64,000 nt of DNA from Armatimonas rosea (GTDB lineage: Bacteria > Armatimonadota > Armatimonadia > Armatimonadales > Armatimonadaceae): positions 682,001 to 746,000 of the forward strand of contig NZ_JACHGW010000001.1 of assembly GCF_014202505.1 (NCBI RefSeq), read 5' to 3'. The notes below the pieces were generated by a model. It worked only from the letters and a program-made list of their open reading frames with translations. It made no database searches and was not told where the DNA came from. Position 1 is the stretch's first letter. Every line of letters begins with the position of its first letter. This document shows, piece by piece, positions 1 to 64,000 of this stretch. The position numbers and the translations under genes were made by a program.

Positions 1-16
1 GAAGGTTCTTAACAGG

Positions 17-901
17 ATGTCTCGCACACGAATGGCTTTTACGCTCATCGAGCTTTTGGTTGTTATTGCGATTATTGCAATCTTGGCCGCGATACTCTTT
101 CCGGTCTTCGCGCAAGCACGGGAGAAGGCCCGCGCCACGAGCTGCCTCTCCAGCACCAAGCAGCTGGGGCTGGCGATGATGCAGTATCTCTCGGACTACG
201 ACGGCACCGTACCACCATTTCGGACACTCGATCCCTATGTCTCGGGGGGGCTCTGGTGGGGGACGCCCACGCAGACGGGCTTCTCGACGGGGACCCACTG
301 GACGGTGAATCTCAATCCTTATATGAAGGCACACCAGCTCTACCACTGCCCGTCGGTGGGGGCCTCGCTCCTGGTGCAGAATGCGGGCAAGAGCTACGCT
401 TCTCTCTACGCGGTCTTCTGGGCGGAGTACGGCCTCAACTGGGACTATCTCTACCGCACCTACGACGGCACCCGGTGCTACACGCCCTACTACGCCCTCC
501 CCCATGCCCAGGCGGCCGTGCCCATTAGTGAGGCGGAGATTGGGAGCCCCGCCGCGATGGTGATGCTGGCCGATACCAAGCTGATCGACAACGGCGGAGG
601 GAGCTGGAGCTTCTCCAACATGGTCGGAAGCCCCGCCGCAATCACCGCGCCGGATGCCTGCAACACCTTTGCCAACAACGGCTGGGGGCAGGACACGGGC
701 TGGGACGGTGGGGGCAACAAGACCTCCACGGGGCAGTTTGCGCCTCGGCACACGGGGGGCGGCAATGTGGCGTTTATGGACGGTCACTCCAAGTGGCTGA
801 GTCCGGGCGCGGCGGCGGCGGGGACCAACTGGCGCGTGGGGATCAGCGGCGCTCAGGTGCGGATCACCGATGTCAATACCTACCTCTGGGATCGGAACTA
901 A
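17..901 (+). CDS. Prepilin-like protein with H-X9-DG C-terminus (294 aa)
   Basis: The protein has a type IV prepilin/pseudopilin leader: a short basic start (MSRTR), then [19 protein letters not shown] with the usual Glu five residues after the cleavage point, then [12 protein letters not shown]. The C-terminus has [13 protein letters not shown], the H-X9-DG motif of the large pseudopilin class common in Armatimonadota, Planctomycetes and Verrucomicrobia. By family knowledge it would be cleaved by a prepilin peptidase and displayed through a type II secretion or type IV pilus apparatus; its own role is unknown. The body is rich in Gly, Trp and Tyr. The ATG is preceded by AACAGG, a modest ribosome site. 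A tiny lipoprotein gene begins one base after its stop, so the two are almost certainly cotranscribed. The window begins 16 bases upstream, so its promoter is not seen. Confidence 0.9.
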
Positions 902-902
902 G

Positions 903-1103
903 ATGAGAAAAGAACTCTTTTGGGGTCTGGCACTACTTATGCTGGGGGGGTGTCAAGAGAAAGACCCACTGGCGGAAGCGGCACCGCCACCAAAGCCCAG
1001 TGCGGTCGCGGCACCACCTCCTGCGGGGAAAAAAGAATCGGCGCTCCCAGCATCGCTTCAGAACAACCCGGGAACCCAAGTGCCCGTCTCGGCACCGCGC
1101 TAG
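903..1103 (+). CDS. Tiny Pro/Ala-rich lipoprotein (66 aa)
   Basis: The start codon lies one base after the stop of the upstream pseudopilin. The protein reads MRKELFWGLALLMLGGC, a signal peptide ending in a lipobox (LGGC), followed by about 48 residues rich in Pro, Ala, Lys and Gly without obvious globular structure. This suggests a secreted, lipid-anchored, disordered peptide. The same arrangement (pseudopilin then tiny Pro-rich lipoprotein) recurs at the next locus, which supports this being a real gene despite its size. An earlier in-frame ATG exists at 870, but it would overlap the pseudopilin and spoil the signal peptide. Function is unknown; a role coupled to the pseudopilin is inference. 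Confidence 0.75.
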   Translation: MRKELFWGLALLMLGGCQEKDPLAEAAPPPKPSAVAAPPPAGKKESALPASLQNNPGTQVPVSAPR

Positions 1104-1229
1104 CCGCTGTGCGTTTTTCCTCTGTGAGGAGACTAAAAATAGGGCTTGCCTTTTCGTCAAAGTATAAGGTATCCTAATACACTGGTCGTCAAACAGCCAG
1201 ATAAATCATCTAATCGTTTGGGGGTTATT

Positions 1230-2012
1230 ATGTTTCATTCTAACCGCCGACAGCGTGGCTTCACGCTGATCGAGCTCCTCGTCGTTATCGCGATCATTGC
1301 GATTCTTGCGGCGATCCTCTTCCCAGTGTTTGCTCAAGCTCGCGAGAAGGCTCGTGCTGCCTCCTGCCTTTCTAACATGAAGCAGATCATGACGGGTATC
1401 AAGATGTATGTCCAGGACTACGACGAGCAATCGTTCTGGAACTGGTACTACCCGCGTCCTACCGGTGGTTTTAACACCTGGATGGAAGTGATCGATCCCT
1501 ACGTCAAGAACACGGGTATCTTTATGTGCCCCAGCGCTCCGAAGGACCGCGCTTCCTACACCACCGGATGTGCTGCAGGTGGCCAGGTTACCTCCACCTA
1601 CATCTATCCAGGCTGGATCCGCTACACCTACTACAACTGGTTTGGCACGGTCATGTTCGCCGGCTTCCCGACCCCGAACACCGCGAACTGCATCAACCCC
1701 TGGGATGTCTGTACGGGTACCGAGTTCACCGCTAGCCCCGCCCAGACCGCTTACCTGATGGAAGGCTACCTCGTTGCCTACATGCCCTACCAGGACACCA
1801 AGTTCGGTAGCGCCTGTACCACCGGGTTCTTCCTCGACACCGATGCGACTACCAAGAACGGCTGGCGCCACAACGAAGGCGGCAACCTCGCCTACGCGGA
1901 TAGCCATGTCAAGTACATCAAGTCCCGTACGTTCTTCAAGGACAATACCTCAAGGGCAAACTATGGTGGCGCTCAGTATCCCCAGAGCCCCCACATGCGT
2001 GTTGGAGAGTAA
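1230..2012 (+). CDS. Prepilin-like protein, H-X9-DS variant (260 aa)
   Basis: This is a second pseudopilin with the same leader ([20 protein letters not shown]) and the [17 protein letters not shown] extension typical of the family. Near the C-terminus [13 protein letters not shown] gives the H-X9-D motif with Ser in place of Gly. The ATG at 1230 is chosen because it puts the basic segment and cleavage site 10-15 residues from the start; the open frame begins upstream at 1146 but would add 28 unlikely residues. The preceding 120 bases are comparatively AT-rich and probably hold the promoter. Body composition is Tyr/Trp/Pro-rich with several Cys (residues around 115-180), so disulfides are possible. 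It is followed three bases later by a lipoprotein gene. Confidence 0.9.
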
Positions 2013-2015
2013 CTC

Positions 2016-2210
2016 ATGAAAAAACTGCTTATCGCGATGATGGTACTCTGCTCCGCTATGGCCCTGTGCCTCACAGGCTGTAGCTCAGAGAAGGAGCCGG
2101 AAGTGAAGACTGTGGCTCCCCCTGCCCAGGCCCCGGGTGGTCAGCCGGTTCAGGCCGTTCCCAACAAGGGACCTGAGCTGCCACCACCGCCCGGTTTCAC
2201 CGGCAAGTAA
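2016..2210 (+). CDS. Tiny Pro-rich lipoprotein (64 aa)
   Basis: The signal peptide MKKLLIAMMVLCSAMALCLTGC ends in a lipobox (LTGC). The mature part is about 42 residues rich in Pro, Gln, Gly and Val, with a Pro run near the end. The gene follows the upstream pseudopilin by three bases and is closed by a strong terminator, so the pair forms a short operon. It resembles in layout, though not closely in sequence, the lipoprotein following the first pseudopilin. A disordered periplasmic or surface lipopeptide is likely; its function is unknown. Confidence 0.75.
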   Translation: MKKLLIAMMVLCSAMALCLTGCSSEKEPEVKTVAPPAQAPGGQPVQAVPNKGPELPPPPGFTGK

Positions 2211-2228
2211 GTCAGCTTTCTCAGAAAC

Positions 2229-2257
2229 AAACAGCGGGTTCACAAGACCCGCTGTTT
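2229..2257 (+). terminator. Rho-independent terminator
   Basis: An 11-bp perfect stem (AAACAGCGGGT / ACCCGCTGTTT) with a 7-base loop is followed by a T-containing stretch (GCTTTGTTTC). It lies directly after the lipoprotein stop and ends the pseudopilin-lipoprotein operon. Confidence 0.85.
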
Positions 2258-2297
2258 GCTTTGTTTCAGGTATAAATTTAATCAGGGAGAGAAAAAC

Positions 2298-2729
2298 ATG
2301 CACTCATTATTTGTCGCTTTACTACTAGGGCAGCGGCCCGCGGATCTGAATGTCACCCCCGAACAGATCCGAGTGGGTAACTTGACACGGATCTGCGGGG
2401 CGGCCAAGCGCCTCGCGCTGAAAAATGGGGGACGCTTTCAAGTGACTCCGGCCAATGTGGTCGAGAAGCTCTCGCGTTATCTTGGTAATCCGACCGTCTT
2501 TACCGCCCCCGGCGATACCCCTGGCACGGTCTCCTACCAGCTCAATGCCGCCATGGTAAACGCGAACCTGACCACCCTGAAAAACCCCGCCAAGACCGTC
2601 CTGTTCTATATCGGCAAGAACAACACCCTAGACTTCAAGTTCGGTGGCAAGGCGGCGGTAGGTTGCGCCGATGGCCAGGGGCGCTACGTCACCAAGGCAG
2701 AGGCGGCGAGCCTCGTGTGGAAACCCTAA
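2298..2729 (+). CDS. Pseudopilin C-terminal-like protein lacking the prepilin leader (143 aa)
   Basis: The start at 2298 follows AGGGAGAG by six bases. The protein lacks the FTLIELL helix but its second half (residues about 75-140) follows the pattern of the pseudopilin C-terminal domain: a PAKTVLFYIG strand, then GGKAAVGCADGQGRYVTK, which lines up with the NxAFxDGHxK end of the neighbouring pseudopilins, with Gln in place of His. It is probably a soluble or signal-bearing offshoot of that domain; the first ten residues are hydrophobic but a signal peptide is uncertain. Its stop overlaps the next start (TAATG), so it is cotranslated with the M20 peptidase. No function can be assigned. Confidence 0.6.
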   Translation: MHSLFVALLLGQRPADLNVTPEQIRVGNLTRICGAAKRLALKNGGRFQVTPANVVEKLSRYLGNPTVFTAPGDTPGTVSYQLNAAMVNANLTTLKNPAKTVLFYIGKNNTLDFKFGGKAAVGCADGQGRYVTKAEAASLVWKP

Positions 2730-3856
2730 TGTCTAGACTACTCGACACTTTTCTGACCCTCGTTCACTTCAACACCCCCTCCCGTCACGAGAAGCCGGTC
2801 TCGGAGTGGGCTGCAGCCTACCTGGAGAAACTGGGCTTCACGGTCACCTTCGACGATGCCCATACGCGGCTTCCGGGGGAACTAGGGAGCATTGGCAACC
2901 TGATCGCCTTCAAAAAAGGCACGGTAGAGGGCGCTCCGGGGATCTTTTTCTCGTCGCACTTCGATACGGTCGAGCCCACCCCCGGCCTGGAGGTCAAGAT
3001 CGACGGCGACACGATCTCGGCGGCATCGGACACGATCTTAGGCGCCGACGATAAGTGCGGCATGGCCCCGATCCTGGAGGCGATGACCCGGCTCCACGAG
3101 TCTGGCGAGCCCCACGGGGATATCCAGCTCTTGCTGATGATCTGCGAGGAGATCGGTCTTGTGGGAGCGCGCCTGCTCGACCCGAAGCTCATCAAGGCAA
3201 AATACGGCTTCGTGCTGGATGCCGGGCCTCCGATCGGCACGATGACAGTCGCGGCACCGGCGCAGAACTCGTTTCGGGTGACGATCACAGGGAAGCAGTC
3301 CCACGCGGGCGCGGAGCCGGAGAAGGGTATCAGCGCGATTGTGGCGGCCTCCAATGCGATCAGCAAGATGACCCTAGGGCGGATCGATGCGGAGACAACG
3401 GCCAATATCGGCACGATCCACGGAGGCTTGGCGCGCAATATCGTCCCCGGTGAGGTCGTGATTGTCGCGGAGGCACGCTCGCGGGTGCAGGCGAAGCTGG
3501 AGGCACAGACCGCCCACATGCGCGAGGTCTTTGAGCGCGAGGCCGCCGCACTGGGCGCGACCGCGCAGGTCGAGGTGATCGGGGAGTACCCCGCCTACCG
3601 CCTGGAGCAAGACAGCCCCGTCCTGAAGCTCGCCGCCCGCGCCGCGGAGGCCTGTGGCTTCCCCGTGGGCTACGCCGAGTCGGGCGGCGGCTCCGATGGC
3701 AACCACTTCAATGCCTACGGCGTCCCAACCACGGTCTTGGCGACCGGTATGCAAAAAGTGCACACACACGACGAGTTCTGTAGCCTCTCGGAGATGGAGC
3801 AAGACACCCAGTGGATTGTCGAGATTGTCCGAGCGGCGGCTGCTGAAGGAGCATAG
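2729..3856 (+). CDS. M20 family metallopeptidase, PepT/tripeptidase-like (375 aa)
   Basis: This is a dinuclear-zinc M20 exopeptidase. Visible ligand motifs in order: SSHFDTV (His/Asp), GADDKCGMAP (bridging Asp), ICEEIGL (general base Glu pair), VLDAG (Asp), and a C-terminal KVHTHDEF (His). The dimerisation/lid domain lies between about residues 180 and 290, with the SHAGAEPEKG motif and an NIGTIHGG strand typical of the PepT branch. Length is close to the family norm. It would cleave N-terminal residues from short peptides in the cytoplasm. The ATG at 2729 overlaps the upstream stop; a longer in-frame extension is rejected because family homology begins at this Met. The rhamnulokinase gene follows after three bases. 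Confidence 0.88.
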   Translation: MSRLLDTFLTLVHFNTPSRHEKPVSEWAAAYLEKLGFTVTFDDAHTRLPGELGSIGNLIAFKKGTVEGAPGIFFSSHFDTVEPTPGLEVKIDGDTISAASDTILGADDKCGMAPILEAMTRLHESGEPHGDIQLLLMICEEIGLVGARLLDPKLIKAKYGFVLDAGPPIGTMTVAAPAQNSFRVTITGKQSHAGAEPEKGISAIVAASNAISKMTLGRIDAETTANIGTIHGGLARNIVPGEVVIVAEARSRVQAKLEAQTAHMREVFEREAAALGATAQVEVIGEYPAYRLEQDSPVLKLAARAAEACGFPVGYAESGGGSDGNHFNAYGVPTTVLATGMQKVHTHDEFCSLSEMEQDTQWIVEIVRAAAAEGA

Positions 3857-3859
3857 GCC

Positions 3860-5296
3860 ATGGCACGGATTCTGGCACTGGACTTAGGGGCAGAGAGTGG
3901 GCGCGGCGTGGTCGGCGCGCTCACCGATGCGGGGACGCTCACGCTCGAAGAGGTGCACCGCTTCCCCACAGGGGGCGTGAAGCTCGGGGCGCACCTGCAC
4001 TGGGACCTCCCGTTTTTCATGCGAGAGCTACACACCGCAATCGAGAAGGCCGAGCTCGGGGGGGCGCTCTCCAGCCTCGGGGTGGATACCTGGGGCGTGG
4101 ATTTTGGCCTGCTCGGGCCGCGGGGCGAGCTTGTCGGGCTTCCCGTGCACTACCGCGACCCGCGGACCGTGGGGATGGTGGAGAAGGTCTACGAAAAGGT
4201 CCCGAAGGCCGCTATCTTCGCCCGTGTCGGCATCCAGACCATGGCGCTCAACACCCTCTTTCAGGTGGCCGCGCTGGCGGAGCAGTCGCCGGGGCTGGTC
4301 GAGGCGAGTGAGAAGCTGCTCTTCATGCCGGACTTGCTCCACTACCTGCTGACGGGCACCGCGCAGGTGGAGTACGCGATCGCCAGCACCAGCCAGATGC
4401 TCGATGCGACGACCCGTCACTGGGCCACCGAGACCCTCGCGCCGCTGGGGCTGCCCCTGCACCTGCTGGGCGAGGTGGTCCCCGATGGCACGCAGTACGG
4501 GAGCTTTCGGAACATTCCTGTGATCGCTCCGGGCGGCCACGACACGGCCTGTGCGGTTGCGGCGGTCCCTGCGGAGCCAGGCGAGAACTGGGCCTATCTC
4601 TCCAGTGGCACCTGGTCGCTGATGGGGCTGGAGATTCCCTCCCCGATCCTCACCCCCGAGGCGGAGGCGGCCAATGTGACCAACGAGGGCGGCGTGCTGG
4701 GAACCATCCGGCTCCTGAAGAATATCGGGGGACTCTGGCTGGTGCAGGAGTGCCGCCGCGCCTACGCTCGCCTCGGCAGTGAGCGCAGCTACGACCAGCT
4801 GACACGCCTTGCGGGCGATGCCACGCCGCTGGCCGCTCTGGTAGACCCGGACCATCCGAGCCTCTACGCCCCCGACGACATGCCCAAGGCGATCCGTGAG
4901 CTCTGCACCGCGACGGGCCAGACACCGCCTGAGGGGATTGGGGCGACCATTCGCTGTTGCTTGGACTCTCTGGGGCTAAAGTACCGGGTGACCCTGGCGA
5001 TGCTGGAGCGGCTGACCGGACGAAAGATCGACACGCTGCATATCGTGGGGGGAGGCTCGCAGAACCGGCTCCTAAACCAGATCGCGGCGGACGCCACGGG
5101 CTGCCGTGTGGTGACGGGACCGGTGGAGGCGACCGCGATTGGAAATATCTTGCTCCAGGCGCGTGCCCAAGGGCTGATCACGGGCCTCGACGAGCTCCGC
5201 GCGATCGTGCGCGCGTCGTTTCCGGTCGAGACCTACCAGCCCGATCCTGCGATGACCGCTCGCTTCGCTGAGGCGGCCCAGAGAGCGGGCTGGTAG
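3860..5296 (+). CDS. rhaB: Rhamnulokinase (FGGY carbohydrate kinase)
   Basis: The enzyme phosphorylates L-rhamnulose (or a related ketose) with ATP, the second step of rhamnose catabolism. The N-terminal nucleotide fold begins LALDLGAESGRG, the RhaB form of the FGGY phosphate-1 motif. GVDTWGVDFGLL and the HYRDPRT segment around residue 95 are characteristic of RhaB. The C-terminal FGGY half contains LSSGTWSLMG, a NEGG segment and HIVGGGSQNRLLNQ, the adenosine-binding motif, then GPVEATAIGNILLQ. At 478 residues it matches the family. It sits three bases after the peptidase, but no other rhamnose gene is in the window, so the substrate is assigned from sequence alone; a fuculokinase-like specificity is less likely. 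Confidence 0.9.
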   Translation: MARILALDLGAESGRGVVGALTDAGTLTLEEVHRFPTGGVKLGAHLHWDLPFFMRELHTAIEKAELGGALSSLGVDTWGVDFGLLGPRGELVGLPVHYRDPRTVGMVEKVYEKVPKAAIFARVGIQTMALNTLFQVAALAEQSPGLVEASEKLLFMPDLLHYLLTGTAQVEYAIASTSQMLDATTRHWATETLAPLGLPLHLLGEVVPDGTQYGSFRNIPVIAPGGHDTACAVAAVPAEPGENWAYLSSGTWSLMGLEIPSPILTPEAEAANVTNEGGVLGTIRLLKNIGGLWLVQECRRAYARLGSERSYDQLTRLAGDATPLAALVDPDHPSLYAPDDMPKAIRELCTATGQTPPEGIGATIRCCLDSLGLKYRVTLAMLERLTGRKIDTLHIVGGGSQNRLLNQIAADATGCRVVTGPVEATAIGNILLQARAQGLITGLDELRAIVRASFPVETYQPDPAMTARFAEAAQRAGW

Positions 5297-5309
5297 GCTA
5301 CGGGGGCTA

Positions 5310-5507
5310 CTACTTGCCGCGCCCGGCGGCCTTGGGAAGTCGGGCGGCGGCAGGGGGCGCCGCCGCGGTCGCGGGCTTGCTGGCCCCGCTATCGTCGGCG
5401 GTTGAGGACGGTGCTGCGCCGGGCTTGGGCTGCCCTGAGCTCCGGTACTGCTCGAGAATCTTCGCTGCTGCCGGCGAGAGTGCCGGTTTCTTCTTACTAG
5501 TTGCCAT
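5310..5507 (-). CDS. Small Ala/Pro/Lys-rich protein downstream of dprA (65 aa)
   Basis: This short protein has a basic start (MATSKKK), a plausible helix (LSPAAAKILEQYRSSGQ) and an Ala/Pro/Ser tail ending in basic residues. It is not recognised. It is probably real because a strong ribosome site (AGGAGGGA) lies just before the ATG, beginning at the stop codon of dprA, and the spacing is tight. The helix-plus-basic-tail layout suggests a nucleic-acid- or protein-binding tail, but this is only compositional inference. It converges on rhaB with 13 bases between the stops and no visible terminator. Confidence 0.55.
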   Translation of the reverse strand: MATSKKKPALSPAAAKILEQYRSSGQPKPGAAPSSTADDSGASKPATAAAPPAAARLPKAAGRGK

Positions 5508-5519
5508 TGTCGTTCCCTC

Positions 5520-6644
5520 CTAGGATCGTGTAAAGTGATTTCCCGGCTGACGTCGAATCAGCCCCTTCATCTCCAGCATAGTCGCTGCGACCAGCGCTTG
5601 TGCCGGAGCGAGCCCTGCCGCCTCTGCGGCATCGTCTAGGCCCACCGCGGTGCCCGAGAGCTGTGCCAGAAGTGCCGCCTCGTCGGAGGGGAGCTCCGGT
5701 AGAGGTGGCCGCGCCGGCTCTCTCTCTTCGACTTCAAGAGGCAGTGCTAGGTTCACTACCTGCGGGCCGGTAGCAAGCGCCTCAAGAATATCCTCTGGTG
5801 CGTCCGCCAGCGCGGCACCGTCTTGGACCAGCTTGTGCCCTCCGCGCGAGCGCCCCGTGTCCACCGGCCCCGGCACTACCCAGACATCACGGCCGTACTC
5901 TGCCGCATTGCGTGCGGTGATGAGTGCGCCCGACTGCTCAGGTGATTCTATCACCACCGTGACCTGTGAGAGCGCCGCGATGATCCGGTTGCGTGCGGGA
6001 AAGCGCCAGGGCTCGGGGCGGGTGCCGAGCGAGAACTCGCTGACCAGGGCTCCGCCCCGCGCGACAAGCTGCTCAAAGAGCTCGCGGTTCTCAGCGGGAT
6101 AGACATAGTCCAGGCCGCAGGCGACGACCGCGACCGTGCTCCCTCCCGCCTCCAGAGTGCTTTTATGGGCGGCGGTGTCGATGCCCGCGGCACCTCCCGA
6201 GACCACAGCGAAGCCGGCCTCGACGAAGGCGCGTGCAAACCGAGCTGCCTGTGTCTTGCCGTAGGTGGTAGCCCGTCGCGAGCCGACAATGGCCAGGCCT
6301 GTGGCCGTGGGGAGGCTTCCGCGCAGAAAGAGAATCGGGGGGGAGTCCTCGAAGTGGTTGAGATCGGCGGGATAGCCGGGGGCGGTGCACAGTAGGGCAT
6401 GGACTCCCCGCGACTCCGCTTGGTCGAGCAGGCGCGTCGCCACAGGTGCCTTGGTAGCTTGGTCGAGGCGCTCTGCCTGGCGTGGGGTGAGTCCTGTGCG
6501 GCAACGGAGTGCCTCTTCGGGGTCGCCTTGGGTGGCATGAAGGAGGGCACGGAGCCGTGGTGGGGGGAGCATCGCTTCTGCGAGGCGATGGCAGGCAAGG
6601 AACGTACGGCTGGGAGCGGCGTGTGTCATGGTCAGAAAAGCCAA
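5520..6644 (-). CDS. dprA: DNA-processing protein DprA
   Basis: DprA binds incoming single-stranded DNA during natural transformation and loads RecA. The Rossmann-like core is clear: IVGSRRATTYG near residue 119, GGAAGIDTAAH near 150-160, then VACGLDYVYPAEN, SEFSLGTRPEPWRFPARNR and an SGALITARNAAEYGRDVWVVPG run. An N-terminal helical region (about 1-105) and a C-terminal winged-helix-like domain (about 310-374) complete the usual three-part architecture. Length (374) is normal. A second Met at residue 6 is an alternative start. The downstream 65-aa gene shares its operon. Presence of dprA implies the lineage can take up DNA, which is relevant to the AT-rich island at 11-14.3 kb. Confidence 0.95.
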   Translation of the reverse strand: MAFLTMTHAAPSRTFLACHRLAEAMLPPPRLRALLHATQGDPEEALRCRTGLTPRQAERLDQATKAPVATRLLDQAESRGVHALLCTAPGYPADLNHFEDSPPILFLRGSLPTATGLAIVGSRRATTYGKTQAARFARAFVEAGFAVVSGGAAGIDTAAHKSTLEAGGSTVAVVACGLDYVYPAENRELFEQLVARGGALVSEFSLGTRPEPWRFPARNRIIAALSQVTVVIESPEQSGALITARNAAEYGRDVWVVPGPVDTGRSRGGHKLVQDGAALADAPEDILEALATGPQVVNLALPLEVEEREPARPPLPELPSDEAALLAQLSGTAVGLDDAAEAAGLAPAQALVAATMLEMKGLIRRQPGNHFTRS

Positions 6645-6697
6645 AGCGGGCGAAAGCTGCTGCCTTCGCCCGCCTGAGAGTGTGAGGAGGGACTAGC

Positions 6698-8416
6698 CTA
6701 CCCGCCCGGGCCTCGGCTGCCGCCACCCAGGCCTCCACCACCCTTGCTTCCGCTACCCCCGCCGGGGCCACCAGGGCCACCCAAGCGGTTGTTGTTCGTG
6801 GTAGGAGTGACCGGTTTGATGGGCAGGGAGTTATCGACGATAAACGACCAGGTCTGCACCGTCTCATTGCCGCGCCAGTCCTTTGCACGGAGCGTGAACT
6901 CATGGCGACCATCCGCGAGCGGGGGATCGACCAAGCGGCCCGTCGACTTCGTGGCATAGAAGATCGTGGATTTCTTGAAGTCGTAGGTGAGGGTGACATC
7001 TCGACCGTCCAGCGCCCCAGAGATCGTGTCAGGATTCAGCCCACTGCCTTCGTCGCTGAGCTTTGCAGCGATTCGGAACGGGGGCTTACCATTGACCGCA
7101 GCCCCAGACTTGGGATAGAGGTCGTTGATGATCGGTCCGGCGGAGTCCGGTGCATCGGCGCGGAAAGCGGTGAGCGTACCATCGCCGGAGAGCGCAAAGA
7201 GCGTCCCCCCGGAGAGAGCCAGGGGAGCGACCACGGCGGTCTCTGTCCCGGGATTGGTGGACTGGCGGTTGGCCGACGGCTGTACCCGGTAGGTCCAGAG
7301 CAGGGTCCCCTCGCTCTTATCCAGGGCCATGACCGTCCCACGCTGGCCCGGGACGTAGATCACATCACCGGAGATCACGGGGGCACCGGCGGGGGCGAAG
7401 GGAATCTTCACCGCGGTCTTCCACTGCTCGCGGCCATTGTCCTTGATCGCATAGAGCAGACCACCGTCGCCTACGCTGTCTTTACAGCCCACGTAGGCGA
7501 TCCCGTCGGAGATCGCGGGGGCCGCGAGGATATCGTTGGGGAGGTTGCGGTACCAGCGGATCGAGCCCGAGGCCGGCAGAACCGAGTAGAGCGCAGGGCC
7601 GGTTGCCACAAAGATGCTGTTGCCGCTGAAGCTCATGCCATTGGGCAAGAAGGTGTAGGGCAAGCGGGTCTTCCAGCGGAAGTTTCCGGTTGCCTGCTTC
7701 AGTCCATGAACCTGGTTGTCCGACGTCTGGAAGAGCATCATGTCGCCTGCCTGGAGGGGGGCAGAGCTCACGCCCTCGCCCGCCGCATAGGCATAGCCCA
7801 CCGTCTTGCGGTTGCGGGCGTCCATGCGGGTCCAGCGGCGCTCACCGGTCTGGGTGTCCAGAGCGTAGAACATGCCGTCGTTACAGCCGAAGTAGAGGGT
7901 GTCGTTGTCCACCACGGGCGCGGACTCGATTCGCCGTCCGAGCTGGAAAGGACCACCAACCTCTTTTCCTGTCTCTGCATCCAGAATGTAGAGCGTCCCA
8001 CTCGACGAGCCAATGTAGAGCTTGCCCTTTGCGTAGGTCGCCGAGGTGGTGAAGTATGCACCACTGGACATGCCGTTGGGATCATTGGGGTACGACCACT
8101 TGCGCTGACCTGTCTTCACATTGAGGGCATAGAGGATCCCTCCCTGCTGAGCGCTAGCGCGGGTACTAAAGTAGACAGTATCCCCGACAATAACCGGCGA
8201 CGTCAGATTATTGGTCTGAACGCCTCCCGTAAAACGCCAGAGAACCGCCAGCGGCGGCTTGATTGCCTCGGCGGCAATCCCCGAGCGCTGCGTGTCCCCG
8301 CGGAGCTGGGGCCAGTCTGCCGCCATCGCCACTCCGACAGTAGCAAGTGCAGCGGTCAGTGCCAGCGCGGCTGCTGCGCCGACGCGGGCGCGTTGAGTGC
8401 GATGAGAAATTCGCAT
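6698..8416 (-). CDS. Secreted PQQ-type beta-propeller protein with Gly-rich tail (572 aa)
   Basis: An N-terminal signal peptide (about 1-32, ending VAMAA) is followed by ADWPQLRGD and then at least seven propeller blades with the repeating pattern GDTVYFxxxxGxLYALxxxTG, the PQQ-like/BamB fold, to about residue 420. A bacterial Ig-like segment follows (about 430-530: GPIINDLYPKSGAAVN, DNSLPIKP). The last 30 residues are almost only Gly, Pro and Ser. It is probably a periplasmic or surface scaffold rather than a dehydrogenase, since no catalytic or haem motif is visible. The gene is monocistronic with its own promoter about 40 bases upstream and a ribosome site (AAGGATAAACC). Confidence 0.85.
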   Translation of the reverse strand: MRISHRTQRARVGAAAALALTAALATVGVAMAADWPQLRGDTQRSGIAAEAIKPPLAVLWRFTGGVQTNNLTSPVIVGDTVYFSTRASAQQGGILYALNVKTGQRKWSYPNDPNGMSSGAYFTTSATYAKGKLYIGSSSGTLYILDAETGKEVGGPFQLGRRIESAPVVDNDTLYFGCNDGMFYALDTQTGERRWTRMDARNRKTVGYAYAAGEGVSSAPLQAGDMMLFQTSDNQVHGLKQATGNFRWKTRLPYTFLPNGMSFSGNSIFVATGPALYSVLPASGSIRWYRNLPNDILAAPAISDGIAYVGCKDSVGDGGLLYAIKDNGREQWKTAVKIPFAPAGAPVISGDVIYVPGQRGTVMALDKSEGTLLWTYRVQPSANRQSTNPGTETAVVAPLALSGGTLFALSGDGTLTAFRADAPDSAGPIINDLYPKSGAAVNGKPPFRIAAKLSDEGSGLNPDTISGALDGRDVTLTYDFKKSTIFYATKSTGRLVDPPLADGRHEFTLRAKDWRGNETVQTWSFIVDNSLPIKPVTPTTNNNRLGGPGGPGGGSGSKGGGGLGGGSRGPGG

Positions 8417-8451
8417 GGTTTATCCTTCGACACGGCCTAAGATGTCGCCTG

Positions 8452-8481
8452 ATTATACAGGAAGATTTTTTGTTGAGTCAA
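8452..8481 (-). promoter_or_regulatory. Sigma-70-like promoter of the beta-propeller gene
   Basis: On the minus strand TTGACT (8481-8476) and TATAAT (8457-8452) are separated by 18 bases, about 40 bases upstream of the start codon. The -10 is a perfect consensus. Confidence 0.7.
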
Positions 8482-8496
8482 GCAACTTCTGTAGGA

Positions 8497-8502
8497 TAGG
8501 AT
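8497..8502 (+). promoter_or_regulatory. Putative -10 for leaderless glycosyltransferase transcript
   Basis: TAGGAT ends six bases before the ATG at 8509, so transcription would begin at or next to the start codon. A second, overlapping TAGGAT lies five bases earlier. No purine-rich ribosome site precedes the ATG. Confidence 0.4.
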
Positions 8503-8508
8503 ACAACA

Positions 8509-9567
8509 ATGCGTCTTCTCCTTCACTGTCCCTTCGTTTTGGCAGAAAATACCGGGATTACACGCTACCTTCGCGGCCTCCTTCAGGCGCTAGCAACCCA
8601 CGCTCCCGACCTGGAGATCCACTGCCTGATCCCTCCTGGCTGGAAGGGGCTACCCGCGCCGCTTATTCCCGTCCCGCTGACCATCCACTCGGGCGGCGGC
8701 GCGGGCCACCCGCTGGGCCGGCTCCTGCGCGAGAGCGCTTTCTTGCGCCGTCTCCACCGAGAAAGCCCCTTTGACCTCTTCCACTCGCCCTTTGGCTACC
8801 TACCTTTCTCCGTTCCCACGCCCAGCGCGCTGACCGTCCCCGACCTACGCGCCCTCCGCCTCCCCCGCAGTTTCTCACCCCTCCGCGGGGCGTTCTTGCG
8901 GACACTCCTGCCCCGCTCGATCCGTCGCGCCGCCGCTATCTTGCCGATGTCGGAGTTCACGCGCCAGGAGCTCTTGACACTCGTGCCGGGCTCTACAGAA
9001 AAAAAAATATTTGTTGCCTATCCCGGAGTCGATGCCTTCTGGCAGGCTCCGGCCACCCCCGACGAGCGTGCGGCCTTTCGGGCGCGGCTCTCGGGCGCGT
9101 TTTTCTTGGCTGTGGGGACGCGTGAGCCGCATAAAAACTTAGGGGTGCTCCTTGCCGCTCTAGAGCAGCTCCCAGAGAAAAAGCTGGCGCTGGTGGGCCG
9201 GACCTTCGCCAGCGGCCGCCAGCAGGCCCTGACCCCACCGCCCAATGCGGTCTTTCTGGGGCGCTTGACCGACACCGAGCTACGCGCCGCCTACGCCGAG
9301 GCGCAGGCCTACTGCTTTCCGTCGCTCTACGAAGGCTTTGGCTACCCACCCTTGGAGGCGCTGGCGCAGGGCTGCCCCGTGGTCGCGGCCGATATCCCGG
9401 TCCTGCGTGAGGTTCTGGGAAGCGACGCGACCTTTGCCAGCCCCCACGACCCCGCCGCGCTGGCCGCGGCCCTCACAAGCGCCCGCTACACGCACGCGCC
9501 CTCCTACACCTGGGAGGCCCATGTCGCCGTCCTGCGCCGGGCCTACCATGCTATACTGTCCCCGTGA
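8509..9567 (+). CDS. Glycosyltransferase family 4 (352 aa)
   Basis: This is a GT-B retaining glycosyltransferase. The N-terminal half starts MRLLLHCPFVLAENTGITRYLRGLL, an acceptor-domain pattern with the GI(T/G) loop. The C-terminal GT1/GT4 domain has FLAVGTREPHKNLGVLLAAL, a FLGRLTDTELRAAYAEA step and SLYEGFGYPPLEALAQGCPVV, which carries the E-x7-E nucleotide-sugar motif (E in YEGFG and E in LEAL). It would add a sugar from an NDP-sugar in surface glycan assembly; donor and acceptor are unknown. Its stop codon overlaps the GTG start of the ABC ATPase gene (GTGA), although the functional link is not obvious. Confidence 0.88.
   Translation: MRLLLHCPFVLAENTGITRYLRGLLQALATHAPDLEIHCLIPPGWKGLPAPLIPVPLTIHSGGGAGHPLGRLLRESAFLRRLHRESPFDLFHSPFGYLPFSVPTPSALTVPDLRALRLPRSFSPLRGAFLRTLLPRSIRRAAAILPMSEFTRQELLTLVPGSTEKKIFVAYPGVDAFWQAPATPDERAAFRARLSGAFFLAVGTREPHKNLGVLLAALEQLPEKKLALVGRTFASGRQQALTPPPNAVFLGRLTDTELRAAYAEAQAYCFPSLYEGFGYPPLEALAQGCPVVAADIPVLREVLGSDATFASPHDPAALAAALTSARYTHAPSYTWEAHVAVLRRAYHAILSP
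9552..9557 (+). promoter_or_regulatory. Extended -10 for the ABC ATPase gene
   Basis: TATACT preceded by TGC (TG-n extended -10) lies inside the end of the glycosyltransferase gene, with six bases between it and the GTG at 9564. This predicts a leaderless ABC transporter mRNA. Confidence 0.4.
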
Positions 9568-11048
9568 TCACGCCCGACATTCAGCTGGATCGAATCACGG
9601 TACGCTTTGGCTCTGTCACGGCGCTGGACGATGTCTCGCTGGCCCTGCCGCCGGGGGCGCGTGTCGCGGTGGTGGGGGAGAACGGTGCGGGCAAGTCCAC
9701 CCTGATGAAGGTGCTCTTTGGCCTGCTCCCCCCCGACTCCGGCCAGCTACGCCTAGGCACGGTCCCCACCCGGTTTTCGTCCCCACGCGAGGCGATCGCC
9801 GCCGGGATTGGGATGGTGCAGCAGCACTTCGACCTGATCCCCTCCTTCACGGTCGCAGAGAATATCGTCTTGGGGGGCGAGCCACGCGCGGGGCTGCGCC
9901 TCGACCGTAACCGCGCGGAGGCCGAGGTCGCCTGGCTCTCCCGGGAGAGTGGCCTGCTGGTCTCCCCGACCCTGCGGGTGGAGGAGCTCTCCGTGGCGGC
10001 GCAGCAGCGGGTGGAGATCCTCAAGGCGCTCTACCGCAAGGCGCGTGTTCTTATTTTAGACGAGCCCACCGCGACCCTCGCCCCGCCCGAGGCACGGGAG
10101 CTCTGGGCCGCCACCCGCCGCCTCTCGGAGTCCGGGGTGACCGTGGTCTTTATCACCCACAAGCTCGATGAGGTCATGGCCAACGCGGACTCGGTGACCG
10201 TCCTGCGGCGCGGCAAGCACATCCTGACCACCAAGACCGCGGAGACGACCCCCCAGGAGCTGGCCGCGGCGATGGTGGGAACCCATCCCCCCAACCCCCT
10301 TCCCTCGCCCAAGGAAGGGGGGGCTCGCGTGGGCGAGGGCCTCACTCTGCAGAACCTGACCGTCCGCAACGACCGGGGGGCGGTGGCGCTCCGTGGGGTC
10401 TCGCTGACAGTCGCGCCGGGGGAGATCGTGGGGATCGCGGGGGTGGATGGCTCCGGGCAGACCGAGCTGATCGAGGCGGTGGTGGGGCTACGCGTGCCCG
10501 AGAGTGGGACGATCCAGGCTCCTGCTGCCGTCGGCTTTATCCCCGAGGACCGGCACCGCCACGCGGTGGCGCAGAGCTTCACGCTGGCCGAGAACGCCGT
10601 GCTGGGGCGGCACCGGGAGGCGGCGTTTGTCGGGGCGGGAGGGATCGTCAAGCAGGGCGCTGTCCGTGCGTTTCTGGCCGAGCGCGCGAGCGCCTTCGAT
10701 GTGCGTGGCGGCGACCAGCCCAAGGCCGCGATGCGCTCGCTCTCGGGCGGGAACCAGCAGAAGCTTGTCTTGGCGCGGGAGCTCTCCAAGAGTCCTAAAT
10801 TGATTGTCGCCTCCCAGCCCACCCGCGGTCTGGACTTCGCCGCCACGGCCTTCGTCCACGAGCGCCTCCGCGAGGCCGCCCAGAGCGGTGCTGCCGTGCT
10901 AGTGCAGTCGCTCGATCTCGCCGAGGTCCTCGCCCTCTCTGACCGCGTCGCCGTGCTTTTTGAAGGCAAACTTGTCGGCATTGTGGAGCGTGCGGAAGCC
11001 ACTGAGGAGCGAATCGGGGCGCTGATGACAGGAATATGGTACATTTGA
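9564..11048 (+). CDS. ABC importer ATPase with two NBDs, BMP/nucleoside type (494 aa)
   Basis: Two fused nucleotide-binding domains, as in the YufO/RbsA class that energises sugar and nucleoside uptake. NBD1: Walker A GENGAGKST (about 38-46), Q-loop MVQQHFDLIPSF, a degenerate signature LSVAAQQ, Walker B ILDEPTATLAP. NBD2: degenerate Walker A GVDGSGQTEL, then LSGGNQQKLVLARELS. QQHFDLIPSFTVAEN is typical of the BMP-family subgroup. Residues about 240-259, between the NBDs, are encoded by a palindromic repeat. The C-terminus (ALMTGIWYI) departs from the family just where base composition turns AT-rich, so the last codons probably come from the inserted island. The matching permease gene resumes at 14357. 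Neither a substrate-binding lipoprotein nor a second permease is nearby. Confidence 0.92.
   Translation: MITPDIQLDRITVRFGSVTALDDVSLALPPGARVAVVGENGAGKSTLMKVLFGLLPPDSGQLRLGTVPTRFSSPREAIAAGIGMVQQHFDLIPSFTVAENIVLGGEPRAGLRLDRNRAEAEVAWLSRESGLLVSPTLRVEELSVAAQQRVEILKALYRKARVLILDEPTATLAPPEARELWAATRRLSESGVTVVFITHKLDEVMANADSVTVLRRGKHILTTKTAETTPQELAAAMVGTHPPNPLPSPKEGGARVGEGLTLQNLTVRNDRGAVALRGVSLTVAPGEIVGIAGVDGSGQTELIEAVVGLRVPESGTIQAPAAVGFIPEDRHRHAVAQSFTLAENAVLGRHREAAFVGAGGIVKQGAVRAFLAERASAFDVRGGDQPKAAMRSLSGGNQQKLVLARELSKSPKLIVASQPTRGLDFAATAFVHERLREAAQSGAAVLVQSLDLAEVLALSDRVAVLFEGKLVGIVERAEATEERIGALMTGIWYI
10286..10340. repeat. In-frame palindromic repeat inside the ABC ATPase gene
   Basis: Nested inverted repeats: CCCTCGCCC (10302-10310) with GGGCGAGGG (10331-10339), and C-rich/G-rich arms around AAGGAAGGG. 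It encodes PPNPLPSPKEGGARVGEG in the linker between the two ATPase domains, a Pro/Gly-rich stretch not expected in this family. The composition and hairpin form match the other C/G-arm palindromes in the window. Confidence 0.65.
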
Positions 11049-11073
11049 GATGTATGTCGTCATAAATTATGAT
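11045..11073 (+). promoter_or_regulatory. Candidate promoter at the left edge of the AT-rich island
   Basis: TTGAGA (11045-11050) and TATGAT (11068-11073) are spaced 17 bases apart. The -35 overlaps the ABC ATPase stop codon. It would give a very short leader before the ATG at 11087. AT-rich DNA yields chance matches, so confidence is moderate. Confidence 0.4.
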
Positions 11074-11086
11074 AATGGAGCTGAAA

Positions 11087-13777
11087 ATGAAGATTGGTTT
11101 GCAAACAATAATAATGGGGAATGAAATATATGATATTGAAAACCTGTTTCGATCGGTAAGTGATTTAGGTTTCAGTGGTGTTGAGATCGCTCAGGATTTG
11201 GATAGAATTTATTTTAAAAATGGCAGAAAAGCAAGTTTAAAAGATATTTTTTTGATGTCTGATGATTATGGGGTTAGTATAGCAGGTATTTGTTCAGGGG
11301 ATTTGCTTGATAGATTAGATAAATGCATTGAGTGTGGTAGGTTTCCTGATTATATGTACATTGATAGGGTGTTTTCTGGTAGTGATGGTGACATAGGCAA
11401 ATTGTTCTCTGTTTTCGAGGAAAGATCAAGTTTTATTGCATTGCACCAGCATGTCTATAAGAACTGTGACCGGTTTTCAGTTATCGTTGATCAGTTTAAA
11501 AAATATCCAAAATTGAAGTGGATACCTGATACTGCTCATTTATTTATTGCGGGTGATGATCCTATCGAATCAATACAATTACACTACGATAAAATCGTAA
11601 GTATACATTTGAAGGATTGGACGCAAGCATATGGACGTTCATTTCATCGATATGCTAAAGGATTTACATGTTTAGGGGATGGGGATTGTCCTGTGAAAGA
11701 GGTATTGGATTTAGTTATCTCTAATAAATATAAAGAATGGATTATAATAGAACAAGATTATGTTAATTTTGGGACTGTGACGGAATGTATTTCAAAATCA
11801 ATGTTTTGGTTGTCTGATCAAATGCATGAAAAAAGATCTGATATTTTAGAAAAAGAAAAAATATGTGCTTTGAATGACCTTTTTGAGGATGTGAATGATA
11901 TTCATAGTCGGAATACTGCTTCTAAAAAAGAATTTGAGTTGATAAATTTGATTTATAGTAACGTTAGGATGCCTTTGTCGGATTTCTATAGTCTAATTGC
12001 TAAAGCAATATGTACACTTTTTAAGTCTGAAGTTGTCGCACTATGGTCATGTCACCCGAATCGAAACGATCTGTGTTTACTCGCTAGTTACGCAAAAAGA
12101 AGACATATTGATGGAATCATTGATGGTTTACCTAAGGTTCTGAGCAAAGTTAAATATTTAGACACTATTGGTTATACGATAGATTCTATGAAATTATGGA
12201 ATAGTATTGTAGGATCTAGTGAGTATAGTCTTCATCCATGGGAAGATATTCTTCGTGACGGTAACTCGGATAATGTATATTATATACCAGTACATAATTT
12301 ATATAATATGAATCAAATGAGATTGGTTATAGCTGTTTATTCAAATGTGAAAATAGATGATCAACTTGTTAAGACCGAGAAAAATTCATTTTTATACCAT
12401 GTGACAAATGCCATAGATTTGTGTTTGGAATGCCAATGTTCGTATAGATCCAATTTAGTTAATTCTGAAGCAGATAAGTCTGTTGATATCGACGATTTTA
12501 TTTTTAGACTGCGGGGAATCTTGATTAAGTCTATTAATTGCATGGGGTCTTCGTTGTTTTTAGTGAATAGAACCGGTGATAGGTTGGAATACTATGGTGA
12601 TGAAAAGAATATATATTGGAATAGTAAGTTTAAATTTTATGGTCCAAATTTAAAGAATCGTAAACGCGGGTTTACTTTAGATGCTTGGGTTGCCAAACGA
12701 CCTCTTGTTATTGCACATGCCCAGATACCAGAATTTAATGGTGGTTTTAAACCATATGTTCCAACTTCAACAGAAATAGGTGATGGTATTAATAAGCACA
12801 TCGATAATGTTTTAATTGTTCCTATTATATCTATATCCCAGGACAGTAAAGTAAATACACCTTCTGTTATCGGAGTAGTTAGATGTAGAAACAAAAAATG
12901 TAGAAAATCGGATAATATACAAAAAAAGGAAGATTTTATCTATTGCCCGATTTTTACAGATGATGATGCTGCTATCGTAGATGTGATACTTCATTCTTCA
13001 GCACCGAAAATTGAACTTATGATGGCTGATAATGAAAGAAGGAAGTCTGTTGGGAGGATAATACATGAGATAAAACATCCAATAGCTGCTTTAAGTAAAA
13101 ATATTGATCTCTTGGCTTTTCAAGTGACGAATGGCTTGAATCCTATGGATTATGTCTATTTTAAAGATATCGAAGGATGGTTTGAATATTTCATGTGTGT
13201 GTTTAAAAATGCTCATTTTTATGGTGTTAACGAGTTGAGAAGAATTCATAACTTGAACACAGAATACAAAAAATCTCTTATATGGAGAGATGTATTGTCA
13301 AGTATATCGATATGGACAAAACCAAGTATTGAAGATAGGGGATTTAATCAGGCAGACTTAAATTGTAACTTGGAAGACTTTTATCAGATTCCTGAAATTT
13401 GGATAGACGTAAATTTAATTCGTATAGCGATATTTAATGTTATATCGAATGCCATAAAGTACTCTTATAATGATAAAAATAGGTTTAATATAATTCTGAC
13501 TGCTTCTGTTGATGAGAACTTTTATAAGATTCATTGTCGTGACAAAGGCCCTGGTATACATGAAGATTACCGGGAGATGATTTTTGAAGAAGGTATTCGT
13601 GGGCCTGATGAAGTCAATCAGTATGTGCGTGATGGTCTCGGCCTTGGGCTTTGGGTAGTAAGAAAGATAATGGAAGCTCATGATGGACATGTAGCTGTTA
13701 CTAATTTGTATCAACCAACTGAACTAACACTCTTTTTTCCGAAGAAACTAAGGTACAATGCTCCATCTAAAAAATGA
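11087..13777 (+). CDS. Hybrid sensor: IolE-like TIM barrel - GAF - GAF - histidine kinase (896 aa)
   Basis: Residues 1-245 resemble sugar-phosphate isomerase/epimerase (AP-endonuclease-2, IolE-like) TIM barrels: MKIGLQT strand 1, HQHVY (120-124), IPDTAH (Asp148, His151), SIHLKDW (His174), a LGDGDCP loop (about 196-202) and IIIEQD (Glu222), which together could supply the metal-binding Glu/Asp/His set. Residues about 285-450 and 465-645 look like two GAF domains; the second is the more convincing. The kinase has H-box IIHEIKHP (His660), N-box NVISNAIKYS, G1 DKGPG, F-box and G2 GLGLGLW, all intact. There is no transmembrane segment, so it is cytoplasmic. The ATG at 11087 is preferred over 11069 and 11075 because GGAG precedes it and the barrel begins there. 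The partner receiver gene follows after 28 bases. Confidence 0.8.
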   Translation: MKIGLQTIIMGNEIYDIENLFRSVSDLGFSGVEIAQDLDRIYFKNGRKASLKDIFLMSDDYGVSIAGICSGDLLDRLDKCIECGRFPDYMYIDRVFSGSDGDIGKLFSVFEERSSFIALHQHVYKNCDRFSVIVDQFKKYPKLKWIPDTAHLFIAGDDPIESIQLHYDKIVSIHLKDWTQAYGRSFHRYAKGFTCLGDGDCPVKEVLDLVISNKYKEWIIIEQDYVNFGTVTECISKSMFWLSDQMHEKRSDILEKEKICALNDLFEDVNDIHSRNTASKKEFELINLIYSNVRMPLSDFYSLIAKAICTLFKSEVVALWSCHPNRNDLCLLASYAKRRHIDGIIDGLPKVLSKVKYLDTIGYTIDSMKLWNSIVGSSEYSLHPWEDILRDGNSDNVYYIPVHNLYNMNQMRLVIAVYSNVKIDDQLVKTEKNSFLYHVTNAIDLCLECQCSYRSNLVNSEADKSVDIDDFIFRLRGILIKSINCMGSSLFLVNRTGDRLEYYGDEKNIYWNSKFKFYGPNLKNRKRGFTLDAWVAKRPLVIAHAQIPEFNGGFKPYVPTSTEIGDGINKHIDNVLIVPIISISQDSKVNTPSVIGVVRCRNKKCRKSDNIQKKEDFIYCPIFTDDDAAIVDVILHSSAPKIELMMADNERRKSVGRIIHEIKHPIAALSKNIDLLAFQVTNGLNPMDYVYFKDIEGWFEYFMCVFKNAHFYGVNELRRIHNLNTEYKKSLIWRDVLSSISIWTKPSIEDRGFNQADLNCNLEDFYQIPEIWIDVNLIRIAIFNVISNAIKYSYNDKNRFNIILTASVDENFYKIHCRDKGPGIHEDYREMIFEEGIRGPDEVNQYVRDGLGLGLWVVRKIMEAHDGHVAVTNLYQPTELTLFFPKKLRYNAPSKK

Positions 13778-13805
13778 ACCTAGTTCCGGTAAGGTGTAAG
13801 TAAAC

Positions 13806-14333
13806 ATGTCTATGGTGAAGGTCTTGATTATTGATGATAATCCTAGTACGGTTATGCCTGTAGCAGAAGCGTTAAGGATACTCGATTATCAAGTTCTAGT
13901 TTGTAATAGTGTTGATGCAGCGCATCCATTTTTGCGGTCTGGATTCGTTGATATCTTTATCATTGATAAATCGATGCCGGGAGGGGACTTATTCCCTGAT
14001 AACAGAGACGAAATGAAAACTGGGAGATTGGTTTATGATGAAATAAGAAATGTTTATTGTTTTAGTTGCATTCCTGTTATTATATTAACTAACTATAAAG
14101 ATGGTTATAATGCTGACTATTCAGAATTGACTGAAAAAGATATATTGGTTCGGATTATCGACAAAGAAGCGAAGATTAACGAGATTGTAAGCCAGATTAA
14201 GGTTCTGCTGATTGCATCTAATAAGGTTAGGAATAATATTGATACAATGATTATTAAATTATTTAGTGAAAATATGGAGAATGGTAAGGTGAATTGGCGT
14301 TGTGAGGTGCATAGTCATAAGGTGTCTGTGTAG
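13806..14333 (+). CDS. Receiver-only response regulator (175 aa)
   Basis: A CheY-like receiver covers residues about 3-137: acidic pocket Asp10/Asp11 in LIIDDN, phospho-acceptor Asp54 in IFIIDKSMPGG, Thr95 in IILTNYKDG, and Lys120 in RIIDKE. Between Asp54 and the fourth strand there is a longer loop than usual (GGDLFPDNRDEMKTGR). The last 38 residues form a polar, probably helical tail without a recognisable DNA-binding or enzymatic domain. All catalytic residues are present, so it should accept phosphate from the kinase encoded just upstream. Output is presumably by protein contact. Codon use is as AT-rich as the kinase and unlike the flanking ABC genes. The ATG at 13812 (third residue) is an alternative start. 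Confidence 0.85.
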   Translation: MSMVKVLIIDDNPSTVMPVAEALRILDYQVLVCNSVDAAHPFLRSGFVDIFIIDKSMPGGDLFPDNRDEMKTGRLVYDEIRNVYCFSCIPVIILTNYKDGYNADYSELTEKDILVRIIDKEAKINEIVSQIKVLLIASNKVRNNIDTMIIKLFSENMENGKVNWRCEVHSHKVSV

Positions 14334-14356
14334 AGCGCTACACGAAAGCACCATCA

Positions 14357-15349
14357 ATGCGTGGCCACATTTTTACAGCAATAGTAAGTGCGCTCTTGCT
14401 GGGCGGACTGGCGATCGCGGCGATTGGACAGAGCCCGCTGGCGGCCTACCAGGCGCTCTGGGAGGGCAGTGTGGGAACCCCCGATGCCTGGGGACGGACG
14501 CTTGGGCAGGCGACTCCGCTCCTGCTGACAGGAACCGCAGTGGCAGTGGGGCTCGCGGTGGGGCTGTTCAATATCGGGGCTGAGGGACAGATGGCCGTGG
14601 GAGGGCTTGTGGGCGCGGTTGTGGGGGCTACGGTGCCCGGAGTGCTGGCGGTGCCGCTAGGGCTGCTGTGCGGGGCGCTGGTGGGCGCTGCGTGGGCCTG
14701 GCTCCCGGTGTGGCTGAAGCTCAAGCGCGGGGCGCACGAGGTCATCACGGCGATCCTGCTTAACTATGTCGCCCGCAACGTCACCCGCTGGCTCACGACC
14801 GTCCCGCTCAAAGACCCCACGGGCCAAGCGCCCCAGACCGCCGAGGTCCACGCGACCCTGCCACGCCTCGCCGCCGGCCACGATGTTCACGCGGGGCTAC
14901 TCCTCGGGCTGGTGGCCGTGGCCACGGTCGCGTGGGCACTCTCCCGAACAGTCTGGGGCTATGAGACGCGGCTGGTGGGGCAGAACAAAGACGCGGCACG
15001 GGCGGCGGGGGTGAATGTCGAGCGGGTGACCCTGCGGGCCTTCTTGCTCTCGGGAGCGCTGGCCGGGCTCGCCGGCGCGGTGGTGGTGCTGGGAGTCGTG
15101 CCCTTCCACCGCTTCCCCGCCGACTTCTACGGGATCGGCTACGGCTTCGATGGCCTCGCGGTCGCGCTACTGGCGGGGAGCCAGGCCTGGGCGGTGCTGC
15201 CCGCCGCCCTGCTCTTTGGTGCCCTAGGCGCAGGTGCCGACCAGATGAGCTTCGCCACCGAGACCCCCAAGCAGCTCGCCCAAGTGGTGCAGGCGCTCCT
15301 CATCCTCGGGCTCTCTGCACGCTTTGTCTGGAAAAAGCGCCGCAAATAG
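14357..15349 (+). CDS. ABC importer permease, BMP/nucleoside type (330 aa)
   Basis: A polytopic inner-membrane permease of the BPD_transp_2 family, with about eight to ten hydrophobic segments. The family hallmark LFNIGAEGQMAVGG is near residue 70, followed by AHEVITAILLNYVARN and the GQNKDAARAAGVNVERV cytoplasmic coupling region. It pairs with the two-NBD ATPase at 9564-11048, with which it would normally be contiguous; here the AT-rich island separates them. The ATG at 14357 lies where high-G+C sequence resumes, and no good ribosome site precedes it, consistent with loss of the original upstream context. The usual second permease (about 300 aa) does not follow. Substrate is likely a nucleoside or purine by family, not shown by context. 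Confidence 0.9.
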   Translation: MRGHIFTAIVSALLLGGLAIAAIGQSPLAAYQALWEGSVGTPDAWGRTLGQATPLLLTGTAVAVGLAVGLFNIGAEGQMAVGGLVGAVVGATVPGVLAVPLGLLCGALVGAAWAWLPVWLKLKRGAHEVITAILLNYVARNVTRWLTTVPLKDPTGQAPQTAEVHATLPRLAAGHDVHAGLLLGLVAVATVAWALSRTVWGYETRLVGQNKDAARAAGVNVERVTLRAFLLSGALAGLAGAVVVLGVVPFHRFPADFYGIGYGFDGLAVALLAGSQAWAVLPAALLFGALGAGADQMSFATETPKQLAQVVQALLILGLSARFVWKKRRK

Positions 15350-15359
15350 ACCCCCCGGT

Positions 15360-15500
15360 TTGTGATCGCTCCCGTTGGAGGGGAGCGTCTCGCTGTCCTC
15401 GTTCCTCGTACATAAAGGGCGCTTCGCGCCCATGGCCGGAGGCCTTCGTGTCGGAGCCTGCGACGACAGCGAGACGCCCCGGTTCATCGGGGCGATCTCA
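15360..15500. repeat. Long imperfect palindrome, family A, copy 1
   Basis: An intergenic element of about 140 bp between convergent ABC genes. Left arm contains CGTCTCGCTGTC (15386-15397), right arm its exact complement GACAGCGAGACG (15465-15476), extended by imperfect pairing (CTCGTTCCTCG / CGGAGCCTGCG) and by outer hairpins beginning TGATCGCTCCC and ending GGGGCGATCTCA. The central loop holds CCCATGGCCGGAGGCC, a shortened form of the loop seen in the other copies. It may also serve as a two-way terminator. Confidence 0.75.
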
Positions 15501-15509
15501 CGGCGCGCT

Positions 15510-16310
15510 CTAAATCCCCGAGCCCGCCTCTTCTCCTTCGCGCACCCGAGGCGGAGGGAGCGCCCAGCCGGAGTCGTACTCCTCGGCGGCGACACGGGTC
15601 ACCTCCGCGGAGAGCTGGGCGAGGAGCCGGTCGTGGATGGCACCGAGGGTGAGGTCGCGGCGCAGCTCACGGGGGCGGGGGGCATCGATCAGCACATCGG
15701 CGATAATGCGGCCGGGGCGCGATGCCATCAAGATCACCCGGTCCGAGAGTGCGATCGCCTCCTCCAGGCTATGGGTCACAAAGACCACACTGAGCTGGGT
15801 GCGCTCCCAGAGGGTGAGGAGCTCGGTCTGGAGCAGCGAGCGGGTCTGGGCATCGAGCGCCCCAAAAGGCTCGTCGAGGAAGAGGGCGTTGGGCTCCAGC
15901 ACCAGCGCACGGGCGATCGCGGCGCGCTGGCGCATCCCTCCTGAGAGCTCATGGGGATAGGCCTTTGCAAATCGCGCTAGGTGGACGGTCCGTAGCGCCG
16001 CCTCAGACTTGGCTTGGCACTCGGCCTTGGGGAGCCCACTTAGCTCCAATCCAAACATGACATTCTGGAGCACAGTCTTCCACGGGTAGAGCGCCGCCTC
16101 CTGAAAGACAACCCCCGCCCGCTCAACCCCGACCACCGAGCCACTACTCGGGGTATCGAGCCCGGCGAGGAGCGAGAGGAGGGTGGACTTTCCACAGCCC
16201 GACGGCCCCACGAGCGAGACAAACTGGCCCTCGGGGATGCGCAGCTCGATCCCCTCCAGCGCGACCGTGCCGCCGGGGAATGTCCGTGTCAGGGTTCTTG
16301 CTTCGATCAT
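15510..16310 (-). CDS. ABC transporter ATPase, sulfonate/nitrate/taurine type (266 aa)
   Basis: A single nucleotide-binding domain of the SsuB/TauB/NrtD class. Visible: Walker A GPSGCGKSTLL near residue 36, Q-loop VFQEAALYPWKTV, signature LSGGMRQRAAIARAL, Walker B LFLDEPFGALDA and the H-loop FVTHSLEEA. It overlaps the permease stop by four bases (ATGA) and is the last gene of a five-gene operon running leftward. It powers uptake with the neighbouring permease and substrate-binding lipoprotein. The roughly 25 residues past the usual C-terminus (WALPPPRVREGEEAG) are Pro/Arg/Glu-rich and may be another repeat-derived tail. Confidence 0.9.
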   Translation of the reverse strand: MIEARTLTRTFPGGTVALEGIELRIPEGQFVSLVGPSGCGKSTLLSLLAGLDTPSSGSVVGVERAGVVFQEAALYPWKTVLQNVMFGLELSGLPKAECQAKSEAALRTVHLARFAKAYPHELSGGMRQRAAIARALVLEPNALFLDEPFGALDAQTRSLLQTELLTLWERTQLSVVFVTHSLEEAIALSDRVILMASRPGRIIADVLIDAPRPRELRRDLTLGAIHDRLLAQLSAEVTRVAAEEYDSGWALPPPRVREGEEAGSGI

Positions 16311-17065
16311 GCGCCCTCCACCCCCCAGCGCCGTGCGATCAGGCGCTCCAGCGGCACGAAGACCACAAAGTCCACCGCGACCCCAAGGAGCAAGATAATC
16401 CCCACCATTCCCAGCACCATTGGCATGTCGTTCAGATCACGGCCCGTGCTCAGCAGATGCCCGACCCCGATCTTGAGCGACTGGGAGAGCAGCTCCGCGG
16501 CCATGAGCGAGCGCCAGGCAAAGGCCCAGCCCTGCCGCATCCCGCTTAGAAAAGCCGGGAGGATCGCGGGTAGCAAGACCCGACTCCAGAGCGTGACCCC
16601 GGTCGCCCCGAGCATCTGCGCCGCCTTGAGCCAGAGCGGAGGGAGCCCCCGCACGCCCGAGCGAACGGCGAGCGTGATGGCAAAGAGCGCTCCCATCACC
16701 ACCACGAAGAGAACGGACTTCTCGGTGAGCCCAAACCAGAGCAGGGCCAAGGGAAACCAGCAGATCGACGGCAGGCTCTGGAGGCCGGTCACCGCCGAGC
16801 CCAGGGTGGCATCGGCCAGCTTGGAGCGCGCCAGCAGGAGCCCCAGCGCGGTGCCCAGCACGAGAGAGATGGCATAGCCGAGCCCCGCCCGGCCCAGCGA
16901 GGTCAGCAGCGCCGAGACCAGGGAGCCGTCTTTGAGCGCACTAAGCAGAAAGGTTCCCACCTCACCCGGCGAGGGGAGCAGGTACGGCGGCCAGAGGTGG
17001 AGCGCCGCAGCACCCCACCAAGCCAGTGCCAGCAGTGCGTAGAAGCCAAGCCGGGCGAGTCGCAT
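16307..17065 (-). CDS. ABC transporter permease, sulfonate/nitrate/taurine type (252 aa)
   Basis: A six-helix inner-membrane permease of the BPD_transp_1 family, SsuC/TauC-like. LPSPGEVGTFLLSALKDG near the N-terminus and the conserved cytoplasmic EAA-type segment around LKAAQMLGATGVTLWSRVLLPAILP, followed by GMRQGWAFAWRSLMAAELL, are characteristic. Length is normal. Its start codon is immediately adjacent to the stop of the upstream pseudopilin gene (TAGATG), so translation is likely coupled to that gene, an odd partner for a transporter. Confidence 0.9.
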   Translation of the reverse strand: MRLARLGFYALLALAWWGAAALHLWPPYLLPSPGEVGTFLLSALKDGSLVSALLTSLGRAGLGYAISLVLGTALGLLLARSKLADATLGSAVTGLQSLPSICWFPLALLWFGLTEKSVLFVVVMGALFAITLAVRSGVRGLPPLWLKAAQMLGATGVTLWSRVLLPAILPAFLSGMRQGWAFAWRSLMAAELLSQSLKIGVGHLLSTGRDLNDMPMVLGMVGIILLLGVAVDFVVFVPLERLIARRWGVEGA

Positions 17066-17815
17066 CTAAGGGGTGGGGTTCCTTCGCCAGAAGTTATTGG
17101 TGTAGGACTTCCAGGTCTGCTCCGGGCGGAGCCACTTTGCGTGACCATCGGCGAAGGCAATATTGCCACCACCCGCGTGCCGCGCCTTGAACCGCGCCTG
17201 CTGCGACCCATCGGGGAGGGCGCTGTCATCGAAGGCCCAGGGCTGGGGGTAGAGCCCGCCGCGTGAGGCGATCCCACTGGCACGGGCGGCCTCGGCAATC
17301 GCGATAAACTCCGCGGGGCGCTCCAGGCTCGCCAGGCTGGTGGTCTCGTTGAAGCCAAAATCGGGGTTGGCGATATACCAAGCCTGGTTCTTAGCCGCCG
17401 GAAGATTGGCCTCGTTGTGGTTGTTGCCGTAGTCCACGGTGTACCAAGCCCCCGCCGCCGGGGTGGGCCAGGCGGGCGCCGACGGGCACTTGAAGATCTG
17501 GCGGTTCTTGGAGTAGGGCTCCAGCTTGATCGTGTAGGTGAAGGGTGCACGCCCCACCGCCGTGTCCGGGGTTCCGGCGGGTGCCGTGCGCTCGGTGACA
17601 TGCGGGTAGAAGGTCTCGTCGTAGTCCTGGAGATACATCATCAAGGCTGTTCCCAGCTGCTTGGTGTTGGAGAGGCAGGAGGTCTGGCGCGCCTTCTCCC
17701 GGGCTTGCGCGAAGACAGGGAAGAGAATGGCGGCCAGAATGGCGATAATGGCGATCACGACGAGCAGCTCGATGAGCGTGAAGGCCGTCTGAGGGGTGCT
17801 GCGGGCTGTTTTCAT
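17066..17815 (-). CDS. Prepilin-like protein embedded in the ABC operon (249 aa)
   Basis: Leader [20 protein letters not shown], then the helix and [20 protein letters not shown] region shared with the other pseudopilins here. The C-terminus has [13 protein letters not shown], a full H-X9-DG motif. The start at 17815 is chosen because AAGGAA lies about ten bases upstream and the leader is then normal; the frame is open back to 17866. The cleavage-site Gly position is occupied by Ala (TAFTL), seen in some pseudopilins but less efficiently processed in those studied. It lies between the DUF2292-like gene and the permease of the sulfonate-type transporter and abuts the permease start, so it is transcribed with the transporter. 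Confidence 0.88.
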
Positions 17816-17883
17816 AGTTTTTATTTCCTTAGGTAGCTTGGTGGCCTCCCGTGGACGGGTCAGCACGCGAAAAAAGTGAGGGT

Positions 17884-18036
17884 TCAGCGCAGGCGCTGCT
17901 TCTCGGTCTTGTCGATCTGGACAACAACACCATCTTGGATGATGATCTGGACGACCCCGTGGCGGATGCTACGGATCGCCGCCTCGATCTCTGGGAGCGG
18001 AAGGGGCGGCTCGGGCTTGGTGGGCTTGCTCTCCAT
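17884..18036 (-). CDS. DUF2292/YezD-like small protein (50 aa)
   Basis: The coding frame starts at 18036 on the minus strand, four bases after the stop of the substrate-binding protein, and ends at 17884. The protein begins with a Pro-rich stretch and then has [20 protein letters not shown] and [15 protein letters not shown]. The pattern (helix, then R/Y-G-x-V-x-I-x-I-Q-D-G-x-V-V-Q-I-(D/E)-x-x-E-K) is that of the DUF2292 family of about 50-60 residues, which in many bacteria accompanies sulfur-assimilation and sulfonate transport genes. That association supports a sulfur-compound substrate for this ABC system. Molecular function is not established. Confidence 0.8.
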
Positions 18037-18040
18037 GGGC

Positions 18041-19027
18041 CTACTCTTTCACCAACCCGGTGAGCGCCTCGCGGCCCTCACGCAGGTAGCCGAGGTCCTT
18101 GGACCAGTCGGCGAAGGTCAGGATGCTCTCTTTGAGCGGGTCGGCGGTGATCTCGGTGCGGGAGAGAGCGGTCTTGAGGAGCGGGTCGGGGAGCGCCTTG
18201 CCGGTCAGGGCCTTGAGCTTGGCTCCAATCGCCTCACGTGCCGCATCGGGCTGAGCCTGGATCGCCTTGACCGCGTCTTGGTGCGCCGCGAGGAGCTTCT
18301 CCACCAGCTCGGGGTGGGCTTTCAGAAACTCCGAGCGCACGATCACCACCGCGGTGGAGAACCGTCCCCCCGGCCAGAGGGACTTCTCATCAAGGACAAC
18401 CTTTGCGCCCAGCTCACTCTCCAGCCGCGCGACCCAGGGCTCGGGGAGCCAGGCGGCATCGAGCTCTCCTCGCTGAAAGAGGCTAAGCACATCGGCTGGC
18501 GCAAACTGCACCACATCCACAGACCCGCCCTTGTCCTTGGCCGCGAGCCCGGCTGTCTGGAGCGCATGGCGGAGCGAGATATCCTGGGTGCCGCCTTTTT
18601 GGGGGACCGCCACGCGCTTCCCGGCGAGCTCTTTTAGACTTGTGATGGCGGCATCTTTTCGCACCACTAGCGCCGCCCCGCCCGACGATGCCCCGGCGAT
18701 GATCTGAAGCGCGGCACCCTTGGACTTGAGATAGCCCGTGACCGCTGGGCCAGGGCCGATGTAGCCCAAGTCCACCTCGCCGGCGAAGAGCGCCTCGATC
18801 TCCTCCGGGCCGGCCTTAAAGACCCGCTCCTCGACCCGACCGGCACTGCCCACACGGCTGGCAAAGAGCCCCTTCTGCGATGCATAGAGCGCCGCGGCAT
18901 GGGTGACATTGGGGAAGAACGCAACCCGAACCTGCGGAGGTCCCACGGTCTTGGGTGCGGAGGGACAGCCGACGAGCAAGGGGAGGCTGGCAAGAAGGAG
19001 GCTGGGGAAGAGGGCTCGTCGGTTCAT
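18041..19027 (-). CDS. ABC substrate-binding lipoprotein, sulfonate/nitrate type (328 aa)
   Basis: Signal peptide with lipobox (LLVGC at residues 17-21) and a mature periplasmic-binding fold of the SsuA/TauA/NMT1 group: VRVAFFPNVTHAAALYASQKG, then EALFAGEVDLGYIGPGPAV, LAGKRVAVPQKGGTQD, and GELDAAWLPEPWVARLE, a segment typical of SsuA/NrtA-like proteins. It captures the ligand for the permease and ATPase encoded downstream. It is the first gene of the operon and has a near-consensus promoter. Sulfonates or taurine are favoured over nitrate because of the adjacent DUF2292-like gene, but the ligand is not shown directly. Confidence 0.9.
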   Translation of the reverse strand: MNRRALFPSLLLASLPLLVGCPSAPKTVGPPQVRVAFFPNVTHAAALYASQKGLFASRVGSAGRVEERVFKAGPEEIEALFAGEVDLGYIGPGPAVTGYLKSKGAALQIIAGASSGGAALVVRKDAAITSLKELAGKRVAVPQKGGTQDISLRHALQTAGLAAKDKGGSVDVVQFAPADVLSLFQRGELDAAWLPEPWVARLESELGAKVVLDEKSLWPGGRFSTAVVIVRSEFLKAHPELVEKLLAAHQDAVKAIQAQPDAAREAIGAKLKALTGKALPDPLLKTALSRTEITADPLKESILTFADWSKDLGYLREGREALTGLVKE

Positions 19028-19067
19028 GTTGATTATCTCAGTGGGTATAGTAGGTTTTGACGGGGTT

Positions 19068-19096
19068 ATTCTAAGTTAAAAAATCAACTTTGTCAA
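19068..19096 (-). promoter_or_regulatory. Near-consensus promoter of the sulfonate-type ABC operon
   Basis: On the minus strand TTGACA (19096-19091) and TAGAAT (19073-19068) are separated by exactly 17 bases. The -10 is about 45 bases from the start codon of the substrate-binding protein. No riboswitch is visible in the short leader. Confidence 0.75.
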
Positions 19097-19105
19097 CTTT
19101 GCCCG

Positions 19106-19142
19106 AAAAAGAAAAGCCCCCCGCACCCGAGGTGCAGGGGGC
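19106..19142 (-). terminator. Rho-independent terminator after the Gly-rich protein gene
   Basis: On the minus strand GCCCCCTGCAC pairs with GTGCGGGGGGC across a short loop and is followed by TTTTCTTTTT. It ends the MacA/MacB-like operon. Half of the stem belongs to a 17-bp perfect tandem duplication (19129-19145 and 19146-19162, GAGGTGCAGGGGGCCAC). Confidence 0.8.
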
Positions 19143-19175
19143 CACGAGGTGCAGGGGGCCACGAGGCCAGAGAGA

Positions 19176-19844
19176 CTACTTGGCTTTCTTGTCCAGAGCG
19201 GCCAGGGCGTCCTTGACGGGCTTGATGGAGCGCTCTTTCATCGGGGAGTCCGGGATCGTGCTGAAGTTGAGGGGGTTGTAGCCCTTCATCATCGTGTCGA
19301 AGCGCTTCTTCATGGCCGCGGGGTCCATCTGCATGCCGCCGCCAGGACGACCACCGCCACCGCCGGGAGCGCCGCCGCCACCAGGACGGCCACCACCGCC
19401 ACCGGGAGCGCCACCACCACCACGCATACCGCCGCCGCCGCCGCCCCAGCCGCCACGCTGCTCACTCATCACCTGGGCAAGCTTCTTGGCCTGGGCCGGG
19501 GTGAAGGTCGCGCCAACCTGCTTGAGCATGTCCTTGGCGTTGGCATCGGTCATGATGGGCTTGCTCTTCCAGGGGCCAAGCACGGCCAGGATCTTCTTGG
19601 CCTGGTCCTTGGTGAGTGCCGTGGTCTTGTCCTTCTCGAACTCCGCAATCGCGCCGATCGTCCGGTTGACACTTGCCAGGTTCTTGTTCTTGTCGCGCCA
19701 CTCCTGGAACTTCTTGAACATGGCCTGCATCTCCGGGGACATCTGGAAGCCACCGCCACCGCCAGGAGGCCCTCCCTGAGCACGAACCGCACCCGAGATC
19801 GTCAGTAACAACGCCGCCGCCAGCGGCAGAGCTAGTTTTTTCAT
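19176..19844 (-). CDS. Secreted Gly-rich protein linked to a MacAB-like exporter (222 aa)
   Basis: Signal peptide MKKLALPLAAALLLTISGAV (start 19844, preceded by GAAAGG), a short Gly run, then a helical, Lys-rich domain (about residues 34-135) with paired motifs LTKDQAKKILAVL and FTPAQAKKLAQVM that recall the LTPEQ helices of Spy/CpxP-like proteins. A low-complexity segment of Gly with Arg, Pro and Ala follows (about 138-175), then a C-terminal helical piece ending in Lys-Ala. The gene lies 22 bases after the permease stop and so belongs to the exporter operon. It could be a periplasmic chaperone or an exported substrate; both are inference. Confidence 0.7.
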   Translation of the reverse strand: MKKLALPLAAALLLTISGAVRAQGGPPGGGGGFQMSPEMQAMFKKFQEWRDKNKNLASVNRTIGAIAEFEKDKTTALTKDQAKKILAVLGPWKSKPIMTDANAKDMLKQVGATFTPAQAKKLAQVMSEQRGGWGGGGGGMRGGGGAPGGGGGRPGGGGAPGGGGGRPGGGMQMDPAAMKKRFDTMMKGYNPLNFSTIPDSPMKERSIKPVKDALAALDKKAK

Positions 19845-19866
19845 TTTAAGAAACCTTTCAAGAGAA

Positions 19867-21144
19867 TTATTCATAACGAAGCGCCTCGATGGGCGAGAGA
19901 TTCGACGCCTTCAGCGCCGGATAGAAACCAAAGAATACGCCGACAACGGCTGAGAAACCAAAGGCGAGAACGACCGACGACGACGAGACCTGGACGCGCC
20001 AGCCGTTGGCCTGTGCCACCGCGTTGCTGCCCAGCATGCCCATCGCCACCCCGATCAGCCCCCCCACCAGGGAGAGGAAGAGCGCCTCTAGGAGAAACTG
20101 GGTCAGGATATCGAGCCGCCGTGCCCCAATCGCCTTACGGATCCCGATCTCGCGGGTGCGCTCGGTGACCGAGACCAGCATGATGTTCATGATCCCGATT
20201 CCCCCCACCACGAGGGAGACAATCGCCAGGTACTTGATGAGGTTCCCAAAGGTGTCCTGCTGCTCGTTCTGGGTGGCGGCGATATCGGCCTGGTTGAAGA
20301 TAATGAAGTTGTTGCCCGTGGAGCTGGTTCCCAGGCGCTTCTGCATCACCTTCTCGACCTCGCCCTGGGCGCGGCTCATGAGGCCAAAGGAGCGCGCTTG
20401 GACCGTGATGCTATTGACATTTTCGATGCCAAACAGGCGGCGCATCGCGGTGGTGACCGGAACATAGACTGCATCGTCGGGGTTGCGGAAGCCCATGCCA
20501 CCCTTCTCTTTTAGGACCCCGATCACCAGAAAGCTCTGGCTATTGATGCGGATGGTCTTGTTGAGGGCCGCACTGGCGCTCCCAAAGAGGTCCTTGGCCG
20601 TGGTCGAGCCCAGGGCCGCCACACGCTTCTGGGAGCGGACCTCGTCGGCGTTGAAGTACCGACCGTACTGCACCGGGTGGTTGCTGACCACGGGGTAGGG
20701 AGGGCCGTTGCCATTGACGGTCGTGTTGGTGTTCTTGTTGGTCGCCTTGATCTGGGCTGTCTTATTGACCGAGGGATAGGCCTCACCCACCGACGGACAG
20801 GAGCGCTTGAGCAGCTCGACATCGGAGACCTTCATCTTGCTCTGGGTGCCAAAGCCCATGCTGACACCACCGGCGCGCTGCTGGCCCGGTAGGATGGTCA
20901 GGACATTGCTCCCCAGCTTCTGGATGCTCTCCTCGACCGCGGCCTTACTGCCCTCGCCGATAGAGATGGCGACAATCACCGCGCCCACCCCGATAATAAC
21001 CCCCAGCATGGTCAAGAACGAGCGGAGCTTGTTAGCCCCCAGACCCGTCCAAGCCATCTGCAGGCTCACCAGAAAGGCGCTGGTTCGTCCAAGGCCGCTA
21101 GAGCCTTGCTCAACCACAGGTGCAGGGGAGCTTGCCGTTGCCAT
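19867..21144 (-). CDS. MacB/FtsX-type ABC permease without ATPase domain (425 aa)
   Basis: Typical MacB membrane half: one N-terminal helix (SFLTMLGVIIGVGAVIVAIS), a large periplasmic MacB-PCD domain (about 65-285) and three C-terminal helices of the FtsX domain, with NIMLVSVTERTREIGIRKAI and EALFLSLVGGLIG, both diagnostic. A Pro/Ser/Gly-rich N-terminus precedes. It works with the adaptor encoded immediately upstream (overlapping stop/start, TAATG). MacB needs an ATPase, either fused or separate; none is present here, so it must be supplied from elsewhere in the genome. Likely role is export of a peptide, lipid or small molecule, or periplasmic mechanotransmission. Confidence 0.9.
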   Translation of the reverse strand: MATASSPAPVVEQGSSGLGRTSAFLVSLQMAWTGLGANKLRSFLTMLGVIIGVGAVIVAISIGEGSKAAVEESIQKLGSNVLTILPGQQRAGGVSMGFGTQSKMKVSDVELLKRSCPSVGEAYPSVNKTAQIKATNKNTNTTVNGNGPPYPVVSNHPVQYGRYFNADEVRSQKRVAALGSTTAKDLFGSASAALNKTIRINSQSFLVIGVLKEKGGMGFRNPDDAVYVPVTTAMRRLFGIENVNSITVQARSFGLMSRAQGEVEKVMQKRLGTSSTGNNFIIFNQADIAATQNEQQDTFGNLIKYLAIVSLVVGGIGIMNIMLVSVTERTREIGIRKAIGARRLDILTQFLLEALFLSLVGGLIGVAMGMLGSNAVAQANGWRVQVSSSSVVLAFGFSAVVGVFFGFYPALKASNLSPIEALRYE

Positions 21145-22979
21145 TACCGTCGGCCTCCTCCGCCACCGAAGCCGCGGTTGTTGTTGCCAAAGGGCGAGCC
21201 CCCGGCTGCCTTGGGCGGCTCGGGCTCGATGGTCTGGGTGACCACCGGCATGCCTGCCTCCGCGCCCGACTTGATCTCGGTGTTGTCGTTGCCGACCGTG
21301 CCGATCTCTACCTTGATCTTCTCGATCTTCACATCGACCTTGGTGCCCTCTTCTGCAGGGACGCCCGTGGTGGCATCGGGGGGCGCAGGCTTGCCGCCGG
21401 TGGCCTTCTCCACATACTTCGAGCCATCGTTGTCGTCCTTGAGCGCCTCATTGGGAACCACCAGGACATCGCTGACCTCTTTGACCACAAACTCACAGGT
21501 CGTGTTCATCCCCGGCTTCAGGAGCTGGAAGGTCGGGGTGGAGTTGTCTACCTCGACCCGGACATGGACACTGGTGACATTCTGGAGAACCACGGCCTGC
21601 GGATCGACACGGATGACCTTACCCTCAAACGGGACACCGGGGTAGGCCTCGACCGAGACATCCACCTTCTGGCCCAGATCGACATTGGCCACATCGGTCT
21701 CATCGACCGTCACATCGACATACATCCGGCTGGTATCCCCAACCGTCATCATGCTCGCACCCGCGGAGCTAATTCCCAGGGCCGAGGCGATAATCGTGCC
21801 CTGCTCGACAGTCTTGGAGAGGACGACACCCCCCATGGGGGCGCGGATCTCGGTGCGCTGGAGCGTGGTCTCGGCGTTGGTGCGGGAGGCGGCGGCGCGC
21901 ACGATCGACGAGTTGTTGGTGTCGATATCGTAGTGCCGAACCTCGTTGTTGCCCACATTGGTGCGGGCCTGCTCCAGAGCAACCTTGGCACGGGCGAGTG
22001 CGGCCTCGCTCTGCTTGACCGCGGCCTCGTTCTGCTTGACCGATGCCTCGGCCTCCAGCACGGAGTTCTTGCGGTTGGTGATATCGGCGAGCCCGGCCTG
22101 TGCCTGCTCCAGGGCGGCCTTGGTCTGGGCCACACGGGCATCGGCCGACTCCAGCGAGCCACGGAGCTCACTATCAACCGTGTCGAGCTTGGTCTTGGCA
22201 GAGGTCAGGGTAGCCTCCGCGACCTCGAGGTTGGCCTGGGCGCTATCGACCGCCTGCTGGGCGACGAAGCCCTTCTCCACAAGTGCCTTCTGGCGGTTGA
22301 GCTGGAGGCTGGCGTTCTCCCGGTTGGCGACTGCCTGCTTGTAGGCGGCGGCGGCGGCGGCGCGCTGCTGCTGGTTGGTGGCGTTGAGCTGCTCGCGCAG
22401 GACCTTGGCCTGGTCGTAGCTGGCCTTGGCATTGGCGATTGCGGAGTTGGTGAGGGCGGGCTGGGTCTCGGCCTGCTGGCGCGATGTCAGCAAGCGGGCC
22501 TTCGCCGCCGACAAGTTCGCCTGCGAGGAGCTAAGAGTTGCCTCCGCAGAGCGCACGCTGACCTCGGCATCCCGAATCGCGATCTGGCTCTGAGCCACCT
22601 GGAGCTGCCAGGTCTTCTGGCTCTGGTCACGCCGCGCAAGAGCGGAGCGCTCATCGGCGCGGGCTTGGTTGACCTGGAGCTGGGTGTCGAGAGGGTCGAT
22701 ACGCGCCAGAAGCTGCCCCGGGGTTACCTTGCTACCGATATCTACCCCAAGATAGGTCAGCTCTCCTCCGGCACGGGCCTTGATATCGACCACCTTCCAG
22801 GCCTGCAGGATCCCACTCGAGGAGACGGTCTTCTTGACAGTCCCGGTCTCGATCGTGCCGATCTTGTACTGGGTCTTTAGTGCCGCGGCACTCGCGCCCG
22901 AAAGGCGCTTGTTGAGAAAGTAGCCGCCTCCGCCCAACACGCCAAGGGCAACAATAATGGAAATCAGCCTCCGTAACAC
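21144..22979 (-). CDS. MacA/HlyD-type periplasmic adaptor with long coiled coil (611 aa)
   Basis: N-terminal membrane anchor (residues about 4-24), then a biotinyl-lipoyl-like half motif (VKKTVSSSGILQAWKVVDIKA, GSKVTPGQLLARID). An extended Ala/Gln/Glu-rich coiled-coil region (about 95-345) is far longer than in E. coli MacA. The returning lipoyl half (RAPMGGVVLSKTVEQGTII) and beta-barrel domain (VDVTVDETDVANVDLGQKV) follow, with a Pro/Gly-rich tail ending GFGGGGGRR. The start is GTG with GAGGTGA upstream. The long hairpin suggests it spans much of the periplasm to an outer-membrane partner that is not in the window. It is the first gene of the operon. Confidence 0.9.
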   Translation of the reverse strand: MLRRLISIIVALGVLGGGGYFLNKRLSGASAAALKTQYKIGTIETGTVKKTVSSSGILQAWKVVDIKARAGGELTYLGVDIGSKVTPGQLLARIDPLDTQLQVNQARADERSALARRDQSQKTWQLQVAQSQIAIRDAEVSVRSAEATLSSSQANLSAAKARLLTSRQQAETQPALTNSAIANAKASYDQAKVLREQLNATNQQQRAAAAAAYKQAVANRENASLQLNRQKALVEKGFVAQQAVDSAQANLEVAEATLTSAKTKLDTVDSELRGSLESADARVAQTKAALEQAQAGLADITNRKNSVLEAEASVKQNEAAVKQSEAALARAKVALEQARTNVGNNEVRHYDIDTNNSSIVRAAASRTNAETTLQRTEIRAPMGGVVLSKTVEQGTIIASALGISSAGASMMTVGDTSRMYVDVTVDETDVANVDLGQKVDVSVEAYPGVPFEGKVIRVDPQAVVLQNVTSVHVRVEVDNSTPTFQLLKPGMNTTCEFVVKEVSDVLVVPNEALKDDNDGSKYVEKATGGKPAPPDATTGVPAEEGTKVDVKIEKIKVEIGTVGNDNTEIKSGAEAGMPVVTQTIEPEPPKAAGGSPFGNNNRGFGGGGGRR

Positions 22980-23102
22980 TCTGGGGTCACCTCACTTGTG
23001 GAACACATTATTCCTGAATACATCGTGACTTGCACGAATGAAAAAACTATTAAAAGCCTTTCTATCCTACCTGACTGTACCGCCTGCTAGTTGCCCCTGT
23101 GT

Positions 23103-23108
23103 TACAAT
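23103..23108 (+). promoter_or_regulatory. Extended -10 for leaderless PfkB kinase transcript
   Basis: TACAAT preceded by TGT (TG-n) lies eight bases before the ATG at 23117. No ribosome site and no good -35 are seen. The 137-base gap from 22980 holds nothing else recognisable. Confidence 0.45.
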
Positions 23109-23116
23109 AGCGCGAA

Positions 23117-24130
23117 ATGCAAAAGCGATTTGATGTGTTTGGGATGTGTAACGCCCTATTTGATCTTCAAGCCGAGATCCCGGACACAACTCTAGAGACG
23201 CTGGGAATTGAGAAAGGGACCATGCGGCTGGTCTCAGCCGAGGAGCAGCGCGCTCTGGTTCCTGCGGTCTACACCCATATTGTCAACACACAGGCCGGCG
23301 GCTCCGGGGCCAACACGATGATTGGGATCGCGCAGATGGGCGGCTCCACGAGCTTCACCAGCCGGGTCGGGCGGGATGAGCACGGACCCATGTACAAGGC
23401 GAGCCTGGAGGAGTTTGGGGTCAAGCCCAACCTCGGGGAGGCCCTGGCGGGCGAGACCGGGCTCTGCCTGGTGCTGATCACCCCCGATGCCCAGCGGACC
23501 ATGGGGACTTTTCTGGGAGTCTCCCGTGAGCTGCACCCCGAGGACATCAATATCGGGGATCTGGTCCTCAGCAAGTACCTCTACGTGACGGGCTACCTCT
23601 GGGACACGGACACGCAGAAAGAGGCGGTGGAGTTTGCCATGCGGGAGGCACGCCAGACTGGGACCAAGGTCGCGCTCTCGCTCTCGGACCCGTTCTGTGT
23701 GGGACGGCACAAGGCGGACTTTGAGCGGCTCCTGGTCGAGTATGTGGATGTGGTCTTTGCCAACCGCGAGGAGGCGAGGATGATGGTGGACGAAGACGAT
23801 GCCCGGGTGGCGGCGCAGAAGCTCGCCGCGCTCTGTGGCGGTCTCGCGGTCGTGACGCTGGATAAAGAGGGCTCGGTCCTGGTCCAGGGCGACGAGCTCC
23901 ATGAGATTCCGATCTACCCGGTGCAGGCGATCGACACGACCGGAGCGGGCGATATGTACGCCGCGGGCATCCTCTACGGGCTCTCTCAGGACCTGCCGCT
24001 TCCCGTGACCGGCCGGATCGCCGCATGGGCCGCCGGGAAGATCGTGGCGCACCTAGGGCCGCGGTTGCCGTCGCTGGACCGTGATGCGATCGCGGAGATC
24101 GTGCGTGGGGGCTTTCCCTATGACGCGTGA
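23117..24130 (+). CDS. PfkB-family kinase, adenosine-kinase-like (337 aa)
   Basis: Ribokinase-fold kinase. The N-terminus KRFDVFGMCNALFDLQAEI and the first signature GGSGANTMIGIAQMGG, with GRDEHG following, match the adenosine-kinase-like subgroup. The second signature AIDTTGAGDMYAAGILYGL near residue 275 contains the catalytic Asp in the anion-hole motif DTTGAGD. It would transfer the ATP gamma-phosphate to a nucleoside or sugar. The next gene, galactokinase, overlaps its end by 11 bases, so the two are co-translated, which makes a sugar substrate possible as well. Confidence 0.88.
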   Translation: MQKRFDVFGMCNALFDLQAEIPDTTLETLGIEKGTMRLVSAEEQRALVPAVYTHIVNTQAGGSGANTMIGIAQMGGSTSFTSRVGRDEHGPMYKASLEEFGVKPNLGEALAGETGLCLVLITPDAQRTMGTFLGVSRELHPEDINIGDLVLSKYLYVTGYLWDTDTQKEAVEFAMREARQTGTKVALSLSDPFCVGRHKADFERLLVEYVDVVFANREEARMMVDEDDARVAAQKLAALCGGLAVVTLDKEGSVLVQGDELHEIPIYPVQAIDTTGAGDMYAAGILYGLSQDLPLPVTGRIAAWAAGKIVAHLGPRLPSLDRDAIAEIVRGGFPYDA

Positions 24131-25301
24131 GCAGGTGATCGAGGCCACTTGTGCTGCCTTTCTCGCCCACTACGGAGTGGCCCCCACCGCCGTGGGGGTC
24201 GCCCCAGGGCGTGTCGAGCTCCTGGGCAACCACACGGACTACAACGACGGCTTTGTCCTCACCGCGGCCGTGGACTATGTCACCGCGATCGCCGGAGCCC
24301 CGAGTGAGCGTCCCCGCACCCACCTAGCAACCTCCGCGGGCTTCCCCGAGGCAACCTTCGAGACCGCAACCATGGAGAAGAGCACCGGCGAGGACCGCTG
24401 GGCCAACTACCTCAAGGGGATTGTCGATGAGCTCCAGAAAACCGGCACCCCGGTCGGGACCTTTGCCGCCTTCGTGACCTCGTCGGTGCCCGATGGCTCC
24501 GGGCTGTCGTCGTCGGCTGCGCTCCTCGTGGCGGCGGCGCGCCTGCTCACCACGCTCTGGCCCGACCCGCTCGCCGAGAGCCCGATGGAGCTGGCCAAGC
24601 TGGCGCGCCGGGCAGAGAACGGGAAGTTTGTGGGAGCGCCGGTCGGCCTGCTGGACCAGTTCTCATCGGCGTGCGGCCAAGCGGGCCACGCGCTCTTTCT
24701 AGACTGCCGCAGCTTCGCCTGGAGGGCTGTCCCGCTTCCGGCGGAGAAGGCGGGAATCCTGCTGGCCAACACCAATGTCAAGCACGAGCTGGCCGCCGGC
24801 GGGGGGTACTCCGAGCGGCATGGGCAGTGCATGCAGGCCGCGCGCCAGCTCCTTGGGCGCGGCGATGCCAAGCTACGCGAGGTGACGCCGGCCCTCCTGG
24901 AGAGCAAGGGAATCGGGCTGGACCCGCTCCTCAAGCAGCGCGCCCATCACATTGTCTACGAGAACATCCGGGTCGAGAAGGCCGCCGAGGCGATGGAGCG
25001 AGGGGACCTTGCCGAGGTGGGGAGGCTCATGAAGCAGTCGCACGAGTCGTGTCGGCGTTACTTTGAGAACTCCTGCGCCGAGGTGGACCTGCTCGTGGAG
25101 ACCGCCTCCGCGCTTCCGGGAGTCTACGGTGCCAAGCTCACGGGCGGCGGCTGGGGCGGCTCCGCGGTGATCCTCCACGAGCCCGCAATCGCAGAGACAC
25201 TGAAAGCCGCGCTCACCGAGAGCTACACGGCAAAATTTGGCAAGGCCCCTACGCTACTGGCCACGACAGCGGCACCGGGAGCGGAGGGCAGACGGCTTTG
25301 A
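24120..25301 (+). CDS. galK: Galactokinase (GHMP kinase)
   Basis: Phosphorylates galactose at C1 with ATP, the entry step of the Leloir pathway. Visible motifs: [19 protein letters not shown] (galactokinase signature, about residues 28-46), [20 protein letters not shown] (GHMP phosphate-binding loop) and [14 protein letters not shown] (C-terminal GHMP motif). [11 protein letters not shown] and the following FLDCR also fit GalK. The ATG at 24120 is chosen because it starts 26 residues before the signature region; the frame is open earlier inside the kinase gene. GalT and GalE are not in the window. It overlaps the kinase upstream and the dehydrogenase downstream (TTGA). Confidence 0.92.
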
Positions 25302-26332
25302 AGAACTTTCGTATTGGTTTGGTGGGCTATGGCTGGGTGGCGGGGGCGCATATCGAGGCGTTTAAGGGGGTTGCAGGTGCCGATATTGTCGCGGTCTGCT
25401 CCCGCCGCGAGCTCGATGCCGCCGCGCTGAGCGCGCAGCACGGCACGCCACTGACAACCACGACGCGCTTTGAGGATCTCCTGGCCGACGACTCCATCGA
25501 CATTATCGATATTTGCACGCCCCACCCGCTCCACCCTGAGCAGGCGATCGCGGCGGCCAAGGCGGGCAAGCACCTGATTATCGAGAAGCCCATCGGGATC
25601 GACTGGGCCAGCACGGTGGCGGTCCGCGATGCCATCCGCGAGGCCGGGGTTCAGGCCTGTGTCTGCTTCGAGGTGCGCTTCAGCCGCCAGGCACAGGCGA
25701 TCCGAGCCGCCCTCGATAAAGACTTGCTCGGGGAGGTGCACTACGCCGAGGTGGACTACTACCACGGGATCGGTCCTTGGTACGGCCAGTATGCCTGGAA
25801 CATCAAGAAGGAGTTTGGCGGCTCCAGCCTCCTCACCGCCGGCTGCCACGCGCTGGACCTGCTGCGCCACTACCTGCCCGGCGAGATCGAGGAAGTGACC
25901 TGCTACCAGACCCAGTCCAAGAATCCCAAGTTCGCCGCCTACGAGTACCCGACTACCTCGGTGCTGCTCCTGCGCTTCGCCAGTGGACAGCTTGCCAAAG
26001 TCACCTCGTGTATCGACTGCCTCCAGCCGTACTACTTCCACCAGCACCTGGTCGGCAGTGAGGGCAGCATCCTCGATGAGAAGCTCACCTCACTCCAGTG
26101 GCCTGGCATGAGCAAGGACCTCTGGACCAAGCTGGGGGTGCCGACCGTGGACTCCGGCGATGTGAGCGACCATCCCTATCCGCCTCAGTTCCAGGCCTTT
26201 ATCGACGCGCTCCAAGACAATCAGCCGATGCCCTACACGGACTTTGAGACCGCCTTTGAGACCCACCGCGCTGTCTTTGCCGCCGAGCTCTCCGCCCTTG
26301 AGAAACGCCCCGTCAAGCTCCAGGAGCTCTAG
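25298..26332 (+). CDS. Gfo/Idh/MocA family oxidoreductase (344 aa)
   Basis: NAD(P)-dependent sugar dehydrogenase. The Rossmann motif [16 protein letters not shown] is at the N-terminus, followed by [19 protein letters not shown] and [14 protein letters not shown], with the family EKP motif holding the catalytic Lys. The C-terminal alpha/beta domain has [20 protein letters not shown] with the catalytic-region His. The start is TTG overlapping the galK stop (TTGA); no ATG gives a full Rossmann fold. Position in a sugar-kinase run and before glycosyltransferases suggests a role in making or degrading a modified sugar; the exact substrate is unknown. Confidence 0.88.
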
Positions 26333-26333
26333 C

Positions 26334-27422
26334 ATGCGAGTCGTCCATATCGTCAGTAGCCTCCAAGTAGGAGGGATGGAGCACTTTGTGGTGCGGCTGG
26401 CCGCCGCGCAGCGCCAGCAAGGCCACGAAGCCGCGGTCTTCGCGCTCCACGGCGGCCCACTGGAGGCGGAGGCACGGCAGCTCGGGCTCCCGGTGACCGT
26501 CATTGGGGGCGCCCACAAGCTGCTCCGTGTTCCCCGCGCCGTGGCCTACTTTCTCTCTACCCGCCCGGAGATCATCCACGCGCACAACCAGACCTCCCTG
26601 CACTACGCCATCCTAGGGAAGCGCACCTGCCAAGCGCCCACGGTGATGACCAACCACGGGCAGGGCCTGGGAAGCTCGCGCACCCCCAGCCAAGCGGAGT
26701 GGGACCAGACCGACTCGGTCGTGGCGGTCTCCAACGCCGTGGCGGACCTGATGGACCGTGGCGTGCTAGGGACCAAGCTTGAGACAATCTACAACGGGGT
26801 CACCTTTGCCGCGCCCGCCCGAACCCGCGCCCAAGTGCGAGAAGAGCTGGGGCTCCCCGACGACCGCGTGGTGGGGATTATCGTGGCGCGTATCGACGAT
26901 TTCAAGGGCCACGAGACCCTGATCGCCGCGCTGGGAGAGCTCAAGGCCGCCGGCCAGGCGCTCACGCTGCTCATCGCCGGCGATGGTGCCCGGCGCGCGG
27001 ACCGGGAGCAGCAGGCGGCGCTGCTTGACCTTGGGCCGGAGCAGGTGCACTTTCTGGGGTTCCGCTCCGATGTCCCCGACCTCCTCGCCGCCTCCGATCT
27101 CTTCGTGCTACCGTCGCTGACCGAAGGGCTCCCTCTCTCCGTCCTGGAGGCGATGAGCCATGGGCTCCCAACAGTCGCCACAGCGGTGGGGGGAATCCCA
27201 GAGCTGGTGATCGAGGGAGTGCACGGCAGGCTGGTTCCCGTCAAAGATAGCGCCGCGCTCGCCCAGGCCCTCGGGACACTGGTCCAGAACCCCGACCAGC
27301 GCCGTGCATGGGGCGCAGCGGCGCAGCGGCGCGTGCAGACCGAGTTCTCGTTTGACAAGATGACCCAGGAGTACACGCAGCTCTACCAGCGTCTCTTGAG
27401 TGCACGGAAGGCGAAGGGCTAG
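26334..27422 (+). CDS. Glycosyltransferase family 4 (362 aa)
   Basis: GT-B fold. N-terminal MRVVHIVSSLQVGGMEHFVVRLA is the classic GT4 acceptor-domain opening with the GGxE loop. A C-terminal GT1 domain has GIIVARIDDFKGHETLIAAL, then FLGFRSDVPDLLAASDLFVLPSLTEGLPLSVLEAMSHGLP, with the E-x7-E pair in EGLPLSVLE. Retaining transfer from an NDP-sugar is expected. It begins two bases after the oxidoreductase stop and is followed six bases later by another GT4, forming a glycan-assembly run. Acceptor and donor are unknown. Confidence 0.9.
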   Translation: MRVVHIVSSLQVGGMEHFVVRLAAAQRQQGHEAAVFALHGGPLEAEARQLGLPVTVIGGAHKLLRVPRAVAYFLSTRPEIIHAHNQTSLHYAILGKRTCQAPTVMTNHGQGLGSSRTPSQAEWDQTDSVVAVSNAVADLMDRGVLGTKLETIYNGVTFAAPARTRAQVREELGLPDDRVVGIIVARIDDFKGHETLIAALGELKAAGQALTLLIAGDGARRADREQQAALLDLGPEQVHFLGFRSDVPDLLAASDLFVLPSLTEGLPLSVLEAMSHGLPTVATAVGGIPELVIEGVHGRLVPVKDSAALAQALGTLVQNPDQRRAWGAAAQRRVQTEFSFDKMTQEYTQLYQRLLSARKAKG

Positions 27423-27428
27423 CCCACC

Positions 27429-28586
27429 ATGAAAGCGCTTTTGCTGAGCAATCTCTACCCCTCGAAGCGCGAGCCCACGCGTGGTGTCTTCAACCAGCAG
27501 GTGTTCGGGGCTCTCTCCGCCCTCTGCGACGTTCGCGTGGTCTCGCCGCGACCTTGGTGGACCCGGCTCAAGCTCCCTCAAGAGCTCCTGACCATCCCGC
27601 AAGAGACGGCAAATGGGGTGACGGCGTCCTATCCCTCGTTCTGGGGCATGCCCGGATTTGGAGTGCGCTTCAATGGAAAGGCAATGCATGCCTCGCTGCT
27701 TCCCCACCTCAAGCAGATTCGGCGGGAGTTTCCCTTTGACATCATTCTCGCGGCCTGGGTCTACCCCGATGCCTACGCGGCGGTGCGCTTGGGGCAGGAC
27801 TTTGGCTGTCCGGTGGTCACCAACCTCATGGGGAGCGATATCAACGACCTCGCCACCCGCCCCGAGCTAAAGGAGCAAATTCAGTGGGCTCTCCAGCAGT
27901 CACAGCACGTGATCGCCGTGAGTGAGGCACTGCGAGATAGGGTTGTCGGGCTAGGAGTCGCTCCGGAGCGGGTGACTGTCCAGCACAACGGGGTCAATGG
28001 CGAGCGCTTCGCCCTGGGAGAGCGCGACCAGGCCCGGGCGGAGCTGGGGCTCCCCCTGGACCGAAAGCTGATTGTCTATATCGGGAACTTCTTCCCGGTC
28101 AAGGGAACCGATATCCTGGTAGAGGCGATGGCACATCTTGCCAAGCGCTCCCCCGATGCGGACTTGCTTCTGGTGGGGAGTGGGGAGCTAGAGGAGTCCC
28201 TCCGTGCACGTGTCCAGGCGCTCGCACTGGAGAGCCGGGTGCGCTTCTGTGGCCGCCAGCCGCACGCCCAGATTCCACTCTGGATGCGCGCCGGGGATGT
28301 GTTCTGCCTCCCCAGTCGCAACGAGGGCTGCCCCAACGTGATCCTGGAGGCCCTTGCCTCCGGGCGGCCCGTGGTCGCCTCGCACGTGGGCGGCATTCCC
28401 GAGCTGCTCCACGCCGACAATGGGATTCTCGTGCCCGTGGCGAACCCCGAGGCCCTTGCGCAAGGACTTCACGAGGCGCTGGAGCGAACCTGGAGCCCCG
28501 CCGCCCTCCGCCAGACCGTCGAGTACCTCTCCTGGGAAGATGTCGGGCAGGCGTACCACAAGATTCTCCGTGAGGCGCTTCCCTGA
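27429..28586 (+). CDS. Glycosyltransferase family 4 (385 aa)
   Basis: N-terminus KALLLSNLYPSKREPTRGVF is the typical opening of a GT4 subgroup found in exopolysaccharide clusters. The middle has AWVYPDAYAAVRLGQ and TNLMGSDIND. The C-terminal domain has KLIVYIGNFFPVKGTDILVEAM, VRFCGRQPHAQIPLWMRAGDVFCLPSRNEG and NVILEALASGRPVVAS, with the E-x7-E motif (EGCPNVILE). It would work with the preceding GT4 and the acetyltransferase that follows. No membrane segment is seen, so it acts on the cytoplasmic face of the membrane. Confidence 0.9.
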   Translation: MKALLLSNLYPSKREPTRGVFNQQVFGALSALCDVRVVSPRPWWTRLKLPQELLTIPQETANGVTASYPSFWGMPGFGVRFNGKAMHASLLPHLKQIRREFPFDIILAAWVYPDAYAAVRLGQDFGCPVVTNLMGSDINDLATRPELKEQIQWALQQSQHVIAVSEALRDRVVGLGVAPERVTVQHNGVNGERFALGERDQARAELGLPLDRKLIVYIGNFFPVKGTDILVEAMAHLAKRSPDADLLLVGSGELEESLRARVQALALESRVRFCGRQPHAQIPLWMRAGDVFCLPSRNEGCPNVILEALASGRPVVASHVGGIPELLHADNGILVPVANPEALAQGLHEALERTWSPAALRQTVEYLSWEDVGQAYHKILREALP

Positions 28587-28651
28587 GCGGGGCCTTGCAC
28601 AAAGAAGGGCATGAGGGTACCTGGGAACAGGGAGTCTCCCCGAGAGAACCT

Positions 28652-29194
28652 ATGTTTCAAACCATTGTCAAGGACCTGCAGCACAAGGCGGAGTGGTACG
28701 AGCTTCCTTGCACCACCAAGTCCCTTCTGCGGATGTGGCTGAGCGATGGAAGCACGGCACAGATTCTCTACCGCGCCATGCGCTTTTGCCAGACCCACCA
28801 TCTCAAACCGCTGGCCTTTCTCCTCTACCGACTCAATGCCTCGGTTGGCCATGTTGTCATTGGGCGAGGCGCGGAGCTGGGGCCCGGTCTGATCATCCTG
28901 CACAGCTTTGGGATCGTGATCAACTCCAGTGTCCGTGCAGGAAAGAACCTCGTGCTTGAGCATGGGGTGACTATCGGCGCGGAGAAGAACCAGAGCCCTG
29001 TCTTAGGGGACAATGTCTTTATTGGAGCAGGCGCGAAGATCTTGGGGGCGGTTCGGATTGGGTCGGACGTAAAAATAGGAGCAAATGCGGTAGTCCTTCA
29101 GGACCTCCCCGATGGAGCGACTGCAGTGGGGATTCCCGCACGAGTCGTTCGTATCTATGGGAAACGTCTTGCACCTGAAAATGAAACGACATGA
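28652..29194 (+). CDS. Serine acetyltransferase-like hexapeptide transferase (180 aa)
   Basis: Left-handed beta-helix acyltransferase of the CysE-like subgroup. Hexapeptide turns run from VGHVVIGRGAELGPGLIILH through GIVINSSVRAGKNL, LEHGVTIGAEK and VFIGAGAKILGAVRIGSDVKIGANAVV, ending with the ATAVGIPARVV motif found in CysE and polysaccharide acetyltransferases. The N-terminal 60 residues are helical. The context between glycosyltransferases argues for O-acetylation of a glycan rather than cysteine synthesis. Start ATG 28652 is preferred over TTG 28595. Its stop overlaps the next gene (ATGA). Confidence 0.82.
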   Translation: MFQTIVKDLQHKAEWYELPCTTKSLLRMWLSDGSTAQILYRAMRFCQTHHLKPLAFLLYRLNASVGHVVIGRGAELGPGLIILHSFGIVINSSVRAGKNLVLEHGVTIGAEKNQSPVLGDNVFIGAGAKILGAVRIGSDVKIGANAVVLQDLPDGATAVGIPARVVRIYGKRLAPENETT

Positions 29195-30360
29195 CTGACG
29201 AAAATATCATTTGTTTTGCTAAAGACTGGAACTCCGATCCGACAAGCTGTAACCATGTCCTGCGTGAGCTGGCTAAAAACAACAAAGTTCTATGGATAAA
29301 CTCAATCTCGACAAGGTCACCCAGTTTTACCAATAAACGCGATCTGGGGAAGATCTTTCGTCACCTGCGTGGGTTTCTCAAAGGGGCAAAGCCTGTTGGT
29401 GATAAGATGTGGCTCTTTACGCCCTTTGTCCTGCCTTTCCATCACAAACCTTGGGCTGTAAAAGTCAATCAGCAGATCTTGCGACTGAGCCTCGGAATCC
29501 TGCGTCGGCAGCTCAAGATGTCCCACTTTCAGCTCTGGACCTTTGTGCCCACGGCGGCGGAGTATATCGGGACTCTGGGAGAGGAGCTGGTGGTCTACTA
29601 CTGCACCGATGAGTGGTCGCAGTTTAACTCGGTCGATGGCCAGCGAATCAACGAGATGGTGCGAACAGTTGCGACAAAGGCGGATGTGGTCTTTGCAACC
29701 TCACGACCACTTGTGGAGAAGCTGGTGAAGTTCAACCCGGAGACGAACTTGGCATCGCATGGAGTCAAGTACAGCCTCTTTGCAACCGCTCTCCAAGACG
29801 AAACCAAGATACCTGCCGATATGTCGTCGCTGAAGGGGCCGATCCTGGGCTTCTATGGCCTGGTCGAAGACTGGCTGGACCTTGACTTAATCGCTCACCT
29901 TGCGGAGCACCACCCTGAGTGGACGATTGTGCTTGTTGGAAATGTCTGTGTCGATGTCTCACGGCTAGAGAAGTTTACAAACATTCACTTTCTGGGACGA
30001 AAGCCTCACGATGAGCTGCCTGCCTACTGTAAGGGCTTTAATGTTGCCCTGATTCCCCATAAAGTCAACGAGCTGACACGCAACATGAACCCCATTAAGC
30101 TCCGTGAGTACTTAAGTGCAGGGCTCCCCATTGTCTCTACCGCGCTCCCGGAGATGAAGAACTACCCGGAGCACTGCTATGTCGCGGAGAGCTACGCCGA
30201 CTTTGAGGCGGGGATTGTCAAGGCACTGGAGGACGATAGCCCGGACTCCCGCAAGAAGCGAAGCGCGGCGATGGCCAACGAGACTTGGGACGGCAAGGTA
30301 GCCAAGATCGGGGAGACCATTCTCAAAGTGAAAGCAAAGACAAAATCGGCCCGCACATAG
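29191..30360 (+). CDS. Glycosyltransferase, GT4-like (389 aa)
   Basis: A GT-B enzyme of a more divergent GT4 group seen in exopolysaccharide clusters. N-terminus NIICFAKDWNSDPTSCNHVL resembles the TuaH-like/exosortase-associated transferases; the middle has VVYYCTDEWSQF, a frequent motif in that group. The C-terminal domain has FYGLVEDWLDLDLIAHLAEH, FLGRKPHDELPAYCKGFNVALIP and NPIKLREYLSAGLPIVST, with Glu in KLREYL at the donor site. Base composition is slightly more AT than its neighbours. It closes the glycan-assembly run; a GC-rich hairpin (CGGCCC/GGGCCG) straddles its stop codon at about 30345-30372 but lacks a clear T-run. Confidence 0.82.
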   Translation: MTDENIICFAKDWNSDPTSCNHVLRELAKNNKVLWINSISTRSPSFTNKRDLGKIFRHLRGFLKGAKPVGDKMWLFTPFVLPFHHKPWAVKVNQQILRLSLGILRRQLKMSHFQLWTFVPTAAEYIGTLGEELVVYYCTDEWSQFNSVDGQRINEMVRTVATKADVVFATSRPLVEKLVKFNPETNLASHGVKYSLFATALQDETKIPADMSSLKGPILGFYGLVEDWLDLDLIAHLAEHHPEWTIVLVGNVCVDVSRLEKFTNIHFLGRKPHDELPAYCKGFNVALIPHKVNELTRNMNPIKLREYLSAGLPIVSTALPEMKNYPEHCYVAESYADFEAGIVKALEDDSPDSRKKRSAAMANETWDGKVAKIGETILKVKAKTKSART

Positions 30361-30395
30361 TCGTGGGGCCGTCTTGAGAGAGCTAGCAGGCGTGT

Positions 30396-31775
30396 CTAGT
30401 GAATCTTATCCACTGCCTCCTGGAGGCGCTGGAGTGTGACCCAGAGCTTGTGAGGAACATCGAGGGCGGTCATGGGCTCGGGGAGCACAAAGACGATCCG
30501 ATCGTAGCCTGGGGTGAGCGCTGAGGAGAGAACCGTGACGCGGAAGGCGGGGTAGGTCTTCTGGAGCTGTTCCTGGAAGGCGAGGCGCTCGTGGCTGTTC
30601 TTCGCGGGCACAAAACCGATGGCGTCTAGCTCCACCGTGCTGTGGTGGACCTTGAGACTCACGGGAGGAAGGGCTGCATTGGGTTTGGGAGCCTCGCTAC
30701 GGGAGACAGCAAGATAGACACCTGGTGGGTCTTTTTCCCGCGTAAAGGCGTAGGCATTGTCGATGCGCCATCCCCCACGCTTCACCTGTTCAATCACCGA
30801 TCTCTGGAAGGCGTTGGACGAGAGTTTGGACAGCAGCTCCTGCTCTTTTGTGGAGTAGACCACCGGAGTTTTCTGGGCCAGGAGGCGTGCGGTGTGGAGG
30901 CTCTCTAGCTGCTGTAGGAGGCTCAAGCGCCCCTGTGCCGAGATAGGATACGCCAGCTTGAGTGTGGATGTCCCTGGCTTATCTAAGGAAGCAAAAAACG
31001 AGATTCTTGTCTCGGGGAGCTGCCTCTGAAGTGTTGCCTTGAGCTCGCGCTCGGCAAGCTCACGTGGCTGTGCGAGGAAAAACTCGGCGCTGGTCGAGTA
31101 GAGAGTGACTTTTTCCTGGAAGAAGAAGGCGATTGTGCTCTCCGTACTGTGCGTGTCTTTTGCGAGGAGCTGCACAAAGTAGGGAGGGTTGAGCGCCGAC
31201 GAGTCTTTCTTCTCCAGCTTCGATACGGTAAACCGATTCGCCGCCAGCACTCTGAGGTGCTCTTGGATACTGGCTTTGAAGGCATCGTCCAGAGCGAGCG
31301 TGTCGAGCTCGGGGGAGGGCTTTCCCACCAGCTGCTCGGCAGCGCGCTGGAGCGTGGTGAGCGTCTCGCGGTACCAGGCTTTGGGTGGGGTTGCCACCGT
31401 GCTGGTGAAGCTCAAATTCGCGATATTCCTGCCATCGCTTGAGCCCAGATAGAGCTGCTCCAGCCCCGGAAAGGCCGTCGCAAGCTGTTTTTTGAGCGTC
31501 TCACTCTGGTCGTAGAGCGCATCGCTGAGGGGCACATTTAGGTGGAGCTTCACCTGAGCTGGCTGAAAGACCACCACGAGTGTGTAGGGAGAGCCCGGGT
31601 GCTTGAGCTCGACCACGCCACGGGTGTTTGCCGGTGCGCTTGCCTGGCTCAGCGTGTAGCCGAGGCGCTTGAGCTCGGCCGCGGCGGCTTGAATCTCGGG
31701 CGCGAGCGTCGCTAGCTTCGCCTCCGGAGTCTGTGAGGGAGCCCAGATAAAGGCGGGGAGAGGGAGAGGAGGCAT
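30396..31775 (-). CDS. Uncharacterised protein with three repeated alpha/beta units (459 aa)
   Basis: Not recognised. The protein reads as three units of about 140 residues, each a starting amphipathic helix, a strand-rich middle with alternating hydrophobics, an exposed turn, a strand, and a closing helix (ALTTLQRAAEQLV-, LLQQLESLHTARLL-, LWVTLQRLQEAVDKI-like ends). The same unit appears once and twice in the next two proteins, all in one operon. The fold pattern resembles YbjN / type III chaperone-like domains, but this is only pattern-level. A GTG/TTG extension is rejected: ATG 31775 lies four bases from the stop of the upstream gene. No signal peptide is clear in this one. Confidence 0.6.
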   Translation of the reverse strand: MPPLPLPAFIWAPSQTPEAKLATLAPEIQAAAAELKRLGYTLSQASAPANTRGVVELKHPGSPYTLVVVFQPAQVKLHLNVPLSDALYDQSETLKKQLATAFPGLEQLYLGSSDGRNIANLSFTSTVATPPKAWYRETLTTLQRAAEQLVGKPSPELDTLALDDAFKASIQEHLRVLAANRFTVSKLEKKDSSALNPPYFVQLLAKDTHSTESTIAFFFQEKVTLYSTSAEFFLAQPRELAERELKATLQRQLPETRISFFASLDKPGTSTLKLAYPISAQGRLSLLQQLESLHTARLLAQKTPVVYSTKEQELLSKLSSNAFQRSVIEQVKRGGWRIDNAYAFTREKDPPGVYLAVSRSEAPKPNAALPPVSLKVHHSTVELDAIGFVPAKNSHERLAFQEQLQKTYPAFRVTVLSSALTPGYDRIVFVLPEPMTALDVPHKLWVTLQRLQEAVDKIH

Positions 31776-31779
31776 GGCT

Positions 31780-32301
31780 CTATCCCCTGATGTCTTTCTC
31801 GCCGTTGAGCAGTTTATCGGTCTCCTCACCGACGGCATTGACAAAGTAGATCAGGTCTTTGAGCGTGGTGGAGAGCGTGTCGCCTTTCTCCGAAGTCTCT
31901 TTCAGGCCTGTGGCATCGAAGTGTACCCCGAAGCGAAGCGCCCAGACTCCCTTGGTGTCTTTAAAGAGATAGAACTCCCCCAGCTTCTTGGACTGCGTGA
32001 ACACTTTGCGTATCGTCGCTTCATCGGGTGGGGTATCTTTGTTCACCCAGACAGTCGTGTAGATCGTGTGGGTAACCAGGCCACCGGGCTTGCCGGGGGC
32101 AATGGTGACAAAGATTTTTTGCTGGCGGTTGTTGGGATGGTCAAAGAGCAGGGCGAAGCTCAGACCGCTTTGACTGAGCTCGTACCTGAGGCTCGTGGCA
32201 TCCAGGGCACTCTTCAGGCGGGCTTTGGTAGCATCGTCGGCCTGCGGGGGCGCGACACATAAAGCTAAGGCAGCTAGGGCGGGAAGAAAGGGTGTCAGCA
32301 T
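31780..32301 (-). CDS. Secreted single-domain YbjN-like protein (173 aa)
   Basis: N-terminal signal peptide (MLTPFLPALAALALCVAPPQA), then one alpha/beta unit of about 145 residues: helix KARLKSALDATSLRYE, several strands including FALLFDHPNNRQQKIFVTIA, then KLGEFYLFKDTKGVWALRFG and a C-terminal helix LKDLIYFVNAVGEETDKLL. The order (helix, sheet, xGxFYLFxDxxGxWALR, helix) is like YbjN-family domains. Its ATG overlaps the stop of the gene upstream (ATGA). Role unknown; the periplasmic location is inferred from the signal peptide. Confidence 0.6.
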   Translation of the reverse strand: MLTPFLPALAALALCVAPPQADDATKARLKSALDATSLRYELSQSGLSFALLFDHPNNRQQKIFVTIAPGKPGGLVTHTIYTTVWVNKDTPPDEATIRKVFTQSKKLGEFYLFKDTKGVWALRFGVHFDATGLKETSEKGDTLSTTLKDLIYFVNAVGEETDKLLNGEKDIRG

Positions 32302-33224
32302 CAGAGTTTGTCCTCCTGGGCGGGGCTAAGTTCTTTTTCCAGGTTGTCTGCGGTGCCTGCCACCAAGTTCAGGTACTCCTTGAGGGTCTCGGGCAGTGCA
32401 TGGGTGGCAAGTGTGGCCCGAAAGCGAATGCGCCAGTTTTTTTGGTTCTCGTTGGGAGCCTCTAGCACCAGCCCCCCGATCGTAAACCGTCTCTGAAACA
32501 CACTCAGGAGCTGCTCGGCACGGGGGGGCTCTGGGGAGTCGTAGCAGAGTGAGTAGAGTTCCTGCACCTTCAGTTTGTTGTAGGTATAGACCTCTTTTCG
32601 GATATAGGCTGTCTGGCTGCGCTTTGTGTCGCTGAAGTTGTACTTGAGCTTGTAGAATTTGCCGATATCGGTGTTGCTCAGCCTACTTTCTTTGAGTGTT
32701 GCGCCCAGTGGATCGCTTGGTGCGGAGACGGGGGCCTCGCCACGGTTTTGCTCGATCAAAGTGAGCGCTTTTTTCGTCTCCGCGAGCGCGTCCACGACGT
32801 TCTTAGCCGTTGCTTCAGAGAGCTCTACCTGCACGCTGGCGTAGGTCTTGCCATTGGACTCGTAGCAGCTGAGTATGATACTTGGGCACTTCTCTTTGAG
32901 CAGAGGGCCGTAGCGGGCATACGCCGCCGCCTTAGCCTCTGGCACCAGAGTCTCGCGCTCCACTGTGCTATCGTCTTCTGTGTAGAAGGTTAGGGAGATT
33001 TTTTCTTTCCCATCGGGCGAGAGGAGGTCTACCGTGGTGGCGCTTCCGACAAGAACGAGATCGTCTTCTTCCACACGAGTGCGCTTGTAGCCCGCTTTCT
33101 TGAGTGCCGCTAGAGTGTCCTTATGGGTGCTGGTGAGGGGCATGTTTTTTAGGTCGGCGTCCTCATCGAGACGAGGGATCGTGTAGATCAGAGCAGGTAG
33201 GGTGGGCACAATGGGTAGCAACAT
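32301..33224 (-). CDS. Uncharacterised protein with two repeated alpha/beta units (307 aa)
   Basis: First gene of the three-gene operon. Start 33224 is chosen for its strong ribosome site (AAGGAGAG, seven bases upstream); the frame stays open to 33302. Two units can be traced, about 30-160 and 170-300, each with a helix, strands and a closing helix (AKNVVDALAETKKALTLI; LKEYLNLVAGTADNLEKEL). There is no clear signal peptide; the N-terminus LLPIVPTLPALIYTI is hydrophobic. TATAAT on the minus strand at 33264-33259 is a plausible -10, with a weak -35. The protein is not recognised; the relationship to its two neighbours is by shared pattern. Confidence 0.6.
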   Translation of the reverse strand: MLLPIVPTLPALIYTIPRLDEDADLKNMPLTSTHKDTLAALKKAGYKRTRVEEDDLVLVGSATTVDLLSPDGKEKISLTFYTEDDSTVERETLVPEAKAAAYARYGPLLKEKCPSIILSCYESNGKTYASVQVELSEATAKNVVDALAETKKALTLIEQNRGEAPVSAPSDPLGATLKESRLSNTDIGKFYKLKYNFSDTKRSQTAYIRKEVYTYNKLKVQELYSLCYDSPEPPRAEQLLSVFQRRFTIGGLVLEAPNENQKNWRIRFRATLATHALPETLKEYLNLVAGTADNLEKELSPAQEDKL

Positions 33225-33367
33225 CACTCTCTCCTTAGTTGTGTCTTGGTTAGGTTGCATTATATGCACCAACGTTACGACAGCGTTACAGGTGAGGTAC
33301 ACTAGTTGGGAAAATACCAGGGGCCGGGTTTCCGGCCTTTTTGTCTGTCTGGAAGGAAGTTAATGCA

Positions 33368-34858
33368 ATGAGCGGGAAGGCGAACTTTGACCCGTCGAAG
33401 GATGCGGATGTTGTTGTGATCGGGGCGGGGCCGGGCGGCTATCCGGCGGCCAAGCGTGCGGCGCAGCTGGGCGCGCGGGTGGTCTGCATCGAGGCGGATA
33501 ACCCGGGAGGCACCTGTCTGAACTGGGGCTGCATCCCCACCAAGACCATGATTGGCTCGGTCGCGGCGCTCCATACCCTCAAGCACGCCAAGGACTTCGG
33601 TCTCACGGCGGAGAATGTCGGCTACGACTTTGGGGCTGTCATGGGCCGCAAGGATAAGATCGTCACCGGCCTCAACAAAGGGGTGGAGTTCCTGCTCAAG
33701 AGTGTCAAGGTCAAGCATGTCGCCGGCTACGGCAAGATCCTGGACAAGAACACGGTCGAGGTGACCAAGGCCGATGGCTCGGTGGAGAAGATCACGACCG
33801 CCAATATCATCATCGCCACGGGCTCTGTTCCCAGCAAGGTGCCGATTCCCGGTGTGGACAGCGCCGATATCTGGGTGGACAACGCGACCGTCAAGGCCAA
33901 GAAAGCCGCGGGGACTCTGGCAACCGGTGCGCTCTGGACCAGCAACGAGGCCGTCAGCGCCAAGGATGTCCCGGGTGAGCTTGTCATTGTCGGGGGCGGT
34001 GTCATTGGGGTGGAGTTTGCCTATGTCTACGCCGGCCTGGGCTCGAAAGTGACCGTGCTGGAGTTTCTACCACGCATCATCGCCAACCTGGATGAGGACC
34101 TCTCCAAGGAGCTGACCAAGAGCCTCAAGAAGCAGGGGGTGGCCATTCAGACCGGTGTCAAGGTCACTCGTGTGGAGGACAAAGACGGCAAAAAAGAGGT
34201 GTTCTTTGCCGGTGAAGACGGCGTGGAGAAGAGCCTGCCTGCCGATGTGGTGCTGATCGCCACGGGCCGCACGCCCTTTACCACCGGCCTCGGGCTAGAG
34301 AACGTGGGGATCGCGCTGGGCTCGCCCAAGGGCCGCGCGGCGATCGCGGTCAACAACAAGCTGGAGACCAGCGTCCCGGGCATCTACGCGATCGGGGATG
34401 TGATCGGCTCCGGGCTGGCGCACACGGCCACCGCGGAGGGGCTTGTCGCGGCGGAGAATATCTGCGGCCATGCGGCGACCATGAGCTACAAGGCGATCCC
34501 AAGCTGTATCTACACCGAGCCCGAGGTGGCAGCTGTTGGCCTCACCGAGGCGCAGGCAAAAGAGCAGGGCTACGAGGTTAAGACCGGGACCTTCCCCTTC
34601 CGCAACCTTGCCAAGGCCATGGCGATCAACCAGACCGAGGGCTTTGTCAAGGTGGTCGCCGAGGCCAAGTACGGTGAGATCCTGGGAGTGCATATTATCG
34701 GCCCCCATGCCACCGACCTCATCATGGAGGCGGTCGTGAGCATCCAGCTGGAGAACACGGTCGAGGAGCTGATGAAGACCGTCCACTCCCACCCCAGCCT
34801 CGCCGAGGCGATGGGGCAGGCCAATGAGGATGTCAAGGGCCTGGCGATCGACAAGTAG
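33368..34858 (+). CDS. lpdA: Dihydrolipoamide dehydrogenase (E3)
   Basis: FAD-dependent pyridine nucleotide-disulfide oxidoreductase that reoxidises lipoamide in 2-oxoacid dehydrogenase and glycine cleavage complexes. FAD motif VVVIGAGPGGYPAAKRAAQLG, redox-active disulfide GGTCLNWGCIPTK, the second dinucleotide motif ELVIVGGGVIGVEFAYVYAGLG, the GDVIGSGLAHTATAEG FAD segment, and the C-terminal HSHPSLAEAMGQA carrying the catalytic His-Glu region are all present. At 496 residues it is slightly longer than usual; about 20 extra residues (VKAKKAAGTLATGALW) lie before the second dinucleotide motif. ATG 33368 has GGAAGG upstream. It stands alone here, away from any E1/E2 genes. Confidence 0.93.
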   Translation: MSGKANFDPSKDADVVVIGAGPGGYPAAKRAAQLGARVVCIEADNPGGTCLNWGCIPTKTMIGSVAALHTLKHAKDFGLTAENVGYDFGAVMGRKDKIVTGLNKGVEFLLKSVKVKHVAGYGKILDKNTVEVTKADGSVEKITTANIIIATGSVPSKVPIPGVDSADIWVDNATVKAKKAAGTLATGALWTSNEAVSAKDVPGELVIVGGGVIGVEFAYVYAGLGSKVTVLEFLPRIIANLDEDLSKELTKSLKKQGVAIQTGVKVTRVEDKDGKKEVFFAGEDGVEKSLPADVVLIATGRTPFTTGLGLENVGIALGSPKGRAAIAVNNKLETSVPGIYAIGDVIGSGLAHTATAEGLVAAENICGHAATMSYKAIPSCIYTEPEVAAVGLTEAQAKEQGYEVKTGTFPFRNLAKAMAINQTEGFVKVVAEAKYGEILGVHIIGPHATDLIMEAVVSIQLENTVEELMKTVHSHPSLAEAMGQANEDVKGLAIDK

Positions 34859-34862
34859 CATG

Positions 34863-34884
34863 GCCGGGGACTAAAAGCCCCGGC
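34863..34884 (+). terminator. GC-rich hairpin after lpdA
   Basis: GCCGGGG pairs with CCCCGGC across an ACTAAAAG loop directly after the stop of lpdA. There is no T-run, so termination may be weak or factor-dependent. The rest of the 110-base gap shows only short GC hairpins and the ribosome site of the next gene. Confidence 0.4.
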
Positions 34885-34968
34885 AGCAGGTTAGGAGCGT
34901 CCCGTGGACGCGTGAAACGCGAGCCGTTTCCGCGGCCTCGGGGCGCTTTTGGGGCAAGGGAGCCTTCT

Positions 34969-35991
34969 ATGTGGTCAAGAGAGCTTTGTTTCTTCGGGCG
35001 CTGGGACCTACGCGGCAAGGAGCGGGCTGTCACGGTCAACAGCGGCAGCTATGTCAAGGCACGCTTCTCGGGAAGTAGCCTCACGGTGAGCTTTGATCTC
35101 TCCCTCAACAGACCCCACTGCGAGTGTACTAAAGAGGGCTCGTACCCGACGATCGCTTGGCAGATGGATGGAGGGGAGTGGCACGAGGCCGAGCTCGCCG
35201 CTAGCGTGACGCTGGCGGAGGGGCTGGGCAAGGGAGCGCATACCGTGATGCTGATGGTGCGCGGCCTCGATGAGCACCAGAGCCGCTGGAGCCCGCCGCT
35301 GGTGGCAAGTGTCACCTTCACGGGCTTTGTTACAGAGAAGCTAGAGCGGGCGCTCCCGCAGTGGAGAAAGCCCAAGCTGACGATGGAGTTTCTGGGCGAC
35401 AGCATCACCGAGGGTGTGATTGTCAACGAGGGGCGCGCGGGTGTGCTTCCGGGGATTCCCTTTACCTGGCCCTGGCTCGCGGATGCGCGGCAGTCGTATG
35501 CGGCGCAGACCGCGCTCGCGCTGGGGGCGGAGTGGCGTCAGGTAGGGTTTGGCGCGACGGGCCTCAAGCGGGTGGGGAGCGGTGGGGCACCCGGAGCGCT
35601 GGATGCCTTTGACTTTGTCTACGCGGGCTGTCCTCGTGACCGCTGGCAGCCCGATATCGTGGTGATCAACCAGGGAACCAATGAGTCGTCGATGCCACCG
35701 GTTGACTACCAGCGGCTCTATGCCCAGTATCTGGCGCAGATACGCCGTGCCTACCCCAAGGCAAAGCTTGTCGCGCTACGGCCCTTTGTGGGAGCGCAAG
35801 AAGCGCCGATCAAGGCCGCGGTGGTGGAGCGAAATGCGGCGGGAGACTCTCGGGTCTACTACCTAGACAGTGCCGGCTGGTACGAGGGACCGCTCCATCC
35901 CACGGTTACCGGGAGTGCCGCCCTGGCAGAAAAACTGGTACGTGCGCTCGAGGCTCAGGTGCTTCCGCACGAGGCTGTTGGGCGGGCTTGA
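34969..35991 (+). CDS. SGNH/GDSL hydrolase with jelly-roll N-terminus, CE2-like (340 aa)
   Basis: The catalytic SGNH domain starts around residue 137 with MEFLGDSITEG (block I, nucleophile Ser), then a Gly in block II (GFGATGLKRVGSGG), VVINQGTNES (block III, Asn) and LHPT (block V, His). The N-terminal 130 residues form strand-rich sequence (SGSYVKARFSGSSLTVSFDL) resembling the beta-sandwich of carbohydrate esterase family 2. It probably deacetylates a polysaccharide, which fits the acetyltransferase and glycosyltransferases nearby. No signal peptide is evident. ATG 34969 has AAGGGAG upstream and is preferred over 34912. Confidence 0.85.
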   Translation: MWSRELCFFGRWDLRGKERAVTVNSGSYVKARFSGSSLTVSFDLSLNRPHCECTKEGSYPTIAWQMDGGEWHEAELAASVTLAEGLGKGAHTVMLMVRGLDEHQSRWSPPLVASVTFTGFVTEKLERALPQWRKPKLTMEFLGDSITEGVIVNEGRAGVLPGIPFTWPWLADARQSYAAQTALALGAEWRQVGFGATGLKRVGSGGAPGALDAFDFVYAGCPRDRWQPDIVVINQGTNESSMPPVDYQRLYAQYLAQIRRAYPKAKLVALRPFVGAQEAPIKAAVVERNAAGDSRVYYLDSAGWYEGPLHPTVTGSAALAEKLVRALEAQVLPHEAVGRA

Positions 35992-36016
35992 CAAAATCTA
36001 AGCGTTTAGATAGACT
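35988..36016 (+). promoter_or_regulatory. Near-consensus promoter upstream of the pseudopilin/TPR run
   Basis: TTGACA (35988-35993), overlapping the esterase stop codon, and TAGACT (36011-36016) are separated by 17 bases. A second -10-like TATAAA follows at 36016-36021. It would drive the 128-aa membrane protein gene and perhaps the pseudopilin. Confidence 0.7.
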
Positions 36017-36062
36017 ATAAATCTGGGTGAACAAAGACGCTGTTTACTAAACTGCTACGAAA

Positions 36063-36449
36063 ATGAAGCAACCAAAACGGAATCCACTTCTTCTCTATAT
36101 GGCCGCAGGTATTGCTATTCTCTTCTCCGTGTTGATGACACGCTCGATTGAGAAGCAGAGTGCGGGTGTTGAGTTTGAGCTGGAGCCCCTGAAGAAGCCT
36201 GGCACGGTGACGCCACAGGGGGACAAGATCTATGCCAGTAGTGGACGGGTACAGCCGGACCCTTTTGCGGAACCAGAAGAGGCCCGAAAATACATGCGTA
36301 AGATTGCACTGCGGTACAATTCTTATCGGGAGTTACCTGAGGCAGACCAGCGGCTCTTTCGAGGGCTTGGTGGTGGACAAGGGGAGCTAATCTACGCTTT
36401 CATGCGTAAGGAAGCACTCCACCTTAAAACAAGCACGGGAACAAAGTAG
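36063..36449 (+). CDS. Small single-pass membrane protein (128 aa)
   Basis: One N-terminal transmembrane helix ([17 protein letters not shown], about 9-25) after a basic start, then a polar domain of about 100 residues with [33 protein letters not shown]. Not recognised. The orientation rule (basic residues before the helix) puts the C-terminal domain outside the cytoplasm. The gene lies between a good promoter and a pseudopilin gene that starts 67 bases after its stop, so the two may be linked. No ribosome site of note precedes its ATG. Confidence 0.65.
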
Positions 36450-36516
36450 GGTGGCCAAGGGGGTCATACACACTGCGGATTGCTCCGCAAACTGTTTCAA
36501 CAGAGAGGTATTTTTT

Positions 36517-37335
36517 ATGCGTAGAGGTTTTACTCTTATCGAGCTCCTCGTCGTGATCGCAATCATCGCGATTCTGGCGGCAATCCTCTTCCCTGTCTTT
36601 GCACAGGCACGAGAGAAGGCTCGGCAGACGGCTTGTATCTCCAATGGTAAGCAGATCGGTACTGCGACCATGATGTATGTACAGGACTACGACGAGACCT
36701 ATCCTTGTGGGTGGGGATCTCAGGACAGCGGCCGCACCATGTGGCGCAACGTCCTCCAGCCCTACATCCAGCGTGCGAAGACCGACCAGGTGGACATGTA
36801 CAACATGGCCGGTGCAAGCCGCAACTCGGTCTATGTCTGTCCCAGCCAGCCCGGCTCGCCGGCGGACTACGGTCCCACGTCGTATGGCTACAACTACCAG
36901 GGTGGTCTGACCCAGGGGTGGCGCGACTACGGCGGTGGCCAGGGTGGGTTCCCCGGAGCCAGCATGGCGGGTATCAACCAGCCGGGCAACCTGATTGCCT
37001 ATGCCGAGTCGGGTGAGGTCGGCGGACCGAGCAAGCCCCTGGATCCCTTCTTCAACGACGGCTCTCCGGGCTGGACCGGCTGTGGTGGTCAGGAGACCTC
37101 TCCTTACCGCTTCAACCCTGAGGTCTGGAAGGAGCGCTGGAGTGTGGACTGGGGTGTAGGACAGCCCGGTGGTGAAGACTGGGGTGACTGCCGCAACGGT
37201 GGTCGCCGCCCCATGCCGCGCCACGCCAAGATGTGGACCGCGATCTTCGCCGATGGCCACACCAAGGCGATCCCTGCCAACAAGATGCGGGAGATGGGGC
37301 CCAACAACCCCGTTAGCATGCTGCACAACAACTAG
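36517..37335 (+). CDS. Prepilin-like protein, H-X9-DG type (272 aa)
   Basis: Leader [20 protein letters not shown] with the canonical Gly before Phe, then [20 protein letters not shown]. The C-terminus has [13 protein letters not shown], an H-X9-DG motif. ATG 36517 is chosen because AGAGAGG lies about ten bases upstream and gives the minimal leader; the frame is open to 36451. The body is rich in Gly, Trp, Tyr and Pro and contains the [12 protein letters not shown] pattern also seen in the other copies (xQDYDExxxx). A TPR protein follows after 15 bases. Confidence 0.92.
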
Positions 37336-37350
37336 TACTGCTCAGGCATC

Positions 37351-39507
37351 ATGCCCGAAAAAAACACGACCATGGGGGGAGCGAAAGCTCTCCCCATTTC
37401 TACCAAGAAGATATTTTTTCTCAGCCTGCTGGGCATCACGATTGTCGCGGCGGGCTGGGGAGTTCCGCGCCACCCCGCCGTCCTGGAGTGGCGCTATCAG
37501 CGTATGTCTCTCGCGGAGCTTGCTAAAGCACGGGGAGCACGCCAGGACGATGTCGCACTCTTGTACTACCATGCTCTTGCCCTGATTCGGCAGGGGCGCC
37601 TTGTGGAGGCCGAGCCTCTCCTTGCGATTGCGGTGGAGAGAGAGCCCCGTGAGCCCCGCTACCGCGATGCTTGGGCCAGGGCGCTTCTCGATCGTGGGTT
37701 TGTCTCCACGGCGTTTGGACAGCTCAAACAATTTGTGGGGACACAGCCCCAGCTCCCCGAGGCACACTATCTGATGGGCCGCTTCTACCTGACCCAAGGT
37801 GCGATGGATAAGGCCGTCACCGAGCTGACCGAGGCACTCCGGCTACGCCCACAGTACCCTGACGCCCACAGCCTCCTCGCCGCTGCCCACGAGGACCTGG
37901 GAGAGCTTCCCCTTGCCTTAAAAGCCGCTCAAGACGCAGCCCAGCAGGCCCCGGATGCGGTTGCCAACCAGCTCCTGCTCGCCTCGCTTCTGGAGCGCAC
38001 CAACCAACCCGAGAAAGCACGTCCTGTCTTTGAGCGTGCTCTACAGCTTGCTCCCCAAGACCCCGTGGCAATGCGGGAGGTGGCGCGCTTTCTCAGTGAC
38101 CAAGCACGGACTGCAACCGACCGTGAGCGAGCTCTCGGCCTGGCGCGTGCTGCCCAGCAGAAAGCCCCCGAAGACCTCGCACTCAATGGGCTCTTGGGAG
38201 GGTTGCTCCTGGCCCAAGAGAAGCCTGCGGAGGCGGTGCCGTTCTTACTGAAAGCGGCACAAGGCACTCTCGATAATCCCGTGTTTGCACTCTCGCTCAC
38301 TCAGGCCTACCGCCGGTTGGGAGAGACGACGCAGACCGCGCAGTGGGAGAAAGAGTACCAGCTCCGCCGCACCCGGGAGACGCGGCGTAAGCTCCTCTAT
38401 GAGACCCTGAAGACCCGGCCAAAAGACCCGGTAGTTCATGAGCAGCTTGCAACGCTCCTGGCGGAGACGGGTAATGTCGATGGCTGTCTTCGGCACTTTG
38501 CGACCGCACAGCAGCGGCCCAGTGATGCGGTCTCCGTGCTGATCGCCGCGGCCAATGCACTCTCCAATGCGGGAAAGGGCAAGGAGGCGACTCCGCTGGC
38601 GCGGCGTGCTGTTGAGATGACAACCTCCAATCCCCTGGCCCATGAGGCGCTAGGAAACGCCTACTTGGCCCAGGACATGCTGATCCAGGCGGGCCAGGAG
38701 TACCAGGTCGCCTCAGGCTTCTTGCCATCGCTACGGGCGAAGCTGGAGAAGAAAGTCGCCGACTTTAATGTCAAGCGCGCCAAGTACCCCACCACTGCCG
38801 AGCAGTCGTTCCAGCGGGCACTGGAGCGGGAGCGCTACTACCTCGGGCCACAGAAGATCGGCGACGATGTGGAGGAGCTAGCCAAGCGCGCCGTGGACCA
38901 AGCCCCCCAGAACACGACCTACCTCGCCTATCTGCTCCGCCTCCAGATGGCACGAGGGCGCCGCGACGAAGGCCTGCAGACTGCCCAAAAGCTCCTGGCG
39001 CTCGCGCCCACCGATCCCAATGCCCATATTCGCTACGCTCTCTTGCTGGAGGAGAAGGCAAGCACGCCCCAGCAGCTGGCCGAGGTACAGGAGCACCTGA
39101 ATGCGGAGACCAACCCGACCCACCTGGATGCCGACACCAATGCCCTGCGTGAGTACGGTCTGGGGCTGGTCGCGCTCAAGCAAAAAGACGCCGCCGTGGC
39201 GGTGCGCTGCCTGGAGAACGCCATCAAGCTCGACCCCGAGCCCCTGACGACCTACTACAAGCTGGCCCAGGCACACCAGCTCGCCGGCAATACCACCGCG
39301 GCACAAAAAGTTCTGGACTATCTCAATGTCCTCCGCACGGAGCAACAAGCGGAGGCGGATGCACTCAGCGCAGTGGGGAAAGACCCCAGCAACCCTGTGC
39401 TCTACGATCAGGCGGCTGCTCTGTTTCGGAAACACGAAAAAACAGCAGAGGCAGTCGCTATTGAAGCCGAGGCGAAACGACGCTTTGGGAAAGGAAAACA
39501 ACCATGA
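37351..39507 (+). CDS. Membrane-anchored TPR protein (718 aa)
   Basis: One transmembrane helix near the N-terminus (about residues 19-38) followed by tetratricopeptide repeats over nearly the entire length, for example ALALIRQGRLVEAEPLLAIA, EAHYLMGRFYLTQGAMDKAV and EALGNAYLAQDMLIQAGQEY. Two Leu/Ala/Glu-rich arrays are separated by a coiled region (about 435-490). It probably scaffolds protein assembly on the outer face of the inner membrane. Its last four bases overlap the next start (ATGA). The order pseudopilin - TPR - lipoprotein - CRTAC1 suggests one surface-protein module. Confidence 0.85.
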   Translation: MPEKNTTMGGAKALPISTKKIFFLSLLGITIVAAGWGVPRHPAVLEWRYQRMSLAELAKARGARQDDVALLYYHALALIRQGRLVEAEPLLAIAVEREPREPRYRDAWARALLDRGFVSTAFGQLKQFVGTQPQLPEAHYLMGRFYLTQGAMDKAVTELTEALRLRPQYPDAHSLLAAAHEDLGELPLALKAAQDAAQQAPDAVANQLLLASLLERTNQPEKARPVFERALQLAPQDPVAMREVARFLSDQARTATDRERALGLARAAQQKAPEDLALNGLLGGLLLAQEKPAEAVPFLLKAAQGTLDNPVFALSLTQAYRRLGETTQTAQWEKEYQLRRTRETRRKLLYETLKTRPKDPVVHEQLATLLAETGNVDGCLRHFATAQQRPSDAVSVLIAAANALSNAGKGKEATPLARRAVEMTTSNPLAHEALGNAYLAQDMLIQAGQEYQVASGFLPSLRAKLEKKVADFNVKRAKYPTTAEQSFQRALERERYYLGPQKIGDDVEELAKRAVDQAPQNTTYLAYLLRLQMARGRRDEGLQTAQKLLALAPTDPNAHIRYALLLEEKASTPQQLAEVQEHLNAETNPTHLDADTNALREYGLGLVALKQKDAAVAVRCLENAIKLDPEPLTTYYKLAQAHQLAGNTTAAQKVLDYLNVLRTEQQAEADALSAVGKDPSNPVLYDQAAALFRKHEKTAEAVAIEAEAKRRFGKGKQP

Positions 39508-39761
39508 AATACGGACTCCTAGTGGTACTTTTACTCGCCGCACTGAGCGTGCTGGCAGGCTGTAGCAAAGAGGCAACGAAGGCGGAGGATGCCCCCGCCT
39601 ATGCCAAACAGATGCAGAAGGGCGACTCTAGCACCGCATCGACCCAGTACGCGACTCAGTACGGGCAGTCGGGGGCGATGCGTGGCCCGGGGGCAATGCA
39701 GGGCAGAATGCAGGGGAGCTACGGGCAGAGGCAGGGCGGCTATGGACAGCAGGGACGGTAG
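39504..39761 (+). CDS. Small Gln/Gly-rich lipoprotein (85 aa)
   Basis: Signal peptide MKYGLLVVLLLAALSVLAGC ends in a lipobox (LAGC). The remaining 65 residues are low-complexity, rich in Gln, Gly, Met, Tyr and Ser (GQSGAMRGPGAMQGRMQG), ending in repeated GQ-(R/Q)-G-G-Y units. Likely a disordered lipid-anchored protein. It is translationally coupled to the TPR gene (4-base overlap) and followed closely by the CRTAC1-type gene. Like the two lipoproteins at the left end it accompanies a pseudopilin. Confidence 0.75.
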   Translation: MKYGLLVVLLLAALSVLAGCSKEATKAEDAPAYAKQMQKGDSSTASTQYATQYGQSGAMRGPGAMQGRMQGSYGQRQGGYGQQGR

Positions 39762-39770
39762 GTAGCCTGC

Positions 39771-41456
39771 TTGTCGAACCTACGTCGAGCCTTACTTGGA
39801 GCCGCTGCGCTCTCGCTTGTTCTCACGGGCGGGAGCTGTCCGCGCGCGAAGTCGGGGGAGGGAGCCACTCCCCCGGCCTCGGCGACCTCGCTCTTTCGTG
39901 AGGTCGCGGAGTCGGCAGGGCTTCACTACAAGTGGACCATTCCCGGCAAGCGCCCGCTCACGATCTTGCAGACCATCGGCAATGGCTGCGCCTTCCTCGA
40001 CTACGACAACGATGGCAACCTCGATATCCTCTTGGTAGGAGAGAGGCTGGCACTCTACAAGGGCGATGGCAAGGGGCACTTCACCGACGTGACTGCCGCC
40101 GTCGAGCTCGCGGACCTCAAGGGGCACTTTCTGGGCTGCGCGGTGGGCGACTACGACGGCGATGGCTACGACGACCTCTATATCTCGGGCTACGAGGAGG
40201 GGAAGCTCCTGAAGAACGCGGCGGGGAAGGCATTCACCGATGTCTCCGCCGCCGCAGGAGTCACCCCACAGCCCTGGGGGACCAGCGCCGCCTTCGCTGA
40301 GACACGCCCGGGGAGCGGGGTGCTCGATCTCTTTGTGGGAAACTACGCGGTCTTCGGCCCCACCACCGACCCGCAGCTCTGCAAGGTGCGTGCTGCCTCC
40401 GGGGAGTATGTCATGACCTCGTGTGGGCCGCGCTACTACCAGCCGCGCAAGGGGGTCTTCTACCAGAACACGGGGAAGGGCCAGCTCCTGGATGTCACCC
40501 AAAAAGTCGGGGCGCTGGGGATTGTCGGCAAGACCCTGGGAGTCGCCTTTGCGGACTACGAGAACCGCGGGGCGCTCGGGCTGGCTCTGGCAAACGATGA
40601 GATGCCGGGGGACCTGCTCCGCCTAGACAGCCTCCAGGGAGAGCCGCACTACACCAATGTCGCGGAGCTCGTGGGGACCGCCTTCGACCGCGATGGCAAT
40701 ATGCACGGCGGGATGGGCACCGACTGGGGCGACTACGACAACGATGGGCTTGTCGATCTGTTTGTGGCGACGTTTCAGGGAGAGACCAAGTCGCTCTACC
40801 GCAATGAGAACGGGGGACGGTTTATGGACAGTGCCATGGCCACCCTGCTCGGGCCCCCCACCCAGCCCTATGTTGCCTTTGGCTGCCGCTTCCTCGACTA
40901 CGACAACGATGGCTGGCTGGATATCGTGATCGCCAATGGGCATGTCCAGGACAATATCGCCCAGATCGAGTCCACCCAGAGCTACCGCCAGCCCACACAG
41001 CTCTTTCGCAACAAAGGCGGCAGTCCGCTGCTCTTTGAAGAGGTGGGCAAGCAGGTGCCTGACCTCCAGAAGCCGATTGTGGGACGCGGGCTCGCCACCG
41101 GCGACTACGACAACGATGGCAAGCTCGACCTGCTGATCGTGGATAGTGAGGGGGCACCGCGCCTGCTCCACAACGAGACGCCGCAGGCCGGGCACTGGCT
41201 TGGGCTCAAGCTGGTGGGAAGCAAGAGCAACCGGGATGCCTACGGCGCGATCGTGACGGTCGAGGTGGCAGGCCGCAAGCTGACACGCCACTGCCACGCC
41301 GATGGCTCCTATCTCTCCAGCTCGGACCCCCGAGTCCATATCGGTATCGGGACAGCCACGACAGTGGACAAAGTGACCATCCGCTGGCCCAGCGGGCAGA
41401 CAGAGACACACACCGAGCTTACTCTCGATACCTATACCGTGATTAAAGAAAAGTGA
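39771..41456 (+). CDS. CRTAC1-type VCBS/FG-GAP repeat protein with ASPIC/UnbV domain (561 aa)
   Basis: Signal/lipoprotein-like N-terminus ending TGGSC. The body repeats the calcium-binding FG-GAP pattern FLDYDNDGNLDILL, GDYDGDGYDDLYI, DYDNDGLVDLFV, LDYDNDGWLDIVIANG and GDYDNDGKLDLLI, which build a beta-propeller. The last 75 residues (IVTVEVAGRKLTRHCHADGSYLSSSDPRVHIGIG, interrupted here for brevity by its turns) match the ASPIC/UnbV domain that ends CRTAC1 proteins. It is exported and probably binds calcium at the cell surface. The start is TTG at 39771, nine bases after the lipoprotein stop. Its last four bases overlap the LacI-type gene. Confidence 0.85.
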   Translation: MSNLRRALLGAAALSLVLTGGSCPRAKSGEGATPPASATSLFREVAESAGLHYKWTIPGKRPLTILQTIGNGCAFLDYDNDGNLDILLVGERLALYKGDGKGHFTDVTAAVELADLKGHFLGCAVGDYDGDGYDDLYISGYEEGKLLKNAAGKAFTDVSAAAGVTPQPWGTSAAFAETRPGSGVLDLFVGNYAVFGPTTDPQLCKVRAASGEYVMTSCGPRYYQPRKGVFYQNTGKGQLLDVTQKVGALGIVGKTLGVAFADYENRGALGLALANDEMPGDLLRLDSLQGEPHYTNVAELVGTAFDRDGNMHGGMGTDWGDYDNDGLVDLFVATFQGETKSLYRNENGGRFMDSAMATLLGPPTQPYVAFGCRFLDYDNDGWLDIVIANGHVQDNIAQIESTQSYRQPTQLFRNKGGSPLLFEEVGKQVPDLQKPIVGRGLATGDYDNDGKLDLLIVDSEGAPRLLHNETPQAGHWLGLKLVGSKSNRDAYGAIVTVEVAGRKLTRHCHADGSYLSSSDPRVHIGIGTATTVDKVTIRWPSGQTETHTELTLDTYTVIKEK

Positions 41457-42466
41457 GTATGGTGACGATTCGTGATGTGGCCCGGGAGAGTGGGGTCTCC
41501 GTGGCCACGGTCTCGTATGTACTGAATAATGGCCCCCGTCCCGTCAGCCCCAAGACACGCGAGCGGGTCGTGGCGGTGATGCGGCGGCTCGACTACCACC
41601 CCAATGCCGTGGCGCGGAGCCTGGTACGGCGACGAACCCAGACGCTTGGGGTGGTGGTGGGGCATGTCCAGCCGGAGGTGGTGACCAATAACTACTACGC
41701 CGGGGTGCTCGCCGGTATCTTTGCCGGAGCCTACCAGCGCAGCTACAACGTGGTCTTCTTCACCGAGCAGGGAACCATCACCCAGATCGAGCGCCATATC
41801 CGCACCCAGCAGCCCGATGGGGTCCTGATGATCGCGCCCGATATCGGCCTTGAGCTCCCCGCTCGTCTGGGGCACGTGGGGATTCCGCTGGGGATTGTCG
41901 GGGCCGAGGGGGTCTACACCGAGACGGGGGCTCTCCAGATCGATGTCGATAATGTCTTGGGGACGCGGCTGGCGGTGGAGCATCTCTTGGAGCGGGGCCA
42001 CACCCAAGTGCTCCACATGATGGGAACCCCCGGGCAGGCTAGTGTTCAGGTACGCCGGGAGGTCTTTGAGCAGGTCATGCGGGAGCATGGGCTCTCGATC
42101 ACCGACGATCGTATCCTGGAGTGTACCTTTGATCCCGTCTCCGATGCCCAGCTCTTGGCACAGCGGCTGGCGCACAACCCGCCCACCGCGATCTTTGCGG
42201 GCAACGACGATCTGGCGCTCACGGCGCTGCAGGTGATTAAAGAGCAGGGGCTCCGTATCCCCGAGGATATCGCGGTGGTGGGCTTCGACGATGGCCCGCT
42301 CGCCGCGCATGTCGCTCCGGGCCTGACCACGATCCGCCAGCCCATGCGCGCTATCGGTGAGGCGATTGTCTGTGGCCTTGCCGACCAGCTGGAGGGCACG
42401 CATCCCCACCCCGAGGTCCGCCTTCTGCACTTCGCCCCCGAGCTGATCGTCCGGGGCTCTACCTAG
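41453..42466 (+). CDS. LacI-family transcriptional regulator (337 aa)
   Basis: N-terminal helix-turn-helix MVTIRDVARESGVSVATVSYV with the LacI hinge region (HPNAVARSLVRRRTQTLGVVV), then a periplasmic-binding-protein-like effector domain (TNNYYAGVLAGIFAGAYQRS, DGVLMIAPDI, PTAIFAGNDDLALTALQVI, VVGFDDGPLAAHVAPGLTTI). The GTG at 41453 overlaps the upstream stop; an ATG two codons on (41459) is also possible. It likely represses a sugar-utilisation gene on binding a ligand, but its targets are not apparent: the neighbour upstream is a surface protein, and no clear palindromic operator stands out nearby. Confidence 0.92.
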   Translation: MSMVTIRDVARESGVSVATVSYVLNNGPRPVSPKTRERVVAVMRRLDYHPNAVARSLVRRRTQTLGVVVGHVQPEVVTNNYYAGVLAGIFAGAYQRSYNVVFFTEQGTITQIERHIRTQQPDGVLMIAPDIGLELPARLGHVGIPLGIVGAEGVYTETGALQIDVDNVLGTRLAVEHLLERGHTQVLHMMGTPGQASVQVRREVFEQVMREHGLSITDDRILECTFDPVSDAQLLAQRLAHNPPTAIFAGNDDLALTALQVIKEQGLRIPEDIAVVGFDDGPLAAHVAPGLTTIRQPMRAIGEAIVCGLADQLEGTHPHPEVRLLHFAPELIVRGST

Positions 42467-42484
42467 AGCGTCCCCAAAAAGAAC

Positions 42485-42522
42485 AAAAGCCCTCGGCTGC
42501 ACGGTGCAGCCGGGGCTTTTTG
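42485..42522. terminator. Bidirectional terminator between convergent regulators
   Basis: An 18-base arm (AAAAGCCCTCGGCTGCAC) pairs almost perfectly with GTGCAGCCGGGGCTTTTT, with A-run and T-run on the two sides. It serves the LacI-type gene on the plus strand and the LuxR-type gene on the minus strand. Confidence 0.9.
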
Positions 42523-42539
42523 TGTGATGATTTCCGAAC

Positions 42540-42800
42540 TTACTGCGGGTTGCCGCTACCCGGATACGACAGCAGTCCACGCCGTGTTGCCTCACGAAAG
42601 GCCTGAAGACGGTTGGTGACACTCAGCTTGCTATAGATATTGGCCAGGTGAAAATCGACCGTCCGCTTGCTCACGTAGAGCTGATCCGCGACTTCCTTGC
42701 TGGACTTTCCCTCGATCACAAGTGAGAGTACTTCGACCTCACGCTTTGTCAGCTTAACCTGGCTGTCCGTTGACATACCGCTGTTTGTATAGATGCCCAT
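42540..42800 (-). CDS. Stand-alone LuxR/GerE-type HTH regulator (86 aa)
   Basis: Apart from about 15 N-terminal residues the protein is only a LuxR-type DNA-binding domain: LTKREVEVLSLVIEGKSSKE, VADQLYVSKRTVDFHLANI and YSKLSVTNRLQAFREA, with the usual turn and recognition helix (KRTVDFHLANIYSKL). There is no receiver or ligand-binding domain, as in GerE. It could act alone or be an output for a separate receiver-only protein. GGAGGGAAC lies nine bases upstream. A 6-bp hairpin (GGCTGC-CTGA-GCAGCC, 42831-42846) lies in its leader. Confidence 0.85.
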   Translation of the reverse strand: MGIYTNSGMSTDSQVKLTKREVEVLSLVIEGKSSKEVADQLYVSKRTVDFHLANIYSKLSVTNRLQAFREATRRGLLSYPGSGNPQ

Positions 42801-42953
42801 CGGGCTTGTTCCCTCCAGTTTTCTCTCCGAGGCTGCCTGAGCAGCCAGGAGCGACAGTCTCTAGTCCATCGCTCTGTACTTGATTTTTGCCATCTCCTGG
42901 TAAAGAAATCATCTAAAAAATTACTAGGTTTCACGTGTTTTTCACGGCTAGTG

Positions 42954-42959
42954 TAAAAT
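42954..42959 (+). promoter_or_regulatory. Putative -10 for leaderless sugar-nucleotide enzyme transcript
   Basis: TAAAAT lies eight bases before the ATG at 42968, with no ribosome site between. The -35 region is poor (TTTCAC at a 19-base spacing). Confidence 0.5.
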
Positions 42960-42967
42960 ACAGCTAC

Positions 42968-45454
42968 ATGCAGGCTGTTATACTGGCAGGAGAGCGTGGC
43001 GCACCGCTCTATCCCCTGACCGCACGGACACCGCGCGCGATGCTTCCTATCGTGGCCAAGCCACTGATCCAGTACTCGCTGGAGCTACTCACACGCCATC
43101 AGATCAACGATGTCCTCCTGTGTCTCCAGGTCCTGCCCGAGGTCTTTGAGAGCCGCTTCGAGGACGGCCGCGCGCTGGGGCTGAACCTGCGCTACCACCG
43201 TGAGCAGGTGCCGCTGGGGACCGCGGGAGCCGTGCGGGCCGTGAGCGACCGGACCGTGGGCAAGAGCATCCTCGTGCTCAATGGCCATGTCCTCACCGAT
43301 GCGGACCTCAGCGCCCTGATCGCCTTCCACGACGAAAAAGAGGCCGCGGTGACGCTGCTGCTAGCACGGGTGCCGGATGCATCGGCCTATGGCGCGGTGG
43401 TGCGCGATGCGGAGGGGCGCGTGCTGGCCTTCTCGGAGAAGCCGCCCGTGGGGGAGGTCGCGACAGACACGATCAATGCCGGGGTCTACGTGATCCGGCG
43501 CGATATCCTGCGGCGCATCCCGGTGGGCACGGAGTTCTCGTTTGAGCGCCAGCTCTTTCCCCAGCTGGTGGCCGAGGGAATTCCGGTCTATGGGTTTCTG
43601 GCCGAGGAGAGCTACTGGCGCTCGATCACGACCCTCAATGACTACCAGCGTGCCCAGTCCGATGTGCTGGAGCAGCGGGTGGTGGCCAAGATCGAGGGAG
43701 TCGAGGTGCGTGAGGGAGTCTGGGTGGGCGAGGGCGCCACTATCCACCCGACCGCCGAGATTCGTGGGCGGGTCTTTCTCAACCACCACACCGAGGTCGG
43801 GCGTGATGCCAAGATTCGGGGCACGGTGGTCGTGGGCTCGCGCTGCCAGATCGGGGAGGGCGCGCTGATCGAGGACTCCGTGATCTGGCGCGGCTGTGTC
43901 CTAGAGGAGCTCACCGAGGTGCGCGGGAGCATCCTGGGGAGCCACTGCACGGTGCGCCAAGGCGCTCGTATCCGCCCGGGAGCCGTGGTGGGGGCCGATG
44001 CGGTGATCGCGTCTGTGGTGGCCCACCTGCCCAGCCAGACGGAGTTCCAGCGCGCCGGGATTCGCTTTGGCACCGATGGCTGGCGGGGGATCCTGGCCGA
44101 CGATGTCACGGTGGAGAATATCCGGCTCCTGACCCAGGCCCTCTGTGACTGGGTAAAGGCCGATGCCGTGCCCGGTGAAGGAGTCGTGGTGGGCTACGAC
44201 ACCCGCTCCCAGTCCGACCTGCTCGCCCGCGCCGCGGCGGAGGTTGTCGCCGCCAACGGGCTCCGCGCACGGCTCTCGCGCGATCCCTGTCCCTCGCCCG
44301 CCGTGAGCTTTGCCTGCCGCTTCTTTGGGGCCGCTGCGGGGATTGTGATCACGGCCAGCCACAACCCGGCGACCTTCTCGGGCCTGAAGGTGAAAGCCCA
44401 CTACGGCGGGCCGGCGTCCCCGCAGATGACCGCTCGGATCGAGGAGAAGCTCCGTGAGCTCCTGATGAGCGGCGGGGGGGCGCGCACGGAGGGGGGGACG
44501 GTCGAGGTGATCGATCTCGCCGTGCCCTACCTGGCCCACTGCGCGCGTTTTGTGGACCTGACACAGATCGCACGGGCCGGGCTTGTCGTGGTCGATGCGC
44601 TCCATGGGGCCACAGCAGGCTACCTCCCCCGCTTGCTCAACCCGGCGGGAGGGCATGTCCAAGAGCTCCGCGCCGAGCGCAACCCGGCCTTTGGCGGCGT
44701 CACCCCCGACCCAACCCCCGAGAACCTCGATGCGCTCTTCTTGGCGGTCCCGACGGCGCAGGCCGCGCTCGGGCTGGCCTTCGACTGCGACGGCGACCGG
44801 CTGGGTGCCTGCGATGCCACGGGTGCCTTTGTGGATGCCCACAAGCTCTTTGCGCTGCTGCTGCGCCACCTGGTGCGGGCCCGCGGCGCGACCGGGAGCG
44901 TGGTGCGGACGGTCTCCACGACTCGGATGGTGGACAAGCTCTGCGCCGCCTACAGCCTCCCTTTGAGCGAGACCCCAATTGGTTTTAAGTTCCTCAGTGC
45001 CAAGATGCTCGAAGGGGATATCCTGATCGCGGGTGAGGAGTCCGGGGGCTTTGGGGTGGCCGGGCACCTCCCCGAGCGCGATGCGATCCTCTCGGCGCTG
45101 CTCTTGCTGGAGGCCTTGGCGCTCTCCGGGTGCTCGCTGACAGAGCTCTTGGCGGAGCTGGTGGCCGAGGTAGGGGAGCACGAGTATGTCCGCATCAACC
45201 TGCGCCCCACCCCGGCCCAGATGCGGCGCATCCACACCGCGCTCCAGAGCTTCAAGGAGACCCACTTCGCCGGGGCCGAGATCGCCGCGATCCGCCGCCG
45301 TGATGGCACCCGCCTCGACTTCACCGATGGCTCCTGGCTGCTGATTCGACCGTCGGGGACCGAGCCCCTGGTGCGGGTCTACGCCGAGGCCGCCACACGG
45401 AGCCGTGCACGCGAGCTCACCAGTGCGGGAGTGTCTTTTATAGTAAGTTATTAA
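42968..45454 (+). CDS. Fused sugar nucleotidyltransferase / phosphomannomutase (828 aa)
   Basis: Residues about 1-230: nucleotidyltransferase, MQAVILAGERGAPLYPLTAR with KP (VAKPLIQY), as in GDP-mannose or glucose-1-phosphate nucleotidyltransferases. The usual GxGTRLRPLT is altered to GERGAPLYPLT, so activity may be changed or lost. Residues about 245-345: left-handed beta-helix repeats. Residues about 355-828: alpha-D-phosphohexomutase with GTDGWRGI, catalytic TASHNPA, metal loop DCDGDRLGA, sugar loop GEESGGFG and phosphate loop RPSGTEPLVRVYAEA, all intact. The fusion would supply and activate a hexose phosphate for glycan synthesis. Fusions of this order are known in cyanobacteria and actinobacteria. 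Confidence 0.9.
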   Translation: MQAVILAGERGAPLYPLTARTPRAMLPIVAKPLIQYSLELLTRHQINDVLLCLQVLPEVFESRFEDGRALGLNLRYHREQVPLGTAGAVRAVSDRTVGKSILVLNGHVLTDADLSALIAFHDEKEAAVTLLLARVPDASAYGAVVRDAEGRVLAFSEKPPVGEVATDTINAGVYVIRRDILRRIPVGTEFSFERQLFPQLVAEGIPVYGFLAEESYWRSITTLNDYQRAQSDVLEQRVVAKIEGVEVREGVWVGEGATIHPTAEIRGRVFLNHHTEVGRDAKIRGTVVVGSRCQIGEGALIEDSVIWRGCVLEELTEVRGSILGSHCTVRQGARIRPGAVVGADAVIASVVAHLPSQTEFQRAGIRFGTDGWRGILADDVTVENIRLLTQALCDWVKADAVPGEGVVVGYDTRSQSDLLARAAAEVVAANGLRARLSRDPCPSPAVSFACRFFGAAAGIVITASHNPATFSGLKVKAHYGGPASPQMTARIEEKLRELLMSGGGARTEGGTVEVIDLAVPYLAHCARFVDLTQIARAGLVVVDALHGATAGYLPRLLNPAGGHVQELRAERNPAFGGVTPDPTPENLDALFLAVPTAQAALGLAFDCDGDRLGACDATGAFVDAHKLFALLLRHLVRARGATGSVVRTVSTTRMVDKLCAAYSLPLSETPIGFKFLSAKMLEGDILIAGEESGGFGVAGHLPERDAILSALLLLEALALSGCSLTELLAELVAEVGEHEYVRINLRPTPAQMRRIHTALQSFKETHFAGAEIAAIRRRDGTRLDFTDGSWLLIRPSGTEPLVRVYAEAATRSRARELTSAGVSFIVSY

Positions 45455-45547
45455 TATATTTGTGTCTGTGGAACATTTTTTGCATAATAGGCACTCTATG
45501 CTTTGGTGTTTTATTAAATTGAAGTTTTGGTATGAAAGGTAAGAACT

Positions 45548-45994
45548 ATGTCGTTAATTAAAGAGTTTCGCGAGTTTGTTGGGTCGGGCAATGCGGTCGA
45601 CCTCGCGGTGGGGGTGCTGGCTGCAGGGGCGATGGGAAAGATCCTCCAGTCGTTTGTCGATGAGATGATTATCCCTCTCACCGGGCTTCTTGGAAAGGCG
45701 AGCTGGGCCGACTCTTATGTGGTCCTTAAAGGCGACGTTCCTGTGGGCAAGGCACTGGCCGAGGCACGCAAGATCGATGGCACGGTGATCCTAGGCTATG
45801 GCCAGTTCCTCACGACTGCTGTCAATACGCTGGTCTTGGTCTTTGCGGTCTTTATGGTGGTCAAGGCGATCAATGCCATGAAGAGGAAGCAAGCTGCCGA
45901 GGCTGTAACCGAGGCTGCCGCCGCGCCGCCGCCCGCGCCGCCCGCCCAAGAGGTGCTCCTCACCGAGATTCGCGACCTGCTCAAGTCCCGCTAA
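45548..45994 (+). CDS. mscL: Large-conductance mechanosensitive channel MscL
   Basis: N-terminal FREFVGSGNAVDLAVGVLAAGAMGKILQS is the MscL amphipathic helix and pore-lining TM1; residues about 75-100 (TTAVNTLVLVFAVFMVVKAI) form TM2, followed by a charged and Ala/Pro-rich tail with a final helix (LLTEIRDLLKS) that forms the cytoplasmic bundle. Length 148 is typical. It forms a pentameric safety valve against hypo-osmotic shock. GAAAGGTAAGA precedes the ATG. The 93-base upstream gap is AT-rich (with CATAAT near 45485) and likely contains its promoter. Confidence 0.95.
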   Translation: MSLIKEFREFVGSGNAVDLAVGVLAAGAMGKILQSFVDEMIIPLTGLLGKASWADSYVVLKGDVPVGKALAEARKIDGTVILGYGQFLTTAVNTLVLVFAVFMVVKAINAMKRKQAAEAVTEAAAAPPPAPPAQEVLLTEIRDLLKSR

Positions 45995-46043
45995 GACTCG
46001 CGGATTGGCCCCCTCTGTCTCGTCCTTCTTCCGGAGGTTCTCT

Positions 46044-46505
46044 ATGAGACAGTGGGGGTTTTGTTTTGCGATGGCGCTCTCTCTCGCCCTGAGCGCGGGA
46101 GCACAGGAGACGAAGACAGGCGAGCGTGGTGGGTTTGCCCCGCCGCCAGGTGCTTTTCAGACAAAGCTGGGCCAGCCGAGCCCCGAGGAGCTGAAGAAGC
46201 GGAAAGAGGAGCGCCAGAAGTGGCTGGCGTCGCTGAAGCTCACGCCGGAGCAGAAGAAGAAGTGGGACGAGATCGAGACGCGCACCAGCAAGGTTCTGAA
46301 AGAGAAGTTTGCCAAGCAGGGGGCCAAAGACGGGCGCATCGTGATCTCCGGGGGCTCCGCGGATGCGATGAAGGCACTGCAGGAGATTCAGGAGCTGCAA
46401 AAGAAGAAGCGCGATGAGCAGCGGGCGCTCTTGACTCCCGCACAGCGCGTGATCTTTGACAAGGCACCGGATCCGGGCTTTCGTACCCACACGATCCAGA
46501 AGTAA
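46044..46505 (+). CDS. Secreted Spy/CpxP-like helical protein (153 aa)
   Basis: Signal peptide (MRQWGFCFAMALSLALSAGA), then charged helices: EELKKRKEERQKWLASLKLT, LTPEQKKKWDEIETRTSKVLKE and LLTPAQRVIFDKA. The paired LTPEQ/LTPAQ motifs are those of the LTXXQ fold of Spy/CpxP periplasmic chaperones, although the order is compact. ATG 46044 is chosen for GGAGG seven bases upstream. It would act in the periplasm as a stress chaperone. Similar LT/FTPAQ motifs occur in the Gly-rich protein at 19176-19844. Confidence 0.72.
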   Translation: MRQWGFCFAMALSLALSAGAQETKTGERGGFAPPPGAFQTKLGQPSPEELKKRKEERQKWLASLKLTPEQKKKWDEIETRTSKVLKEKFAKQGAKDGRIVISGGSADAMKALQEIQELQKKKRDEQRALLTPAQRVIFDKAPDPGFRTHTIQK

Positions 46506-46549
46506 TTTTTGGGAACCACCCAAGGCATCGCACTGTAACGCATTGCGGC

Positions 46550-48610
46550 ATGGTTTCTAAACGTCTCCAGGCGGCGAGTCGTGCACTCGTCGCCTTTGTT
46601 CTGATTGGCTCCGCACAAGCCCACCCCTCGCCCCAGCGGGAGAGCTTCCCGCTCCCCACGACAAAAACTCCCCCAAAAATCGACGGTGACCTCTCCGATG
46701 CGTGCTGGAAGTCGGCGTTTAAGGCGGGAGAGTTCGTGCGCTTCTCGGGGAGTGCGCCGATTGTGGAGCAGACCGATGCCCGCGTGATCACCGATGGCGC
46801 GACTCTCTACGTCGCCTTTGAGTGCCACGATGAGCACCCCGAGCTGATGCGCGCCAGCGAGACACAGCGGGGCAGCTCGGCGGTGGAGGGCGATGACCAC
46901 GTGACCGTGGTGATCGACAGCCAGAACCTGCGCCGGGGAGCCTCCACTTTCTCCGTGAACGCGCTGGGGACGCAAGTAGAGCACCTCGAAGGCGGGACTG
47001 CGGGAAATATCACCTGGGCCGGCGACTGGCGCGCCGCCAGTAAGCCCCTCCCGGGGGGCAAGGGCTGGAGCTGCGAGCTCGCCATTCCCTTCTCGCTCCT
47101 GCGCCACCCCGCCCGCGCCCGTGCCTTTGGGCTCCAGCTCGCCCGCTCCCTCAACCGCGAGGGCAACCAGATGATCTGGCCCGCGCTCCCGCCCGAGGGG
47201 CAGTCGTTTAGCGGCCGTACCCAGTTTCTCCCCGAGCTGCGCCTCGCCCAGCCCATGCCCGACCAGCGCCCGCCCACGGTGATCCTGCCCTACAGCCTCG
47301 CCACCGCCAGCGGGGACAGCGCCCGCGCCCGGCAAGGCGTGGATATCAAGTACCCCTTCAGCACAACAGTGACGGGCCTGCTCGCCGTGAACCCGGACTT
47401 CCAGACTATCGAGCAGGATGTCGCCAGTGTCAACTTCTCCTACAACGAGCAGTTTGTCCCGGACCGCCGCCCGTTCTTCGCCGAGGGGAATGAGTTCTTG
47501 CCGATTGGGGAGATCTTCTACTCCCGGCGCATCAACCAGTTCGACCAGGGCCTCAAGGTGGTGGGGCGTGAGGGAGCGACCTCGGTGGGCCTCGTGACCG
47601 CGCAGTCCCAGACGGGGGAGCGGGATCGGCTCAGTAGTGCGGTGGCGGTGCGCCGCGCGGTCGGGCTCTTTAGCGAGTTCAGTGTCTCCGCCGCCAGCGA
47701 CAACCGGGCGGGGAGCCTGAGCAACCGGGTGGCACGGGCCTCGGGGAACTACGGCTGGGTGGACCGCGACCGGCGCAACAACCTGACCTACGCCCGCGAC
47801 CAGTCCTGGCAGGGCGGTGTGGCGAAGGGCGGCTCGGGCGACCTGAGCTTCAGTAGCCGCGCGACTCCCGGCAAGCTGCGCTACCGCCTCTCGCAGTCGT
47901 TCCTCTCCGAGGACTTCATCAGCGACCTAGGGCTTGTCCAGGACCGCAACCGCAAGGGCTGGTCGGCGAGCACAGGAGTCTTTAATCAGCTGGACCGTGG
48001 CCGACTCCTCTCCTACGATGTGGACTTCGACTACTTTAGCTTCAAGCGGATGACCACGGGGGCGTTCTTTCTGGAGGCGGTCTCGCTCGACACCACGGTC
48101 CAGACCCGCGATGGCTTCGGCCTGACGATCAACCTGGATGAGGGGCGTCGCCAGCAAGACACCGCGACCTACTACCACGACCGGCTGGCCGGAGGCGGCT
48201 TCTCCTGGAACCAGCGGACCCTCTTTCAGGGTGGGGGGCTGCGCTTTAAGAGTGGGATGCAGGGCGGCCAGCCGACACGGACGATGAGTATCGCCCAAGG
48301 GTTTCTGGTGAGCAAGCCCTTCTCGGTGCGGGCCTCGTACAACCAGCAAGACCGCGGCGGGGTGACGACCCGCCAGACAATCGCGACCGGCACCTACCGC
48401 CTCGATAGCCTGCGGGCGCTCTCGGCACGTCTGCTCTCCCAGAATGGGACGGGCAACGCGGCCAATGTGGGGGCGCAGACGGGAACCAACCTCTACTTTG
48501 CCTACTCCCAGCGCTCTCGCAAGGGCACGGACTTCTTCCTGCTCCTAGGCGACCCGAACTCCGGCAACACCCGCTCGCAGATCACCACCAAGATCACGCG
48601 CCCGCTTTAG
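46550..48610 (+). CDS. DUF5916-type protein: CBM9-like domain plus outer-membrane barrel (686 aa)
   Basis: After a signal peptide (about 1-24) comes a CBM9-like domain: PPKIDGDLSDACWKSA, TLYVAFECHDEHPELM, and DDHVTVVIDSQ. From about residue 240 to the end the sequence alternates short strands as in DUF5916 proteins: NPDFQTIEQDVASVNFSYNE, FVPDRRPFFAEGNEF and FYSRRI are the family hallmarks, followed by amphipathic strands consistent with a beta-barrel. It is probably an outer-membrane protein that binds or takes up carbohydrate. Its stop overlaps the convergent neighbour by 17 bases. Confidence 0.82.
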   Translation: MVSKRLQAASRALVAFVLIGSAQAHPSPQRESFPLPTTKTPPKIDGDLSDACWKSAFKAGEFVRFSGSAPIVEQTDARVITDGATLYVAFECHDEHPELMRASETQRGSSAVEGDDHVTVVIDSQNLRRGASTFSVNALGTQVEHLEGGTAGNITWAGDWRAASKPLPGGKGWSCELAIPFSLLRHPARARAFGLQLARSLNREGNQMIWPALPPEGQSFSGRTQFLPELRLAQPMPDQRPPTVILPYSLATASGDSARARQGVDIKYPFSTTVTGLLAVNPDFQTIEQDVASVNFSYNEQFVPDRRPFFAEGNEFLPIGEIFYSRRINQFDQGLKVVGREGATSVGLVTAQSQTGERDRLSSAVAVRRAVGLFSEFSVSAASDNRAGSLSNRVARASGNYGWVDRDRRNNLTYARDQSWQGGVAKGGSGDLSFSSRATPGKLRYRLSQSFLSEDFISDLGLVQDRNRKGWSASTGVFNQLDRGRLLSYDVDFDYFSFKRMTTGAFFLEAVSLDTTVQTRDGFGLTINLDEGRRQQDTATYYHDRLAGGGFSWNQRTLFQGGGLRFKSGMQGGQPTRTMSIAQGFLVSKPFSVRASYNQQDRGGVTTRQTIATGTYRLDSLRALSARLLSQNGTGNAANVGAQTGTNLYFAYSQRSRKGTDFFLLLGDPNSGNTRSQITTKITRPL

Positions 48611-51185
48611 TCCCAAACGCCTGCTCCAGGAGCGCCAGACCGTCTGCCAAGGGGCGCTCCGAGAGGTCCAGCACGATCCCATCGTAGTGGGGGGGCTTGG
48701 TCTGCTCGTTGAGCTGGCGCTGGAGCCAGGCACGGAGCTGGCCTGTGGTGTCGAGGAGTATGTCGCTGGCCTGAGACGCGCCTCCGTCCCAGGCAGTTGC
48801 AGGGCGCCAGGGTGTTCCTTCTAGAGACAGGGTGCGAAGCACCGGGCGCGCCTCGGGGGGCAGTACGAGGTCTTGCCCGTCGCTATAGGTGGGCGCTCTC
48901 AGGATTCCCAAACGCCACTGCTCCCAGCCTGCATAGCCCTCGGCGGAGACGGGGACGGGGAGTGTGGCGGCTTTGAGGGCTTGGTGGAGCCGCGTGAGGG
49001 CGGCATCGCGCCGTGCCTCCTTGCGCTTCTCCCAGCGCTCCTGCGCCTCGGGGGCGCTGCTGTCGTCCTCGCCTTGTAGGTCGGCGGGATCGAGGCTCTC
49101 TTTCTGGAGAAACGCGAGCCGCTCGCTGCGCTGCCCGCCGCCTTCCCAGCTCTCATTGGTGCCGTAGCCGGGCGGGGCTAGCTGGGTGAGGGCAAGGCCC
49201 GTGACACCGGGAAGGCGAGCAAGGCGTAGGCAGTAGGCGGTGAAGAGCGCGGTGTCGAGCGCCTCGGGCTCGAGGTAGTCGTCGAGCGGGGGCTGCAGCT
49301 TTCCGAGGAGAGTCTGGCTCCAGGCACGCGCCGTGCGCCCGAGCAGGTCGAGATCGCGGCGGGTCTCGGGGCTGAGGGCCACAAAGGGCTGTAGTACCGG
49401 AACCAGCTTGAGCTTGGCGTCTTTGGCTTGCCTTGCCAGCTCCGCCAGGCGCTTCTCGGCAGCTTCTCCCGTCGGCAGGGCGATCCGTAGCTCGGTGACC
49501 TTGCACTGGGTGGCGAGCGCGAGGAGCGCGGTGCTCTCTTTCTCCTCGGCAGGGAGCGGGAGGTACCAGGCGCGGACGGGCGTCTCGGGCCAGGTCACGG
49601 GCGGCGGCGGGGCAGGGAGCGGCGTCTCGGGGTGGATGCGCTCCAGGGGGAGGCTGCCGATACGCACCCGCGCGTCGAGGTGGGGCAGGAGGAGCTCCGC
49701 GTAGAGCGTCACGCGCCCCGAGACCTGGGTGGGCTGCTTGGGAAGTGCCTCGCCCAGCTTCTGAGAGGCAGCGAGGCGCTTCTGAAAGTTGGTCAGCGCC
49801 CGCTGCTGAAGCACTGATGGCAGGCTGGCGAGTGGGAGGCTCTCCGGGTCGGGCGGGGGGGCTTCGTCGTCGTCGAGAACCGACGGCCGTGTCTTGGGGA
49901 GCTTCTCGCCGAGCTTCCAGAGGGTATCCGGTGCCTGGCTCTGGCTATCGCGGGGGACTCTATCGGCCGCGCGGGTACGGATCAGGTGCCCTCGTGCCAG
50001 GAGTGCCTCGTCCCGTGCTTGCTTCCCCCGCTGCTCCAGTGTCGTTGACACCTGGAAAGAGCCTCGGGCTGCCTCCTCAGAGCGCTCGATACTCGTCTGT
50101 ATGTCTGACGTGAGGAGGTAGAGGTTGTCGAGCCGTCGCACGGCCCCTTGGATCCCGTGGCAGAGGGCGGCGAGCACGGTCCCTGCCCGGAGACTTCCTC
50201 TGCCCTTGACCACGACTGCACAGCTCGCGACCCGTTTATCACAGAGCAGGCGCAGGCGTGTGGCTTGGGCAATGCGCCCCACTAGCTCCCCGACTGTCTT
50301 GGCACCGTCCAGCAGAATCGGGGCATCCAGGGCAGGGCTGGCTGGATCGAGCTGGGTAGGCTTGAGACGGGCGGGGCGGGTTGTCCACGGGTTCGATGCC
50401 TCATCGCTGACATACTTCTCGGGCTGGAGGAGGACCACGCGGCGGAGCTTGCCGTCGGGGTCGAGGTTCTCCTGGTCGCGTAGCCCAACCGATTCCCGCG
50501 CGGCTCCCGGCGCAAAGGTACTGAGCGAGAGCCGCTTCTCGATACGGAGTCGCATCCCCGTAAGCGCTCCTGGGGGTAGTGCGGGAGGATCGTCTGAGGA
50601 ATCAGGGTCTACCTTGGGGAGCGGAGGCTCCGTGGCAAAGAAGGCAACTGCGGTGGCCGGGAGGAGCTGGCGAAAGAGCGTCTTCTGCTGCGGGCTGGAG
50701 AGCTGCGCCTCCGCTAGTCCCTGCTTGCTCCCGATTGCCTGCCACTGAGGCTCATCGAGCGTGCCCAGGAAGCGCTCCAAGGCCATCGAGGACGACGAGA
50801 CAAGCCCATCCACCTGGCTCTCTGTCAGCGTAAGGGGCTGCGTGACCTGCATACGTCGGTGGGTGACCACGCTAAGGCCTTCGAGGCGCGTGACTTGCAG
50901 GCCAAAGAGCGGCAGGAGCACGGTCGGGTTGAGGGGACCGGCGGGGAGCTTCAGCGGCTCGGGCTTCTCCTCAGGCTCCTCGCTATCGTTGCTGGTGTCG
51001 GTTCGGCTATGGCGGAAGAGATCGGGCGGGGGCTCGTCGGGCTTTTGCTGCGGGGTGTAGAGCTCCGGTGCGACAATCAGCAGCGGCCCCCGTGCTCCTG
51101 CGTTCCAGTAGAGCCGCTCCAGCACGGCGGCGAGGCTATTGACGGGAGGCTGGGCAATCGCAACAACAAGAGCGGGGAGCAACAT
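48594..51185 (-). CDS. Large secreted protein: STN-like region and TIM-barrel-like C-terminus (863 aa)
   Basis: Signal peptide MLLPALVVAIAQPPVNSLA. Residues about 300-365 (VGELVGRIAQATRLRLLCDKRV, LAALCHGIQGAVRRLDNLYLLTS) resemble the secretin/TonB short N-terminal (STN) fold. From about residue 560 (PVRAWYLPLPAEEKESTALLAL, LAELARQAKDAKLKLVPVLQPF, YDGIVLDLSERPLADGL) the sequence alternates strands and helices like a TIM-barrel glycoside-hydrolase-like domain. The middle is Pro/Leu-rich and probably flexible. It is not assigned to a named family. A TAAAAT lies five bases upstream of the ATG, suggesting a leaderless mRNA. Confidence 0.65.
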   Translation of the reverse strand: MLLPALVVAIAQPPVNSLAAVLERLYWNAGARGPLLIVAPELYTPQQKPDEPPPDLFRHSRTDTSNDSEEPEEKPEPLKLPAGPLNPTVLLPLFGLQVTRLEGLSVVTHRRMQVTQPLTLTESQVDGLVSSSSMALERFLGTLDEPQWQAIGSKQGLAEAQLSSPQQKTLFRQLLPATAVAFFATEPPLPKVDPDSSDDPPALPPGALTGMRLRIEKRLSLSTFAPGAARESVGLRDQENLDPDGKLRRVVLLQPEKYVSDEASNPWTTRPARLKPTQLDPASPALDAPILLDGAKTVGELVGRIAQATRLRLLCDKRVASCAVVVKGRGSLRAGTVLAALCHGIQGAVRRLDNLYLLTSDIQTSIERSEEAARGSFQVSTTLEQRGKQARDEALLARGHLIRTRAADRVPRDSQSQAPDTLWKLGEKLPKTRPSVLDDDEAPPPDPESLPLASLPSVLQQRALTNFQKRLAASQKLGEALPKQPTQVSGRVTLYAELLLPHLDARVRIGSLPLERIHPETPLPAPPPPVTWPETPVRAWYLPLPAEEKESTALLALATQCKVTELRIALPTGEAAEKRLAELARQAKDAKLKLVPVLQPFVALSPETRRDLDLLGRTARAWSQTLLGKLQPPLDDYLEPEALDTALFTAYCLRLARLPGVTGLALTQLAPPGYGTNESWEGGGQRSERLAFLQKESLDPADLQGEDDSSAPEAQERWEKRKEARRDAALTRLHQALKAATLPVPVSAEGYAGWEQWRLGILRAPTYSDGQDLVLPPEARPVLRTLSLEGTPWRPATAWDGGASQASDILLDTTGQLRAWLQRQLNEQTKPPHYDGIVLDLSERPLADGLALLEQAFGTKAGA

Positions 51186-51190
51186 GGTCT

Positions 51191-51196
51191 ATTTTA
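51191..51196 (-). promoter_or_regulatory. Putative -10 for leaderless large secreted protein transcript
   Basis: On the minus strand TAAAAT (51196-51191) is followed by AGACC and the ATG at 51185. There is no ribosome site. Confidence 0.45.
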
Positions 51197-51215
51197 CGGC
51201 ATTCCCAAACGAAAA

Positions 51216-51264
51216 CCCCCTCTCTTCGCCCCTCGGAACGAGGGTTTCAGGCGAAGAGAGGGGG
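51216..51264. repeat. C/G-arm palindrome, family B, intergenic copy
   Basis: A perfect 15-bp inverted repeat, CCCCCTCTCTTCGCC (51216-51230) with GGCGAAGAGAGGGGG (51250-51264), enclosing CCTCGGAACGAGG. It lies between divergent genes, in the leader of the 863-aa protein and just after the subtilase stop, where it could terminate the subtilase transcript. Its arms resemble those of the elements in and beside the PHP gene. Confidence 0.75.
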
Positions 51265-51283
51265 CAGGGGGAGAGATGCCCGA

Positions 51284-53230
51284 TTAGCGTAGGCGCTTGG
51301 CGGCCCAGAAGGCGCTGGCAACCGCCAGCCCGAGCGCGACTGCCATGTTGGTGAGCGTCCAAGGCAGGGCGCTAGCACCGAAGGTCGCGGTGGTGAACGG
51401 GATGGTCGCGTTGTTCCAGTTGGCGAAGAGGTTGACGCCAAAGCCCAGCGCGGCACCCGAGGCCAGCTTCAGGCCGGGGCCGCGTCGCAGCGCCCAGACC
51501 AAGAGAGCGGGGACGAGCGCGGAGAAGCTCAGCAGGTTCCACGCGGAGTCTGCCCCCACCAGGTTCGTGACCATGTCCGGGACAAAGAAGCCCCCGGCAA
51601 TCGCGGCCCCGACTCCCGCACGCAGCAGGACATTGCGCCGACCCAGCGGGCCACCAAAGGCCAGTAGGAGCCCGGCGAAGGCCAGTGCCAGGGTGTGGCG
51701 TAGCTTCCAGCCGTTCTCCGCCTCGGCCTTGGCGGTGAGCTTGCCGACATTCAGGATGCCCGCGCCGTACTTCTTGACGTTGTTCTCCTTGGGCTTGCTG
51801 GCGGTCTTCTTGAGCAGGTCCAGGATCTTGGCTGGGTCCTTGGTGCCCTGGCTGTAGGCAAGAGCCGCAGCCCCCGCCACGTGGGGCGAGGCCATCGACG
51901 TTCCCTGAAACGCGAAGTAGTCGTCCTGACCGGAGTAGACCGTGTTCTGGAGGATGCCGTCGTTGGGGTCGCGGCTGTCGATCATGTCGCCACCCGGCGC
52001 GGCGATCGCCACCTGCTTGCCCCACGACGAGAACTTAGAGAGGGTTCCGCTGGGCCCCACCGACGAGACCGCGATGCACTCGGGGAAGGCGGCGGGGTAG
52101 CCGACTCCCTCACGGAAGCTATTGCCGGCGGCGCAGACAATGGTGACGCCCTTCTTACGAGCGTACTTGCAGGCCTCGTGGATGACATCGGAGGGGTACA
52201 TGGAGCCGAGGCTCATGTTGATGATATTGGCCCCCTTGTCGGCGGCGAAGCGAATGGCATCGGCGATATCGCCACTGGTGCCACCGCCCTCGGAGGAGAG
52301 CACCTTGAGCGGCATGATGGTCGCCTCAAACGCGATCCCAGCGACGCCCTCGTTGTTGTTGGTGGACTCGGCGATGGTTCCCGCGACGTGGGTCCCGTGC
52401 CCGTGGTCGTCGTCGGCGTTGACCTTCTTATTGACAAAGTCGTAGCCGACGGTGAACTTGGTCTGCTTAAAGTCCCGCGCCTGGGTCACGCCCGTGTCGA
52501 TCACCGCGACCACCGCGCCCTTGCCCCGCGTGCGCTCCCAAGCCCCCTCCGTGTCGATCATGCGGAAGTTCCACTGCTTGTCATAGAGCGGATCGTTGGG
52601 ACGAGTACCAAGGATCACACCGTCTAGGTTTATCTCTATTGGTTTTGAGGGACCGGAAGCGATCAAGGAAACCGCTGCACTGTTCCCGCCATCGCTCTCG
52701 TAACGAACTTTGAGAAGAGAATCATCTTGGCTATCGTAGACATGCACCGTCGGATCGGGCATCTTGGTCGTCTCGACAGTCGGATCAATTGCACGAATCT
52801 TGGCAACCTCGCTACACGGCATTGTGCTACAGGGAAATTCCTGAGCATCTTGCTTTGTTTGCTCCAGGTTGAACTGAATCTCCGGCTCGGCGGCTTGGAC
52901 GCGGGAGTCGTGGCGGAGGGTTTCTAGGTCGGCCTTGCCTGCGACGACGCGGTAGAGGCGGTTGTCCTTGGCCTCGATGGAGTTGGGCTCAAGCTTCAGG
53001 CCGTATTGGGTCGCAAATGCCTGAACATCGGCGTCGCTGGTGCTGTCGTTGAAGTCCACCAGAACCGTCGGCCACTTTGTCGAGCCGCTGATACTGCCGA
53101 TCTGTGTCGGGTAGGCGATGGGCTCGTAGCTCTCTTTCTGTGTCCAGACGGAGAGCATGGGGACGGCGGTGGCACCGACGGCGACAGCGATACCGAGGGT
53201 GGCGAGGGTGTTTCTCAGAGATTTTGTCAT
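51284..53230 (-). CDS. Subtilisin-like protease with C-terminal multi-pass membrane domain (648 aa)
   Basis: Signal/anchor at about 8-28, then a propeptide-like region (about 50-120: TVLVDFNDSTSDADVQAFAT). The S8 catalytic domain has Asp245 (VVAVIDTGV), His278 (DHGHGTHVAG), oxyanion Asn370 (CAAGN) and Ser445 (GTSMASPHVAGAAAL), complete and in order. From residue 510 to the end there are four or five transmembrane helices (LALAFAGLLLAFGGPLG, GAAIAGGFFV, LLSFSALVPALLVWAL, ALGFGVNLF, LTNMAVALGLAVASAFW), an unusual addition for a subtilase. It is thus a membrane-held protease with its active site outside. Two tiny genes precede it with 3-4-base overlaps. Confidence 0.9.
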   Translation of the reverse strand: MTKSLRNTLATLGIAVAVGATAVPMLSVWTQKESYEPIAYPTQIGSISGSTKWPTVLVDFNDSTSDADVQAFATQYGLKLEPNSIEAKDNRLYRVVAGKADLETLRHDSRVQAAEPEIQFNLEQTKQDAQEFPCSTMPCSEVAKIRAIDPTVETTKMPDPTVHVYDSQDDSLLKVRYESDGGNSAAVSLIASGPSKPIEINLDGVILGTRPNDPLYDKQWNFRMIDTEGAWERTRGKGAVVAVIDTGVTQARDFKQTKFTVGYDFVNKKVNADDDHGHGTHVAGTIAESTNNNEGVAGIAFEATIMPLKVLSSEGGGTSGDIADAIRFAADKGANIINMSLGSMYPSDVIHEACKYARKKGVTIVCAAGNSFREGVGYPAAFPECIAVSSVGPSGTLSKFSSWGKQVAIAAPGGDMIDSRDPNDGILQNTVYSGQDDYFAFQGTSMASPHVAGAAALAYSQGTKDPAKILDLLKKTASKPKENNVKKYGAGILNVGKLTAKAEAENGWKLRHTLALAFAGLLLAFGGPLGRRNVLLRAGVGAAIAGGFFVPDMVTNLVGADSAWNLLSFSALVPALLVWALRRGPGLKLASGAALGFGVNLFANWNNATIPFTTATFGASALPWTLTNMAVALGLAVASAFWAAKRLR

Positions 53231-53403
53231 GATGGGTTGATCCTCCGAATCGGCAGGGGTTTCTTTGTGGCGATGGGGGTGACGAGGCGGAGCGGGTTCT
53301 TCGTTTCATCGAAGTTGGGGTTGACCCCGGCGGCCTGACGGTCTTTGTTTACCTCGGGTGCGCGCTCGTCGAACTTACGGTTTCCACCAGCATGGGACTT
53401 CAT
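53227..53403 (-). CDS. Tiny protein with two FDE motifs, coupled to subtilase (58 aa)
   Basis: The frame runs from the ATG at 53403 to a TGA at 53229-53227 that shares bases with the subtilase ATG; its own ATG overlaps the stop of the preceding 64-aa gene (ATGA). The protein contains NRKFDERAPEVNKD and NPNFDETKNPLRLV, two copies of an N-x-x-F-D-E motif, and a basic Pro-rich C-terminus (KKPLPIRRINPS). The ribosome site for the subtilase (GGAGG) lies inside its 3' end. There is no signal peptide. Candidates are a substrate, inhibitor or regulator of the protease, but it is not recognised. Confidence 0.7.
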   Translation of the reverse strand: MKSHAGGNRKFDERAPEVNKDRQAAGVNPNFDETKNPLRLVTPIATKKPLPIRRINPS

Positions 53404-53594
53404 TTCTCCAGCTCCTCTCTCAGGTTGGGATTGCGTGCCAGGATGTACTCGTAGAGGTCCTTGAGGCCCGCCGAGCGCTCGTCGAAGAGCGGGTTGCCCC
53501 CGGCGTAGACCGTGTCTTTGGGGTCACCGTACTCGTTGCGGCCCTCTTGCTTAATCCAGGCGTCGATCTTTTTCTTCAGCTCATCCGAGATCAT
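53400..53594 (-). CDS. Tiny acidic protein with FDE motif, first gene of subtilase operon (64 aa)
   Basis: Sequence starts MISDELKKKIDAWIKQEG (helix), then NEYGDPKDTVYAGGNPLFDE and a final helix (GLKDLYEYILARNPNLREEL). NPLFDER matches the N-x-x-F-D-E motif that occurs twice in the next protein. AAGGAGAG lies about seven bases before the ATG, a strong ribosome site, so this is the likely entry point for translation of all three genes. The D-P-x-x-T-x-Y-x-G-G-N-P-L-F-D-E stretch is conserved-looking, but I cannot name the family. No signal peptide. Confidence 0.75.
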   Translation of the reverse strand: MISDELKKKIDAWIKQEGRNEYGDPKDTVYAGGNPLFDERSAGLKDLYEYILARNPNLREELEK

Positions 53595-53610
53595 GGTTCT
53601 CTCTCCTTGT

Positions 53611-53760
53611 GTCCCCTCGATTGGAACGAGGGGACTGGAGAGCCTTCGGCTGCAAAGGCCGTTCCGGCCATACGGAATCTTATGGGCGGAACGCCCTTCC
53701 CAGCCGAAGGCTCTCCAGTCCGGCCGTTCTGATCGGCCGGAGCTACGATCCCCGCTCTAA
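53611..53760. repeat. Long palindrome cluster, family A, copy 2
   Basis: A perfect 20-bp inverted repeat (53633-53652 GACTGGAGAGCCTTCGGCTG; complement at 53701-53720) encloses a loop with GGCCATACGGAATCTTATGG, shared with copies 3 and 4. It is flanked by independent hairpins: GTCCCCTCG/CGAGGGGAC (53611-53635), CGGCCG/CGGCCG and CCCCG/CGGGG. Together with the bases to 53841 it fills the gap between the subtilase operon and the PHP gene; nothing else is recognisable there. Confidence 0.8.
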
Positions 53761-53841
53761 CCGGGGGGATTAGCGGTTGTACCTCTAAAGACGATATCGG
53801 TTTGACTCTAGTTGCACGACAGGCAAAAAACTTGATTTGCT

Positions 53842-55092
53842 CTATACCACATAGATCGGGTTGGTGAAGCCCCACGGCCGTGCGCCCACAAAAAACGGCC
53901 CCCGTTGCGCTCCGACCAAGTACGCTTCGACCCGATACGCGCCGGGGCTCTCGGCGCGGTAGTGGAGCGTCCCTTTGCCCGCTGCGACAACTCCCTCGCC
54001 CGCTTTGTAGAGCCGCAGGAGCGCGGTCTCCGGGCCGGTTGCCGTCAGCGTCGCCCCGACCGGAGCTTCGTCGCCCATGATGCCTACCCCCTGGCCCCCG
54101 CCCGGCGGGGGAAGAGAGCGGAACTCCAGCGCCAGCTCCCCGAGGCAGTCGTAGGCGAAGTAGCAGTGGCCGGCGCGGATGGCGGCGTGGATCGCGGCGG
54201 GGGTGGGGGTGGCCAGAATGTGTGTCGTAACCGCGCGGAAGGAGTTTTCGTAGCTGGGAATCGGGTGTTTTTTCTTGCCGATCTTCATCAGTGCATGGGC
54301 ATCGAGTGCGCCCAGCCCGATCTGCTTTTTTCCCAGCGCCAGCAAGCGGTCCCAGCTCGCCAGGGATGCGTCGGGGCGGGTGCAGAGGGCACGCAAAACA
54401 GCCAGCTCACCCTTGCTTTTCCAGAGCGGCAGGAGCCAAGCCAGCGAGAGCAGGTTGATGTGCTCCCGCGCGACTGTGGAGAGGTTGAGCGCCTCCAGCC
54501 CCTCACAGCCCGTGGCGTCCCAGGCGTCCCAGGGGTGCTTCATGTCATCGGGGAGGGAGACCAGCGGCAGGCCCCCCACGGCGAGGATCGCGTCGATGGC
54601 GACTTGCGGGTCGTGGCCGGGGGCGAACTCGAACTCACCCGGCATGTCCAGCGCGAGCAGGAACGCCCCGCCTTTCACGGTGATCTCATCGCCCACGATC
54701 AGAAACGGCGTCTGCCCGGCGTAGCGCTCCTCTAAGCCGTCGGCCTTGGGGCGCATGGTGTTGTGGTCGGTGAGGAGCACGAAGTCAACGCCCGCAGCCT
54801 TGGCGGCGTCCATGACTTCTTCGATGGTCCCGGCGCCGTCGGAGTAGGTGCAGGTGTGGACATGGAGGGCGCCGCGAAGCCAAGTGGCACTCCCCCGGAC
54901 ACTCCCCCCGGCCTCCGCTCGTTCCTCGCTCTGGCCGACCCCCTCTCGCTCTGTTTCCGACTTCGTCGGGACGAGAGGGGGTGATGGGATTTGGGGTTGC
55001 CATAAGAAGCGCCCGGCGAGCGCGTCCCAGAACCCCCGTGCACCGAGCACGGTGGTGGCGATTCGGAGCTTGGTACGAAGAGACGAGGCCAT
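53842..55092 (-). CDS. PHP-domain phosphoesterase-like protein (416 aa)
   Basis: PHP metal-binding motifs are clear: LRGALHVHTCTYSDG (His77, His79, Asp84), VDFVLLTDHNT (His of motif II), an EITVKGGAFLLALDM segment (Glu of motif III), GGLPLVSLPDDMKH and GLGALDAHA (Asp/His). A beta-sandwich tail (about 330-416) follows. The family hydrolyses phosphoester or related bonds with two or three metals. Two palindromic repeats lie within the reading frame: residues about 37-70, between the N-terminus and the PHP core, and about 327-336. ATG 55092 is chosen; a TTG at 55104 is possible. It probably forms an operon with the upstream dehydrogenase. Confidence 0.82.
   Translation of the reverse strand: MASSLRTKLRIATTVLGARGFWDALAGRFLWQPQIPSPPLVPTKSETEREGVGQSEERAEAGGSVRGSATWLRGALHVHTCTYSDGAGTIEEVMDAAKAAGVDFVLLTDHNTMRPKADGLEERYAGQTPFLIVGDEITVKGGAFLLALDMPGEFEFAPGHDPQVAIDAILAVGGLPLVSLPDDMKHPWDAWDATGCEGLEALNLSTVAREHINLLSLAWLLPLWKSKGELAVLRALCTRPDASLASWDRLLALGKKQIGLGALDAHALMKIGKKKHPIPSYENSFRAVTTHILATPTPAAIHAAIRAGHCYFAYDCLGELALEFRSLPPPGGGQGVGIMGDEAPVGATLTATGPETALLRLYKAGEGVVAAGKGTLHYRAESPGAYRVEAYLVGAQRGPFFVGARPWGFTNPIYVV
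54087..54113. repeat. In-frame C/G-arm palindrome (family C) in the PHP gene
   Basis: CCCCCTGGCCCCC followed by GCCCGGC and GGGGGAA forms a short hairpin. It encodes LPPPGGGQGVG in the PHP protein. The same 13-base left arm recurs at 63864-63876 downstream of atpG. Confidence 0.6.
54886..54981. repeat. In-frame palindromic repeat (family B) in the PHP gene
   Basis: CCCCCTCTCG (54939-54948) pairs with CGAGAGGGGG (54972-54981); further short hairpins and GGGGGAGTG-type repeats extend to 54886. It is the reverse complement of the element at 55111-55196 across the arms (GAAACAGAGCGAGAGGGGG), with a different loop. It encodes about 33 residues (IPSPPLVPTKSETEREGVGQ onward) inserted before the PHP core without breaking the frame. 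Confidence 0.75.
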
Positions 55093-55110
55093 GCAATACG
55101 ACAAAACAAC

Positions 55111-55196
55111 AAAACCCCCTCTCGTCCGGCGGAACGCCGAAACAGAGCGAGAGGGGGTGGCGCGAAGCGCCGGGGGAGTGTCCGGGGGGAGTGTCT
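55111..55196. repeat. Palindromic repeat (family B) upstream of the PHP gene
   Basis: CCCCCTCTCG (55115-55124) pairs with CGAGAGGGGG (55148-55157), enclosing a GGCGGAACGCC hairpin and AAACAGAG. A second hairpin (GGCGCGAAGCGCC) and two direct copies of GGGGGAGTGTC follow. It fills the space between the dehydrogenase stop (55205) and the PHP start, and is a sister copy of the element inside the PHP gene. Confidence 0.75.
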
Positions 55197-55204
55197 GGGG
55201 AAAC

Positions 55205-56281
55205 CTAGAACGTGATGGTCTGGCCGGTCTCGCTGGACTTGTAGATCGCCTCCAGAACCTCGGAGACGACGCAGGCTTGCTCGGGGGTGACCACTAGCTT
55301 GCCGTTGCCGCGAACCGCTTCGATCCAGACACGGGCCTCGATATCCTCGGCCTTCGACGAGGCACCATCGTAGAACGCGACCCCGCCGGCCTCGGTCTGC
55401 ACCTTGGTGTCGTAGAGGCGCGAGTTGTGCTCGCCGTTGATCCAGAGGCCGCCGTTCATGTCCGAGCCCGCCTCTGTGCCGAAGAGGGTACACTTGGCCT
55501 CGCCCGCCTCGCGGACATTGAGCGCCCAGCTCGACTCTAAGTAAATCGTCGCGCCGTTCTTGAGCTTGATGAAGCCAAACGCGCTGTCCTCGACCGTGTA
55601 CTCCTTGGGATTCCAGGGACCCCAGGCATTGGCGGCGTTCTCGCGGTCGGCCAGCTTGCGGAAGACCGAGCCGGTGACAGACGCCACTTCGTAGTTGCCC
55701 ATGAGCCAGAGGGTGAGGTCGAGCGCGTGGGTGCCGATATCGATCAGCGGCCCGCCGCCCTGCTTCTCTTCGTCCAGGAAGACACCCCAGGTCGGGACGG
55801 CACGGCGGCGGACGGCGTGGGCCTTGGCCATGTAGATCTCGCCCAGCTCACCGGCATCGATGCGCTGCTTGAGAGCCTGGCTGTCGGCGCGGTAGCGGGA
55901 CTGGTAGCCGATGGTGAGGAGCTTGCCGCTCTTCTTGGCCGCCGCGACCATTGCGCGGGCACCGTCGGCGGTCTTGGCCATGGGCTTCTCGCACATCACG
56001 TTCAGGCCGGACTCCAGCGCGGCGATCGCGATCTCGTGGTGCGAGCTATTGGGCGTGCAGACATGGACCGCGTCGAGGCCGCCCGCATTGATAAGCTCGG
56101 TGTAGCTGGTGTAGGTCTTTGCACCCTCGGCGCCGTACTGCTGGGCCGCTTTCTCGGCGCGCTCCCCGACAATGTCGCAGAACGCGACCATCTCGACACC
56201 GGGCACGGTCTTGAGGCTGGGCATGTGCTTGCCGTTGGCGATCCCGCCGCAGCCGATGATTCCAACTTTGGTTGTGGACAT
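55205..56281 (-). CDS. Gfo/Idh/MocA family oxidoreductase (358 aa)
   Basis: NAD(P)-binding Rossmann motif GIIGCGGIANGKHMPSL at the N-terminus, then VHVCTPNSSHHEIAIAALES and MCEKPMAKT, with the EKP catalytic-Lys motif. The C-terminal domain has GGGPLIDIGTHALDLTLWLM, with the usual D-I-G-(T/V)-H. It is predicted to oxidise or reduce a sugar or cyclitol. GAGAG lies just upstream of the ATG, and a leader of about 130 bases precedes it. Downstream lies the PHP gene across a palindromic repeat. It is not closely similar to the family member at 25298. Confidence 0.9.
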   Translation of the reverse strand: MSTTKVGIIGCGGIANGKHMPSLKTVPGVEMVAFCDIVGERAEKAAQQYGAEGAKTYTSYTELINAGGLDAVHVCTPNSSHHEIAIAALESGLNVMCEKPMAKTADGARAMVAAAKKSGKLLTIGYQSRYRADSQALKQRIDAGELGEIYMAKAHAVRRRAVPTWGVFLDEEKQGGGPLIDIGTHALDLTLWLMGNYEVASVTGSVFRKLADRENAANAWGPWNPKEYTVEDSAFGFIKLKNGATIYLESSWALNVREAGEAKCTLFGTEAGSDMNGGLWINGEHNSRLYDTKVQTEAGGVAFYDGASSKAEDIEARVWIEAVRGNGKLVVTPEQACVVSEVLEAIYKSSETGQTITF

Positions 56282-56418
56282 AGATTCTCTCCGATTGATC
56301 TGTGTTACTGCGCGACGGCAACGCCGCGCACGTTATCGGCTATGGTACCCATAAATATTCTTGTTGGCTACCCCGTAAAACTAACTTTCCCAAATCCCCC
56401 AACCGATTGGCGTTTTTT

Positions 56419-56563
56419 AGGATCGCTCCCATGAACGGGAGCGTCTAGCTGTCCTCGTGCCTCGGACACGAAGGGCTACGCCCATAATTCGGTATGGCCG
56501 AAGGCCTTTGCGGCGGAGCCTGCGACGCCCGTTGACGCCCCCCTCCAACGGGGGCGGTCTAAA
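56419..56563. repeat. Long imperfect palindrome, family A, copy 3
   Basis: Left arm GGATCGCTCCC-ATGAA-CGGGAGCGTCTAGCTGTC; right arm CCTGCGACGCCCGTTGACGCCCC and a CCCCC/GGGGG end. The loop reads CCCATAATTCGGTATGGCC, the reverse complement of the loop in copies 2 and 4. Flanked on the left by an AT-rich 130-base stretch that should hold the promoter of the dehydrogenase and on the right by the end of the CPT-like kinase gene. Confidence 0.75.
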
Positions 56564-56573
56564 GGGGAGCGCT

Positions 56574-57101
56574 TTAATCGAGGAGTTTTGTGAGGGCACG
56601 GGGGCTTTGAGGGTGCGCTCGGGCGGCAAGGACGGTGTCCACACAGGCAGTGAGAGTGGCTTGCGACGTGTCCACTTCAGTGTCGTAGAGGGCGTGGGCG
56701 TGGACCGTGGCAAACTGGCGCTGGGCAGTGCCGGGCGTGCGGTCGCCGCGGGCTTTTTCGCGCGCTTCGAGGACAGGCAGGGCGCAGTGGACTCCGACAA
56801 AGAGGGTTGGGTAGGGCTGTAGCAGGCGGGCGCACTCCAGAAGTGCCGCGCGGTCGTCGGCGACCGTATCGACAATCACAAAGTTCCCCTGCTCTGCGAG
56901 GGCGGCGATACAGTGCAGGAAGCCGTAGTAGAGCCGGTAGCGCACCTCGAAGGGGTAGTCGCGCTCGGGGAGCATCGCCCAGAAGTCGTCCTCCGCAAGA
57001 ATCACGTGGGGCGTCTCCAGCCGCGCTTGGAGCGCCTTGGCGAGCGTGCTCTTGCCGGAGCTGGAGGCACCGTTGAGGAGGATTATCTGGGGCTCGGGCA
57101 T
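56574..57101 (-). CDS. Chloramphenicol-phosphotransferase-like P-loop kinase (175 aa)
   Basis: Walker A GASSSGKSTLAKAL at residues 10-23, then an EDDFW motif (Asp for substrate activation), the FVIVDTVADDR strand resembling Walker B, and the LFVGVHCALPVLEAREKARGDRTPG segment, which is the LID motif of the CPT family, ending in VHAHALYDTEVDTS. These residues match chloramphenicol 3-O-phosphotransferase-like kinases, many of which act on unknown small molecules rather than the drug. Eight bases separate it from the hydrolase upstream. It could inactivate an antibiotic or phosphorylate a metabolite. Confidence 0.82.
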   Translation of the reverse strand: MPEPQIILLNGASSSGKSTLAKALQARLETPHVILAEDDFWAMLPERDYPFEVRYRLYYGFLHCIAALAEQGNFVIVDTVADDRAALLECARLLQPYPTLFVGVHCALPVLEAREKARGDRTPGTAQRQFATVHAHALYDTEVDTSQATLTACVDTVLAARAHPQSPRALTKLLD

Positions 57102-57108
57102 GGTGTGG

Positions 57109-58530
57109 CTACTTTGTCTTGCTCACGATCCACTCCCCGATAAGCTTGATGGCCTCCGGGGCGAAGCTCTCCTCGATCGTGCTGTACTCGCTAGGATTGC
57201 CGGTCTTGGTGTGCTGGAAGAGGTGGTTGAGCCCCGGAAGCGAGACCGCCGTCACCTCCTTGTTGCCCGCATCCTTGAGGAGCTTCTCGATCACTGGGAG
57301 GTTCTGCTTGACAAGTACTTGCAGGTCCTTGTCGCCGTTGAGGGCCAGCACGGGGCAGGTCGTCTTCGAGAGCGCGGGCGCGGGGTTGTAGCCCAGAAAG
57401 AAGCGCATCCAGGGGTTGGCGAGCTGCTGGAGCTGCGCGAGCGCCGCGGAGGGCAGGGTGCTGGCACCGGGAAGCCCGAGGGCCTTTGCCATGGCATCGA
57501 CCGCTTTTTGTGGGTCGGGCTCGGACTTGGCGATAGGGAAGAGCTTCTCCTGGTTGGCACGGGTCGCCGCGACAAGCGCATCTGTGGCACCGGAGGCGCG
57601 CGCGACGGCCGCAGCCTGCTCTAGGATCACCTGGTCGCCAGGAACTCCGGGGCCGGCTAGGAGAACCATAAAGGCGATCTTATTCTCCGGCTTGGCCGCG
57701 AGCATCGGGGCGATCAGGCCGCCCTCGCTATGGCCGATTAGCCCGATCTTTTGCGCATTGATCTCTGGGCGGGTCTTGAGAAACGCCACTTGCGCCTCGG
57801 TATCGGTCGCAAAGCTTGCGCTGGTGGCCTTGCTCAGGTCGCCCTTGGACTTGCCCACCAGGCGGTCGTCGCAGCGCAGGCTCGCGATCCCCCGCCGCGC
57901 CAGATCGTCGGCGAGGATGGCAAAGGGCTTGTGCTCAAAGATCATCTCGTCGCGGTCCTGCTGCCCTGAGCCGGTGATAAAGACCGCGCAGGGGAACGGG
58001 CCGGTGCCCGGCGGGACGGTAAGCGTTCCGCCCAGAGTCACCCCTGCCTCGGCGGGGTTGGGGATCGTCACCTCGACCGTCTTGTAGGGAAACGGCGGCT
58101 TGGGGGTCTGGGGACGGCGCAGCGTGGTCACTCTCTCCACGCGCTTGAGGCTCATCTCCATCGGGGTGCCTCCCTGCACAAAGCTCCCGGTCAGGCTCGT
58201 CCCATCAGCGGAGCGCTTGCCGGTGAAGGTCCAGGGTGGGGTCGTGCAGGTGACTGAGACCACCTCTCCCTTGGCAGTGGCGCTGGCGAGCTTGAGGCCG
58301 GTCGCGCCTTGATCGGGGCTGTCCCAGGTGCCCGCGCCCTTGCCATCGAAGTGGAAGGCGATACGCAGCTTGAGCGTGTTGGGAAGGGTGATCGCGCCCT
58401 CGTAGAGCCCCGTCATGGGAACTGCCGCCGCGGTGGGCTTGGTCGCTTGCTTGGGTTTGGGCTTGGGCTTCTGTGCCAGCGTTGCGGGGGCGCACGCGAC
58501 AGCCAAGGCGAGGACGAGGAGGTGCTTCAT
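57109..58530 (-). CDS. Secreted alpha/beta hydrolase (473 aa)
   Basis: Signal peptide MKHLLVLALAVACAPATLAQ, then a Lys/Pro-rich linker. An N-terminal beta-domain (about 40-135, GLYEGAITLPNTLKLRIAFHF) is the DUF3471/ester-hydrolase accessory type. The alpha/beta core has CAVFITGSGQQDRDE (oxyanion), KIGLIGHSEGGLIAPMLA (nucleophile Ser in GHSEGG), an Asp in LALNGDKDLQVLV and His in LPGLNHLFQ. It is an exported esterase or peptidase-like enzyme. A TAAAAT six bases before the ATG suggests a leaderless transcript. Confidence 0.88.
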   Translation of the reverse strand: MKHLLVLALAVACAPATLAQKPKPKPKQATKPTAAAVPMTGLYEGAITLPNTLKLRIAFHFDGKGAGTWDSPDQGATGLKLASATAKGEVVSVTCTTPPWTFTGKRSADGTSLTGSFVQGGTPMEMSLKRVERVTTLRRPQTPKPPFPYKTVEVTIPNPAEAGVTLGGTLTVPPGTGPFPCAVFITGSGQQDRDEMIFEHKPFAILADDLARRGIASLRCDDRLVGKSKGDLSKATSASFATDTEAQVAFLKTRPEINAQKIGLIGHSEGGLIAPMLAAKPENKIAFMVLLAGPGVPGDQVILEQAAAVARASGATDALVAATRANQEKLFPIAKSEPDPQKAVDAMAKALGLPGASTLPSAALAQLQQLANPWMRFFLGYNPAPALSKTTCPVLALNGDKDLQVLVKQNLPVIEKLLKDAGNKEVTAVSLPGLNHLFQHTKTGNPSEYSTIEESFAPEAIKLIGEWIVSKTK

Positions 58531-58536
58531 ACTCGG

Positions 58537-58542
58537 ATTTTA
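58537..58542 (-). promoter_or_regulatory. Putative -10 for leaderless alpha/beta hydrolase transcript
   Basis: On the minus strand TAAAAT (58542-58537), preceded by CAGG, lies six bases before the ATG at 58530. No ribosome site follows. Confidence 0.5.
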
Positions 58543-58554
58543 CCTGATCCGCTT

Positions 58555-58737
58555 GGATCGCTCCGTTTGGACCGCCCCCGTTGGAGGGGGGCGTCTCGCT
58601 GTCCTCGTTCCTCGGACACAAAGGCCTGCGGCCATACCGAGTTTACTCGGGGTTATGGGCGGAGGCCTTCGTGTCGGAGCTTGCGACGATAGCAAGACGC
58701 TCCCGTTCATGGGGGCGGTCCAAACGGGGGCGATCAC
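58555..58737. repeat. Long imperfect palindrome, family A, copy 4
   Basis: The fullest copy, about 183 bp. Outer perfect 15-bp arms GTTTGGACCGCCCCC (58565-58579) and its complement at 58711-58725; inner left arm CGTCTCGCTGTC (58592-58603), identical to copy 1, pairs with GACGATAGCAAGACG imperfectly. The loop has GGCCATACCGAGTTTACTCG and ATGGGCGGAGGCC. It lies between the divergent hydrolase and monohaem protein genes, between their two -10 elements. Confidence 0.8.
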
Positions 58738-58749
58738 AAACGGGGGTGG

Positions 58750-58755
58750 TAAAAT
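58750..58755 (+). promoter_or_regulatory. Extended -10 for leaderless monohaem protein transcript
   Basis: TAAAAT preceded by TGG (TG-n) lies seven bases before the ATG at 58763. Confidence 0.5.
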
Positions 58756-58762
58756 AGGACAA

Positions 58763-60037
58763 ATGCGTCTGATTATGCTTGTCTTGGCAACACTCGCAAC
58801 CGCGGCGCTGGCGAGTGCGCCCAAAGCGCCCGATGCGACGTCGGAGTACCTCACGGCCACGATGGACGATCCCATTGCGCGGCTTCAGAAGCGGCTGGAC
58901 CGTGGCGAGGTAAAGCTGCGCTATGAGCCACAGGGAGGCTACCTCAAGTCTCTGCTGGCGGCCCTCCAGGTGCCGGTGAGCTCGCAGCTGCTGGTGTTCT
59001 CCAAGACGAGCCTCCAGCTGCAGTTTATTACCCCCAGCACGCCACGCGCCCTGTACTTCAACGAGAGCTGCTGGGTCGGGTTTGTGCAGGGGGGGAGTGT
59101 CTTGGAGCTCATGGCGCAGGACCCCGTGCACGGCGCGGTCTTCTACACCCTCACCCAGAACCCCAATCGGATTCAGCTCAAGCGCCATACCTACGAGTGC
59201 CTCCAGTGCCACCAGTCATCGCTGACCCAGAGCGTGCCGGGCCATGTCATGCGCTCGCTCTTTGTGCGCGCCGACGGCACCCCGGACTTCTCGGCGGGCT
59301 CCAAGGTCACCACCGACGAGAGCCCGTTCGAGGAGCGCTGGGGTGGCTGGTACGTGACGGGGACCCATGGCAGGCAGCGACACCTGGGCAATGAGATCGC
59401 GCGGGGCGGCGACGGCGATGCACACGTGGACTCCGAGGCGGGGGCGAACCTGACCAACCTGCGCGAGCGCTTTGACACGACTCCGTATCTGACGCCCCAC
59501 TCCGATATTGTCGCTCTGCTGGTGGCGGAGCACCAGGGCCATGTCCAGAACCTGCTGACCCGTGCCAGCTACTTGGTGCGCGATAGCCTGCGCGATGAAG
59601 AGCAGCTCAACGCGGCGCTCAAGGAGACCGGGCGGCGCGAGAGCACGACCCGCCGGATCGCCAGTGCCTGCGAGCCGCTGGTGAAGGGCCTGCTCTACTG
59701 CGGCGAGGCTCCGCTGAAAGAGCCCGTGGCGGGCACGACCCCCTTTGCGCGGCAGTTCGCCCAGCAGGGGCCGCTGGATGGCAACGGCCGCTCCCTGCGC
59801 GACCTCGACCTCAAGACCCGCCTCGCCCGCTACCCCCTGAGCTGGATGGTCTACTCGCCGCAGCTCGATGCCCTGCCCAAAGAGGCCCGTGACTACATCC
59901 GCCAGCGCCTCGAGGAGGTTCTCGGCGGGAAAGACACCACGTCTGATTTCGCCCACCTCACAGAAGCAGATAAAAAAGCCATCCGCGAGATTCTCACCGC
60001 CACCAAGCCCACGCTACTTGTGGCTACAACCCACTAA
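58763..60037 (+). CDS. Secreted protein with a single CXXCH haem site (424 aa)
   Basis: Signal peptide MRLIMLVLATLATAALASAP, then about 125 residues before the haem-binding motif CLQCH (Cys146, Cys149, His150). Downstream are GHVMRSLFVRADGTPDF, WGGWYVTGTHGRQRHLGNE and a helical C-terminus (YPLSWMVYSPQLDALP, KEARDYIRQRLEEVL). The layout resembles uncharacterised cytochrome-c-like proteins of Planctomycetes and Bacteroidetes, in which one CXXCH lies before a Trp/Gly/His-rich region. An axial Met is not obvious. The ATG at 58763 is preceded by a -10-like element, so the longer open frame through the palindrome is rejected. Confidence 0.78.
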   Translation: MRLIMLVLATLATAALASAPKAPDATSEYLTATMDDPIARLQKRLDRGEVKLRYEPQGGYLKSLLAALQVPVSSQLLVFSKTSLQLQFITPSTPRALYFNESCWVGFVQGGSVLELMAQDPVHGAVFYTLTQNPNRIQLKRHTYECLQCHQSSLTQSVPGHVMRSLFVRADGTPDFSAGSKVTTDESPFEERWGGWYVTGTHGRQRHLGNEIARGGDGDAHVDSEAGANLTNLRERFDTTPYLTPHSDIVALLVAEHQGHVQNLLTRASYLVRDSLRDEEQLNAALKETGRRESTTRRIASACEPLVKGLLYCGEAPLKEPVAGTTPFARQFAQQGPLDGNGRSLRDLDLKTRLARYPLSWMVYSPQLDALPKEARDYIRQRLEEVLGGKDTTSDFAHLTEADKKAIREILTATKPTLLVATTH

Positions 60038-61097
60038 GCTCTTGCGCGATCCGCGCCCTTTCCTGGGCGACCGCTTGCTGATAGTGGGCATGGAGCGAGG
60101 AGGCAAGCTGCTGTGCGGCACGCTCCGCCTTCTCCAGGGTCGCAAGATGGGCACCGACACCGCTTTCGAGGAGAGTATGGGCGGCATTAAACGCGGTGAG
60201 CGCCTGTGGACTGGGGCCGAGGGCAAGCCGGAAGAGGAGCTCTGCAGTCTGCTCTGAGGGAGCAGCGCGTCCGAGAAGCTCCAGTGCCTCGGGGTAGAGC
60301 CTGGCTTCAAGGGCCCGCTGCCCGGTTTTGTGCAGGCAGAAGTTCCACTCCCAACCCGCAGGAGTGCCTTGCTCCAAGAGAGCGAGCTGCGCCCGCTGTG
60401 CTGTGTAGGCTTCCAAAGAGTGTCCGACTTCGGCGCGGTAGTTGGCTAGGGCACCTAGGGTATTTTTGCTGTGGGGAAGCGGCAGGGATTTTTCCCAAGT
60501 GTCTAGGCAGGTACGGGCTGTCGGGAGATCGTCGAGGGCGACGGCAAGCTCGTACCACTCCAGAATATCCAGCGCGGATTCTTGGGCAGGGAACTCTTGC
60601 TGCTTATCTTCCCACCAGTTGGCGAGGTGCTCTTGCGAGAACACGTCGCGCTCTTCCAGAAGCTCTTGCATTTCCTCGGTGCCGTGCGCTTGGAAGAACT
60701 GCGCGCCTTCCTCGCCGAATCGACAGAGATACTCGCTATCAAAGCCACAGTAGGTATCGAAGTTGGCGCACTTGGCCTCGCAGAAGAGGGGAAGGTCGTG
60801 GAGGCGCTGGTAGGTTGCCAGAAGATAGGCCGCTTGCTTCAGGGAGGCGGTGAGCCCTTGAAACGGGTCCGACAGTCGCGACTGGGTCTCCTGGGTGAAG
60901 AGAAAACGGACCAGAGCTTCGTCGCTGGGCTGGCGGTCGAACTGGAGACAGTAGAGAAGGGCAACACGGGCTTTTTGGTTAGCATCATACCACTCGCCCT
61001 GGTCATCGGTGGCAGGGGCGTAGGCAAGCGGTGCCCAGGCAGTCGTGTCGCGGCGTGCCTGGGCGAGGAGCGGGAGGTAGGTATGGTGGCTATGCAC
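60024..61097 (-). CDS. Tetratricopeptide-like helical protein (357 aa)
   Basis: A largely helical protein with pairs of helices (ALDILEWYELAVALDDLPTA, ALANYRAEVGHSLEAYTAQR, ALEARLYPEALELLGRA) that fit degenerate TPR repeats. Several Cys and aromatic residues occur in the first half (FCEAKCANFDTYCGFDSEYLC). Start is taken as GTG 61097, overlapping the trpC stop by eight bases; no ATG gives the full domain. It is uncharacterised; cotranscription with trpD-trpC is implied, but a role in tryptophan synthesis is not. Its stop overlaps the convergent monohaem gene by 14 bases. Confidence 0.65.
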   Translation of the reverse strand: MHSHHTYLPLLAQARRDTTAWAPLAYAPATDDQGEWYDANQKARVALLYCLQFDRQPSDEALVRFLFTQETQSRLSDPFQGLTASLKQAAYLLATYQRLHDLPLFCEAKCANFDTYCGFDSEYLCRFGEEGAQFFQAHGTEEMQELLEERDVFSQEHLANWWEDKQQEFPAQESALDILEWYELAVALDDLPTARTCLDTWEKSLPLPHSKNTLGALANYRAEVGHSLEAYTAQRAQLALLEQGTPAGWEWNFCLHKTGQRALEARLYPEALELLGRAAPSEQTAELLFRLALGPSPQALTAFNAAHTLLESGVGAHLATLEKAERAAQQLASSLHAHYQQAVAQERARIAQELSGL

Positions 61098-61890
61098 GGG
61101 TGAGGAGTGCTCGGGTGGCGGCCTCGACATCGGGCTGGCGCATGAGGGACTCCCCGACCAAGACCGCATGCGCTCCGGCGGCGCCCATGCGTGCGACATC
61201 GGCTGGGGTGAAGATGCCGCTCTCCGCGACCGCGACGGCGTCTTTGGGGAACTGGGGCGCTAGGCGTTCGAAGGTCTCTAGGTGCACCTCGAAGGTCTTG
61301 AGGTCGCGGTTGTTGACACCCAGCAGGGTCGCGCCCGACTCGACCGCCAGCGCCACCTCTGCCTCGTTGTGGACCTCGACCAGCGCGTCCATCCCAAGCA
61401 GCTCCGCGACATGGCGCATTTCCGCAAGGCGCGACGGCGACGGAATCGCGGCGACGATCAAGAGGATGGCATCGGCACCTGCGAGGCGGGCTTCGTAGAT
61501 CTGGAGCGGGTCGATGAGGAAGTCTTTGCGCAGGAGGGGCAGGGGGACGGCTTCCCGGATCGCGGCGAGGTAGCCTAGGCTCCCCTGGAAGTACTGCTCA
61601 TCGGTGAGCACCGAGAGGCAGCTCGCACCGCCGGCGTGGTAGGCGCGCGCGATCGCCACGGGGTCGAAGTCCGGGCGGATCAGCCCCTTACTCGGCGATG
61701 CTTTCTTAACCTCTGCGATCAGCTTGGCCCCCCCCGCCCCCAAGGAGGGGGGAGCGAGTGCGGTTCGGAAGCCCCGCGTGGGCGGCAGGTCGGCGCAGCG
61801 GGTGGTGAGGCTGGCGGGGGTGTGCTGGGCGCGCAGGGCCGCGAGCTCGTCGCGCTTGGTGGCGAGAATCTTATCTAAAATCGTGCTCAT
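61090..61890 (-). CDS. trpC: Indole-3-glycerol phosphate synthase
   Basis: Converts CdRP to indole-3-glycerol phosphate in tryptophan synthesis. N-terminus STILDKILATKRDELAAL; core KLIAEVKKASPSKGLIRPDFDP with the catalytic Lys of the EVKKASPSKG motif; then SVLTDEQYFQGSLGYL, LLRKDFLIDPLQIYEARLAGADAILLI, ALVEVHNEAEVALAVESG and LLGVNNRDLKTFEVHLE, and VAESGIFTPADV. A ten-residue insertion (APPSLGAGGA, residues 46-55) encoded by a short palindrome lies just before the catalytic strand, at a place that normally has only a tight loop. ATG overlaps the trpD stop (ATGA). Confidence 0.95.
   Translation of the reverse strand: MSTILDKILATKRDELAALRAQHTPASLTTRCADLPPTRGFRTALAPPSLGAGGAKLIAEVKKASPSKGLIRPDFDPVAIARAYHAGGASCLSVLTDEQYFQGSLGYLAAIREAVPLPLLRKDFLIDPLQIYEARLAGADAILLIVAAIPSPSRLAEMRHVAELLGMDALVEVHNEAEVALAVESGATLLGVNNRDLKTFEVHLETFERLAPQFPKDAVAVAESGIFTPADVARMGAAGAHAVLVGESLMRQPDVEAATRALLTRA
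61727..61753. repeat. In-frame C/G-rich palindrome in trpC
   Basis: A C-run and G-run (CCCCCCCCGCCCCCAAGGAGG and GGGG) form a short hairpin coding for APPSLGAGGA on the minus strand. It interrupts the loop before the catalytic strand of TrpC. Its kinship with the larger elements rests on composition and position only. Confidence 0.45.
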
Positions 61891-62906
61891 GATGCGTCTC
61901 GGGCAGTAAACTCCACAAACTGCTCTAGCTTGGTGCGGGCCGCGCCAGAGTCGATTGCCTGGGCGGCGAGGGCGATACCGGCGCGTAGAGACTCGGCGCT
62001 CCCGGCGACATAGAGCGCCGCGCCGGCGTTGGCCAAGACAATCTCGCGGCGGGGGCCGGGCTCGCCGGCGAGGATCGCGCGGACGGTCGCGGCGGGATCG
62101 TCGTGCGGGGCCAGTGCCTCAGGAGTCGTCTCGCTCAGGCCGAGGTCTGCGGGAGTGAGGGTGTAGGTGGTCACCGTGCCGTCCCTGCCCTCCGCTACCA
62201 GCGTCTCGCCGAAGGTCGAGAGCTCGTCGAGGCCCGCCTTGCCATGGACCACGAGCACATGCTCGGCCCCAAGGCGCAGCAAGACAGTGGCGAGCGGCTC
62301 GCAGAGCGCGCCGTCGTAGACCCCGAGGACTTGGCGTGTCGCGCCGGCCGGGTTGGTGAGGGGCCCTAAGGCGTTGAAGATCGTCCGAAAGCCCAGCTCC
62401 GCGCGAACAGGGGCGGCGTGCTTCATCGCGGGGTGGTGGCTGCGGGCAAAGAGAAAGCCAATCCCGACCTCGTCGATGCAGCGCCCTACCGACTCGGGCG
62501 AGAGATCCAGCCGCGCCCCGAGCGCCTCTAAGACATCGGCGGAGCCAAACTTGCTGGTTGCGGCGCGGTTGCCGTGCTTGGCGATCGCGACTCCCGCGGC
62601 GGCGGCGACAAAGGCAGCGGTGGTGGAGACATTGAAGGTCTTGCGGGCCGCGCCCCCAGTGCCGCAGGTATCCACCAGCGGGCGGCGCGTGGTCGTCACC
62701 TTGAGCGAGTGCGCCCGCATCCCGCGCGCAAACCCCGTGAGCTCCTCGACACTCTCTCCCTTGAGCCGCAGCGCCGTGAGCAGGGCCCCGAGCTGGGCAG
62801 GAGTCGCCTCGCCGGCCATGACCTTGCCCATCGCGGCCTCCGCCTCTGCCTCGGAGAGCATGTGGCCACCGATTACCTTTGCCAGAACTTCTTTCACAGC
62901 AGGCAT
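61887..62906 (-). CDS. trpD: Anthranilate phosphoribosyltransferase
   Basis: Transfers phosphoribosyl from PRPP to anthranilate. Visible: PLVDTCGTGGAARKTFNVSTTAAFVAAAAG, in two motif halves, the PRPP loop (DTCGTGG) and KTFNVST; AKHGNRAATSKFGSADVLEALG with the KHGNR anthranilate motif; LGPLTNPAGATRQVLGV; VVHGKAGLDELS. Length 339 is typical. ATG 62906 is selected because the family begins near this Met; the frame runs to 62933. It is the first gene of a trpD-trpC pair, with other trp genes presumably elsewhere. It is transcribed divergently from atpG across 68 bases. Confidence 0.95.
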   Translation of the reverse strand: MPAVKEVLAKVIGGHMLSEAEAEAAMGKVMAGEATPAQLGALLTALRLKGESVEELTGFARGMRAHSLKVTTTRRPLVDTCGTGGAARKTFNVSTTAAFVAAAAGVAIAKHGNRAATSKFGSADVLEALGARLDLSPESVGRCIDEVGIGFLFARSHHPAMKHAAPVRAELGFRTIFNALGPLTNPAGATRQVLGVYDGALCEPLATVLLRLGAEHVLVVHGKAGLDELSTFGETLVAEGRDGTVTTYTLTPADLGLSETTPEALAPHDDPAATVRAILAGEPGPRREIVLANAGAALYVAGSAESLRAGIALAAQAIDSGAARTKLEQFVEFTARDAS

Positions 62907-62959
62907 TAGACCACTTGGAAAACTCCGTAGCAAGACGGCGTTAGGGAGGGGGGATATGG

Positions 62960-62965
62960 TAAAAT
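62960..62965 (+). promoter_or_regulatory. Extended -10 for leaderless atpG transcript
   Basis: TAAAAT preceded by TGG (TG-n) lies nine bases before the ATG at 62975. A purine run (GGGAGGGGGG) is further upstream and cannot serve as a ribosome site for this start. Confidence 0.5.
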
Positions 62966-62974
62966 AGGGCCGCT

Positions 62975-63862
62975 ATGCCCTCCATGCGTCAGATTCGCGG
63001 TCGTATTCGCACCGCCAAGAATATCCAGCAGATTACCAAGGCGATGAAGATGGTCGCCGCTGCCCGTCTCAAGCGTGCTCAGGACCGTGTGGTCGCCGCT
63101 CGCCCCTATGCCAACAAGATGAAGGAAGTCATGGGGTCGCTGAGCAAGGCCGGTGCGGGCAACATCACCCACCCCCTGCTTGAGGTGCGCGCGCCCGAGA
63201 AGGTCGGGATTGTGGTGATCAGCGCGGACCGTGGGCTCTGCGGCTCGTACTCGACCAACCTGCTCAAGAAGGTCCAGGAAGTGCTCCGAACCGGCGGTGT
63301 CGAGGGCGGTGCGGTCACCCCCGAGACCACCAAGCTTCTGCTGGCGGGGCGCAAGGCACAGACCTACTTCCGCCGCCGCCCCTACGCCATCGTGGGGGAG
63401 TTCACGCTCAACATGACCAACCCGAGCTTTGCCGAGGCACAAGAGATCGCCAAGCAAGCGCGGGATCTCTACACCAGCGGTGAGGTCGATGTGATCTACT
63501 TGGTCTACACGAAGTTCCTCTCCGCGCTGGTGCAGAAGCCCATGGCGGTCCAGATGCTCCCGATGGTGGCCGAGGACGATATCGAGGCGAGTGGGACCAA
63601 CGAGGACTATATCTTCGAGCCCGATGCCGAGACGCTCTTTGGCAACATGCTGCCCCGCTCGGTGGACACGCTGGTCTACCAGGCGCTGATCGAGTCCGTG
63701 GCGAGTGAGCACGGTGCCCGAATGACCGCGATGTCGTCCGCAACCGACAACGCCGGCAAGATGATCGCGGGCCTGACCCTCGCGGCCAACCGCGCCCGCC
63801 AGGCCGGTATCACCAAGGAGCTCGCCGAGATCGTGGGCGGCGCCGACGCGCTCAAGGGATAG
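62975..63862 (+). CDS. atpG: F1-ATP synthase gamma subunit
   Basis: The rotating central stalk of F1. N-terminal helix RQIRGRIRTAKNIQQITKAM, MVAAARLKRAQD, the Rossmann-like middle (VGIVVISADRGLCGSYSTNL, FRRRPYAIVGEF), and the C-terminal helix QALIESVASEHGARMTAMSSATDNAGKMI are the expected signature (the ALIES/EH..RM..M motif is PROSITE-like). Length 295 is normal. Unusually it is not beside atpA or atpD: divergent trpD lies upstream and a terminator follows. Either the ATP synthase genes are scattered in this genome or this is a translocated or second copy. Confidence 0.95.
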   Translation: MPSMRQIRGRIRTAKNIQQITKAMKMVAAARLKRAQDRVVAARPYANKMKEVMGSLSKAGAGNITHPLLEVRAPEKVGIVVISADRGLCGSYSTNLLKKVQEVLRTGGVEGGAVTPETTKLLLAGRKAQTYFRRRPYAIVGEFTLNMTNPSFAEAQEIAKQARDLYTSGEVDVIYLVYTKFLSALVQKPMAVQMLPMVAEDDIEASGTNEDYIFEPDAETLFGNMLPRSVDTLVYQALIESVASEHGARMTAMSSATDNAGKMIAGLTLAANRARQAGITKELAEIVGGADALKG

Positions 63863-63863
63863 G

Positions 63864-63890
63864 CCCCCTGGCCCCCACAAGTGGGGGAGA
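63864..63890. repeat. C/G-arm palindrome, family C, after atpG
   Basis: CCCCCTGGCCCCC (63864-63876) with ACAAG loop and GTGGGGGAGA. The left arm is identical over 13 bases to the palindrome inside the PHP gene at 54087-54099. Confidence 0.6.
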
Positions 63891-63897
63891 CATAAGG

Positions 63898-63937
63898 AAA
63901 TCCCCCGTGCCGCAGCCTGCGGCACGGGGGATTTTTG
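63898..63937. terminator. Strong bidirectional terminator
   Basis: A perfect stem AATCCCCCGTGCCGCAG / CTGCGGCACGGGGGATT with only a short loop, followed by TTTTGTTTTT on the plus strand. It ends atpG on the plus strand and the gene entering from the right on the minus strand. Confidence 0.9.
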
Positions 63938-63940
63938 TTT

Positions 63941-64000
63941 TTAGAGCGTCCCGAGGAACTCTAATAGATCCGCTCTGTCGGTGGCGCTGAGGTTGGCATA
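63941..64000 (-). CDS. C-terminal end of a gene entering from the right (partial, 19 aa)
   Basis: On the minus strand the last 19 codons read YANLSATDRADLLEFLGTL and end in TAA at 63943-63941, just before the terminator. The pattern (L-(S/T)-x-x-(D/Q)-R-A-D-L-(L/V)-x-F-L-x-T-L) is the usual C-terminal helix of cytochrome c and di-haem cytochrome c peroxidase-type proteins, also planctomycete-type cytochromes. The rest lies outside the window. Confidence 0.6.
   Translation of the reverse strand, partial: YANLSATDRADLLEFLGTL

Follow-up and report, generated by a model that had tools for sequence, protein, structure and literature searches.

What might a histidine kinase read through a whole enzyme-type TIM barrel placed at its N-terminus? 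The sensory part of a histidine kinase is usually a small domain (PAS, GAF, CACHE) or a periplasmic binding fold, and kinases with many sensor domains are well known. The question is raised by a gene of Armatimonas rosea that lies within the 64,000-nucleotide stretch of DNA analysed here (the window), where the following features were defined:

9564-11048, forward strand: ABC importer ATPase with two ABC domains, its last codons (..MTG-IWYI) altered by insertion
11035-14356: low-GC insert (33-35% GC in 64% GC surroundings) between the importer ATPase and permease genes
11087-13777, forward strand: histidine kinase gene, 896 aa, with the order TIM barrel, GAF, GAF, histidine kinase
11087-11821, forward strand: IolE-like TIM barrel, residues 1-245 (PF01261, model, fold matches and invariant columns)
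11972-12361, forward strand: first GAF-like region, about residues 296-425, poorly conserved (3% invariant columns), with predicted strands and helices
12479-12946, forward strand: second GAF-like region, about residues 465-620, from the model and a GAF match at the equivalent place in the relative from genome G029
12947-13351, forward strand: dimerisation and phosphoacceptor helices, residues 621-755, with an HE-K-HP motif (H660 codon 13064-13066)
13352-13756, forward strand: HATPase_c domain, residues 756-890 (PF02518, 53 bits, cut-off 26.4)
13806-14333, forward strand: response regulator, receiver only, 175 aa (PF00072, 33.9 bits, cut-off 30.2)
14357-15349, forward strand: ABC importer permease (BPD_transp_2), start codon kept

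The kinase occupies a forward-strand open reading frame of 902 open codons (11069-13777), within which translation starts at the ATG at 11087; GGAG lies 6 nt upstream, and the homologues begin at the same site. The protein is soluble and has no transmembrane helix, as its maximum Kyte-Doolittle 19-residue mean is only 1.44. A first-pass annotation, made from the sequence alone, had described an IolE-like TIM barrel fused to a histidine kinase. The barrel motifs that it quoted are all present in the 896-aa protein, in barrel order, and the architecture is confirmed by the PF01261 match, the predicted structure, the fold matches and the kinase core. An assembly or sequencing error as the source of the fusion is ruled out by the identical domain order in other genomes.

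Residues 1-245 matched Pfam AP_endonuc_2 (PF01261) and no other family, with E 9.2e-15 and 55.4 bits against a cut-off of 31.1, and three relatives scored 39.6-49.8 bits. Structure prediction likewise returned the proposed TIM barrel: the AlphaFold model of the barrel alone (pLDDT 87.8, pTM 0.88) has eight strands alternating with helices (residues 2-6, 31-34, 64-68, 89-91, 116-120, 144-146, 172-175 and 218-222), and the best 50 PDB folds found by Foldseek are all xylose-isomerase-like TIM barrels, led by Art22, AsbF and IolE (TM 0.65-0.77). The model of the whole protein, weak beyond the barrel (mean pLDDT 57), nevertheless contains a pair of GAF-like alpha/beta regions, then a long signalling helix and the ATPase domain; its structural matches are to IolE-type barrels as well as to bacteriophytochromes and kinases of the HK853 type.

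Among solved structures, the closest in sequence is IolE from Lactobacillus plantarum (3cny; 1.6e-8, and 3.1e-10 in a profile search), followed by Art22. The window barrel resembles IolE (2-keto-myo-inositol dehydratase; TIGR04379; PDB 3cny, 9zmu) in its fold and in an equally ordered series of motifs comprising the strand-5 histidine motif, DTxH, HxKD, the LGDG/PGDG loop and W...E(Q)D, but IolE is a stand-alone enzyme whereas the window barrel is the front end of a kinase. The isomerase Art22 (PDB 8z1i, 9koj) comes first by fold (TM 0.77 by query) and has the HLKDW motif in common, yet it too stands alone and is only 18-19% identical. Members of the D-tagatose 3-epimerase and AsbF 3-dehydroshikimate dehydratase family have the same class of barrel but a different pocket, which in epimerase barrels is of the two-glutamate type, and are not kinases. 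A fusion that has such a barrel for its N-terminal half has a precedent in PDB 5hmq, where a xylose-isomerase-like barrel is joined to a 4-hydroxyphenylpyruvate dioxygenase-like domain, although the partner in that case is an enzyme-type domain rather than a kinase.

The likeness to IolE could mean that the barrel senses myo-inositol catabolism specifically, with 2-keto-myo-inositol as its ligand. The IolE model TIGR04379 ranked first among NCBIfam models for the window barrel and was the best match in four of the five barrels tested, but the scores of 24-41 bits (40.8 for the window barrel) do not reach the equivalog cut-off of 290, and neither IolE nor IolD was found above cut-off in any of the seven carrier genomes. 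Inosose is disfavoured as the ligand because the carriers lack both proteins above cut-off while some control genomes have them (IolD in 3 of 14 genomes, IolE in two), and we consider inositol-specific sensing very improbable.

The fusion is not confined to the window. Among 291 Armatimonadota genomes, five others carry it: G027-G029, which represent one genus, G097, and G043, whose copy is divided between two contig ends. When 84,980 species genomes were scanned, the Armatimonadota loci came up again, labelled as Chthonomonas-, Armatimonadetes- and Fimbriimonas-type MAGs, together with a single Pedosphaera-type Verrucomicrobiota MAG whose locus encodes the barrel, the GAFs, the kinase and an adjoining receiver gene; the scan used two narrow peptide patterns, and the member count is therefore a lower bound. 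No further members were found near the Pedosphaera genome in 388 genomes of its phylum and 320 of its order. When a model of the barrel was run against the 291 genomes, members scored 303-346 bits and the next best protein 76 bits; the non-member proteins matching it were nearly all stand-alone frames of about 250-350 aa, and no stand-alone copy of the same barrel subfamily was present in these genomes. A model of the kinase half gave 631-860 bits for members and 120 for the next best protein, with the same member genomes. Both halves make up a discrete family, remote from all other proteins, and since the two models pick the same genomes by wide margins, barrel and kinase have stayed together as one unit.

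Behind the barrel, the GAF-like regions of the first-pass annotation are visible in the window protein as the two alpha/beta regions of the model. They have no Pfam match in the window protein itself, but the G029 relative matches GAF in two stretches (E 1.1e-16). The kinase core that had been proposed is real, for in addition to the HATPase_c match, H660 and P665 in the phosphoacceptor region are invariant among the relatives, as are N784, N788, D819, G821 and G823 of the N and G boxes. HisKA falls below cut-off in the relatives, and long helices are predicted at its place. The G097 kinase (L018:7606-10029) has an unusual H-box, THDCAFPL instead of HExKxP. In its core and its GAF-helix-GAF-kinase layout, the protein resembles cytosolic GAF-containing histidine kinases of the HK853-like and phytochrome types, from which it differs in its input: none of the matched structures or families has a TIM barrel there.

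The receiver gene lies directly downstream of the kinase gene in the window, G029, G043, G097 and the Pedosphaera genome. Its D11, D54 and K120 are invariant among these five partners, D54 (codon 13965-13967) being the phosphoacceptor. The window receiver has no DNA-binding domain, so its output is presumably by protein contact, and the partner receivers of the relatives (137-345 aa) carry no recognised output domain. Several further features of these partners were observed. In four of the five receivers (13806-14333, L019:7354-7767, L028:5111-5596 and L009:1342-2379), an MPPG/MPGG...TG insertion follows the phosphoacceptor, possibly marking a receiver subclass; the G097 partner (L018:10042-11040) retains the motif only in part. 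That protein and L009:1342-2379 each end in a C-terminal region of about 200 aa without a Pfam match, which may be a novel output domain. In genus g20, a divergent response regulator with fused GAF domains (L019:3113-4702) adjoins the fusion kinase and is possibly part of its circuit.

The setting of the two genes in the window shows that they are an insert. The importer that they interrupt is of the BMP/ribose type, and an empty site is found in a genome of the same genus (G008, L034), where the stop of the ATPase gene and the start of the permease gene overlap (..GCAAGCCAATGAGAGCA..); the insert is placed exactly at this overlap, with the permease ATG kept. ATPase and permease are also adjacent in four further members of the family. 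The copies in G097 (44% vs 54% GC) and Pedosphaera (50% vs 63% GC) are likewise AT-richer than their surroundings, whereas those in G027-G029 and G043 are not. A search around the insert for target-site duplications and terminal inverted repeats returned only chance-like repeats, promoter and terminator patterns within it were not clearly above chance expectation, and no plasmid match covered 80% of the query. For the G097 copy, which lies downstream of uvrC, 19 family genomes were compared for an empty site, and the downstream genes are not syntenic in them. The explanation that we hold to be somewhat better than an even bet, taken as a whole and including a sugar-sensing barrel, is that kinase and receiver are a horizontally acquired two-gene two-component system.

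The first-pass annotation also suggested damaged or foreign nucleic acid as a possible ligand, and this found no support. In such a reading, the barrel would act in the manner of endonuclease IV, perhaps in defence. In its favour, the unit is mobile and patchy in distribution, PF01261 does include endonuclease IV, and PADLOC candidate models match both kinase and receiver. Yet no endonuclease IV family appeared among the NCBIfam matches at E <= 0.1 and no such structure among the best 50 folds, the PADLOC matches span only the generic ATPase or receiver domain rather than the full length, and the locus has neither an effector gene nor a defence neighbourhood. No copy of the full protein was found in phage or viral collections, the phage matches listed at E <= 1e-3 being to the kinase domain only. 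We judge this reading exceedingly improbable, and the assignment to a known anti-phage system was rejected on the same grounds of generic-domain matches and missing effector, defence neighbours and viral copies.

The barrel pocket offers the most direct view of what might be sensed. An alignment of seven barrels, at 27-32% identity to the window barrel, has 32 invariant residues, among which the pocket contributes Q6, E33, Q36, R76, H120, D148, H151, H174, K176, W178, Y189, F193, E222 and D224. Every predicted metal residue is included: D148, H174 and E222, which the first-pass annotation had singled out, are retained in all seven, none being lost in the homologues aligned, and predicted strands 6, 7 and 8 have them at their C-terminal ends. 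H120, D148, H174 and E222 align with the IolE motifs YHHH, DTGH, HFKD and WIVVE, respectively, and are positioned at or beside the C-terminal ends of strands 5 to 8, the catalytic side of such barrels. From these strand positions we infer that the four residues form a putative divalent-metal site at the barrel mouth. The strand-5 residue is a histidine in the window barrel and in IolE, while the epimerases have a canonical glutamate; because of this replacement, metal binding is proposed by analogy only, and epimerase chemistry is unlikely; a dehydratase-like or binding-only role would fit better. Across four divergent full-length proteins, 14.7% of positions are invariant in the barrel and 16.3% in the ATPase domain, far above the 3.1 and 4.5% of the GAF regions and a linker with none. 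Judged by these aligned positions, the barrel is under constraint as strong as that on the kinase catalytic core.

Such conservation could indicate that the barrel is a working enzyme, a sugar or keto-sugar isomerase, dehydratase or hydratase whose turnover or product sets kinase activity. Invariance of all the predicted metal residues together with H151 and K176 exceeds what a mere binding domain needs, the nearest solved folds (Art22, IolE, AsbF and DTE) belong to enzymes, and the strand-5 histidine is as in the IolE type. Against this, the carriers do not place enzymes of any consistent pathway in an operon with the gene, the protein is rare and belongs to signalling rather than metabolism, and the two-glutamate pair of the epimerases is missing, leaving a working enzyme as a minority possibility. 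Slightly more doubtful is the fuller version, in which a live metal-dependent sugar enzyme has its turnover read by the kinase and the two-gene unit is mobile between phyla; if true, the sensor kinase would report metabolic flux, not concentration. The barrel might instead be a structural or protein-docking platform without a ligand, a role for which the common regulation of kinases through protein partners and the receiver without an output domain could speak. The invariant polar pocket residues, however, are typical of metal or substrate binding and not of docking alone, which makes a pure platform improbable.

An acquired two-component system with the barrel as its input for a sugar-like molecule is the reading to which we lean, by a little more than an even chance. 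A sugar-like small molecule (a sugar phosphate, keto-sugar or cyclitol) would bind the metal site formed by H120, D148, H174 and E222, and the resulting change in the barrel would reach the dimerisation helix by way of the linker and both GAF regions, altering autophosphorylation of H660. Phosphate would then move to D54 of the receiver, which would act by binding another protein. In the window genome, the pair is probably co-transcribed with the nucleoside/ribose-type ABC importer, and its position hints that the signal may follow the import of sugar or nucleoside material. The neighbours do not name the ligand, because they differ among carriers: the ABC importer in the window, pfkB and uvrC in G097, GH32 in G043, and nitronate monooxygenase and purple acid phosphatase in G029.

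The first-pass annotation knew of no described kinase with this architecture, and a search of 5.39 million open-access papers turned up none in which such a barrel is combined with a histidine kinase. As an input module for these kinases, a whole TIM barrel of enzyme type that keeps its active site would be new; it is inherited as a unit with its receiver. The kinase allows a direct test of whether a sugar is read by binding or by conversion, and its barrel would offer a metal- and sugar-gated module for sensor design. For the bacteria that carry it, the intact active-site residues of the barrel and the mobility of the gene pair suggest an internal sugar-like molecule that is sensed by means of an enzyme fold.
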